Assembly: GCA_029964075.1 (NCBI GenBank)
Contig: CM057135.1
Coordinates: forward strand, 31,051,366 to 31,115,365
Length of the DNA: 64,000 nucleotides
From: Patiria pectinifera
Taxonomy: Eukaryota > Echinodermata > Asteroidea > Valvatida > Asterinidae
Reading direction: 5' to 3'
Within the stretch, counting starts at the first letter, position 1; each line of letters begins with the position of its first letter. The notes beneath the pieces are model-generated. The model made no database searches and had not been told where the DNA came from. It saw only the letters and a program-made list of their open reading frames with translations. The position numbers and the translations under genes were made by a program. Shown here in pieces: positions 1 through 64,000 of the stretch.

Positions 1-185
1 GCTCACTTAACATTATGATGTCAAAGGCAAAAAAACAATTGGAAAGAAGATTAAATGAGATTACATTCCAAGGTGCAAAGGAACAGAATGAGGGTTCTTT
101 TTGAGGGAAAACAGAAATAAGAATGACTTATTTCATTGTAATTCTTTAGCTGAAGTTTTGTTTTGATTTATTTTTTTTTGTCCAG

Positions 186-1328
186 GAGAAACGTTCCGTC
201 TTCCCTCGCTTCTACTTCATCGGTGACGATGATCTACTTGAGATCCTTGGCCAATCTACCAACCCAGTGGTCATTCAGACGCATCTTAAGAAGCTGTTTG
301 CTGGCATCCACAGCGTGGAGTTTGATGAAGGGAATAAGAACATCTTAGCCATGAAGTCACTGGAAGGAGAAGTGGTACCACTCAAGAGCCCTGTGCAGAT
401 TACACCAGATGTTGAGGTAAAGTCTTCATCAGGAAGAATAAGCTACAATATTTTGCGCTAAGCACAAAAAGGTTTAAAGACCGTTTAAGGTTGTGTTTCT
501 TGCAGAGTTTAAATTAAGTATTAAAGTGGGGTATTTAAGCATATAATTATTGCAGCTATTTCTTTTCTATTCAGATATGGCTTGGTGAGTTAGCTCGTGA
601 AATGAAGGAGACTTTGCAGCAGTTATTGGCAGAATGTCTGCGAGCTCAGAGAGGGGGTCAAGGACAAGGTGTTGATCCTAACAAATTCCCCTCACAGGTA
701 CGTTTTAGTTGTGGTCTTAGCTCATTAGCGTTAAGAAATGAATAATGACAACTTGCCACTTACAGAAATGCTGTATACCTCCCTTGCTTTGCTGCCATTT
801 TTGCTTGTTTGCATTTTTGCTTGTTACTGAATTAAATATAGTTCAGAGTTTTAGGAAATGTATTTACCAAGACTTGTTTTAGTCAGACCTGGGATCTTAA
901 TTAACAAACAGTCAAAACTTTTACCCAACTTATGAGGTTTCAAAATGGGCAATCTTTTTCCTGTTTCTAGATCCTGTGTCTAGCCAATGAGATCCAATTC
1001 ACAGAGCAGTGTGAGACAGCCATGAAGGAGAACAGTCTACAAGAATGCCTGATAGAGCTAGAAGCCCAGCTGGAAGGCTACACATCGGCAGACATACAGG
1101 GAGACAGTGAGAATGACCAGGCGATGCATGTACTGGAGCTCAAACTCAAGGCTCTGATCTTAGATAACATCCACTTCATTGACGTGGTTCAGCAACTGAT
1201 TAAAGATAACATCATGAGTGCTGAGGAGTGGATGTGGCAGAAACAGCTCAGGGTCTATCAAGCTGATAAAGGCAGTGCTATCATGAGGATGGTGGATGCT
1301 GAGTTCCAGTATACATTTGAGTATCAAG
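186..1328 (+). CDS. DYNC2H1: DYNC2H1 exons 1-3: end of linker domain
   Basis: Exons are 186-416, 575-697 and 971-1328. They encode the C-terminal part of the mechanical linker that bends over the AAA ring during the power stroke. The first exon begins in phase 0 after a poly-T tract and tccag, so an upstream exon exists outside the window. The third exon ends in phase 1 (caa g) and joins the AAA1 exon as G-N-A-S. No catalytic motif is expected here. Identification rests on the conserved blocks [20 protein letters not shown] and [12 protein letters not shown], which match dynein-2 heavy chains. Confidence 0.93.
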
Positions 1329-4300
1329 GTAAATTACAACTTCATCACCCAGCAAATGTTTTGTAAGAAATGTCCCTTGTGTAAGTGCTTCATTTTCTCT
1401 GGTATGGATTCTCTCTTCAGTTGTTCTTGTAAGCAGCACTGGAAAGAATGTATTTTTTTTTCAAATTAACTTTCCAAAAGCTTTTCTCTAGTTATTTCTT
1501 CGTCCACTCCTCAAATTTAAGTGGCAGTTTTTAGCAATAAAGTTTAATGGTACAAATTAAGCCAATAGATTGCACAACCTTAAGGAGTACTGAACGTCAT
1601 TAGTCATTAGAGAACCAGGTGTAAACAATGAACAAATGCGCGCGCGCGTGTTGGTTCATGGGCTGAATCACGCGCTAATGTCTTTCACGCACATTTTGTG
1701 CGCGTGACATATTCACTTCGGTACTCCATAGGAAGTGGTTTTATTCTGTGAAAACAATGAAATGAACTAATGACAAAATTGTTCAGATTGGTGGGATTTT
1801 GAACTAGACCAAATTGTTCATATTTCATAGCTAATAATTCTGACTGACCTTGTGTTCTGTCTTCCGTTCAGGCAATGCTTCCAAGTTGGTGCACACCCCT
1901 CTAACAGACAAGTGTTACCTGACCCTAACCCAAGGCATGCATATGGGTATGGGAGGCAACCCCTATGGACCAGCAGGGACAGGCAAGACTGAGTCAGTCA
2001 AGGCGATGGGTGGTTTATTTGGACGACAGGTGCTGGTCTTCAACTGTGACGAGGTAAAGCAATGGCAAGCACATTTCTGGTTTACTACGATCAAATTGAA
2101 AAAAAAAGATCAAAATTCTCTTTCATTATAATCCCCCAGTTAACCAGTCATTTTTGAAACGGTCTTAACTTATTAAGTGTACACGTGTTCTAATGGCAGT
2201 AACAAAGTAATTTACATAGGGGAATGGCACTGAGTACATGAAACTAACTGTCAACTTACTGGGCGAAACCCCCTAGAATACTCTTATAAGAGGACCTGAT
2301 CGAGTGAGGTTGCGTGGTGGAAATATTGTTAAAGTGTCTGTCAGTAACAGCAATGATCTGCATTTTTTTCTCAGAGGGTTTAGTCATTCACATAGTCCAT
2401 AAGAGACAAACTTGGTGCCATGTCCTAAACATTCCAGAGCTATGGCCACATCTATTGTCAGCATGTTCCTACATAGTTGTACTTGTCAAATACTTAGAAA
2501 CAGCGGCTCTAGACAAGAGATTAAAGTAGCTTTGTTTTAACCTTAGCTTTGTTTTACCAAATTGAATTCTAAAATTTGTATTTTTTTGTTCCTGTTTTTT
2601 CCCCTCTAGGGTATTGATGTGAAGTCCATGGGTCGTATCTTCATTGGTTTAGTCAAGTGTGGAGCCTGGGGTTGCTTTGATGAGTTCAATCGTCTGGAGG
2701 AGGCGGTACTGTCTGCTGTGTCTATGCAGATCCAGACCATACAGGCTGCGCTGAAGAGCAAGAAGGCCAACTGTGAACTACTGGACAGAACGGTAGGACA
2801 TAGATTGAGTTGTGATTGATGCAGAGGGTCAAGTTGTTGCAAAGTTATTTGCTGATGTTGTCTCTGGTTCGAATCCCACACATGCCATTGTCACTAGTCA
2901 CTTTTTGTGATTGTACTTATTTGTCTTCTTTCTCAGTGATCCAGACTCAAATTCTTCAAAGTCTAGCTTTTGGAATGATGAAGAGGCTAACTATATTGCT
3001 TAGTTTTCTCCAGAATATTGATCTTGGCTTTTTCCTTCAATTGCCCTCGTCACATCACTGATTTCAACTCTCTTGACTGTTTCTCCTATTGTATTTCCAG
3101 ATTGACATTGACCCTAATTCCGGCATCTTCATCACCCTGAACCCGGCGGGTAAGGGTTACGGTGGTCGTCAGAAGCTACCAGACAATCTTAAACAGCTCT
3201 TCCGACCCGTGGCCATGTCTCGTCCTGATAATGAACAGATTGCTGAGGTCATTCTCTTCTCAGAAGGCTTCAAAGAAGGCAAGAGTCTGGGCCGTAAGCT
3301 GGTGGCCATCTTCAACCTCTCAAAGTAAGTCTTTCAATTTATTGGGATTGTGACTCAGAAATCCTGGCTAATTAATACACTCTCAGCTTTTCTGACTTCT
3401 TTCTCTCCCAAAATTTAGTGCAGTTATCAGCTTTTGAAAGGTGGTAAATTTGTCAAACTAAAAATGTAATTCTGTTTAAAATTTTGCTTGAGGTTTCATA
3501 AACAACTTGACCGTTTGAACAGCTTTGGCCAGCTAAAGCTTATTTCCGAACCAGTCATTACACAGTCATTGTGAGAAATTGTTTTTGGACAAACCGATTC
3601 CTCCTGTCCAGAAATGTATGTTTAGATGAAATGTAAGGGATATCTTATTTGACTCCTCTGTTAATTTGCAGGGAGTTACTGACCCCGCAGCAGCATTATG
3701 ACTGGGGTCTGCGAGCCCTCAAGACTGTACTCAGAGGATCTGGCAATCTGCTACAGATTGCAAGACGTCAACAAGCAAATGGCAATAGTAATGGTAAGAC
3801 ATCATCTATCTTGAGACATATGGCAGAACAACATCCCACCAAAAAGTAAAGTCCGTAGTTGCTTATCTTAAATTGAAATGCGTTTGTGTTTTGTACCAAT
3901 CTGGCATACTCGAGTTACCCCTAAATAATTTGAATTGCTTAAGATTACTCTACCTTGCAGCTGAGAATAAAGCCTTGTTTTTAAAAATCAAATCTACCCA
4001 TTAGTTGCTATACAAGCCCTGCCTGCTATTACATAATCCAAAACTGCCCCTGCATTGATGGTTTAATAGATTCATCAGGAAATAAATACATTGTTATACA
4101 ATGTAATACAATGTGATACAATGTGATACAATGTGATGCAATGTAATACAATGTGATACAATGTAATACAATGTAATACAATGTAATACAATGTAATACA
4201 ATGTGATACAATGTAATACAATGTGATAAAATGTAATGCAATACAATGTGATACAATGTGATACAATGTGATACAATGTGATACAATGTGATACAATGTA

Positions 4301-7300
4301 ATACAATGTAATGCAATGTAATACAATGTAATACAATGTGATACAATGTTATACAATGTAAATAATTACATTCTAGGTAAGATTGATGAGAGCAAATTGG
4401 TGGTTCAAGCTCTGCGTGTCAACACTCTGTCCAAGCTAACCTTCTCAGACAGCAGTCGATTTGACTCCTTGGTCAAGGACGTCTTCCCTGGTGTAGAACT
4501 CAAGGATATTGAGTATGAGAAACTTGCTGAGAGTCTGAGAGAAGTCTGCAAGGAGACTAACCTGGTCATCATGGAAACTCAGGTAAGAGGACCAGTAACT
4601 GTGTGGCATTTTTATAATATTCAATATTGGAAGGTGAAAAAGTTAACAGACACTTGGGGTATAACTTTGCACACCTTTGTCCTTTGAATTTTTTTATTTA
4701 AGTTTATGACATTTTCAATTTCTATTAATTAATGTTTTCAAAACCAACGCAAATTCCAGTGGTTCAGATAATTGCACAGATTAACAGGAGGTTTAGCATT
4801 CAAGTAATTTGAGCTAATAATGCTTAGATCTTGTTATTTGATATCATCATTGTGTTAGTTCTTCTAGGTTTATATTTCACAACTGACATGAAGCTAAAGA
4901 CTTTGCGCAAATTTCCATAATTGTCGCAGATCAAGAAGGCCTTGGAGTTATATGAGCAGCTGCGTCAGCGTATGGGTGTAGTCATCGTTGGTCCCAGTGG
5001 CTCAGGCAAATCTACAACCTGGCAGCTGTTGAGATCAGGATTGAACAAGACAGGACAAGTGGTCAAACAGTACACCATGAACCCCAAAGCTATGCCTAGA
5101 ACACAGGTAAATGACACACAGATAGTCAGCAATTATATTTTATGTTTCTGTTCTTTCCTCTTGCTTCCATCCCTTCCCCAGTTCATTATCTTTAAAACTA
5201 CTTTCTTTGTAAAGTAGAAATTTATTTGCAACGGACAGCTACAGTATTTTATAATTCTATATTTTAAAAACTGATTAATCTTTTTCTTTGTTGTTACAGT
5301 TACTTGGTCAGATTGACATGGACACCAGGGAATGGTCAGACGGTGTGTTGACATACAGCGCCAGACAGGTGGTCAGGGAACCCATTGGTGAGTTGTGATT
5401 GGCTGTTCAAAATGAATATTCATGAGCAAGAATTCTTTATTCCGCTCACATAATGCAATTTGTTTTGGAGTAATTGAGTTTGATATCAAGGTTTTAAGAT
5501 CTGTAAATGCAGCCCTACCCGCAAAAGCCATATTTAGTCAATATGTAATGTTAGATAAAATTCAAACCATGAAATGTGTTGTATCTTTTTTCCAAAGAAA
5601 TTGATACGAGGACTTTTGCAAGTGCAACCTTCAAACTTTTCTTGAAATGGTCATTATTTTTCTTGTCATTTTTTTTCTCATATTCAGAGGTTCAGTCTTG
5701 GATCATCTGTGATGGTGACATTGATCCTGAGTGGATTGAATCACTCAACTCTGTCCTGGATGATAACCGTCTCCTTACCATGCCGTCTGGAGAGAGAATA
5801 CAGTTTGGACCTAACGTCAACTTCCTGTTTGAGACTCATGACTTGAGCTGTGCATCCCCTGCGACCATCTCACGTATGGGAATGATATTCATGAGGTATG
5901 GACAAATAACTGTTAATTCTAGATGAGGCAGGTGTGTACCCCTATGAAGCCATTATGTTTTGTTATTATTAACCTTGTACATTGCTCTTTTCAAATCATA
6001 ATTTTTTTTTTTTCAAATCAAGTAGTTTTTAAAATACCCGTTGTAAATTTGAATGTTTTCAGCCTGTGGGCTGCTCTTAATTCAAATAAATAAACCATAA
6101 TAATAATAATAATAGTAATAATTAATGTAAGTACCTATTCCTACAAATGTACTATTAGGGAGACACGTTAGCGTACAAATTTTGATAGTAGGGAGACACG
6201 GGCTAAATAGGGAAACACCTAGGTGTCTACCTCTGGATACATACTATGATGCCAGCAGTAGACGATCCTTCGACACCTAGGTGTCCCCCTATTGGCGCAG
6301 CCCCCCTTTAGAGGCAAAATTTTGCTGTCGAAATTAGATTATATTTGTTGCTCGTGGTCTAATTAGTCAAAATATCGAAATTCGTGGAAAAAAGGACAAG
6401 GGAATATTGGGTTAGGGCACATTTAAATCGGAAATTTTTGTGCACAAGTCTATGGGAAAGTCTCCCTATTACCCCATTCCCCGTAATTATTATTTTCACA
6501 GTGATGAAGACACCCAAATCAAGGACCTCGTTGAATCCTGGTTGAACAAACTCCCCCAAGAACGTCGCTCGGCACTCCACGGCTGGATCGACAAATTCTT
6601 CTACAAAGCCTTCGAGTGGGTCCTGGCCAAAACCAGTGACTTTGTAGTGGACACTAGTCAGGTGGGCGTGGTCATGAATGGCTTGTCTCATCTGCGGGGG
6701 GCACAAGACGAGGCGGACTTTGCTGTCTGCTTGATCAGAGGGCTAGGAGGCAACTTGAAGGAAACAACCAGGCAGAATTTTGCCAAGGAGGTGTGTATGT
6801 AGTACAATCGTAGAAAAATAAAATGATTTGTAGTAAATTAAGATTTGAAATTTTCATGAGGTTGTTTAATCACAGCCGTTAATTTAAGTGTATTTTGCAG
6901 TTTGTGTTCTTCTTTTGCAGAGTTTCAAATCTTATATTCCATTATCAGACATACAGACTTTGAACTAGGGAAGATTGATGTCGTCTTTGATTTATATGAG
7001 ATCTCCTACTGCTGTTTGAATATCTTAGTTAGAGGTCTCATTCACTCGTGATAACTTCCAATATAATTTCCCTGCACGTAAAATCCAAAAAGCAAATAAT
7101 TGATGTTTTCACATTGAAACAATCTTTTGTCCTGCAGGTGTTCCACTGGGTCCATGAGAATCCCCCGGACCCACGCAGACCTCTGGATACATACTATGAT
7201 GCCGGCAGTAGACGGCTAATGAACTATGTAGTCGAGGTAAGTGGCAAACCAATGATCTTTATCCTTATCCTTCATAGATCCTTTGAAATCTTGCAAGCCC

Positions 7301-10300
7301 ATGGACAACACTGAGTATACAGTGGTAATGGAATTTTGCTGCTGATGAAAGGCAAAACTAGATGTGACCAGCTCTACAAAAAAGGGTATTAAGCCGCGCT
7401 TAGCATTATTGTGTAATGCTCAACATTGAGAGGGTGAACATTTCGTCAAAATGTGATTTTCATTTTATGTCACGAATGACATCTTTAATACCTACAGTTT
7501 CAGGTTTCTTTCACAGAAATGTTGATTTTGATGAACAAAGTGGAAAAAACAACAATGTTCTACAAGAAAGCCAGCTATTTCAAAGCCTGTTTTCTCAGTT
7601 GTGTAATTTGAACTCCAAGGATGTAATTAATATGCAAATACGTCATATCTCCAGAACGGGAGGGGCTATGGAGCTCTGCTATATATCAAATGAAAGCTTA
7701 CATTGTGGGCTTTCCAACCATGTAGATAACTTCATTTCACCTTTTTGCGACATAATACCCTTTTTTGTGGAGCGGTCACATATTTAATAAATTTACATCT
7801 TCCTAACATAAAATTCCATCATACAAATAGTGTTTGCACACTCAGTCAGCAATTTCATGAAGTTGTTTAAGATTACAAGGCTTCTTTGTATATTTTTGTT
7901 AATAGGACAATGATGAGCTTACAGCAGCTGACTTCAACAAGCCTAGCTCTCTACCTGTCATCCGTACGGCTAACGTCCAGATGTGTCTGGATTACTTTGC
8001 TCCTTGGCTGGACCCTGAACATAGACAGCCGTTTATTCTGGTTGGACCTGATGGATGTGGAAAAGGGTAAGGTTGATCGGAAAACTTCATGGTAATTTTG
8101 AAAGATTCATCCTGATAATATTAGGATACTTAAGCGTTGAGGAAATTTGACTGATTCCTTACATCAAATCTGCAATTTTAATCCTGTTTTAAATGTGACT
8201 AGGGTATTTCCCTCCAAACTTGGAAGAGTAGGTTTAAATTTTTGTTACTTTCAGTCAGTTTTTATTCTCAATTCGTACTTGATTTTTGCTAACAAAGTTT
8301 TAGCCAATTTACTCTTGGTTTTTCTTAGATTTGGTCTAATATTGTAACTGCTTTACGAAAATGTTTTGTAAAATTGAATTTTCTTTATTTGTCATTTTCC
8401 AATTACAGCATGATCCTGCGGCATTGCTTTGCGAACCTACGTTCCACCCAGATAGCCACCATCCATTGCAGTGCCCAGACCTCCCCTACTCACATCCTAC
8501 AGAAGCTACAGCAGACATGTATGGTACTAAGTACCAATACCGGCCGTGTCTATCGACCCAAAGACTGTGAGACATTGGTTCTGTATCTCAAGGATCTAAA
8601 CCTGCCCAAGCCGGATAAATGGGGGACATGTCAACTGATTGCATTCTTACAACAGGTGAGTGGGTTGTCTGAAGCTTGGAAGTCTTTGAAATCGTTTACT
8701 CTTGATGTTCATCTTCTCCAAGACATTATTTGACTTTTATTTGTCTTCCAGCTTTCTTGAGGGGATGCTTTATCAAAAAAGGACCCTTCCATAAGTAACT
8801 CAGGCTTGACAGTGGACTTCTCTTGTTTACTGATTAATTTCGGAGAGAAACAAAGACACACTTGTCATTTAGTCTTTTACGGAAAACACCGTCAATCTTA
8901 CATATAATGTGAATATATATATATATAGTAATTACAAGAAGGTAATTTGGCATGTATTCAAATTCAAACAGCATCCACCGTCTTGGACTAATGAAAATGC
9001 AGTGTGAAGCACTTCTGTTTTTCTAATGATACTCTGCATTCAAAGAATCCGCTATCTTAGCAATGTGTCTATCTTGTCTTGTTTCGGTCAGATATTCTTA
9101 ACTTTACTGAAATGTGTCTATTTTGTCGTGTCTAGGTCTTAACCTATAAGGGTTTCTATGACAATAACCTTGAATGGGTAGGCCTGGATGGTGTTCAGAT
9201 TGTTGCTAGTATGAATGCTGCACACACTGTAGGACGGCATCAACTCACCTCAAGATTCACATCGATCGTCCGCATCTGCTCAATCAGGTAAGAAGGACTT
9301 TTGATTTCATTTCTTGATTTACCCCCCTCCCCGCAAATAAAAAAAAATCCTTATCGGATCATGAAGTAGGTCTCACAAGTGCTGAATGATTCTAATGCAC
9401 ATAATTGCTTAAAGGGAATGTACATCATTGGCTTTTGCTGTAATTTTCAGAAATGAACTATTTGAGAGGTTAGTATAATAGATCAAATATTGTTACACTG
9501 ACATTTTTTAAGTTTTGTGTTCGAAAAGGTTGGAAAAACCAAGAAAAACAAAAATGTTCAAATAGTCTGGTTCCCTGACTCCACAAAAGATAAAATGGAT
9601 CAATTTATAGATGATGGAAAATTGTAGGGCAAGGGAACCAGTCTAGCTGGCCTGCACCCGTTCATGAACATGTAACCAATAGCAAACAAAATTTGGACTG
9701 AAAAAATGGTAAATTTGGAGCAGTAGTTGAAAAATAATTAGGTTTTTCCAACGCTGGTCGGCCGACCACCGTTGGAAATGTTTACAAAAATACCATTTTC
9801 TTGAAAATGACTTCACACCAGGTGCCATAATTTTACAAGATGCTTGAGACTGTCATTTACCAACATCCTAGTAAGGTATTTCGTAAAAACTTGGTAGTTT
9901 TATTTTTGATGTTTGCAAATGTTGTATATTCCCTTTAAAAAGTGGTAGAGAAATGTGTAAATGAAATAGTTTGGAAATGATCAAAAAGAAAATATTATCT
10001 TGAAACTTAGTTTAAACTAAGTTTGCAACTAAGTTTGCGGTAGACTGTTTGCAATGTGTCAAGTTGATGGCAGTGTGACTTGTATTACTGAGCTGACAAT
10101 CTCAGAGACCAGTACGTGTAACTGTCAAAGCCTGCATCCTGAACACACCTTGCATACAACCTGTTACTTGATTCTGATTCCTAGCTATGCTGATCAAGAT
10201 CAGTTACAAGCCATCTACAGTGCTTACCTGAAGGCTGTCATCCATACACGCCTGCCATCTCACCCAGTCTGGGGATCAGTGTCTAGGGTCAGTCAGCTGG

Positions 10301-13300
10301 CTAGGTCCATGCTGCAGGTCTATGAACAGGTAGGTCATTCATGGATGGTGCCTTTCACATCTGGTGTCTTGTATGGAATCATGTATGGTGCACCATGTGG
10401 ATTACATTAACTACTTAAACCCATTAGCACTTGTATTACATTGTAATACATTGTATTCATGGGCAGTTTGGGGCAGTACATGGGTTAACTTCTTCCCATA
10501 CTTACAAGTGACATTTCCTTCATTATTTTCTCAAAGGATTCTTGGATACATTATTATAAAGTGTTGAGATTTATGTAAAACATCTAAGCTCAGAAACAAA
10601 GATCAAAAAACAATTTTACACTTTATTTATCAACCATCCCACTTTGAAGCCTAGACCATTTATATTCAAGAGTTCAACCACCTGATTTTAATGATTTGTA
10701 TATTTTTCAGACGCGTGCTAAATTCTCCATCGATGAGCACAGTCACTACCTGTTCACCCCTCGTGACTTGACTCAGTGGATCCTAGGTCTCCTGCGCTAT
10801 GACCTGACTGCCACCTCCTCATCCTCAGACAGTACCAGTGATCATGTCCTAGAGGTCTGGGCTTATGAGGCAGCTCGTCTATTCAGAGATAGACTGGTCA
10901 GTGAGGAGGCACGCAGTCGCTTTGATTCCATTCTGCTTGGAGTTCTGCAATCAGACTGGAACGCTGGTCATGTCTTGCAGAACATGTCTGGTAGGTCAGA
11001 CGTATGAGTTAGAGATGTATGAATGACTTCACAACTGTAGTTATCTGTTTTCAACCAAAACAATTTTTGGGTACATGGTTTTGAAAAATGTCAAATAAAG
11101 TTGTAAGCGTGAAAGTTGAAAAGGCGTTTACTAAATTTCAGAATATCTTTGAAAAGTATTTCCTTCATTATCTCCAACCCTCTTCAGTCTCCTGATGATG
11201 ACTAAAGCACACTAGTCGAAATGTTGAGACCAATATTAAGTTCTTTTAGAACTTAAGCCGAAACAATATCTTTGAAAAGTGTTACAACTGGCAAAAGAGG
11301 AATTTAAGAGGTCAATATCAATTAGCTTCAACTGAAAGTTGCACTTGAGGGGAATAAAATGCTCAGTGACACCTGTGATTGGCTTTTATGAGACAATCCT
11401 TTAGCAAGCTTACGTGTAGTTGACTTGTTACTGTCTAGGTGTATACTATGTGACGTGGGGAGCCAGAGCAGAGGCAGGTGCAGCAGGTGGGCCATTACCT
11501 CCAGTGGGTAAATCTCTGGGTAGACTCAGCTCATCTGACCTCAAAGAGGTCATCAAGAGGGCAAAGGTCACATATGGTAAGTCACAAATATTCATTTCTG
11601 AATTTGCCGCCTCAGAATTACACACCTCTATGGGAAAAGAATTTAGTCCCCGTGTGTAATCGCCAAGTAACTCAGATATGGCCATTTACACAACAACTGT
11701 ATGGTCCATTCTCATATTTCTGTCTGTCTGAGTTTTGATGAGCGAATAAAAATTCACTGAATGTGAAGTTGAGCTGGAAGTGATTGGATTGTCATCCAAA
11801 TATCTTTATAGTTTTCTGGCCAGGTGTTAGCCAGCTAGTTAAATGTATTTGACTTTTTAGTACATTTTCTATTTGTCCTTTGTAATGGCATGCTTCGAAA
11901 GCTATTCTTCTTAGTTTTGCTCTTTACATCTCTCTCCGTAATTGTAGTTTACCATTATTGCCCTGAAGAAAAAAATTAACATTTTTGGGATATTTTGTTT
12001 CTTGTGTGTTCAGCCCGTGAGAATCGTGACATGAACATCCAGATCTTCCGTGAAGTCTTGGAGTACGTAGCTCATGTTGATCGCATCTTATCTCAGCCTG
12101 GTGGATCACTACTCATGGCTGGATGTAGCGGGGTAGGACGTCGTACGGCAGTCACCCTGGTCGCTCACTGCCATCGTATGGAGCTGTTTACTCCCAAGAT
12201 GTCTAGGAATTACAGCATGAAACAGTTCAAGAATGATCTTAAAGGGGTAGGTTGGAATGAGAGATATCAATTGCAGTATTTCCGTCATAAAGTAATCAAG
12301 TCATGCAAGTTGGGAATATTGCAGTTGACATTGAAGGTTTGATTCTAGTAATGATCGTGAGGAAAAATGAAGTCAGTTGTTTAGACGACTGATAATCATC
12401 AAGACGTCTTCCTCATTGTCAAATCTGTTGTATACCAAAATACCTCCTAATGCAATGGATGCCAGCTCAGCAAACTCTGCATACAACATTACCCGCCTTG
12501 TAGCTTAATAATTATGAGAGCTGAGGCTCTGTCAGAGAGGTTTTTTGTCACTTTTATTAAATCTTCTTTCTTAAGTAAAGTGTTGTCTTATCCCTATGTT
12601 GAAAGCAGTATCTTTAAATTTGTTGTGTAGGTTCTGTTAATCGTTGTCACCCGATCATTAATACTTTCTTTGTTGACAATCCAGGTGATGCAGTTAGCAG
12701 GTGTGGAAGGCCAACAGGTGGCTCTCCTCCTTGAGGATCATCACTTCACTCATCCTCAGTTCCTAGAACTCATCAACAGTCTCCTATCAGCTGGAGAAAT
12801 CCCTGGATTATACTCACCAGAGGAGTTGGAACCACTGCTGGCTCCAATCAGAGATCAAGCCTCCGATGAGGAATTCAGGGGCACTCTGGCTAGCTACTTT
12901 GCCTCACGTAAGGATCTTGTCACTCAGATTATAATGGAAACTCTCAGGACATATAAATATAATGTAACCTCACATGAGGGTAGAATGTTTGTAGTCGTAG
13001 GAGTTGGAACCACTGCTTGCTCCAATCAGAGATCAAGCCTCAGATGAGGAATTCAGGGGCACTCTGGCTAGCTACTTTGCCTCACGTAAGGATCTTGTCA
13101 CTCAGATTATAATGGAAACTCTCAGGACATATAAATATAATGTAACCTCACATGAGGGTAGAATGTTTGTAGTCGTAGGAGTTGGAACCACTGCTGGCTC
13201 CAATCAGAGATCAAGCCTCAGATGAGGCATTCAGGGGCACACTGGCTAGCTACTTTGCCTCACGTGAGGTTTTTTCACCACGATTATAATATCTCTCAGT

Positions 13301-16300
13301 AACCTGATTTGAGATTTAATTTATGCTGTTCCAGAAGGACCTGCAGCCTTTCCTCATTTTGTTGTCTCTCATGGTCTGCGATGAGAAATAGATTATACTC
13401 TATCAGTGGTGTGTCAAGTGAGGACAAATATTCTCTCACAAAAGTTGAGCCACAAACACAGTTTGGATAATATTACGTCATCGGTAGATCTAGAGGTATA
13501 TAACCTCACATTCTAAGAATCAGTGGTGCACTTATCTACTACCCTTGATTGTGCCTGCCAGGTATTCGACCCTTGCATTTACGTATTTTTCTCGTTAGGC
13601 ATCCATATCAACCTCCACATCATACTGATCATGGACTGCAAGAATTCCTCCTTCACCATGAACTGTCAGAGCAACCCAGCATTGTACAAGAAATGCTCCG
13701 TGCAGTGGATGGAAGGTTGGAGCAAAGATAGCATGAAAGAAGTAAGTCTTATCTTTATGCTTCTCAACGCCAGATTTCTTTTAATTTAGTACCTATTCCA
13801 TCATCATTTTCTAAATTTATTTTTTCCTTACGTCTGTGATAGAAATTGTAAATGAAAAAGTTACAAATCCAGTAGGAAATAAATTAATTCGAAAATTTCT
13901 TTTTTTCCAAAATGTTTCCCATTTCCCCATTTTCCTTTAGCTTTGGTATACGAAATTTGAAATTTGAAATACTAGTTATTGCTGCTTCCAGGTATTTGTG
14001 TGTTCACTGAGTTTAAATGTCCAATTCTTGTATAATGAATGCAACATCGTTAAAAAAATCTGGTTCATTTTTTTTCAGTTGCCCAAGATGCTTCTGAGAG
14101 GTCAACCCTCTGACAATGACAAGAAAGATAAGAGCAAAGACAGCAAACGTCATCGTAAGTTTTCTGGTGGCGATGAGCTTATCAAGTCATTCCTTCAGAT
14201 CCATCGCTCAGCATCAGCCAGAGACTCCACACCGCGGCGTTATGTCACATTCCTCCATACTTACATGTCTGTGTATCATCAGAAGAAGGCAGGAGTCGAA
14301 CTCAGACAAAAACACTTGCAGGTTAGTCAGGACCTGGGCAAATGTAATGTCTATCTGGTAGTTCTTAGTTTGGTAAATCAACACCTCAACAGTTGGCTGC
14401 TCTGCTGAAAAAAGTGCATGTGCAGTACTACGTTTCTGCAATGCCTTTCAATTCAATTTGTTTCAATTCAATTCAAGAACCATTTATTTCATACTCCTTT
14501 AGAGATATACATCAATAAATAAAAGATATCTTGTACATAGCAAGATAACAAATTCGATAAATATGTCACACACAAAAATGTAATAAAAGTAAAATACGCT
14601 ATTAATAAATGTTAACTAAGTTTGGTTTAACTTTTTTGTAATAAACTACCCTGCAACGGAGTACAACTGGATTAATTTGAACAATTTTTTGTTGGGAGAA
14701 GAAATAAAAATTGACCATCGATCAAATTAGGAATGGTTATATCATTTATTCATGAAGTATACACCACTAATACCCCTATTATCTGGTATCATTACTGAAA
14801 TGTTTGTCCAATGTTGTTGGTTGGATATCCCTAGGCTGGTGTGTCTAAGCTGAATGAAGCCAAGGCATTGGTTGCTGAGCTGAACAGCAAGGCAGCAGAG
14901 CAGAGCATCACGCTGGCTGAGAAACAGAAAGAAGCTGATGAGGCACTCAAGAAGATCCAGACTAGTATGGAGGTAACTACAACTCATCTTGATCTTGCCA
15001 ACATTTGAATCAGCTTACAAATGTGGATGGGGAATAGAGTAGAGTTGAATTGCCAGTTGTCAGATGTTGTACTGTTTCAGGCCTGTACCCATATTTTGAT
15101 TACATTACATGTAATCTTCTGTACTAAATAAACCTGGACCATGTCAATGTGTATTTAAAGTGTATTCGTTTTGTCAGCCAATTCTGATGTTAAAAAGATG
15201 TGATAAATCTCCCCCTCCCTTAAAGACTTTACTCTCAGTGATATTTAAATGGATAATAGATTGTCAATGCCATCAATTTGTTATTTCGTGTCGTAAATAA
15301 AGCAGTGACTTGTGCTGTGATTTTATCAGCAGTGGTTCAGTTCTCAAGATGAAGTACTAATTATAACTGTAGTAAGTTCTGACATATCTTCCTGTCTCTT
15401 TCAGAATGCTGGAGAGCAGAGACGTGAGATTGAGATCCTCAAACAGCAGGCAGACGAAGAGAACCAGAAACTAGACAAACGTAAACGCATCATCGACGTG
15501 GAGCTAGCTGAGATAGAACCTCAAGTCCAAGCCGCTAAGTCTGCCGTCGGTAGCATCAAGGCAGAGAGTCTGAGTGAGATACGAGCATTGAGGGCACCAC
15601 CTAACGTCATCAGAGATATCCTAGAGGGAGTACTGAGACTTATGGGCATCTTTGATACATCCTGGGTTAGCATGAAGAGGTTCGTTGAATTCTCATCTAT
15701 CTGTTCTCAATTTATTTATTTTTACGAAAAAGCAAATTTCCAAATGTTGATGTCAAAATATCCCATTTAATTTTACAGTGGCTTCTTACCTGATAGGTGC
15801 ATCTTTTATTTCTTAATTTCAAAATCTGTGGACTACCATTTATTTTTTTGTTCACAGATTTTTATCCATCTTGACTGTTTTCCATGATATCTTTTCTGGC
15901 GTCCATGTATTGTGATATTGTCTTACATTTTTTTATATTTCTTTTTATTTTCTCTGCAGCTTTCTTGCCAAGCGTGGCATCAAGGAGGACATTGCTAACT
16001 TTGATGCTCGTAAGATCTCAGCGGAGATCAGGGCTGGGGTTGAGGAACTTCTGGACAGGAACGCTGCCTCGTTTGATCCTCATGTAAGACACTGCAAATA
16101 TTGCACTATTTTAGCGTCCTGTCTAACAGTTCTAAGCTCAACTCTCCCGTCTTTGTGATTAGAACATTTTCAAAACTAACATCAAAGGTTTTTGGCCAGG
16201 TAGTATCTTAGCATCTGAGAATCTTGTTTACTCCTAACCTCGTTGTTTTTCTGTGTTTCAGAATGCAAAGAGAGCCAGCGTAGTTGCAGCCCCATTAGCT

Positions 16301-19300
16301 CAGTGGGTGAAAGCCAACGTCATGTACTCACACGCACTGGAGAAAATAGGCCCTCTAGAGGCAGAACAAAACCATCTCAAAAAGTAAGTCATTTGTTCAA
16401 GACAGTCTCTTTATTACCACAGGACTTTGATAAGTAGACAGTGTGATGTCATTTTAAAAATGTGGCAACCATGAGGAATTTTACCTGAACATACTGAAGG
16501 GATTTTCCACCAAGTAATGTGCCCTGAGAAGCAAACACAGGTCTATTATTGTGACAAAAATGTCTGTTTCTCAGGAATCTTCAGAAAGCTATCGGCCGCA
16601 TGGAAAAACTCCAGAAGGGTCTTGAAGACGTTGACCGACGCGTTGAGGAATACAAGAGGAAATTCCAGAAGCTGAATGAAGAAGCAACTAAGCTGAAACT
16701 AGAATTGGAGAAAGAACAAGAGACAATCAGCTCAGCTGAGAATCTGATTGGCAAACTGGATGGAGAGTATCAGAGATGGAGCACTCAGGTTAGTTTAAAA
16801 ACGTTTGATGAGGCTGAAATATTTAATATTGGCATGGCTTGCCTAATTCATTTGAATTTTCTAGTCATGGGAATTTATGTGAGGGTTGACAAGTATTTGT
16901 TGTAATGGTGTTAAAAATAGCTCACCATTTTAAAACTTGTGGGGCTTTTGTAGCTTTTTAATAAATTCCCACTGATTTCCTCGCCTCTTAAGTTTAGTTT
17001 AATATTGATCTGATGCATTGTTAAACCCTTTGCATTTTGGAGAAAAAAACATGCGTTCTGTGTTGTCTATAAGCTGTACACAGGCCATATAAAAAAAATT
17101 GTCAGGGATATTAAGAGTCTGTTTATAACGCTCTTTCGTCTTGAAAAATTGGTGAACTACTACCTTTCTCACTTCTCTCTGGTGTGGTGTTCTCTCTAAC
17201 ATTCCCTCAAATTGTTCGTTTTTTCCCTCTGAATTTCTCTCCATAATGTGGATGTACAGACCACTGGCTTGGCAGAGCTGGCTGTATCATTTTTGAGCTT
17301 TCTTAAAGGAACCTTGCATAATTGTTTTCAAAGGTAACTGAGCTGAAGACAGACCTTGAGACCCTACCCAAGAAGGCTCAGATTGCTGCTGGATTCATCA
17401 CCTATCTCTCCTCAGCACCCGAGGATGAACGTCGCACTAAACTCAACTCCTGGTCTGAGCAAGCTGGGATGGAGAGATTTGACATGAGACGATTCCTGAG
17501 CACAGAGAGTGAACAGTTGATCTGGAAGGGTGAAGGGTTGCCGAGTGATGATCTCTCCATGGAAAATGCTGTCATCATCTTACAGGTTTGTCCATTTTAA
17601 GGATTGGAGATGTGTATTTACCTTCTTGGATGTTTGACATGTTAAAAAATAAGACAGTTTCTTCAAATATATGACAAACCAGTTGCTAAGCATAGTATTA
17701 TTGCAAGGGATTCACATTGCAGGATTCTCTTGTTAGTTGATGAATAGTCCATATTAACATTTAAATTTAACCCATTGAAAATTGCTACTAAAGTTGAACT
17801 TATGATGCTATAGCTTTGCATGGAACAATGCTTGCATTATGATTTCCAATGTTATTTGACAATAAATGACGGATATTTTATGAAAAAATTATAACAGAAT
17901 TTTTTTATTCTTTATTAAAAACAAATACATATCTTTGTGATATGATGCTTTGGCTTGCATTTTTAACCCATGCTTAATTATTAATTGTACTCAAACTTTC
18001 ATTTTTTATTTTGCCCATTCAATTATTTTAGTGATTAATCATTTGTATTTATTTTATTTCCATCTTTTGAACTGTTCACTCACCCCAATCCCTCTTGCAT
18101 GTTCCCATGTATATTCCATGGCTGCTCATTGCTTACCATGCGTTTTGTCAATACCGCCCCTACCTTGGAATGCTGCCCTCTATTGACGACGATGATGACG
18201 ATAATCCACAACCCGACATCTGTTATTGGTCATAACACAGATTAACGACCTCCCTGTTGTGGTAAGATCGATTAGTTTGCAATCATCATTACTTTGAAAT
18301 GTGTCATCAGCCAGAAATCATGCAGTAGTTTTAGATTCAAAAACTTAGCGAGCTTGCTTAGATATTTATTTTTTGCTCAATTTTCCCACACCCATCCACA
18401 TTACCATTATTGTTTACATTGCTTGCTTTGGTCCTGTTTCTTATCTAACCTTTTCTTGTATTATATTTTGGCAACAGGGATTGTTTTGTTGTAGTTAAAC
18501 TAATGTAGAATTGTAGAGGAGTTAAGAATTAAATGAAAGTTATTGAGAATTCTTGCTAGTTACTTTGCGCATTAAGTATGGAGTTTACAGTAGCACCTCG
18601 TACTCAAATATCTTTGTGAGTTTGTGTCAGACTGAAAAGAACTTGTTTACCTAACGCTTACAAGAGTTCAAGGTTCAAGGTTCAAGGTTCATTTATTTTC
18701 CACAGTATCAAATCAATAAATGACATGAAATAATTACATAACAGAAAAGAATTACAAATAATACAACAAAAGTGATATTTTAAGGACACTGCAGAGAGTA
18801 TGCTCTGTCCGTCTTAAGGCTGAAGACCGACACATGCGTGTTGTTTGAAATTGAGTTTATTGGTAAGGGAGACTTCTACCGTGATGTGTGTTTCTTCTTC
18901 AAACCAACGTGTGTGGGTGTCTTTATGCTTGTGTTCTTGCTACTATGTTTCACTACAACAAAATTCATTTGAACTTGATGTTTCAAAATCCTCATCAAGG
19001 TAAGTTTCTTCAACTGTCTGTAGCAGTGTGAGACTCCCAAAAGCCTCGGAGTGCATAGTAAATGTTTTACTGAACAAAAAGCTGTTTGTGGAAAATCGTC
19101 TCTTGCTAAGCGATTAGAGTATGATTAGAAATTGAAGTAGGAAAAAGTGGTGTTAGTATAGAATTTGCTTGGTTTATTTTTTTGCTAAAATGAGAGTCTT
19201 AAGCTATCCCAGCTATGCATGTAATATACAAGTAGACCCCATCAGCGAGTTCTCTGATTAGTTTCTTTTGATCTTGCCTATGATAACAGAGTTCCTTGAG

Positions 19301-22300
19301 ACCATTCTTGGTAGATCCATCCTCTCGGGCAACCGAATGGCTCAAGACACATCTGAAAGATGCAAGATTGGAGGTTGTCAACCAACAGGTAAGCATCTCA
19401 ATATTTTTGTTTCGTTCCTCTCCATCTACTTCTGAAAATAAATCTGAATGCGTTAAGTGAGTCATGATAGATAAGACTTAAGAGTTGAAATTTTTCAAAC
19501 CATAAACTTGAATTCACACATAATGGAATAGATTACTTCTTTGCCAGATTGTTAGTTAATTGTAAAATGCTCTTAAAATGTATTTCAGTCTTTCAACCAA
19601 ACTCGTTCTTGAATAGAAACCAGAAAAATCATTGTGTAACCTAAAAGAGCTTAGCAAACATAACATCACTTACAATTCCCCCTTTTCTTTTTATAGTATT
19701 CACTATTGATATCTTCATATCACCGTTTATATCTTCATCTTTTCAGGATGCTAACTTTAACACTGCCTTGGAGCTGGCGGTACGTTTTGGCAAGACTCTC
19801 TTGATACAGGAGATGGATGGAATTGAGCCCATCCTGTATCCACTCCTCAGAGCTGATCTAGTCAGTCAAGGTACAGAAATCTCAATCTCATCGTTATATC
19901 TCAGTTTGATTGTTGAGCAATTATCAGTCATTAAAGATCTGTAAATAAATGTCATTTTAGCCTCCACTCAGATTGGAAAGGATGAAACGTTAGAAGGGGC
20001 TTTAAACCCCCGTCTTTTGAATCTGTCAGCTCTAATTTCTACATTTCTATTTCTCACAAAACTGTTATCACCGTTGACTCATTTTGTAATTAATTAATTT
20101 AATGGATAGATCACTCACATGCTTGTTCATTTGAAGAGTCCAATTTTGAGTTTTTTTATCTGTCTATGCAGGACCCCGTTTTGTGATTCAGATCGGAGAC
20201 AAGGTGATAGACTACCATGAGGATTTCCGTCTGTTCATGACGACACGTAACCCCAACCCTGAGATCCCACCTGATGCTGCATCCATCATCTCTGAGGTTA
20301 ACTTCACAACCACCAGGGCAGGCTTGACTGGACAGGTAGATAGGAAATCATAATCATTATGTCTGGGATCAATTTAGCTAAGACAACCAAACTGTCCTCT
20401 CCAGTACAAAATCTATGATGAGAAGTTGTCATTTTTTTCTGTAATGCCTCAATACATTTATTTTCACAGCATCTTTTCCTTTGATATTTCAGCTAATGTT
20501 TATATTGCTTATTTCTTCAGTTATTGGCCAACACCATCCAGCATGAGAAACCAGAGTTGGAGGTTCGTAAGACGGAACTCTTGAAGCAAGAGGAAGATCT
20601 CAAGATCCAATTGGCTGAGCTGGAACAATCACTCCTTGAGGTACCAATCCTTTCATCCAATCTAGATTCTGATTACAAAATCTGAACATCAACTCACTTC
20701 ATCTCAAATAAATCACAGAGATAGGCCTACTGAGTAAGTTTTGGGAATCAAATGTTAGGAGTGAACAGTTTATTGACTTGACCACTTTCCTAGCATCTTG
20801 GTCAAAACGTAATATTTTAGAGATACACCTCCTTAAAGAGCTCTATATTTTCTTCTCGTTTACAGACCCTGGCCAAATCAGAAGGCAACATTCTAGAGAA
20901 CAAAGCCCTCTTGGAATCTCTGAACAAGACTAAAGAGAGCAGTCAGACCATCTCCAATTCTCTGGGGGAATCAGTCCATCTTCAGGCCTCCTTAGATCAG
21001 GAGAGGTCAGCTTATTTACCCCTGGCAGAGAACGGTAGCACCTTGTTCTTTGTCATCAGTGACTTGGCTAAGCTGAATAATATGTACCGCTTCAGTCTGG
21101 GGGCATTCTTGAGGCTGTTCCTCAGAGCGTTGGAAGGAAGAACTGTAAGTACTTTATAAATATCTGAAAAATCTCATAAAATAACTACAAGAATAGGTTG
21201 TGGAGTGAGTTTCACAACACATCTTTAAAAAAAAAATAATTTAGACAAGTTTGATTTTAATTTAGGCCATAAGAGCTGAGAAGGTATCGTACAGAAAGTA
21301 AGACACTGAAATTCTAACACTTAGAGGGCAATTTCTTTGCCTTGAGAACTTGTTAGTAACAGTTTGCAGCAACTTGTATTCCTCAAGTAAAACACAAATA
21401 AATGTAAATTTGTGTGCACTATTTGCTTTACAATGCACCTTCAGAACAAAGTAGGGGTTGATTTTCATCTGTTCACTATCTGGGTCATTCCATAAATTTG
21501 TGGTCCAAAGTGTGACCGTTTTTGTCCTAGTTACACCTAAACTGTGTAATTTGCCACGCAAGTATCATTAAAATAGATTTCAAACTAGTTTTTGAAAATT
21601 TGTTTGGTAGGTACTTTGCTTTACAAAATCACTCTTGGAGATGGAAGGCATTAAAGAGTGCGTCTTTAATTTGCAAAATCTTATGTCGCTTCTTACTCGC
21701 AATTGTTTAATCTTAACATGCTTAATGATTGTATGCAATACAGGATGGCAGCAGTACAGAGATGCGCATCCAGAAGCTTGGCGTCTCCCTACAGAACCTT
21801 GTCTATGAGTACGTCTGTAGGTCACTCTTCAAGGCAGATAGGCTCATGTTTGCTCTCCATCTAGTACATGGCATGCATGCTCATCACTTCAAGGAAAATG
21901 TAAGTTCTTGATGAGATACAATAAAGCTGCGATTACATTTTCAAAACCAGAAGTAAATTCCATGATGCCAAATTGTGGGGCGTTTGGGAATCATTCTTCA
22001 ATGAAAGAATATTCAGAAACATTCATATTCACAAAAAGTACAAGTACAACAATAAGTAAAAATGTATTTTTGAAATTTTTTTAAAAAGGAATCCTATCTG
22101 CTTTGGGAATTTATTGTCCTTTTTCCAAAAACAAATTGTGACCGCAAACATGAGATTAAAGGCTGCAGCATTGAGAACTGTAGTAGCAAAGTCAATTGTG
22201 AACAGAAACATTAGCCATTAAATAAACCACAGACTTCCTTTATCATTTTAGTGCCCTCATTGAGTTGGAGAACATACTACGATTGTCCTTGGTTTACGCT

Positions 22301-25300
22301 TTGTTTTGTCTTCTTTCAGGAATGGGAGGCTTTCCTCGGTCAGATTGTCTCTGATGTCAAGTCTGATGCTAGCAAGTCAAGAGATTCTCTGCCCAGCTGG
22401 ATAGACCAAGATAGAATCCAAGTTGTCTCGGTCATAAAGGTCAGTTAGAGTCTTGACTAGATAATCAAGAATTTAAATTTGATTGTATTGTTTGTTTATC
22501 GATGGACTCGGCAGTTCTGTAATTTGTAGGATTGAACATGAGTAATATATTTGTTACAATGTTTGGAAAAGCTGTGGACCAAGAATATATTCATAAAATT
22601 ATTCACCATTTTTTAAAAATTGTTTGATATTTGTTTGATTTTGTTTGATTTTGTTTTTTTTCTTTTTTTTGCAGTCCAACTTTCCCCAGTTGTACCAGAC
22701 CCTGAGCCTGTCTGATTCCAGTCTTTGGTCCTCATTCTCAAGAAGCTCTCAGTGTGAGCAGGAATTCCCATCAAGTCTGGAAAAGAAGATCTCACCATTC
22801 CAACAGGTACACGAACCAACAAATTAAAGTCAACATTCAGGAAAGCTTGCGGCTCTCAGAAAACCCAGTACCTTTCTTCTGTGTTCATAGAAGGGTGTGA
22901 AATTATCGGTGAACCATGATTTTCTAATTACGTTTGTAACATTTGAACAAGTTTCATTCATCACGTCAATCATTCATGCTTTGCAACTATTCAGATGATT
23001 TGTTAATGCATTTTTAAAGAAATACAATATGTCTTCTACTAAGTGATACTTTCTTGCTATCATTCCTTGTAGACATTGATTGTTCAAGCACTCCGACCAG
23101 ACAGATTGCAGAGCTCTATGGCCATGTTTGCTGGTAAAGTTCTCGGTGAGTTTTATTAGGTTATGAAGGTTCAGATTTTGTGAGTGTAGTATGTAGGAAA
23201 TCTCTAAGACATTACAAGGCTCCAGCAAGCAACAGGATGTCCTATTTGTCTGAATGTTTTCATTTTCTTATCTGTTGGTTTGTAGGCATGAAGGAGTTAT
23301 CGCCACCGACACTGAACCTGAAGCGTCTGTGTCAGGAGACGGTACCCACTGAGCCAATCTTAGTCATCATATCACCAGGTGCTGATCCATCCCAAGAATT
23401 ACAAGAACTGGCTAATGAGGTCATTGGAGCTGAGAAATATCACCAGGTTAGAAGAAATATGTATTGAGTTTACAAATCATTATTTAGTTAACTCACTTGC
23501 AGCTCTGCCACATTGTATTACAATGTATTACATTGTATATTATTGTAATTATTACCTGATGAAATGGCAAAAACCATACAGTAGTGGGCATTTTTTTTAT
23601 GGCATTACAGGGAGTAACAGGCAAGGTGGTTTAGGGCAGTAAAGGGACTAAGGGACTAAAAAAAAGCTAAATATTCATATTTATGTAATGGTTATGTTCA
23701 TGTTTTTGGAGTTTGCTAGGAGACTTGGTGAAGCATCATTTTGCAGTCCGGAGGACTTGGATTCGATGCCAAGTGCAATCAAATTAAATATACTCTTCAC
23801 AATTTATTGTCATAAATGAAAAAAAAAATCTGACCTGTCTTAACCTTTGACACTTGACCTGTTTTACCCCTAGGTTGCCATGGGTCAGGGTCAGGCAGAT
23901 ATTGCTATGCAGCTTCTCCATGATTGCGCTCGTAACGGAGAGTGGCTCTGCTTGAAGAATCTACATCTAGTCACAGCATGGCTACCGGTACTTGAGAAGG
24001 TAGGATGAGTAAAAGATCATCAACAAGTGTCTTGAAAGATACAGAGAATGCAGAGTTCTAAACCACAAAGTTGGGAGAACATTTCTTTGCAAACATTTTT
24101 TATGCTTACATGTACACAGTGTTCATACTTTTGTTCGACAAAGAAAAGATAAATTATAATTGAAATGTAATTATGATAATTGTAAAGTCATCTTGAGTGA
24201 GTATTCCTGATTGTCTTTGTAGGAGTTGAACACCCTTGAGCCTAATGAGAAGTTCCGTTTATGGCTGACGGCTGAGAGTCATCCTAAGTTCCCTACCATC
24301 CTGCTACAGTCTAGTCTCAAGATCACTTATGAGGTAAGAGAGTCCAAACTAGAATTCTTCAATGCGTTGTATGAACTCAAATTGTCTTTTGTTGTTTATT
24401 TTACTTTTTTCCAAGTTCTATTATTATTTCAACTAATAGTATTTCTATATGCCTAGGAAATCAGCAATATACATTTGTGTTCATAACTTAAAATAGATCA
24501 TTATGCAGTTTTCACATCGCCATCAGGCATTATGTCTTGTTGATCATTACTGAAACCTCAACTCCAACAGCACCTGTTTCAGTTGAACTCTTAGAATTTT
24601 GAAGCCATGAATGCATGAAAGCACTAGTTCTGTATTAGTAAACAGAATATGAAAAGGCCCAAATCCTCTTAAATCCACCTGTTTTAAATTGACCCTATAA
24701 GAACCTTAGTCTGAGATAAAACACCTGCTAGTGCTCCACATTTAAGAACTTTGTCTTTGTTTGCAGGCCCCACCAGGCATCAAGAAGAACCTCCTGCGTA
24801 GCTACGAGTCTTGGTCCCCTGAGTTTATCTCCAAGGATAACAACACCATCCGAGCCCAGGCTTTGTTTGCTTTGGCCTGGTTCCATGCAGTCTGCCAGGA
24901 GAGACGCAACTTCATCCCGCAAGGATGGACTAAGTTCTATGAGTTCTCCCTGTCGGATCTCAGAGCCGGGGCTGACATCATCAACAGATTGGCCACGGGC
25001 AAGAGTAAGTCATTTGAATAGGGAAGGGTTGGTGAGATTGTTTAAGAAACAAGACTTATTACTGAAACAAATAGTGTTGTAGTCTAGTCCATCATAAGTC
25101 CATCACATGTCTGGTCACAAGTACATCTTAAGTCCTTCCACAAGTCAAATTACAAGTAATAGCAGATAAACAATTAAAAAAAATGCCTTTGTTAGAGTTC
25201 AGTTTAATAGATTGTGACCCGACGTGAAACTTCAGGACTTGTTACGAACTTGGGACTGGAAGACTTGTGATTGACTTGTGAGGACTTGTAAGAGCTTGTG

Positions 25301-28300
25301 ACGCACCCAACTACAACACTAACTAAAATGATCTTCAGACACATTTGCCAAATAAAAACATCTTCTGAAATTGTCAGTTTTCTACTGTATCTGGAGCTTG
25401 ACTCATCCTCTGTTTCCTGCAGGTAAAGAGCTACAATGGGACTTCATCCACGGTCTGTTTGAGAACGCCATCTATGGTGGTCGTGTGGATAACCCGTTTG
25501 ATATGAGAGTCCTGCGTTCCTACTTATCTCAATACTTCAACAAGGATACACTGACTGGTGGAGGCTCAAGGAGAGCTAAGAAGATTGCTGCTGGAGTCTC
25601 AGTGCCTTCCTCAGCCTACTACAGGGTGAGTTGAGCATGGTACAGTATTTCACAGGTTGTGGGTTCCAGTCCAGCTTTGTGTCTTTGTCCAACAAAAGTC
25701 AGATGACGTCAAGCTAATGTGAACTTGATGAAGGATGTTCCTTTACGTCTTGTGAGTCATGCCTGATAAAGCCAGTAGTTTTTTCTCTGGCAAGATCTAA
25801 GTATCATGCACATGGGTCACGTTTGTGGCAGGAACATGTGGTCTTTTAAGGGGTGTGTTCCCAACAAGAAAAGGAAAATTTCGAATTGAATTCTTCGAGC
25901 ATACAGATTATTTATACACTCCCTATGTCTCATAAGATGAGCTCTCTTTCTGACTTATCTAATGTCTTCAACAATCACAATATATTTTGGGAAATACTGA
26001 AATTGGAAAATATCTTTGGGAAATACTAATATTGGGCATTTAACGGCCTTATTTTCTGTCATTTTTTCAGGACTACACTGACATGGTCAAGTCGTTCCCT
26101 GAGGATGACAAACCATCCTACTTTGGCCTACCAGCCAACATTGAGCGTTCCTCACAGCGTATCATCAGTAGTCAGGTTATCTCACAGCTCAAGATCCTGC
26201 GTCGTCTTGATGAAGCGGCCGTCAAGTTTGATATGGATCGCTGGAACACAGAGCTCGGACCAATCCTGAACCTATGGAAAAAACTTAACCAGGTACAAGA
26301 ACAAGCAAATATGTCTTTGACAAGCCAATTAAATGCCTTTATAGGGAAAACAGCTTTGTCAAATACTTTACAAGAATGTTGCTCTTCCTTTCTCTCACTT
26401 TCTGTACTAGCATTTTGTCTCTTATCAAAACAATTAAATGACATCTTTCTTCGTATTACTTTGCTAGTTACACACTATTTAGTATAGTTGCCATCTTCTG
26501 TGCTGTATTCCAATAGAGTACCAAAGTGCGCCGCATATTCTGTTCCATGCACACAGCTTAAGTGTGTGAAGACATCAGCGCGCGAACCAGAGTGAACCAG
26601 AACAATGACAGCTCACGTCACACTTCGGTACTTTATAGTTCAGTACCAAAATTGATCTTGCTTTTAATTGCACAATTTTTGAAAAGTTGTTTTCTCAAAG
26701 CTAGAGTTTTATAAATCTCTGGGAAAGAAACTCTCATGACACTAAAATTTCTCTTTTCTCATCCTCACAGGGTTCCCAGCTGATCCAACTGAAACTTCAG
26801 CCTCCGAGTGAGAAGTCAGGCAGTTCAGATAGTCCAGTCACATCCTTCATCCAGCTGGAGCGATATAACGCTATCGTGCTGGTACAGTTTGTCCATTCTA
26901 CCCTAGCAGCCCTCAGTAAAGTCATCCGTGGCAGTACACTACTGACTAGTGAAGTGCAGAAGATGGCTGCTCTGCTGCTCAAACAAGAGGTAGGATTGAA
27001 GGGTTTTTTTTTTATAAAACAGAATAGGTGATGCCTGAAAGCTATATGGTTGAGCGCTTGAACCTTATGTAGAAGTAAGATACATCTGTTTTTGGAATAC
27101 TTCTACAAACTTATCAAAGAATTTAACTGATTGTTTTTAGCACACTCTAAACAAAAACCACACAGTGAAAACATCATTAGCAATGAAACACTTTTTAAGG
27201 TTAATACCGACAAAATTATAAGTTGAATTAGGACAAACAACTATTTTTGATTTAAAAACATCAAATGTAAATGTCTATTTGGGAACCTGAGTTTAACAAA
27301 GGTATTTATTAATGTCCTTTTTGAAATTCACTCTTTTTTTAGACACCCCTAGATTGGATGAGTAAATGGGATGGTCCAGAAGATCCCATACAGTACTTGC
27401 GTACATTAGTGGCTCGTACCATGGCCATACAGGGGTGGGTACAGAAGGCAGAGTCCAGGTCCTTGTTGAGTGAAACGCTGGACCTGTCGGAACTGTTTCA
27501 TCCGGATACATTCCTGAATGCACTGAGACAGCAAACTGCCAGGTATGTGGTATAGCAATGAAATTGGACTGGAACTAGATTCGAACCTGCTTCCTTTGGA
27601 TTACAACTCTAGTGCAGTATGAACTGAGCCAGTCAGTCCATTTATGGTACTTAACTCAAATGGTCGTTTCAGATTTGCGGCCATGAGCAGCCCACCTTTG
27701 GTTTGTGTACATTTCTCACACTACTTGAATGAGTTTGATCAAGCTACAGTACTCACACAATCAAAAGCCATGAATACTTTTTTGATTGATATCTGGGAAG
27801 AGTCGATATATTTGTTTGTGTGACTGACTGAATCTGTTGTTGTTCTTTTGACAGAGATATCAAGACATCTATGGACAATCTCAAGTTTGTCTGTCGATGG
27901 GGTGGAAGCATCTCTGGTGCCAAGCATCAAGTCAAGGTAGATAACAAACTTGGTCCACATCAAATGGCTTGGTTGCGACCGGCAGTAACACACGTGTCTA
28001 AGGGAAGTGGCTTCAGCAGCTTCCATAGGAGCATGTGTAATTTCAAGCTGTAGTCAAGATGAACCTAGATCCTTACTCAAACTCAACTCGTGACATAAAC
28101 CAATCCTAGTCTTATTAGGCAGCATCTCTGCCAAGCTAATATATGAAGAGTTTCTTTCAACACACGAAAAATGCCATTTTGTTACCTGTTAGAATCCTGC
28201 TGTCTCCTGGCTTCCCAAGTCAGTTTCGACAGCTGTTTTGTAGTTTAACACAATTTGAGAATACAATAACGCAAAAACTGAAGTTAAGAAACAATATTTA

Positions 28301-29392
28301 TATTGTTTTCATTCTTTAAAATTATGTAAAAGTGCAAATGTTTCACTTTGTTTAAAATGGATATATCGCGTTTTGGATGTACTCTTCACATCTAAACCCC
28401 TGAATCTATTTTCTGTCCTCACTTTATAACACTATTTTTGAACCTCAAACTAATCCTGCTTATTATTTCTGTTTAGATAATATTTTTTCCCCCGTGGGAA
28501 ATGTCTAGATGCATGACTGTTTCATTGTCATGTCCTGATTTGTTCTTTGATCAGATTGGTGGGCTACAATTGGAGGGCTGTACATTTGACGGCTCTAGGT
28601 TGTCTGAGAACCAGAGAGACTCCCCTAGTGTCTGCACTGTACCAACATGCACGGTAGCATGGGTGCTCAAGGTAACAGCAAGGCAATATCTTGGATCTTA
28701 GGGTCATCAAAGTTCACTTTATCAGAGGATAGGCAGACCAGTAGATGAAGTACGCCTCATGCGATTAGAGAATAGAGCGAAGTTACATTGGAGTAATTAA
28801 ATAAACCGTTTTGTAGTTGTGTTCATCACAAGTCCATCACAAATAAATCATTCAATCGAAACATCCTGTCTCAAGTTATAAGCTATTACAACGAACTGTG
28901 ACGAAGGCATTCCATTGATCACCTCCTGTTACTGGTGACAAGAGTTGTAGTGGACTGAGTGATAGACTTGACTACAGCATTCAGAGCAAAGTAGGCAACA
29001 GAACTGAAAAATAAATGAATGCTTAACGTGCATCACAACCTGTTTAAATGTCTAAAAAATTGCAAGGGATCCCAAATGAATGCATTTTTGTCAAATTTAC
29101 CTGGAAGGAATCCAATAAATTTGTTTGAACTTCTGTTTAAATATATATGCCAAAAAATAGACCAGGGTTTCCAGATGATTCCACTTTTTACCTGGTACAT
29201 GTAGTATCAATTTGTTTGTTTGTTTCTCATAAGGATTCCAGTGAGCCTTACAGCCCAGAGGAAAGCATCTCCTTACCCGTCTACTACAGCGCCGACAGAG
29301 AGAAGATTGTGACTTACCTGACGGTGCCATGTGGAGGAGATCAAGATCACTGGGTGCAGACTGGGGCTGCTCTATTCCTGAAAAGTCTGTGA
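186..29392 (+). CDS. DYNC2H1: Cytoplasmic dynein 2 heavy chain 1, C-terminal two thirds (49 exons, 5' part outside window)
   Basis: This is the motor subunit of dynein-2, which drives retrograde intraflagellar transport in cilia. I joined 49 exons by GT-AG boundaries. All junctions keep phase and sum to 2,894 codons plus stop, which fits the last two thirds of the ~4,300-residue vertebrate protein. The conceptual protein follows vertebrate DYNC2H1 almost without gaps, from the linker motif [17 protein letters not shown] to the ending [20 protein letters not shown]. Ring P-loops are visible for AAA1 (GPAGTGKT), AAA2 (GPSGSGKST), AAA3 (GPDGCGKG) and AAA4 (GCSGVGRRT), so it is dynein-2 rather than an axonemal or dynein-1 chain. 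The start codon, tail and first exons lie upstream of the window. Exon coordinates are given in the domain entries below. Two acceptors are AAG rather than CAG/TAG (before 17334 and 29234), and the donor after 15679 (gttcgt) is weak. Several introns hold transposons. Confidence 0.97.
1584..1727. repeat. Short inverted-repeat element (GAGTAC family, copy 1)
   Basis: This ~144-bp intronic element starts with ggagtactgaa and ends with cacttcggtactcc, imperfect inverted termini. Its interior has a (gc)n stretch and paired cgcgtg/cacgcg words. A related element with better-preserved ends is at 26516-26632, so this looks like a small nonautonomous transposon family. No ORF is seen. Confidence 0.5.
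1872..4582 (+). CDS. DYNC2H1: DYNC2H1 exons 4-8: AAA1 main ATPase site
   Basis: Exons are 1872-2053, 2610-2792, 3101-3324, 3672-3793 and 4377-4582. AAA1 is the principal ATP-hydrolysing module of dynein. The Walker A motif GPAGTGKTE is encoded at 1967-1993, and the Walker B region [12 protein letters not shown] lies in exon 5. [20 protein letters not shown] (sensor-I region) is in exon 6 and [20 protein letters not shown] in exon 7. Both ATPase motifs are intact, so the motor should be active. A short, low-conservation loop at the exon 7/8 junction (residues AN-GNSNGKI) replaces a loop that also varies in vertebrates. The intron before exon 8 is mostly a 10-bp tandem array. Confidence 0.95.
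4092..4362. repeat. 10-bp tandem array (unit ATACAATGTR), about 26 copies
   Basis: A run of ATACAATGTA/ATACAATGTG units fills the 3' half of the intron between exons 7 and 8 and ends about 15 bp before the acceptor at 4376. There are few variants (gatgca, gataaa, one unit in shifted register). Because the unit is 10 bp and lacks stops on the reverse strand, three long reverse reading frames appear by chance. Short pieces with the same motif occur at about 10431-10456 and 23510-23540. Confidence 0.93.
4930..7236 (+). CDS. DYNC2H1: DYNC2H1 exons 9-13: AAA2
   Basis: Exons are 4930-5106, 5300-5387, 5688-5895, 6502-6790 and 7138-7236. AAA2 binds nucleotide structurally. Walker A is GPSGSGKST at about 4990-5016. 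The Walker B-like region [20 protein letters not shown] is in exon 11. The phase 1 junction between exons 10 and 11 restores [15 protein letters not shown], and the phase 2 junction between 11 and 12 restores MIFMSDEDT. Exon 13 is only 33 codons ([12 protein letters not shown]... to ...NYVVE). A 36-bp near-copy of its middle sits about 950 bp upstream, in the intron between exons 11 and 12. Confidence 0.94.
6153..6471. repeat. Inverted-repeat element containing a copied piece of DYNC2H1 exon 13
   Basis: Within the intron between exons 11 and 12, tattagggagac (6153-6164) and gtctccctatta (6460-6471) form near-perfect inverted ends. Inside, 6229-6264 repeats 36 bp of exon 13 (7179-7214) with one mismatch. 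That piece is flanked by two identical palindromic 13-mers, acacctaggtgtc, at 6215-6227 and 6273-6285. The right end lies only 30 bp from the exon 12 acceptor. Confidence 0.6.
7362..7781. repeat. MITE-like element with ~29-bp terminal inverted repeats
   Basis: The ends atgtgaccagctctacaaaa (continuing aagggtatta) and the reverse complement of the segment at 7753-7781 match with two substitutions. The element is about 420 bp and lies in the intron between DYNC2H1 exons 13 and 14. Its interior has one unrelated open frame and no recognisable transposase, so it is a nonautonomous DNA transposon. Confidence 0.8.
7906..10990 (+). CDS. DYNC2H1: DYNC2H1 exons 14-18: AAA3
   Basis: Exons are 7906-8066, 8409-8655, 9136-9287, 10185-10329 and 10711-10990. 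AAA3 is the regulatory nucleotide site of the ring. The P-loop GPDGCGKGM is split by the intron between exons 14 and 15 (gg|c). It is followed by [13 protein letters not shown] and [14 protein letters not shown], then the conserved block [15 protein letters not shown] in exon 16. Exon 18 encodes [21 protein letters not shown] serine-rich stretch ([12 protein letters not shown]) forms a hydrophilic loop in that exon. The intron between exons 16 and 17 contains a piggyBac-like short transposon. Confidence 0.94.
9409..9938. mobile_element. piggyBac-like MITE flanked by TTAA
   Basis: This element of about 522 bp lies in the intron between DYNC2H1 exons 16 and 17. TTAA occurs immediately outside both ends (9409-9412 and 9935-9938). 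The left end is AGGGAATGTACATCATTGGC and the right end, reverse-complemented, is AGGGAATATACAACATTTGC. TTAA duplication is the hallmark of the piggyBac superfamily. It encodes no protein. Related copies are at 29931-30010 (left end only) and 44574-44960. Confidence 0.8.
11143..11283. repeat. Small insertion bounded by a 16-bp direct repeat
   Basis: aatatctttgaaaagt occurs at 11143-11158 and again at 11268-11283, flanking about 109 bp. The interior contains cagtctcctgatgatgact and gtcgaaatgttgag, which resembles the arms of the foldback element near 61312-61358. This fits a short insertion with a target-site duplication in the intron between DYNC2H1 exons 18 and 19, although a local duplication is also possible. 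Confidence 0.55.
11439..14321 (+). CDS. DYNC2H1: DYNC2H1 exons 19-23: AAA4
   Basis: Exons are 11439-11576, 12014-12246, 12685-12907, 13599-13741 and 14079-14321. The AAA4 P-loop reads GCSGVGRRT, with arginine where a Walker lysine is usual. Vertebrate dynein-2 has the same substitution, so it is a family trait and not damage. The Walker B-like stretch is [10 protein letters not shown] in exon 21. Exon 21 ends in phase 1 (tca c) and joins exon 22 as S-R-I-H-I-N-L-H, matching the vertebrate order. The last 87 bp of exon 21 plus 91 bp of intron are tandemly repeated downstream. The lysine-rich stretch [16 protein letters not shown] in exon 23 is a loop that is also charged in vertebrates. Confidence 0.93.
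12821..13270 (+). repeat. 178-bp tandem triplication spanning the exon 21 3' end and its donor
   Basis: The unit starts at 12821, 12999 and 13177. Each copy contains 87 bp matching the end of DYNC2H1 exon 21, a splice donor (gtaagg, gtaagg, gtgagg) and, in copies 1 and 2, 91 bp of identical intron sequence. Copy 3 decays after about 13265. Only the first copy is joined to a complete exon. Reading copy 2 as an exon would meet an in-frame TGA. Confidence 0.93.
14449..14600. repeat. Probable retrotransposon tail (attcaattcaattt motif)
   Basis: A run of ttcaattcaattt/tttcaattcaattcaag followed by an A/T-rich stretch with atttatttc resembles 18667-18770 (three tandem gttcaag copies followed by catttatttt and ataaatgacatga). 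The pattern fits the reverse complement of a LINE-type 3' tail, but no coding sequence is present to confirm this. Confidence 0.35.
14835..16788 (+). CDS. DYNC2H1: DYNC2H1 exons 24-28: stalk coiled coil and microtubule-binding domain
   Basis: Exons are 14835-14972, 15405-15679, 15960-16083, 16262-16383 and 16575-16788. The first coiled-coil helix ([20 protein letters not shown] onward) leads to the microtubule-binding region [20 protein letters not shown]...[20 protein letters not shown]. The returning helix is in exon 28 ([20 protein letters not shown] onward). Heptad-like charged and leucine patterning is obvious. The donor after 15679 is the weak gttcgt. I chose it because it alone restores the conserved WVSMK-SFLAKRG junction (ag|c, Ser). 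Confidence 0.93.
17334..20640 (+). CDS. DYNC2H1: DYNC2H1 exons 29-33: stalk base and AAA5
   Basis: Exons are 17334-17585, 19290-19388, 19747-19870, 20172-20335 and 20521-20640. Exon 29 carries [15 protein letters not shown] and [20 protein letters not shown]. Exon 30 is only 33 codons ([16 protein letters not shown]...), and exon 31 has [19 protein letters not shown]. Exon 32 encodes [20 protein letters not shown] followed by [10 protein letters not shown]. Exon 33 is charged and helical and begins the buttress-like segment. The acceptor of exon 29 is ttttcaaag. The 1.7-kb intron between exons 29 and 30 is the longest in this gene within the window. Confidence 0.92.
17586..19289. other. 1.7-kb DYNC2H1 intron, mostly unexplained
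   Basis: I see no exon in this intron. It holds a triplicated gttcaag word (18667-18690) before an A/T-rich stretch, then a segment around 18785-18830 (gagagtatgctctgtccgtc) similar to the arms of the foldback element at 60846. The remainder is A/T-rich and featureless to me. Confidence 0.5.
20866..22806 (+). CDS. DYNC2H1: DYNC2H1 exons 34-37: buttress/strut and AAA5-AAA6 connecting region
   Basis: Exons are 20866-21144, 21744-21899, 22320-22439 and 22675-22806, all in phase 0. They encode the antiparallel helical pair and the conserved [20 protein letters not shown] and [20 protein letters not shown] blocks, then [20 protein letters not shown]. Phase-0 boundaries throughout make the assembly unambiguous. 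The acceptor before 22675 has a long T-rich tract containing three ttgattttg-like repeats. Confidence 0.92.
23073..25004 (+). CDS. DYNC2H1: DYNC2H1 exons 38-42: AAA6
   Basis: Exons are 23073-23145, 23286-23446, 23874-23999, 24223-24333 and 24767-25004. AAA6 is the structural, non-nucleotide-binding module that closes the ring. Conserved blocks are [80 protein letters not shown] and [20 protein letters not shown]. The latter is followed by [16 protein letters not shown]. No P-loop is present, as expected. Confidence 0.93.
25072..25320. repeat. MITE-like element with AGTGTTGTAGT ends
   Basis: The element is bounded by agtgttgtagtc and aactacaacact, in the intron between DYNC2H1 exons 42 and 43. 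The interior is dense in alternating aagtcc and ggactt words, so it can fold on itself. A diverged relative lies at about 28811-28978. Confidence 0.65.
25423..29392 (+). CDS. DYNC2H1: DYNC2H1 exons 43-49: C-terminal domain and stop
   Basis: Exons are 25423-25625, 26071-26292, 26771-26989, 27343-27542, 27855-27936, 28555-28671 and 29234-29392, ending in TGA at 29390-29392. Blocks include [39 protein letters not shown] and [20 protein letters not shown]. The final [20 protein letters not shown] matches the exact C-terminus of vertebrate dynein-2. A short S-rich insert ([13 protein letters not shown]) in exon 45 lies in a variable loop. The acceptor before 29234 is ctcataag. A nearby polyadenylation signal is not obvious; candidate aataaa motifs lie near 30845-30870. 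Confidence 0.93.
26516..26632. repeat. Short inverted-repeat element (GAGTAC family, copy 2)
   Basis: agtaccaaagtg at 26517-26528 and cacttcggtact at 26621-26632 form 12-bp inverted termini with one mismatch. It is about 117 bp, has no ORF and lies in the intron between DYNC2H1 exons 44 and 45. It shares its terminal word and a gcgcg-rich core with the element at 1584-1727. Confidence 0.6.
27566..27639 (-). repeat. tRNA-derived sequence (SINE fragment or tRNA pseudogene)
   Basis: On the reverse strand these 74 nt begin ggactg and end cagtcc, giving a 6-bp acceptor-like pairing. They carry an A-box-like TGGCTCAGTTC and a strong B-box-like GGTTCGAATCT. The D and anticodon stems are broken by mismatches, so a working tRNA is unlikely. 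It lies in the intron between DYNC2H1 exons 46 and 47. Confidence 0.55.
28811..28978. repeat. Diverged relative of the 25072 MITE
   Basis: This stretch shares ttgtagt...tccatcacaagtccatcaca with the element at 25072 and ends in a complementary gacttgactacagcatt. It lies in the last DYNC2H1 intron. The termini are degraded, so the boundaries are approximate. Confidence 0.4.
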
Positions 29393-29926
29393 ATTACATA
29401 AGCAGTGTCTCCAGTAGGCCTTCAGACCTACGGCTAGGGCTGTGATTGTGTAGTTGTTGCTGTCGAGGGCCCAGACATAGCCCTTAAGAAGGGATGCGGA
29501 TATGTCCTTAGGCTGTTGAATACAATGATTGCATCATGGTGATGTCGTATCTGTTTTGATAGTGTAATGACTGAAAGTGAAACACGTGGTCCCAGTACAC
29601 TGATTTCAAAACTTTTTCCCAAACATTTAGTTATAAGATTGTATTAAAATGTGTCATGAAATGACATTTACACTAAATTTTGCAAGTGTCAAAAGAATAT
29701 CAATTGATAAATTGGATATTTGAAGGCTTTTTTTTTTCATTGCAGATTAGGATTATCGATTTTTGAGTGATTATATGAAAATAAGAAAAGACTTCATACT
29801 TGTCTTGAAAGATTTTGCATGTAAATTTAAGAAGACAAGAGCAATGTTGTTTTCTTAAGTACAAGTTATATCACCAAAGTAGCTTTTGGTTCAAAGTAGT
29901 GAGTTGTCATGGAGTGAATTTGTTTT

Positions 29927-30010
29927 TTAAAGGGAATGTACAACATTTGCTTTTGTTGCAATTTTCAGAAACAAATGGATTTGGAAGATTAGTATGTTAT
30001 AGAAAATAAG
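29927..30010. mobile_element. Truncated piggyBac-like MITE, left end only
   Basis: TTAA (29927-29930) is followed by agggaatgtacaacatttgc and then ttttgttgcaattttcag, matching the left end of the element at 9409. The matching right end was not found downstream, so this copy is truncated. Confidence 0.65.
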
Positions 30011-32273
30011 CGTGTTTAAGATTAAAAAAAATATAAAGTAGCAATTTTCACCAGGAAAAAAACCCTACCAAACTCTTAAAAATATTTGTCGATAATCAGA
30101 TCGGATCAGGATGTAAAAAATCTGATGTAAATAGTAAACTCACTTTGGTTTGAATGTGCTATATCATTGTATTTTATGGCGAGTGTGTGATCTGTAGTTG
30201 AAATTCAAAGTGGAATTTGTATATAATGAGATTTAGAGTTTTTTGTAGTGTGTGCTTGGTTAACAGAGTGTATATAATATATCACAACTGTGAGAATAGA
30301 ATCTTATTGAAACATTTATGCAAAGATGTTCGTTTTTTTTATTTAAAGTGAGCGCGTACCGAGTGATCAGCACTGAATATTACAAACACGAGGTTCACAT
30401 AGATTCTCTTCATTTGATGGCAAGACATTTTTATTTCAAAACAAGAGTATAACACCGTCTTTCAGTACTTGCACTTTTAATTTTTTCATGGTAATACATT
30501 AAGTTTTCTTCTGATGGACAAACTGTGAAAATATAAGCCCATATATGTTAAGTAATGCTAAAGGTCAACGCGATAATAGATTTGTTGAGTACCACAAGAA
30601 TTGTTTTCCCATTTTTTTCTTAGTATGTACATGTATGTTAGAAACTTCGTGATGATTGCATGTTTTTGCCCTACTATCCAGCTTTCTATCCATGTTAAGT
30701 TTTTTTCTAGAAAATCCTTTTTCTAGATACATTTATATTTAACTTTAGCAAGCTGGTGCAGCCCAATATTGCATTTCTGTTGGTGTAAATCCCACAAATG
30801 TTTTATTTGACAGAACTAAAAGAAGACAACTATATAAAACATGATAATAAATAAACTCTTGAAAAATAAAAGAAGTTACCAGAATTTTTTTTTTTTAACA
30901 AACCGTCAATACTTGTAACTATATGGCATTTTCTGAAAAACACGTATAGGTTGGAATGTACAGACTTTTCATAATTTGTGAGTTTTAACCCATTTGACCA
31001 CAAAACTTGCATAAATTAGCTACTCATTCTTTCAGATTCCCTAAGAGTCGATTTATCACATGGGAAATACCTCCGATAAAAATTTAATATATATTTAGAG
31101 ATGAGCACACATTTACTACAGGTTTAAAAATTACAATTTTGTCATTTAATTATAATTAGGTTTTTATTAATGAGATGATCATTTTGACATGATATAAGTT
31201 TTACAGACAATTTCACTTAACAATGTTCTAGTCAGTAACATTCATCTTTTAACATAACATACACTTTTGCGCTTTGGTAAGTCAAGGTATTGCAAACTGT
31301 TCCCATTAAACATAATCAAGGCTTGTAAAAGATGAAAGATCTAAAGATGATAAAAAAAAAGAACATCTGACAACTTTTGAGATTTTATCATTGAAAAAAA
31401 ATGAGGTAGACCTTAGCGTGAGTGACAGTCTGGACACATTGGAAACAGTGCAAATTACATAACTTAATTGACTTGGAAAAAACACTTTCGAAAGAATGCA
31501 ATAGCAAATAACACAAAACGTGAAGACATATAACCACCTTGGCCAGAAAACATTAGTTATAATGTCTTTAACACAATGAAAATAAACCAACACTTCTGCT
31601 TAAAAAATATATGGACCCTTCTTTTTAAAAGTAATAAGTCAACAAAATATAGTGACTGCTGAAGGAGTTGAATAACTTGAGTTGAGCATCGATCAAAATA
31701 TACATACAGGATACTTTCAACTCTTGGCCATTAAAAAAGTTCAACAGAGTTTTAAACATATACATTTTCATACTTTTGAAGTTTGTGCATGGTGAGGGAC
31801 ACCTTGGCAAAACAACATGGTTTGCGTGTCCTTTATCTATTTAAAAGTTGAGCAACATTTCTAAAATATGGTATAGTTTTTGTTAACCTGTATTGCAGTT
31901 ACATAGTAATAATAATACACATTTATACAAATAGGTATGCATTAATACAGTGCTCAAGGTCAATAAACATATCACCCTGGAATATGGTTATTATTGAAAC
32001 ACGCAGTGTTTGCCATTGTTTTTTAAACAAAGTCGCAGCAATGTAGCCAGACATTTTATGAACAAAAGATAAACTCTTTGACTTGCAGCAAGGTTTAATT
32101 GAGTTTTTTACAACTGGCAAATATTGCAGAAATTTTTTTCTTACATGTACTATAACAACGACCATTTAATTTACTCTGATACTACCTAAATGAAGAGCAT
32201 AAATAAGCATGTACGATCACAAATTTCATAATTTACATACAGATATTGTTTTATTTTCATAAGTCGGTAGTCT

Positions 32274-32283
32274 TTTATTTATT
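32274..32283 (-). promoter_or_regulatory. Overlapping polyadenylation signals for the PGAP2-like gene
   Basis: On the reverse strand AATAAATAAA begins only about five bases after the TGA stop, and a further AATAAA lies at 32250-32255. If used, the 3' UTR would be very short. Confidence 0.5.
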
Positions 32284-32287
32284 CTGA

Positions 32288-34071
32288 TCAGCTAGATAGG
32301 CAGCCATTCAGCTCATCTCCAATCTGAGCAGGGTTGATTATCATGACTGCGTGATCTCGGACATCAAAAATTAAGGTAGTGTGGAAAGCAATGTTGCTGA
32401 AGACACAGAGATACTCAAAGAATGCAAAGATGCTATAGACTGTAGAAGGAAACAAAAGAATAATTGCAAAGATCGTAAAAATATCGGAAAAACAGCCTTG
32501 TATTGGTTTTTTTTTGTATCTACAAGAAAATACTTACCATATGGTTCACAGTAGCGATTGTGTCGATCAAAGAGATATGAAAAGCTGATGATTGACGCTA
32601 TGAATGTGGCAAACATGTAGAGCTTGTAACGATAGGAATATCGATGCTGCAAGAAAGCAGAAAAATGTTAAAATATTTGGATTATTCAATCATTGGAGAA
32701 TTTATTGAAAACTGAAATGAAATGAGATGTAATAAAGCTTACATCAAATCAGCAAAAAGCAATTTTTGTCTTCAGGCCAAGACCAAGGATTCTGTAGCCA
32801 TCCTAGATCTAGACTTTTGTTTTTCAAAACTCAAATGAATGCCAATCTTTGAAAATGAAATAATTTTTGTTATTCACCATGGGAGCTTTTCTTTTGTGAC
32901 ACAGACAGCATGTTGTGATCATGTGCAGCACAGCAAAGACAACAAAGAAGATGAAACATTTCTCATGAATACCTGGGAACAAAGATGATAGTGAGGCAAT
33001 GAATTAATAACAAACATTACATAAGACATATATAGTGAACAAGCAAAAATTTGCTCGCTTCGCACTCATTTAGTGCACCAATGTGCACCAACTCCTAATA
33101 ATTTGGTTCTTCTAGTCCAGAATTAATAACTTAGGAGATCTACAAGGTTAATGAAGAGATGTTTTGTGAGTTAACTAAAAGCCTTGAAAGGCTTTTTGCA
33201 GAAGAAGATCCCTTACTGTAATCATCGTTGGAGGAGACGTATGTCAGACCAACCAGACAAGACAACTCCGTCAGACAAAATCCCAGATTGACACGACACA
33301 AGGTCCTATAGCTGGGATTGGAGCTCCAGTTATGCAGATCCTGACTGTGCCATGTGTACCACAGCAATGCAAAGAGAATCCTTGGAGTGACGTGTAATGC
33401 TACGGCGATACGCCATATGTAACGCTGTGGGGTGAAGTTACCAATGCTAGCACTGATTGAGGGTAGGAAATTGTAAACCTGTAGAATAAATGGTAGAAGA
33501 TACAATCAAGAATGAGTTAAGTGAAAAAAAGAACTGTTTCAACACAACTTTTTAAATCACATTTTATGGAAAATGAGATCTTTTAAAATTTTAACAATGG
33601 TAAATTATCACTCAGCCCAAACCCCCCCCCCCCCCTTAGAAAAAAGAAAATATATTTTTATTATATATTAATTATTAATATAATATGATTATTCAATAAA
33701 CGTATTCATTTTATAGGTGCTGAATAAAATTTTGAAAATCACTTCTTACTCACATTACAATGCGTGTGATTAACTCCACTAAAATCCTTCCAAATTGAAA
33801 TGACAACACACAATACAAAACCAACGAGTGGACAACTCGAAGTAACTAATGCTAAAGTTCTCAACGAAAGTCGAATCATTCTGGTATCAATTTTCGACCG
33901 TTTTCCCATCAAACGAGGTGAAACACGTCTCAGGTAGCCTGGTGTGAATGTGAAAAGTAAATTAATCGCTGTACCTAGAAATAATGTTAAATTTAAGCTC
34001 GTCAATAACACCGCTAATAATAAATTTATCTCGCCGGGCCGTGATAAGAATCTCGTCCACAAAAGTGTCAT
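32288..34071 (-). CDS. Post-GPI attachment to proteins factor 2-like (PGAP2/FRAG1 family) protein
   Basis: Five exons on the reverse strand (34071-33754, 33478-33217, 32972-32878, 32646-32538, 32439-32288) join in phase to 311 residues. The sequence SIGNFTPQRYIWRIAVALH, then YRTLCRVNLG, LTYVSSNDDYS and the C-terminal EYLCVFSNIAFHTTLIFDV match PGAP2/FRAG1 proteins. PGAP2 is a multi-pass Golgi/ER protein needed for fatty-acid remodelling of GPI anchors. Several hydrophobic segments are visible (LLLAVLLTSLNLTLFLGTAI, LVGFVLCVVISIW, FIFFVVFAVLHMITTCC, MFATFIASIISFSYLF). The start is the first in-frame ATG of a 106-codon open exon. It is somewhat longer than human PGAP2, so it may be a PGAP2-like paralogue, and I give no firm symbol. 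The 3' end converges on DYNC2H1 and the 5' end diverges from UBE3A. Confidence 0.9.
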
Positions 34072-34941
34072 AGCGCCCTCAAAAGTTTGGACTTTGCCAG
34101 TTTAGGGTGTTGAGAAAAATCATGTATGGCACCCTCAGTCATTCTAAGAAAAAAAGTACAATTAGGTGTAAATGTAAAGCACCGTGAACCAGGATACCCG
34201 ACTAGACCAGTAATTAGAAATTCCTTTAAAACAATTAATTAGTTGACTTTTTGATTAAACATGAACTATTTATCATTTACTAAAAATAACTCAATGTTTT
34301 TATGTTACATTTGTACTTTTTATGTTTGAATTTATAAAACAAGAATTAAAAGGAAAGTATTTATTTTATTTAGCACCAACTATACGTTGAAAATGTTTCC
34401 GTAAACGACTGTGATGAAGTCTAGCCACGAAATGTCGAGAATTTGTCGCCACGATTTCGTCATTATTAATGGTGTATATTCTTGCCAGGTGTCTTCTTTT
34501 CAGGTCCATCGAATTTCCATGTGAATAGAGCGGAGATATTTTCGTATGAATCCACCGAAAGATCTCTCCTTGGGAGCGGCGGAAGAGGAAAGGTGGGGGA
34601 AAAAAATGACCGCCTCCATGAAAATAATCGTCATGCAACATCAACTGCATTGTTTTTGACATTTTGATCATCATCATGGCTCTGAAAGATCACCCTCTGA
34701 AATGTGGGATGGTTTTGTATTAAAAATGAGGGATTGGTATGGCATTTATGGAGGCGAGGGTGGGTTATTCTTGCTTTTAATTAATAGCTATTGATAAGCA
34801 TGCTTATTTTCATTGCTTGCTACAATCTCCACATTCATGACATTGGGAAAAAGGGGGGGGGGGAGGAAAACGCCCATCCAGAAATGAAATTCAACTGAAG
34901 ATTTGTTGAGCCATTTTCCTATTTTATCAATTTATTTGCAG
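34072..34941. other. Divergent gap between the PGAP2-like gene and UBE3A
   Basis: About 870 bp separate the two start regions. It probably holds the promoter of the PGAP2-like gene and one or more upstream UBE3A exons, since the first UBE3A exon I can place (34942) is preceded by a splice acceptor. I cannot identify the upstream exon or a TATA box. A G9 run lies near 34855. Confidence 0.45.
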
Positions 34942-41999
<7,058 letters not shown>

Positions 42000-42799
42000 G
42001 GTAGCACAGCGCGAGCCTGTACGGTAACCTACACCACCTGCATCCAACACAATCCTACAGAATCTAATAAGTCCAGAATGTAATTACTGTCTTTTTCAAA
42101 TGCTCAGATTAAAAAAACACAAAAATTAATGACTGTAGGATAGGGATTTGTCATCAATACTCAATGTTCAGCTTCAGATTAATCCTTTTTTGAAGGCAGT
42201 TGTTGACAAAAGTCGTACCCTAATTGGATAATAAGGAGTACTTCACTGATTTTGATGTATTGTGCCCTCTATTGGTGATATACTGCCATTGTAAGTGATG
42301 GACACAAACAGGATCTTGTTCCCTGAATCCAGTCCATGGTCTTGGTAATGAAACCCCATCCTGTTATCAGTCTGATGTCCACTGTCACTTCATGTTGAGT
42401 GAGGCTTTGTCTTTATCAGTCATTTTGGGGCTAAGGCTTTTGTTTTGGCTGTTTATAAGCTGCAGTCAAATTAATAGCCATAGACTAAATATCCCGATTA
42501 AGACGGCTTTTGTTAACATATGATGTGTGCATATGATGCATGTGTAAGTGTGCTTTTTCTCAACATTTACAATTTAAGCAGCATGTAGACTATACTGCTC
42601 TTTGTGTTGGTAATGCAGGTGATCTGAAAATACCGCCCTCAGTAGGTATGCACAGGGCGTATAAACAGAGCCAACTTTTTGACAGTCTATGTAAATTGGT
42701 TGAGGTTATTGCAAACCCAGTGTATAGTGGTACGTCTTGATTTTGACAACATTGATTTCATCAAGTGACCCAAGGTCAGATGAGGCAAATACAAAAAAA

Positions 42800-43074
42800 A
42801 AACATGTTTAGCGTCCTGCCTTTTTGAAAAAAGGAAGCGGTAGGCCTTTTTTTTCCCCCCCTCCAAAATGGCCACCCGACCGGGCTATTTCTCAAGATGG
42901 CCGCCATTTTTTTTTTTAAATGGCCGCAATTGGACTCAGGAAATGACATACTAGCTTTATATGGGCTAGATGCAACGGATAAAGAGGCCAAAATGATGTC
43001 ACTATTGAAAATTTATCATTTTTTCAGTTAAAAAAAAAGAAAAAAGGAAGCGGGCGGGGAAGCTAAACATGTTT
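42800..43074 (+). repeat. MITE-like element with AAACATGTTTAGC ends (copy 1)
   Basis: The element starts aaacatgtttagcgtcctgc and ends gctaaacatgttt, forming inverted termini, with ggaagc words just inside both. The core tggactcaggaaatgacata recurs in reverse orientation at 56867-57154, with flanking 'atggccgcc' repeats in both. No ORF is present. Confidence 0.78.
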
Positions 43075-43885
43075 CTTTTTTATTTCGCCTAAATAAATGT
43101 GGACATTTTGGTCAAAATATTAGAATAGATTAATCAAAGAGGTTTAAATGCCAATGGCCAAATTTGTTTTGTATTCTGATATGAGAGATTTAATGGTTCT
43201 GCAAAAAAATAACCTTTTCTTTCTTGCTTGCAATGTCTTTAGCCTCTTTTTTCCTTCTCAGCCTAACAAAATTGATATAGACTGAAATACACGCAATATA
43301 TGCATATCCTGTTTGTATCGTGATTTGAACGAGAAAGTAAGAATCAACAAGGAATCTTTTATTTTATTTTCCAATTGCTGCCAGCAGATTTCTATTGTTT
43401 TGAAGCTTTCAGTTTGACAAGAACATCAATCACATTAGAATTGACGAGACACATTTCCTATTTTATTTTGATGGCTGGATGTTAATTCTGTTAAAAAAGG
43501 AATTTTTCAAGAATTATGATGGGAAAGTGTTCAAACCATTAAAAGCAAATAGGCCTAGTGGACATAAAACATTGTTTTCTTCTCTTTTTTATGGATAAAA
43601 TTTATTTCAGAGGTGAATTTATGTTGACATTTTTTTGTGAGAAATGATAGAGAAGAGACTTGTTTCCATTGATTTATTGTAAGAAACATGTAAAATTTGT
43701 ATTTCTATTATTCACAGAAAATATACAAAGAGATTATGAGGGTTATATGCTGCCCTTACGCTATGCCTAAACAGTTTGGAATGCAGGAAAATTGTTCGGA
43801 GTGTTTTTTATGTGATGACTGGAGATGTTCAAGAGAAAACTAAAAGTTGAATCTTTAATAAATTGGAGAGACAAAAAAAGAAATT

Positions 43886-44044
43886 AAATAATGAAAGGTT
43901 TGCGGAAACACCATGTGCGAATAATTTCTCAACTAAGAGAATGGTTCTGAAAAGAACCAGAGGTATAAACTCTTTTCTTTTCAGAACCATTCTCTTAGTT
44001 GAGAAATTATTCGCACATAGTGTTCCGCAAACCTTTCATTATTT
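43886..44044. repeat. Long near-perfect hairpin (70-bp arms, ~18-nt loop)
   Basis: The left arm (43886-43956) and right arm (43975-44044) are complementary except for one base change and one single-base gap. The left arm contains ggttctgaaaagaacc. On the reverse strand this reads GGTTCTTTTCAGAACC, which fits the replication-dependent histone mRNA 3' stem-loop consensus. No histone coding sequence adjoins it. It may be a palindromic MITE or a hairpin-RNA source. Confidence 0.85.
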
Positions 44045-44573
44045 AGTATCTCCACCATGCAAAGCCTCAAATCTTACTTAAAAAAGAAATTGTTGTTAAC
44101 TATAATAAATGTTGATAACTATGGTAACTTGTTTGAAAGGGTAGTGTAATGACTATAACGCTCATGTTTTTTCCCCACCCTGATAACAATTGAAGCTTAA
44201 ATGAATTAACTCAATTGGGTGTGGTGTCTTATCTGGCCCAAACAAATTGGTGAATTCCTATTTGAGCTGCTTATTCTAAAGCAAGACACATTTTGAACTG
44301 AATTTAAAAGGTGAGCAAATCTGTGGAATTGACATTTCTGAAATTATCACACATTTAGAGGAATTTGGGATTTAAAAATATTGAAAAATAGAGAATGAGG
44401 TTATTTAACAGATTCACCATGTGAATGCACTGCACATTCATGTAGTGCTGCTATGTACCAACTGTCAAGGATAAATGGTTGTTTATGAACGATAGACATT
44501 GAAGAGTTAGAATTATATTATTAAGTGGAATATATGTCATGAGAGGCAAATGTCTCAGTTTGCTGAGCTTCAA

Positions 44574-44964
44574 GGTTATATACATACAACATTTGCATTT
44601 GCTGTAATTTTCAGGATTTGGTGGAAGTATTTTATAGCAAATATTGTTACACTGACATGTTTTAAGTTTTGTGTCAATAGATGCTTGAAAAACCAAGACC
44701 AAAAATGCTGTTCTTGTAGTCTGGTTCCATGGCCCTACTTCAGACGAAACTGCAATTTATAAACATCAGGGAATTGCCAGGGCAGGGAACCAGAGTAGCT
44801 GGTTTGCACCCATTCCCAGATGTGTAACCGATTCTTAACAAAATGTGAACTAACTCAATTTGGTAAATTGGGGGCAGTGTTTGAAAAGATCAATTTTTTT
44901 CCAACAATGGTCGGCTGACCATCGTTGTTTTTTGATGTTTGCAAATGTTGTACATTACCTTTAA
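44574..44964. mobile_element. piggyBac-like MITE, diverged copy
   Basis: The left part (acatacaacatttgcatttgctgtaattttcag) and the core (attgttacactgacatgttttaagttttgtgt; gtctggttcc) match the element at 9409. The right end gcaaatgttgtacattacct is followed by TTAA at 44961-44964. The left TTAA is lost. Confidence 0.7.
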
Positions 44965-47494
44965 AAAAACATTGTCGAGCACAAAATGGGTACCGATACC
45001 ATCCAACTTGTCATGTAAGGTACTTTGCATGGTATTCTGAGCTGATTTTGGCTTTATAAGTTAATCTGCTAAGTTATGAAATTACAAGCCAAAATATGAT
45101 GTTTTTTTTCTGCTTACCTGTCCCATGAATATAAGCACGAATCCCGATCATCTGATGCTTTTAAAGGAGAACCAGCATATTGGATTGTTGCATTGAATTT
45201 AAACTCTTGCAGTCATTGTTGAAATTGCCCTCATGATTTTGTTACCAGAAATGTCATTAAGCAATTATCACAAGTAAAGTGGCAAGAATATTTGTCAAGT
45301 TATATTAAAGCTCTCTCGTGGTTTGTCCAACAGATATTTGATTGCGCAGTGTCTGATCTTCTTGGAATTTTGTTTGTACATGAATTAGGTGTGAATGTAG
45401 CTGCTCACGTCCAGAGTGCTGAATCATAGATAATTCTATGAGCAGCAGAAACTCATTAATCAAAACAAAGTCTTGTTTCTCGTATAGATTATGCAAATTT
45501 AAAGAAACAGTATCCCGATGCCACTTCTTTGGTTGTGTACAAAGTCTATGGAGAGTTGAGTGCATTTTAAAAGTATCTTTTAATACAATTGGACATGTTT
45601 TTCAGTCCCAGATTCATAATTTTCAACATTTTTGCAATGACTGACCATTATATGAAAAAAAGTGGCGTCAGGATGCAACATTCTTTCCCAAGAACATTTA
45701 CTGCAAAATAGCAGTTGGTGTTTTTCCAGTGACATTAAAACATTTTTAACACCTCCCAAGTGACGTGCACTAAATGTGATACATGTAGTATGTACTGTTA
45801 TGTTATGATGATGCTATAGTATATGAAGAAGGCTATGAAAGCGCATAATTTGTAAGGTATATAAGACCACTGTCGTGAACCATAAAAGTGTGACTGGACT
45901 TTGGCTTAATGATACAGGCCGTTAGGCTGCTAATGCTTTGAACTACTACACAGACCGCTCAGACTGCACCGTTATCAATTTCAATATCATTACCACTTCT
46001 ACAAAACAACTATTGAGATAATGTGTGTGTGCACTGATTTGATAAGTTGATGCTTAGCCTTCAATACAAGCCTGAGCTTGCTAGTGTTGTGCTGGTAACG
46101 TCACTTTGACGTCCTCATTTTACAAGACTTCCTTGCTCAAACACGTTGAACCAAACGCTTAAAAGTCAAGACTTTTCCAAATGTTCTAAAGTTATGTTTG
46201 CTCTTAATGATGGCAGGTGGGCTCTCATAAAAACGACTTGAACAAGACTAGTCAACAAAGTGTTGCTCTTTGAACATTGGCCAGTTGGCCTAATTCCTGT
46301 AAACACACTTATAGTCTATGGTCGCACGAAAAATCCTGGTAAATTTCTTCTCTTTTTTTGGATCCATTCTTAATTTCATTAATTTCCAGTTGTCAAAGTC
46401 GACGATTTTGATAATAATTTGTGAGTAATATTCATTGTCTCTCGACTGCAGCACGTCACTCGACTGTCCATAGCTACGTTAGTTTCATTGCTCAGCAGTA
46501 AGTAATGTCCATTGTTTCAATTAAGATCAATTGTATGGGTAGGGGTTCATAAAAATGTACATGTATATTTATTATCATGTGGATTTCTTGCAGTTGGGGC
46601 GCGTTGATTTAATGATGAATTAGTGCTTTGTTTAGATTATCATCTATTTGTGACAATTGCTACATCTCTTCTCACGCACCGGACAGTTCTATCCTATGTG
46701 ACTTCTGTCGGTCCACATAAGCTACTGATGTTCTTCGTACGCGTTGGATTGACTGAATTTAGTTTTAGGATTTTTTTTTTCATTTTCTCGGGTACTTTTG
46801 CTGGTATTTCATTCGAGCAACTGACTTGCAATAAAGGGTCGTCCATGTGTCAAACCTCGGCAACTCACTATGTCAGGGACCACTTATAGCTGTTTGGATT
46901 AGAGTTGTGCTGGTAGGCCTAGGAATGGTTTGGTTGAGATTTTCCAAAATGTGATTATCACTGTTTTCGAACTCGCATTCATTGGCCATTTCCCCCGAGT
47001 CAGGCTGCCTAAAGCTACGTTAGTTCCATCGCTCGTGTGTCTTGGATCTGGATGATCCTTATTTTTTACGGATAAAGTTGTTTTGTCTTCATCTTTTCAT
47101 ACGCATTCATCTACATCTGTTTGATCAAGTTTTTCCTGAGCTTGGTAATTTCTTTCACACCGTAGAATGATGATCAGGGCATCCATTTGAAAGGACTGGT
47201 AATTTTGAAGTAGAACTTCCTTGCGGATATCGTCATCAGGGTGTGTGAATTGGTGGGTTTACATTTTATTTTGCTGTACTTTTTTTCTGTGTGCACAATG
47301 GTCAATTTTACAATCCAAATTGCACCCTTTTCTCATTCAATTGTCTGCCAGGAATGTCTGGGCCTAATGCTTGCCTGTCCACCCGCTGACCATCCTCTGT
47401 TTATTCTCGTCGATTTTGTTATGTTCAAAACTTTAGAATAAAACAGTTTGCAAGTTGGATATTCCATTACCTTTTTCCATACCAGTTAGTGGCG

Positions 47495-50400
47495 ATGGAC
47501 GTCAAGCTTACATCCAGTACACCTCCTGATTACGGGACACGTGATGAGGATGACCCGCCACCAGACTACGATGCCGAGGCATCCAAAGGTAAACATAATG
47601 GTCGCTGAAACAACTTGGTACAACTAATAAAGCCGGGTCCTGAGCGCACGCTATACGATATCACTGCCCGGAACACAGGTGACACTCAATGAGTCTAGTC
47701 AGGCACTAGCAAAAACTAGCTAGTGATACACCAAGGGACAGCTAGGTTGGCCGTTCAAATGATATAAGGATGTCTGTTGTTGAAAGTCTTTTGTTGACAC
47801 AACACATGCAGTTGCAGCAAGTTGGCAGATATGACAAAACCTGAATAGTTTACCTGGGATTGATGAGCTGAACACTTAGCTCCAATCCTGAACTGTACAC
47901 GTCCTAACAAAATGTCGATGCTGAGATCAAGCCAGGAAGCGGTCATGCCCACGGGCATGGTTTCCGAAACTCAGTTCATTATTTTGTCTAAATAAATGAT
48001 TTAATGATCAATCTTCTTTGTCACCATTTGATATGTTTTAGGTGACCCACCTTCCTACCTGTCAATAATTGATAAGATCGAAGAAGCTAAGTCTACGTCA
48101 TCAACGCAAACGGATTTCGTAACCACGACTGTTAAAATCATACTCAACACAGGTAGATAAAACAACATCGAAGATCAATACTGGTTTTCCTCGTTTACTC
48201 TACTTTCTTAATTTTGTTTAACAATTCGTAAATCAATTTATGCATGACCCGAACGAAAACCAGTTTTAAGCTGTTTTGGCATTAACCGGCATTGTAAAGA
48301 AATGTGATAAACATTGTACCCTATAATGTTTGGATTTTTAAAATGTTTATTTCTTGTTAATTAACTATCCTTTTGCTTTTACTTTTTAGTTATGGCTACT
48401 ATTTGTCTGGCATTGTCGATGGCTGTTCCAATAGCGATGATCGTAATGGGTAAGGCGTTCAGACTTTATCTATCCGTAACGTAAATGAACTTAATATCCG
48501 GCTCATTTTGTAGACCAGAAGGGTCAAAAGACTTCCAGTGAAAACAAAATAATTCCATCTCTTATTAATTTGCATCAGTTTTTGTAATCTTCGTTCAGGT
48601 GCTGTTTACATGAACGACTGTCCTGCAGAGCGAATGATCCCAATATACCTGACGGTGTTTGGGGCCGTCTACAATTTCAAGGCATCTATTGATCTTTGTA
48701 ATAGAGCTATCAAGAGGAAACACAAACGCAGGAAACTGTTTGGATCTGATCCCCAAGATGAGATCAAGTTTGTGATTGGTTTGAATTGGTTCAGCAGACT
48801 CATTGGAATATTGCTCTTCGGATTTTTCATCGCAGGTATGGGTGTTTTTTCCTGTATACATAGGCCTAGTTATATAAATGTCCTTGCTAAAAATAAGCTG
48901 TATAGGGGGCCATTCAGAATTTTCAATGTTTTAAAATTTCGATCTTTTTTTCCAAATTGTGGGTGGGTGGGTCAAGCTAAATAATTGAAAATCGAAATTC
49001 ACTTTCCATGGAAAAAGATAAAAAAACAAAGAAAAATAGATCTTTTGACTTGCCTGAACTACGCGCAAACGTTCCGATATCGCGATGCGTGTTTCTTTTC
49101 CAACTTCGTCCCCTGTATGTACTGTCAGTGGCGTAGCCAGGAATTTTTCAGTGGGGGGCGCTGGGGGCTGGAACATTTCATGGGGGGCGTCATGTAGATC
49201 AATGATAAGTTTTTTAGAAACTCAAAATCTCAGTGGGGGCGACTGGTGGGCGACAAGGTTTCATGGGGGGGCTGTCGCCCCCATGGCTACGCCACTGCAG
49301 GTCATACAGTTAAAGTTTATGTAAACTTGTATGAAAGTCAAAGAAAAGTAACTCCCATGATCTATTTGCAACAAGTTTGTGTTAACTTGCCGGTAACGCC
49401 CTAAAAAATTATCCAGACAAATATGTTCATTTTGTAACATGTTATGTTCGTCTATCGGTCTTCTATGCTGTTATGTTTACTTTTAGGTACCTTCAATGAT
49501 ACTATGTTTAATTAACCTGTTCATTTGTTTAATTAAACTAATAACGCACATGTAGTTGTCAAATATGGCACTAACAAGTTTGAGGTCGGCAATTTCGTCT
49601 TTAAAAATCTGGGTACGTCGGGTTACCGTACACACAATTGTCCTGGAAACAACAGTACCAAAGTACAGAAAGTCGTACGCAAGAGCTCCCCAGCAAGTAT
49701 CGCTGACGCCATTATGATTCCAAAATTTCTCACTGTGTCACACAGTGAAATAACTCAACAGCGTCGTTGTATTGTGAACACATAAAAGCATTCAAGTCGC
49801 GTTCTTGCACACTTAACGCAAGTCGACATAGATATCCTTGAACCACTGCCCCTGCTTTGCATAACAAGTGCACATGAATGAACGATTCGACTTTTTATTC
49901 AAAGAAATTTCTATGTACAGTCACCAGACTCTATTCAGTAAAGTCCCCGTCAAAACGAAAGTACACAATCCACGTGCATAACGCACGGCTACACCATCGT
50001 ACAGTGTGGCAGGGACACCAACAAGTAACACAACAACTAAACATTTTTTTAAAAATTGATAAATATTCTGATTGAATTTCGTTAAAAGATACTTGTTGGT
50101 GAGGTATCACATATTTTATCACATAAAAAGAGGAAGATCGACAACTTCACGCCGTCACTGAACTAGACACACATGTACATGGTGTTCAAGTACATGTACA
50201 TGCAAGTGCATGTACATGTACATGTTCAATTTTTTATTAATCGAAATTAGGGGTGGGTGGGTGGGTCAAAATAATTTGGAAAAAAAGTCGAAATTTTAAA
50301 ACATTGAAAATTCTGAATGGCCCCTAGGCCTATATAAAAATTCATGTTTATATAAACAGTTGAAGATAACAGAGCAGAAGATGTGGGATTGTCGAGGACC

Positions 50401-51119
50401 TGCAATCATGGATAGGCCTTCCCCGCCGGCCCTCCCACAAAATAAATAAACCCCATTGTTCAAAGAGCAAAGTTATCACACCCCTCTTCTTCTGCTAATG
50501 TACGCCTATAGGCTAACTCCATAAAGATGCTAAGCAGGAGAACCGAGGTTATCATTGCTAAACATTGCATGAATGGAGAACATTTTCAAGTTTCAATCCT
50601 CTCAACAAAAGACTGGACTGAGGCCCTCAATGGGCTTCAGTGCCAATTTGAAATTCCTCCATACTGCTTAGCAAATGTGTACACTAAGCAAAAATTAGCT
50701 GGAAACCAGTCACAAGCAACACACAGTGCATGGCATTTTGGCTGGTAACCTGATTTATCTTACCAAATGCAATCCGTGCTAAGCAAAACTGACCCCTGGT
50801 CTTGATTGTTTCAGGTAATGTGTGGGTCTATCGTATCTACGCACCGAGTAACGACCCCACGAGTCCAAACTACTGCTACGGTCCACTTTACTATTTCGCT
50901 TTTTGGGTGATCACCGTGGTGTATATTTTGCTGGGTTTGTGTTGCTGTGGTGTGACAACGATCTTCTGCATAGGCTTTGCATTTTGCTTCAAGATTTTGA
51001 GGAAAGTCAAGAAGTTTGTGGAAGCGCTTCGGTCTGTGCGTGATGCGGCAGCATCCGCCCGAGAAAATGATGCTCCTGAGGAGGAGGAGGAGGAGGAGGA
51101 GGAGGAGGACGAAGAATAA
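47495..51119 (+). CDS. TMEM272-like four-pass membrane protein, paralogue 1 (acidic tail)
   Basis: Exons 47495-47588, 48042-48152, 48390-48449, 48599-48835 and 50815-51119 join in phase 1 to 268 residues. The N-terminal tail has three PPxY motifs (TPPDYG, PPPDYD, DPPSYL). Four hydrophobic segments follow: ICLALSMAVPIAMIVMG, MIPIYLTVFGAVYNF, LIGILLFGFFIAGNVWVY and YYFAFWVITVVYILLGLCCC. The family signature is NDCPAERMIPIYL, like the DCPxxPxIPIYLLVxG block of TMEM272 proteins, whose function is not established. The C-terminus is a glutamate run encoded by a (GAG)n tract. The ATG has a good context (gcgATGg) but lies just after an acceptor-like ccataccag, so the true first exon may be upstream and non-coding. 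The last intron is expanded to 2 kb by a nested transposon. Confidence 0.85.
48905..50324. mobile_element. 1.42-kb transposon with ~55-bp inverted ends and TA flanks
   Basis: The left end gggggccattcagaattttc and the right end, reverse-complemented, match for about 55 bp (through aatgttttaaaatttcga, then a T tract and ccaaatt). TA occurs directly outside both ends (48903-48904 and 50325-50326), as in Tc1/mariner insertions. No transposase frame is visible, so it is nonautonomous or decayed. A second MITE (49126-49297) is inserted in it, and catgtacatg-rich palindromes lie at 50168-50230. It fills most of the last intron of TMEM272-like paralogue 1. Confidence 0.78.
49126..49297. mobile_element. 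Small MITE with CAGTGGCGTAGCCA ends, nested
   Basis: The element starts cagtggcgtagcca and ends tggctacgccactg, a perfect 14-bp inverted terminus. Its G-rich interior (tggggggc repeats) has no ORF. I found no clean 8-bp target duplication, so its superfamily is left open. Confidence 0.8.
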
Positions 51120-52384
51120 ACAATCCTGCCAAGATTTCCTCTTTTCTTCAAAAACTGTTGACACCTGTAGTTGCACTTGCAACGGCGTCAATGTTATTAG
51201 TGAAGTCTATCTGGTACACAATAGTTGTGTCTTTTTGTCACTGTATCCACATAGCACTTTTCAGAAAGAAAATGCGATACTATAAGAATCGGGTTTTGGT
51301 TATTGTCTTAGTCTGGTTGCTGTCTTTACTCTTGGCTAACTAACATTCATTGCAAGACAATTGTTTGGAATATAATATGTACTCATAACCGAGTGTACAA
51401 GTATTCAAGGCTCTTATCTGTGAATTTAATGAGATTTCCTTTTAATTTTCAACAGTCATATTCATGATTCTATACATGTAATACCTTGCTTACAAAGTTA
51501 GTACAACAGAGTATTAAACATATTTTTATGTCCAGTATAATTAAACGCCATTTACGCAAAAAATGATAATAATCAGCAAAATAGGCGGGAGGTTACTTGT
51601 TTTTTCCCCGTTCCCCGCCGATGACTATGTTGTGCCACTCCTTACACGCACTGATTGAAAGAGACGTGGAAGAAATGACACATCTAAATGAAAAGGGAAA
51701 AAATTGTGAAAAGTGAGCGCAAATGATGACTAACTGAAATTTTCCATCAGGTATTTACAGTATAATAGAAACATTGATGCGTAAACTGTATATAGCGGTG
51801 TTATAACTAACACACCGTACCAATATCAGCATGTCTGGGTCTTTTCATGCAAGTATGCCATCTAGTTTGAGTATTTTGCATATGAATTAAACTTTGCCCT
51901 TGCTCCAAGCTAGGGTGGCTTATAGATTTACAAGCAAACGTTTGTCACTGGTTCGTACGTGAGGATTAGGCCGTTACTTTAGGCTGTAGCCTTTATTATG
52001 TAAAAAAATAAACGTGAGGGGTGATGTCTAATGGGGGATAGGGAATTCTCAGAATAGATTCCCCCTTTTGTTGCTTATGTTTTTCTTGCTATTAAAGGTG
52101 CTTCACAACTTTCTCTCAGCTTACACTAAGGAAAAGTAAGTGCCTCGTAACAATACGATGTTGACTCGTGAATGATTTGCACGTGCCTACGCACACAACT
52201 ATTACGTAAGTAATGTTTACTTTTCTCAGTGACGACGCAGTGAATACTGATTGTAACCACGACACAACGTAAAAACGCAGTGTGCAGTGCTCTTGGCGCA
52301 TTAAGGCGTGGTACTTACATCCGGCCGGTTGCTGCTAAGAGACGTAAGCATTTGAGGAGCTCGGCAGACAATCTAAACTTCATC
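51120..52384. other. Gap between TMEM272-like paralogues 1 and 2
   Basis: The 3' UTR of paralogue 1 and the promoter/5' UTR of paralogue 2 lie here. An aataaa overlaps the stop codon of paralogue 1 and another is near 52004. I recognise no coding exon or repeat. Confidence 0.5.
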
Positions 52385-55300
52385 ATGTCCAACTCAAACC
52401 CTTCATTTCACGCCGGAGATGGAGACAAGGTAAGAATGGCATTTACAACATGAAAATTACGACACAAATATTAAGGTTCAGTTTTCTCATGCCGAAGAAC
52501 AATCTGACAAATACCGTGACCATGATGATGTAATTCCTTCCTCCATGCATGGAGCTATGTAACATTGCGATGGATTGGATCCTTAGCTAATCCATCCTTG
52601 AATTATAATTTTGCGCTGAACGAAGGAAATAGAAATCACCACGTTTTCCTGTTATTTCCATTTTTATTTCGGTTTTTAGGAGATGCTAGTTTAAATTTAA
52701 AATACAAATTGAGAAATCGTAAGAGGTCCGAGGAAAAAGTCCAATCAATGGAAGAAAACGGACACGACGAAATAAAATGTATAAGTCGTAAAGAAAAAAT
52801 GCAAAATCGGCCAAATTTGCTCTTTTACAACATCCATGAACAATAGTTTACTAAATAAGTAAAAACCTTGGTGATTTTTTTAAGGTCGAGATTTTAGGGG
52901 ACGATTTATTTATTCATTTGGGGGGGGGGGCGGGGGCTACCCATAGAACAGAATCACTGTGTGTGATGCATAAACCGAACTCAGCGACATGTGCCTTTTG
53001 TTTTGCAGGGAGTTAATCTGGATGGAAAAGATGGCCCGCCGCCCTCCTATGATGCAGAGGCCGGCAAAGGTATGAACAAATATTGGTATCCTAGCAACCA
53101 GCGAATATATACACAATCATCACCTGTCACATTATATACATGAATGATCAATTACTAAACTTTTCGGTTTATTATAATCTGAGATTTTTAAAAATGTGCT
53201 CCTTAACAGGTCCATGCACTAGGCCAGATTTGATCTGGAATTCGGAAACTAGTTTTGTTTTTAATACCTTTCAGAGTCAAAATCACACTTTATTTTGTTA
53301 AAATGACACTTTTTGTCGAGATTCAAGTCCAGGTCAAAATGACCCAGAGTATGATCCAGATAAGTGCCACTGTGACCCAAAAATGCGTCATATTGAACTC
53401 GAACCTATATGCCCAATATAAACTTGCCACTCAAACCCCCATGACCATGGTGTTTTATATTGTGCCATCGAATTATGCCATCAATTTAATTTTGTAATTT
53501 TGTTTGATTTAAAATATGTTAATTTAGTTTTCTTTGGTTGGTGTGCTTTAGGTGTTCCTCCTACTTACAAATCTATCATGGAGCAGATTAAAGAAGCGCA
53601 GTCTACGTCATCCAATCCTGCGAACTTCGTTGGCAAGTCAACCAATATCGTATGCAAATCAGGTAATCTGAATTTTTAAAGAAATTTTCAAGTTTTTTTT
53701 TTTTTGGAGATGTCAATATGCCAAATTTTATGATGAAATTATTTTGTGTGTGAACATGTTCAATATAAACCCTTTTGAGATATGATGCAGGATACACGAG
53801 GGCGCTGTTTGTAGAGTGGAAACTCTAAATTAAATTTTTCCATCGTATAATACCACGCCCCCACCCCAACAAAAAGCCTAGTGATGCTCTGGCTTGAATA
53901 TTGTGTACTATTAGTTTTACTTATCTCCACATGTTGATTTCAATCGCACTTTGTGATGTGACACTTGATTGTTTTTTCTTTGTATAGTTGCTGTTACGAT
54001 CTCCATGCTGGTGTCGCTTGCTCTACCGATAGCGATGATCGTGATGGGTAAGAATACTTCTTTAAAAAGTCTGTTTTTAAGACCAAGAAATAAAAGTCGC
54101 ATTCCTAAAGAATCGGATCTGTCAATGCAAGTTACAGTAATGTTTTCTTGTAAGCTTTGAACTCGAGTTTAAAACGAGATAAACACGAAGGACTTTATCT
54201 TTGTTACGTTGCGCTTTAAAAGAACAAACGGAGTGCTCTAAACTGAAAAAGAGGCCAATCGGGAAGAAATTTAAGGAATTTATGGGGACAATGACACTGG
54301 CACTGTCTGTAATGAACGTGCAAACGTTATCCTCCAGTGTCGGCATGAAGCAAACTATGGTATTACCATGCAGCTTGGCGTAGCTCACTATGGCTGACAG
54401 TCACTGTGCATGACAAAAAGTGAAGACCAACTTTCATATTCTTGCTTGATTCGCAGAAGCCATGCACTTCTGATAATTGTTGACTTCTCTAATTAATTGT
54501 TTTGATGTTACAGGTTCAGTCTACGACTGCCCTGCCGAACGCATGATCCCCATCTACTTGGTTGTTGCTGGATCCGTCTCTATGTCCAAATTATCCTGTG
54601 ATCTTATCGGAAGGGCTTCCCGCCAACACTATGTCGGCCGTGGTGACTGTACGGAGGAAGAATATGACAAACAAAAGTGCACTATATTCTGGAATTGGTA
54701 CAGCCGAATCCTGGGGCTATTTCTCTTCGCGTGGTTCATCGCAGGTAGGCCTATATATTTCTTCTATCAAATAATTTGTCAAGGAGCGCGGATCCGGGGG
54801 GAACCACCCCAGCTCTGTCAATTTGTTTTTGTTTCTTTTTCATCGAAATTCCATAAAAATAATGCGAACCCCCCCCCCCGCCCCCGCCCCCTGCTCTGAC
54901 ACCCCCCCCCCCCAAATAAACTGGCAATAACGTCCGCCTGTGCACAAAATACGGACAGAGCCAGCTTGGTTGGGGTATTTAATCGTCGGATTCGAACCCC
55001 GCGAAAATTTCTGGACCGCCCCTTTTTGTTGTAATTTTGTTTGCATAGTTTATGCGGGGGGTCCTCTTTTCATGAGAGAGAGAGAGACTCGGTTAATTAT
55101 TATGACATCAAAATCGTGAAGAGAGATCCAACCTGTGTAGTTACAACGGGCCCGCCACCGCATCCCGTTACAATAAAATTCACTCTCCTCGAATTGAATT
55201 ATTGTTGTAATTTTGGTTTTCTCCTGAACAGGGAATGTGTGGGTCTACCGTCTCTACGCACCCAGTAATGATCCTCTGAGCTCCAACTATTGCCCCGCAC

Positions 55301-55476
55301 CGCTGTACTATTTTGCTTTCTGGCAGATTACCGCTACCTACATCTTCATAGCAGTGTGTCTGTGTTGCGTGTCTACCTGCTGCGTGATTGCTTGTTGCGC
55401 TTGCTGTAAAATGGGAGCTAACATGGCCGAGGCCCAGGCAAAACAAGATGGCGGATATGGATCCACAGGTCCTTAA
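52385..55476 (+). CDS. TMEM272-like four-pass membrane protein, paralogue 2
   Basis: Exons 52385-52429, 53009-53069, 53552-53662, 53988-54047, 54514-54744 and 55232-55476 join to 250 residues. The tail has two PPxY motifs (GPPPSYD, VPPTYK), followed by the EQIKEAQSTSSNP block that aligns with paralogues 1 and 3. Membrane segments are ISMLVSLALPIAMIVMG, MIPIYLVVAGSVSM, ILGLFLFAWFIAGNVWVY and YYFAFWQITATYIFIAVCLC. The signature VYDCPAERMIPIYL is kept. The C-terminus is cysteine-rich (CCVSTCCVIACCACC), suggesting palmitoylation as an inference, and ends in a short glycine-rich tail rather than an acidic one. Unlike paralogue 1 it has a separate 15-codon first coding exon. Exons of 111 and 60 bp are identical in length to those of its neighbours. 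Confidence 0.87.
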
Positions 55477-55547
55477 GAATGATCAGTCGTGTAGCGACTT
55501 GAAGACGGGTTGGTCTATGGAGGCATCCGATGAAACAAGTACATATG

Positions 55548-55553
55548 AATAAA
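55548..55553 (+). promoter_or_regulatory. Candidate polyadenylation signal of paralogue 2
   Basis: AATAAA lies about 70 bp after the stop codon of TMEM272-like paralogue 2, giving a short 3' UTR. Confidence 0.5.
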
Positions 55554-56866
55554 TGAACAATTTGAAATGTATTTCAAAAATGATACATATCCCACATTAC
55601 CCTAGCGGATCCCCCCCCCCAAAAAAGAAATCCTTAATTTTTCAGGAAAAAATTGTTTTCCAAATGTTAAAAACGAAAAATACTCCAGCCCCCCCCCCAA
55701 AAAACCCTTTTAGTTCTGTATGGATCCGCCCTTGTTTTCCAGTATACCTTTTCCCCATCCCACTCCCAGGAAAAAAAAACGCATTTGTTTATGCTAGCCT
55801 AGCCTTATGACATCGATTATTTGTAACTCTGTTATCTTTTAGAGTCATCGTATTTATGATCACTTCCATTAGAGAGGCCGGAGCCGAAGGATAATCACTG
55901 CAGTGTTTACACCCGATGTCTCTTAACACCTAGGCCAAAATGTATTAGAAAAGCTTTTCGATACCCATTTTAGGCGAAACTTTGAGTTATTTAATTAATA
56001 TTTAATTAACATTCTTTAAATAAGTTCATCTGGATTGTTGGTAAAACAAGAGTTTAGAGATTCGTTTTTTTTCCACGCCCACACTGAAGAACGTCCTCTA
56101 TATGACAACCAAGAAAGGGTATAAAGGCAGTTGAGCATTGGACATGGTTGCCAGTATGACGAAGCTCCTAGTTTAGGAGTGAAACGTAACTACTAAAAAT
56201 CGTGAGTAACATCTTCACGTTTTGGCATTGAAAAAAACGAATCTCCTGAATCTTGTAATTAACATTTTTTTTATGTACACGAACGCTTCTCTGTTATTTA
56301 TGTCGTAGTTTAAAATTTAACCTTTTAATAGCCTTACATGCTTATAATATTATCTGCTTTTTATCAAGGAAACCAATTGTGTATGCATGTCCTCAAGTTG
56401 AGGTATAGATATAGTAGCCATTAGTTAATAGTGTTATGTAACAATGTTTGTAATTGTAGTACAAATAGTGCTTTGCTGTTTTGATAATGTTGCATGTTGT
56501 ATTATATGTGTGGTAGGCTAGACCTTGCAAATGAGAAATGCATTATATCCATTCAAACTCAATGTGTGGCAATCTTTTAAAAATAAAAACTATGAAGTAC
56601 TAAGCGCAAGTTTTGCAGTCTATAGTGTTCAAAGCAAGAAGTGCACTGAGTGTAAAGTTTCAACACAGTGTAAAGCGAGTGGTCACGGTGTTCCGTTTTA
56701 CTCCGCCTACAATTTTATAGCCTCAGTCAAGCTTTCCCATTTTATTGGTCTAATTCAAGCTACCTGCATGCCCAAATTAAGGAAAGCGGTGTACTGCATG
56801 GTGTTAGTGGCCAAATGGGGAAATATTAAAAAGAGGGAAATAAGGCCAAATTAAAAATAAAAAACA

Positions 56867-57154
56867 AACATGTTAGGGCCTAAGCGTCCACGCCCGCTTC
56901 CTTTTTGGAGGCTGCCTCCTTTTTTTAAATTGAAAAAAAAAAAATTGCCCATGTAAAGCTGGTATGTCATTTCCTGAGTCCAGGTGGCAGCCATTTTGCA
57001 TTTAAAAACAAAAGCTGGCGGCCATCTTATAATATAGCTCGGCCGGTCGTTTTGGAAAATGGGTCGGGCCGCACTCGGGCGGCCATTTCGGGGGGGAAAC
57101 GGGGCCTCCTTCCCTTTTTTGTCAAAAAGCAGGGACGATATTAAAAACATGTTT
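56867..57154 (-). repeat. MITE-like element with AAACATGTT ends (copy 2, reverse)
   Basis: It is the reverse-oriented relative of the element at 42800. It shares aaagctggtatgtcatttcc and tgagtccaggtggcagccat with that copy's complement, and ends aaacatgttt. Ends and core agree, but homopolymer-rich parts have diverged. Confidence 0.75.
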
Positions 57155-58223
57155 ATTTGGCCTTATACAGTTCTATCAGAAAATAAATATGACTCCTCGA
57201 GGTTTATCATGGAAGTTTTGGATTAGACTTTATAATCGGAAACATCGAGTCACTGTTACAAATAATTCGGAGCTGAGAAGTTAATTGTGTCCTTTTACCT
57301 TATCTACAGGGGGAAAAAAAATGTCGACCGTTCATAGAGTAATATACAATGCGCTTCTTTCACGACCCCGCCACTCGCGGTCCACGCCCCCCCACACCCC
57401 AGATACTCGCCATACACTTCGGCCGAGATTGAATACAGGCCCATACGCGGGGAGGGGGGGGGGGGGCTCGCTCGAATCCCCTATAGGTGCCGCCGATAAA
57501 TTCCGCTTTTGATAACCCACATGGTAGGGGAACAGTGGTAGGAAACCTTACTTAGATTGCACTTGAATAGGAACATCCATTTGGACCCCCGCCGAATGGC
57601 GCTCAGTCTCGCGCACTATCAAGTTCCACTTTTGACGGCCCCGCCCCCCAAATGGGATCACAAAACTGAGGACCGTTACTCAACCCCCGGATAAGATAGT
57701 AAACCTATCACTCGCGTTCCATTCCGGCATTGGCCTCGCCAGGATTTTTTTCTAGAGGGGGCAAAGCACATTCCCCCCAAAGAAATCCCTGTAAGTTTTT
57801 ATTTTATTTTATTTTTTTATTTATTGTAATTTGTAACGAGGGTAGTCAAGTTCCAGCATAATAGGCCTATTCTCGATTTATCATCAATTTCGAGAGTAGT
57901 CAGGGACATCTTCCTAGTTCCTACCCCCTCCCAAACCCAATAAATTAACTGCAATATGAATTTTTTTTCTCTCTTCAGTTTTTTGCCTTTCCGGGGGGGG
58001 GGGGGAAGCGCCCCCCTCCCCCTCGCGACGCACATGAATCCCGGATAGTTCGATCGGTGTCTTTTCGAGGAAGTGCCGCGCCTGTAGTCGCGAATTTCAT
58101 GACGTTGTTGTTGACATATCTGTAGTCGTCTGGTACCTGTTCAGCTCAACGCGTAAACGCACACCGTAACTGCGTACCAAAGATCCCGGGTCTAAACTAC
58201 TTGTGTCACGTCACCGTGTCACC

Positions 58224-61200
58224 ATGGCGGACGACGAAGGACCTATCATCATGACGGACAAGGTAAGAAAAAATGTTGGATCTTTGCCACAAGAACAAAT
58301 GAGAAAGCTACCGAGGACATGAGAAAGGAAGGAAAACGTGTGTGGCAGCATGGTGGTAGTATCAGCAAAATTGCACAGGCAGTCCTCATCTTTAGGGTCA
58401 AATATTCAGACACTGTAAAAATGTCAATTGCTTTCGAAATTTGAGTTTCGTTTTTCATAAGTCATATGCAGTACAGTCACATTCAGGGTGACCGTAAGGT
58501 CAGAGCCAAATTCTGCTAAATGCACATCAAAAATCTGTCAGATTTATAAAAAAATCTGCCAAATTCCCCAGAATTACTCGAAATACACTATTAACACTGA
58601 AAATCACATGCAGATTGGTAGTATTGCCTTAATTAAGATTCAAATTACATAATATTAATAAACAATCTAGTCAAGATGTTGTGAAATTATTGGTATAATG
58701 GTAAATATATTAGATAGTGGATATTTTGCCGGAGGAAATGACGGCAAACTAACGTTTACTAAAGGTTTGCCGGCAGCAATCCATATCAACAGAGGGCGCT
58801 GTACTCTTTAAGATAGGGCTGAATTATAAGATGTATTAAATTCCCATCAAAAGTTGTGTAGCACGGTTGGTGTAGTGGTTAAGCTGAAGCTCTTGTGAGC
58901 GGGATGACTCGGGTTCGATCCCGATCGCCGCCACATTTTTAAGTTTTTTTTCCCATCCCCAAATAAATAAGACTATTCTTCTTTTATTATTTTAATACGT
59001 CTCAAACATTTTATTGCAGAGTATTACATTTTCTTTTTCAGATTTGTGGCTCTGGAGGATTTTTTTTAAAAGGGAAATAAAGTCCGAAATTATAAAATGG
59101 TCTGAATCCCATCTTGTGAATACGAGGTTACAACGATAATATTGGCATGGAGCCAGACTAAAATTGGTCAGCGGAAAATGTTTAAGTACAAAAAAACAGT
59201 GACTGCGCATGTTCAGTGCATATCCGGCAAACTAACATTTACTAAAGGTTTGCCGTCTCCGGCAAAATATCCACTGCCAATATATTATTGGGCAAAACGC
59301 GGATCCGGCTGTGACAAAGTCCGTTTTCCAGTGAACCTCAACACCAAGACCAGCCAACCTGTCCCATTATGCAAGGGTTTGTTTGAAAGGATTGAAGCTT
59401 TTTTTTAAACAAATGTAGGCCTACACTTTTTTGTTCAAATTGCTGTTTTTCTGTCAAATAACCAGTTTTTGCAGAATTCTGCCAGAAATCTTCCAAAAAA
59501 ATCCATTCTGTCAAATTTTCTGTCAAACTCATTTTTTTAACAAAAATTCTGTCAAAGTTAGCCGAAAATCGGCTAAAACGGTCGCCCTGGTCACATTATG
59601 ACATGACATAAATGGGCAGGTTGGTGGGACACTTTGTCCAGCTAGGTTAAAAAGAGGCGTTTGTGAAAATAATTGTATTTGTATCAAATAACTAATATGC
59701 CTACATGCAGATGCAACATTGTACTAGTATTTAGACACCGACCACTTTGTCAGTTTGTGAGTTTGTTGGAAAACCCCGGCCGCCCATTTTGTTGGATCTG
59801 GGAATTCCCGTTTTTATTATCATGATTTGATTATTTATTTAGCCTAGCTAAGTTTTTTTTTACATGTTTCCTATTAAGCTAATTGTATTCAAAGTCTATG
59901 TGAGGCAAAATATTTTATTAATTATCAGCCCTAAATTTAATATTTGTTTTGGGTCGTCTTATCAAATTTTGTGTAGTATCGGACACCTCTATTTTTTACT
60001 TGTTCTGTTCAAAAGCGAAGGAGTGTCAATTCCAAAATTACTTTTGCAGCCTCCAGCAGTCTTTGTTATTTAGATAATTAAACTCTTTAAGGTTCTATAA
60101 ATTTTATGAATACTTTGGATGAAAATGTGACTTTTTACCTGTTTTTTGCAGTAGTGACGTGCGGGTCACTGAAGTTCAGAGACTATTTCCTGTTTGCGGA
60201 AGTTTTACCCCCATAATTTCCCACATAAAACAGAACCCTGCATTCTTTCTACAAAATTAAGCCTGCCTATATTGAACATGGTATCTTAGCAAACTGTTCA
60301 GGTGAGTCCAAACAAATAAGCGACTTTTCGTGCTTTTATCATCGCCAAAATATTAAGTGAAGTCCCGAAACAGGACTGTCTTTTTGTTCTCTTGTATGGA
60401 ACAGGGTCCTAAACTGCATGATTACCCCAAATTTAATTATTCTCCTAATTCCCCAATTTAATTTTGGGACTTCCTACAGACCCCTGGAGATGAGGATCCA
60501 GAACTTGGTCTTACAAATAGTGTACCTCCTCCCCCTGACTATGGCACGAGTGTGAAACCTGCTGATCCTTCCATTGAAACTCCACCCCCAGCTTACGATG
60601 AAATTGCACAAGGTATGTGTGTTAAAAGTCATGTCTCATGTACTGTATTCCCATGTTTGAGCATAACTTTAAAGCTAGCTTAACCAAGAATAGAAATGCT
60701 TGATTCTAGATTGACAAGTCAGGGTTTCCTTTGGAGAGTATTGTGAGTTCATTGCATCTGAATGTCAGAAAAAAAGAGATACAGGGAGGGGTAGTTTTCA
60801 TGTGAATTTGTAACTGAGATCAAATTTAGTCATCTCAGTTTCAAAGGGAAACTCAACGTTGCGGACAGTATACTCTGCCCGTCGTCAGGGAAGGGGTTCC
60901 AACAGAGAAGGGGTGTTATTATTATTATTATTAATCATTTCTGGTAATGAAACCAAGGATTCCTCAAAAGCGCCCAAGGCACTGTAGCTCGCAAGCCTGA
61001 AGAAACCTGTAGAGAGAAGACAATGAGAAGAAGTTACAGTTTTAGAGGTGGGAGGAAAAGCCCAGAAGAATATTTTGGGGAAAACCCACGGAATCAGGCA
61101 GGGACTGAAAACCCAATCCACATATTGGCCCAGGCGGGATTCAAATCCGGGTCACAGCGGTGGAAGGCGAGGAAAGTACCGCTACGCCAACCTGACTGCC

Positions 61201-63042
61201 CTTAATGTAGTGTGACTGGAAGCAGTGAAGGGCGTGAAGGACCCAGTATCTCCTGCTCTGGTTCCACAGTTGCATCATTCACGCCCTTCACTGCTGGAAT
61301 CCCTTCAGTCTCCTGACGACAAGCAGAGCGTACTGTCCCAAACGTTGAGTTTCCCCAAGTTTCTTTTAAGAACCTCACAAACTCACAAAAGAGATTTGTC
61401 AATGATACTACTCTAACCTTCACCTTATTAGTAAGGTAAGACTAATATAAATCAACTTGAACACAGTCTTGGCCTATACCTTCATATTCAAAAAGCTGCC
61501 AAAAGAGTTTGGTAGTGCTTACTACCTTCACTACGTATCTGACAAAACTCTTTCAGATATTTAACACAGTATTAGGCTGTGTTCCTGATGAATGTTGTTT
61601 TGTAATGATTTCTTAATTTTGTTCTTGACAGATGCCCCACCTTCCTACCAGGACATTTTTGGCAAGATGAAAGATGCCAAGAATACATCCTCCACTCCGG
61701 CGCACTTTCTAGTCAAAGTCATCAGCATCTTACTCAACACAAGTATGCATGAGCAGTTTTAGATTTTTAGATGTAATACCATCCCAGAAATGAAGGAGAT
61801 GTGAAAAAAAACCCCGTAAATGTATCAAATGAATGTATCAATGTCTCATATTGCTGTGTCCTTTTGTTGGTTTCTTGAACTTCGATTTGACCTACAAAGT
61901 TGAACAGATTGTAATGTATGGTAGGAGGAAAAATGTCTTGTAATTATTGTGTTCTTAATTCTTGTTCTGTTTTACAGTTGTTGTCACAGTTGTCCTGGGT
62001 ATAATGCTGGCTATTCCTATCGCTATGATTGTAGTTGGTAAGAGTTTACAACACAAGTCTTTTTTTTGGTTTTCAAAATTGGTTGGTATTCCAATTAATT
62101 CAGATATTTAACCGTGGTTTTTGTAAAGTAAATTTTTAGACAAAATTCCAAACATTTTTGGATGAATTGAATGATGAACTGATAAATCTAATTATCAAAT
62201 AAAGTGAATGTATCGGAGCCCAAAAGTGCAACGTATCAAAGATAAACAAATAATTGTAATTTCTAACAAATATTTTTGAAGACGATGGCACTTTGCATTA
62301 ATAATCAAATTAGATGTGCGTATGCCGCTTTAAAAGTTTTTAAATATTTTGTTTTACCCGCAGGTGCCATATACATAAATGATTGTCCCGTTGAGCCTAA
62401 GATCCCCATCTATTTGGTAGTGACTGGATCCTTCTACATCCTGAAATCAGCCATTGATCTGATCGTCAGGTGCAAGAGGAGACAAGACCAAGACCCTGAA
62501 GGCAATAATGAGGAAGAACCGGAGAACAGAAAAGAAAACACTTTCAGTCGTCTCATAGGATGCTTCCTCTTTGCATTCTTTATTGCTGGTAAGTTTTCCT
62601 GTTTTCCTTTGAAACCTTTGCCAAACTTCACTGTTTGGTTTAGCAAAGAGATTAAATGAAACAGGATTTACATCCGTACTACCTATGATACTGCCCTAAC
62701 AAGTAAGTTTTGAAGCGAAACAAGACATTTATTATTGGGTTTTGAAAAGTGTATGCGACTATCCTGGCAAATTAAAGAAGACTTTACTTAAAGAGCACAT
62801 ATTTGGTGGGATTATATTTGGTTTGTTTGATTTTATAATTGTTATTTTCCGTTTGATTGCTAGGTAACGTGTGGGTGTACAGGAACTATCCACCGAGTGA
62901 CCACAGCGGCGACGCTAATTACTGCTTTGGTCCGTTGTACTACTTTGCCTTTTGGATCATAACAAGTTGCTACATCCTGGTTGCATTAGCATGCTGCTGT
63001 GTCTGCTGTGCTGCAGGTGCAACTGCTGCTGTTAGTGAGTGA
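58224..63042 (+). CDS. TMEM272-like four-pass membrane protein, paralogue 3
   Basis: Exons 58224-58262, 60480-60612, 61632-61742, 61978-62037, 62364-62588 and 62864-63042 join to 248 residues. The start context is near-ideal (accATGg). The tail holds three PPxY motifs (PPPPDYG, PPPAYD, APPSYQ), then FGKMKDAKNTSSTP. Membrane segments are TVVLGIMLAIPIAMIVVG, KIPIYLVVTGSFYI, LIGCFLFAFFIAGNVWVY and YYFAFWIITSCYILVALACC. The signature is YINDCPVEPKIPIYL, the copy closest to the TMEM272 consensus. The cytosolic loop is highly charged (KRRQDQDPEGNNEEEPENRK), and the short cysteine-rich C-terminus ends AAGATAAVSE. Intron 1 (2.2 kb) is inflated by nested transposons and intron 2 by a foldback element. 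Confidence 0.88.
58705..59285. repeat. Nested inverted-repeat element inside the hAT element
   Basis: atatattagatagtggatat (continuing tttgccgg) at 58705-58732 matches the reverse complement of 59259-59285. Just inside both ends lies a 31-bp hairpin word (cggcaaac ... gtttgccg at 58742-58772 and 59225-59255) in the same orientation. The two copies differ at one or two bases. Confidence 0.7.
58861..58935 (+). repeat. tRNA-derived SINE head
   Basis: tggtgtagtgg matches the pol III A box and ggttcgatccc the B box at tRNA-like spacing. The T stem and acceptor stem do not pair properly and the 3' side runs into T-rich DNA, so it is not a functional tRNA. It is the innermost layer of the nested insertions in intron 1 of TMEM272-like paralogue 3. 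Confidence 0.65.
60846..61355. mobile_element. Foldback element with ~44-bp arms
   Basis: gggaaactcaacgttgcgga...gtcgtcagg (60846-60889) is inverted at 61312-61355 with about six mismatches. Within it, agcagtgaagggcgtgaa (61221-61238) is a perfect 18-bp inverted repeat of 61278-61295, and 61130-61200 is a tRNA-like segment on the reverse strand. It lies in intron 2 of TMEM272-like paralogue 3. Related fragments occur at about 11180-11235 and 18785-18830. Confidence 0.72.
61130..61200 (-). repeat. tRNA-derived SINE fragment inside the foldback element
   Basis: On the reverse strand, TGGCGTAGCGG fits the pol III A box, and GGATTTGAATCCC is a B-box-like word about 40 nt later. The stems are degraded. 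Confidence 0.55.
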
Positions 63043-63186
63043 AAAACTGAAGCAAGTTTGGAGAAATCACTCTTCAAACTGTTGTTTCCGATCTGATAAA
63101 GCTGCTAAGCAGACAAAGATGCTTACTGGTTACCAACTGATTATCTATCAACATGTCATGGGATATCATAGAGTTATATTTAAAAC

Positions 63187-63509
63187 CTAGAGAGCACTTT
63201 CCCTGTACGCGCATGTGCCGACATGGACGCGCAACCGCCATATTTTAGATGGAACAATGGAAGACATTTGAATTGTTTTCTAAATAAAGCGCTTGCGTGC
63301 GTACGTATGACGTACGTACACCTTGCATTCAGAGACTGAGTGCACTTGCGCAGTTTGTTTACTTTGACTGAGCTGATGACGTTTCCAAGCCGTTGCTAAG
63401 CCTGGCAGGGCTTATGACCAATCCTGATTGGTCCACCTAAGGTATGGTGGCAGCACGTCCATGTTGGCATGTCCGCGTGTGCGCGTTGTATACGGAGTGC
63501 GCCCTCTAG
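63187..63509. repeat. MITE-like element just downstream of paralogue 3
   Basis: The ends ctagagagcact and the reverse complement of gcgccctctag pair. The similarity continues over about 60 bp (cgcgca...gacatggacg...ccgccatat), imperfectly. A pol II polyadenylation signal (aataaa, 63283-63288) lies inside the element, about 240 bp after the stop codon of TMEM272-like paralogue 3. Confidence 0.6.
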
Positions 63510-64000
63510 TTTTTGAAATATAACTCTTATGTGGGATATATATCAGTCAGTTGTGACAGGCACCCTGCTCAATTTTATGTAGCAGAATAAGTTACTATGT
63601 ATGATTTTTCTGTTAAGTAGCTCCAATATCTAGGTTGACGTCTGACTTTCAAATTAAATTTTCTTCAATTGTTTTTTGTTTTTTTATATGAAGGGTATGA
63701 ATCAGGAGATTGGTTTTCACTCAGATACATGACATTTATTTTCATCAATGGCAGACTACTTGTGGAAAGAAGATTGTCTATCACCCTTACCTATTTTCTC
63801 ACAGGATCTGTTTGGGGCTAAATAACACTAGTAGTTTGTTCTTTTTCACAATGTACAGGTTAACAGGTGGGAAGCAAGTTCAGTTAAATTTTCATTAGTG
63901 CAATGTCGCCTTGAATTATGTGATTCAGCTTTCATTTTATTGTTAAGTGGTCTTCAGTCTTTAATAAAAAAAGAAGAGTTTTTGGAGCAAATTATGTTTA
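63510..64000. other. 3' flank, nothing recognised
   Basis: A/T-rich DNA without an exon I can support. One aataaa at about 63963 could be a distal polyadenylation signal for paralogue 3. Confidence 0.4.

What the first reader, a model, noticed from the sequence alone, without database searches (positions are those of the whole stretch)
47495..63042. Tandem cluster of three PPxY-tailed TMEM272-like proteins
Seen: three consecutive same-strand genes share phase-1 introns, a 111-bp exon, a 60-bp first-TM exon, the DCPxExxIPIYL signature and the GNVWVYRxYxPS block. Each has two or three PPxY motifs before TM1. The loop between TM2 and TM3 and the C-terminus (poly-Glu, or cysteine-rich) diverge strongly. 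Known: PPxY binds WW domains, e.g. of NEDD4-family ligases, and TMEM272 itself has no settled function. Inference: an expanded family of membrane adaptors that recruit WW proteins through the conserved tail and vary their cytosolic output through the loop and C-terminus. The pattern resembles NDFIP-type adaptors but in a different fold.
Basis: partly seen in the sequence, partly recalled or inferred. Interest (0 to 1): 0.75.

Follow-up and report, generated by a model that had tools for sequence, protein, structure and literature searches.

The report
PPxY-tailed four-pass membrane gene trio
Three neighbouring genes encode related, probably four-pass membrane proteins whose tails carry short docking motifs of the kind that bind ubiquitin-ligase WW domains; the genes look real, but relatives elsewhere in the same genome have lost some or all of the motifs that could be found, so docking is unlikely to be the whole family's essential job.

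Summary
Genes A (47495-51119), B (about 52385-55476) and C (about 58224-63042) share phase-1 GT-AG introns, a 111-bp exon, a 60-bp TM1 exon, DCPxExxIPIYL and GNVWVYR. They carry 3, 2 and 3 PPxY motifs, which are all 8 PPxY strings in the three + frames of the window. In B and C the PPxY-bearing first exon lacks an ATG; a start exon is only predicted.

Genome searches gave five further relatives (C', D1, D2, E1, E2). PPxY is not fixed: C' lacks one motif through a 54-bp in-frame difference, D has one in its tail (others read APTY and PPPF), and E has none that I found (SSNW/SSYW in exon 2; its exon 1 was not found). All eight keep the membrane core, one cysteine in each predicted outer loop and a juxtamembrane A..TSS....F stretch. 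Where PPxY survives in exon 2 it reads PPxYxx[IV], close to the extended PY motif of ENaC.

Most likely A-C recruit NEDD4-type WW-HECT ligases, as NDFIP or TMEM127 do, through an unrelated four-pass protein. This is inferred, not shown. No Pfam family reached its cut-off; the TMEM272 label could not be tested. Verdict: a good but modest new candidate of a known kind.

The parts
47495..47588 (+). gene A exon 1: ATG and two PPxY (PPDY at 47522 and at 47558)
   Evidence: GT donor, phase 1
48042..48152 (+). gene A exon 2 (111 bp): PPSYLSI (from 48047) and A..TSS....F stretch
48390..48449 (+). gene A exon 3 (60 bp): TM1
48599..48835 (+). gene A exon 4: DCPAERMIPIYL, TM2, basic loop, TM3
50815..51119 (+). 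gene A exon 5: GNVWVYR block, TM4, charged C-terminus ending in (GAG)n-encoded poly-Glu
52385..52429 (+). gene B candidate start exon (MSNSNPSFHAGDGDK, phase-0 donor); prediction only
53009..53069 (+). gene B exon with PPSY (from 53039)
53552..53662 (+). gene B 111-bp exon: PPTYKSI (from 53557)
53988..54047 (+). gene B 60-bp exon: TM1
54514..54744 (+). gene B exon: DCPAERMIPIYL, TM2, loop, TM3
55232..55476 (+). gene B last exon: GNVWVYR block, TM4, cysteine-rich C-terminus
58224..58262 (+). gene C candidate start exon (MADDEGPIIMTDK); a similar one is found at the C' copy; prediction only
60480..60612 (+). gene C exon with PPDY (from 60531) and PPAY (from 60585)
61632..61742 (+). gene C 111-bp exon: PPSYQDI (from 61637)
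61978..62037 (+). gene C 60-bp exon: TM1
62364..62588 (+). gene C exon: DCPVEPKIPIYL, TM2, loop, TM3
62864..63042 (+). gene C last exon: GNVWVYR block, TM4, short C-terminus, TGA stop

Best explanation
A, B and C are duplicates, lying in tandem, of one gene for a membrane protein that probably crosses the membrane four times with both ends in the cytosol. Their N-terminal tails carry two or three closely spaced PPxY motifs. These most likely bind the WW domains of NEDD4-family HECT ligases, bring the ligase to a membrane, and help ubiquitinate either a partner held by the membrane core or the protein itself. Shown here by sequence: the exon structure, the motifs, the paralogues, and loci with WW and HECT exons side by side in this genome. 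Inferred: topology, WW binding, ligase choice and any substrate. The number of tail motifs runs from 3 to none found across the paralogues. If binding is real, A and C should act most like NDFIP2, whose single PY mutants all activate WWP2 much less than wild type; D should act like the single-motif TMEM127, which binds but does not activate alone; E should not bind.
For: All 8 PPxY strings in the + frames of the window lie in these three tails; shuffles reached the count in 0, 0 and 1 of 20,000. In 6 of the 6 paralogues that keep the exon-2 motif it reads PPxYxx[IV], close to the PPxYxxL extended PY motif of ENaC (PMC2582799, passages). Hydropathy gives four TMs in 7 of 8 (TM2 of A falls under the cut-off), with the K/R-rich loop on the tail's side. 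WW and HECT matches lie together at C13:18.50-18.51 Mb, C18:8.71-8.73 Mb, C1:22.13-22.15 Mb and C11:2.00-2.02 Mb. A four-pass precedent exists: TMEM127 with one PPAY (PMC7342019, section 11).
Against: PPxY is not conserved across the family: exon-2 motif absent in E1 and E2, proximal exon-1 motif PPPF in D1 and D2, one motif missing in C'. The recent pair C/C' shows 23 nonsynonymous and 4 synonymous changes, so purifying selection on it is not visible. No binding, expression or cross-species data were available.
Confidence: 0.5

Rival explanations
1. The membrane core is the functional part (channel, transporter subunit or receptor partner) and the PPxY motifs only set the protein's own turnover: it is a ligase substrate, not an adaptor.
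For: The core, the two outer-loop cysteines and GNVWVY are kept in 8 of 8 genes while PPxY is not; the GNVWVYR..FW block has dN 0.11-0.27 against 0.38-0.57 for the tail in A/B, A/C and B/C. ENaC is removed from the surface through its PY motif.
Against: Two or three clustered motifs seem more than a simple degradation signal needs (my judgement); A-C keep them although synonymous sites are saturated (overall dS 1.3 to 4.1).
Confidence: 0.35
2. The tail is chiefly a tyrosine sorting signal (YxxPhi) read by clathrin adaptors, and the prolines are incidental or tune it.
For: Exon-2 motifs read YLSI, YKSI, YQDI, YQAI, YSSV and YSSV; E2, which lacks the prolines, still reads YWPL. The YxxPhi consensus is recalled, not from a call.
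Against: PP is kept together with Y in these 6 genes; the exon-1 motifs of A and B (YGTR, YDAE, YDAE) are not YxxPhi; E1 lost the tyrosine.
Confidence: 0.15
3. The PPxY motifs recruit WW proteins that are not ligases (YAP/TAZ, WWOX or MAGI type; these names are recalled).
For: 48 WW matches at E up to 0.01 in this genome, of which those of four places lie beside HECT matches.
Against: The exon-2 form PPxYxx[IV] resembles the NEDD4-binding ENaC motif; preference was not measured.
Confidence: 0.15

Closest known systems
NDFIP1/NDFIP2 (Pfam NEDD4_Bsd2, PF10176)
   Same: Several PPxY motifs in a cytosolic tail; NDFIP2 has three PY motifs (PMC12720080, section 5). That they stand ahead of the first TM is recalled.
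   Different: No NEDD4_Bsd2 match; NDFIPs have three TMs (PMC8811627, passage), here four predicted; a separate NDFIP-type match lies at C7:25.27 Mb.
TMEM127
   Same: Four TMs, both ends cytosolic, PPxY needed for WWP2 binding (PMC7342019).
   Different: One PPxY, at the C-terminus; does not activate WWP2 alone (PMC12720080, section 7). Sequence kinship not compared.
ENTREP/FAM189A2
   Same: Membrane protein with two PPxY motifs, reported as an ITCH activator (PMC8811627, abstract and passages).
   Different: Single-pass type I protein whose motifs lie in a long cytoplasmic C-terminal region.
TMEM272
   Same: Not tested; the resemblance is recalled only.
   Different: No Pfam model reached its cut-off and no TMEM272 sequence was at hand. 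The 13 and 3 papers that hold the name (listings only) show no functional study in title or abstract start; TMEM272-like found none.

Membership tests
NDFIP | NEDD4_Bsd2 domain (PF10176) | tested here: not met
   not among the matches listed at E up to 10 for A, B or C (the search filters drop most very weak matches)
NDFIP | three transmembrane segments | tested here: not met
   four segments in 7 of 8 by hydropathy; in A only three pass the cut-off, but the fourth aligns. A hydropathy count, not an experiment
NDFIP | multiple PPxY motifs ahead of TM1 | tested here: met
   3, 2 and 3 in A, B and C
NEDD4-family membrane adaptors (functional class) | PPxY-dependent binding to WW-HECT ligases | not testable with these tools
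   needs a binding assay
NEDD4-family membrane adaptors (functional class) | PPxY conserved among family members | tested here: not met
   exon-2 PPxY in 6 of 8 paralogues; orthologues not available
TMEM272 | sequence homology to TMEM272 | not testable with these tools
   no Pfam family over cut-off, no related solved structure for A, no TMEM272 sequence held
claudin, MARVEL, tetraspanin families | Pfam domain of those families | tested here: not met
   none among the matches listed at E up to 10

The most novel reading that the evidence does not exclude
The eight paralogues form a natural dosage series of tail PY motifs (3, 3, 2, 2, 1, 1, none found, none found) on one four-pass scaffold. Duplication followed by motif loss would then have turned ligase activators into partner-dependent adaptors and into non-binding family members that may blunt the others.
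Probability: 0.15. Interest if true: 0.65.

Novelty: new member of a known kind. Interest (0 to 1): 0.4.

Why it matters
If WW binding is shown, this would add an uncharacterised four-pass family, without a match over cut-off in the Pfam copy used, to the known membrane adaptors of NEDD4 ligases. Its paralogues, with motif numbers from three to none found, would let one test how PY number sets ligase activation on one scaffold.

Tried and rejected
An 18-base GNVWVY pattern gave four matches, among them one on C9; the 8 kb around it held no family exon, so it was dropped. A 16.8-bit exon-4 match at C7:32.77 Mb showed only weak matches with stops and was dropped. COX1 was sought to place the organism: none found; the species stays unknown. 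A PPPPTY-containing stretch about 12 kb upstream of exon 2 of E1 looked like an exon 1; it lies outside the large blocks shared with E2 and overlaps by only a few bases the edge of a 75-bp, 75% block whose E2 counterpart has no PPxY, so it was rejected. Orthologues and transcripts could not be had.

Seen as chance: Pfam matches below cut-off (for A DUF2207_C, 7tm_6, MIF4G_like_2, Ribosomal_60s; for C CrgA, PAP2 and TMEM171, the last a 7.5-bit match in the tail; none for B) and weak PDB matches of A.
Full report
What is there. In each, the last four introns are phase 1 and GT-AG; exon 2 is 111 bp and the exon that encodes TM1 is 60 bp. The next exon carries DCPxExxIPIYL, TM2, a charged loop and TM3; the last carries GNVWVYR, PLYYFAFW and TM4. 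B and C are each 50% identical to A. The three PPxY sets (3, 2, 3) are all 8 PPxY strings found on the + strand of the 64-kb window in three frames; the - strand has 6. Shuffling each tail reached the observed number in 0 (A), 0 (B) and 1 (C) of 20,000 trials; the tails of B and C include the predicted start exons.

Corrections to the gene models. Exon 1 of B and of C has no in-frame ATG and starts at a phase-0 acceptor. Candidate start exons are 52385-52429 for B and 58224-58262 for C; a similar one is found at the copy C'. For A the ATG at 47495 may be the start, but a CAG that could be an acceptor ends 9 bases upstream, in frame. No start exon was found for D1/D2 or A by the same scan. No transcript was available. 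The poly-Glu end of A is a (GAG)n run, so I put little weight on it as a designed output.

The family in this genome. Four protein queries, two on the last exon and two on the exon before it, agree on eight genes: A, B, C; C' on C19 at 26.0 Mb; D1 and D2 on C7 at 36.45 and 36.48 Mb; E1 and E2 on C22 at 3.36 and 3.49 Mb. One search also gave a ninth, 16.8-bit match, which I dropped. Counts are lower bounds by the tool's own statement. C' matches C in five main pieces at 86-96% within 58221-63528, introns included; D1/D2 match at 93.5 and 95.5% in two main pieces, E1/E2 at 79-92% in seven pieces, short repeat-like pieces left out. A FastTree tree joins C with C' (support 0.99) and A with B (0.98); the link of D with E has support 0.16 and says nothing. 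D1/D2 and E1/E2 could be uncollapsed haplotypes; the family would then count six.

PPxY is not fixed. The exon-2 motif is PPSY, PPTY, PPSY, PPSY, PPSY, PPSY in A, B, C, C', D1, D2, but SSNW in E1 and SSYW in E2. The proximal exon-1 motif is PPDY, PPSY, PPAY, PPAY in A, B, C, C' and PPPF in D1/D2. The distal exon-1 motif is PPDY in A and C only; D1/D2 read APTY, B has nothing there, and C' lacks it through a 54-bp in-frame difference (exon of 133 against 79 bp). As A has the motif at the same place, loss in C' is the simpler reading; the two proline-coding stretches of C that bound the missing part are alike, which fits slippage. Exon 1 of E1/E2 was not found. No PPxY occurs in the gene-strand frames of the two 9.5-kb loci that hold E1 and E2. 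In the next 9.9 kb upstream E1 has three and E2 two. None lies in the large blocks that E1 and E2 share; one of E1 overlaps by a few bases a 75-bp, 75% block without PPxY in E2, and 500 bases upstream of E1 read N. D1/D2 have one more PPxY string (PPLY) in the predicted outer loop, where cytosolic WW proteins could not reach it.

What is conserved instead. All eight keep A..TSS....F between the motif and TM1, the P..M.V.G end of TM1, DCP....IPI.L, GNVWVY, one cysteine in each predicted outer loop, and PLYYF.FW. Hydropathy gives four TMs in 7 of 8; in A, TM2 falls under the cut-off. Both ends and the K/R-rich loop are then cytosolic. A disulphide between the two loop cysteines is a guess.

Selection. 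In the deep pairs synonymous sites are near saturation (overall dS 1.3 to 4.1), so only dN is compared. Tail, TM2-TM3 loop, GNVWVYR..FW block and C-terminal part give 0.39, 1.21, 0.11, 0.68 (A/B); 0.38, 1.06, 0.23, 0.54 (A/C); 0.57, 0.65, 0.27, 0.61 (B/C). The tail is thus kept better than the loop, though hardly so in B/C, and less well than the block. In recent pairs the nonsynonymous and synonymous changes are 23 and 4 for C/C' (p = 0.37 against neutrality), 1 and 5 for D1/D2 (p = 0.005), and 7 and 10 for E1/E2 (p = 0.004). C/C' differs from D plus E (Fisher p = 0.0004), so C or C' may evolve under relaxed or changed constraint. Codons opposite gaps, among them the 54-bp difference, are not in these counts; the predicted start exons of C/C' are.

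How it may work. PPxY binds WW domains. Where the exon-2 motif survives it reads PPxYxx[IV], close to the extended PY motif PPxYxxL of ENaC that binds NEDD4 ligases (PMC2582799, passages). The genome holds four places in which WW and HECT matches lie together (C13, C18, C1, C11). NDFIP2 has three PY motifs; each single mutant activates WWP2 much less than wild type, whereas single-motif TMEM127 binds but does not activate (PMC12720080, outline with abstract, sections 5 and 7). TMEM127 is a four-pass protein with a PPAY (PMC7342019, passages and section 11). I therefore favour ligase recruitment by A-C (0.5), with self-turnover of a protein whose core does the work as the main rival. The 111-bp, 60-bp and DCP exons are symmetric 1-1 exons, so the exon with the conserved motif could be skipped without a frame shift; whether it is skipped is unknown.

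What it is not. No Pfam family reaches its curated cut-off for A, B or C and no related solved structure was found by sequence for A. It is not NDFIP: no NEDD4_Bsd2 match, and a separate NDFIP-type match exists at C7:25.27 Mb (E 1.1e-13, over the cut-off, with one stop read through). Kinship with TMEM272 could not be tested. Searches for TMEM272 (13 papers), transmembrane protein 272 (3 papers), dkey-19b23, a recalled fish gene name (none) and TMEM272-like (none) showed no functional study in the titles and abstract starts listed; I read none of those papers.

Verdict. The adaptor idea is reasonable for A-C, but the prediction that all PPxY tyrosines are conserved fails within the genome itself.

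Noticed in passing
35339-41993: A UBE3A-type HECT ligase gene (AZUL and HECT exons, + strand) lies just upstream of the trio. UBE3A has no WW domain to my knowledge, so the neighbourhood is probably chance.
   Followed up: partly
4921-27031: Exons of a cytoplasmic dynein 2 heavy chain gene on the + strand (DYNC2H1_AAA_dom, E 8.7e-35; other dynein domains).
   Followed up: partly
32371-33505: Frag1/DRAM/Sfk1 family exons on the - strand between dynein and UBE3A (E 5.9e-17 for 33140-33505; 32371-32667 matches below the cut-off).
   Followed up: no
C/C' pair: window 58221-63528 and L009 1350-6501: A recent copy of the gene C locus sits on another large contig (C19); its coding changes are mostly nonsynonymous (23 against 4).
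   Followed up: yes
G000, several contigs: WW matches with the same score in open frames of about 160-300 aa on C5, C7 and C9 (and two alike on C16), and HECT C-lobe matches in open frames of 671-792 aa on C1, C6, C13, C15, C21 and C864: possible repeats or mobile elements carrying these domains.
   Followed up: no
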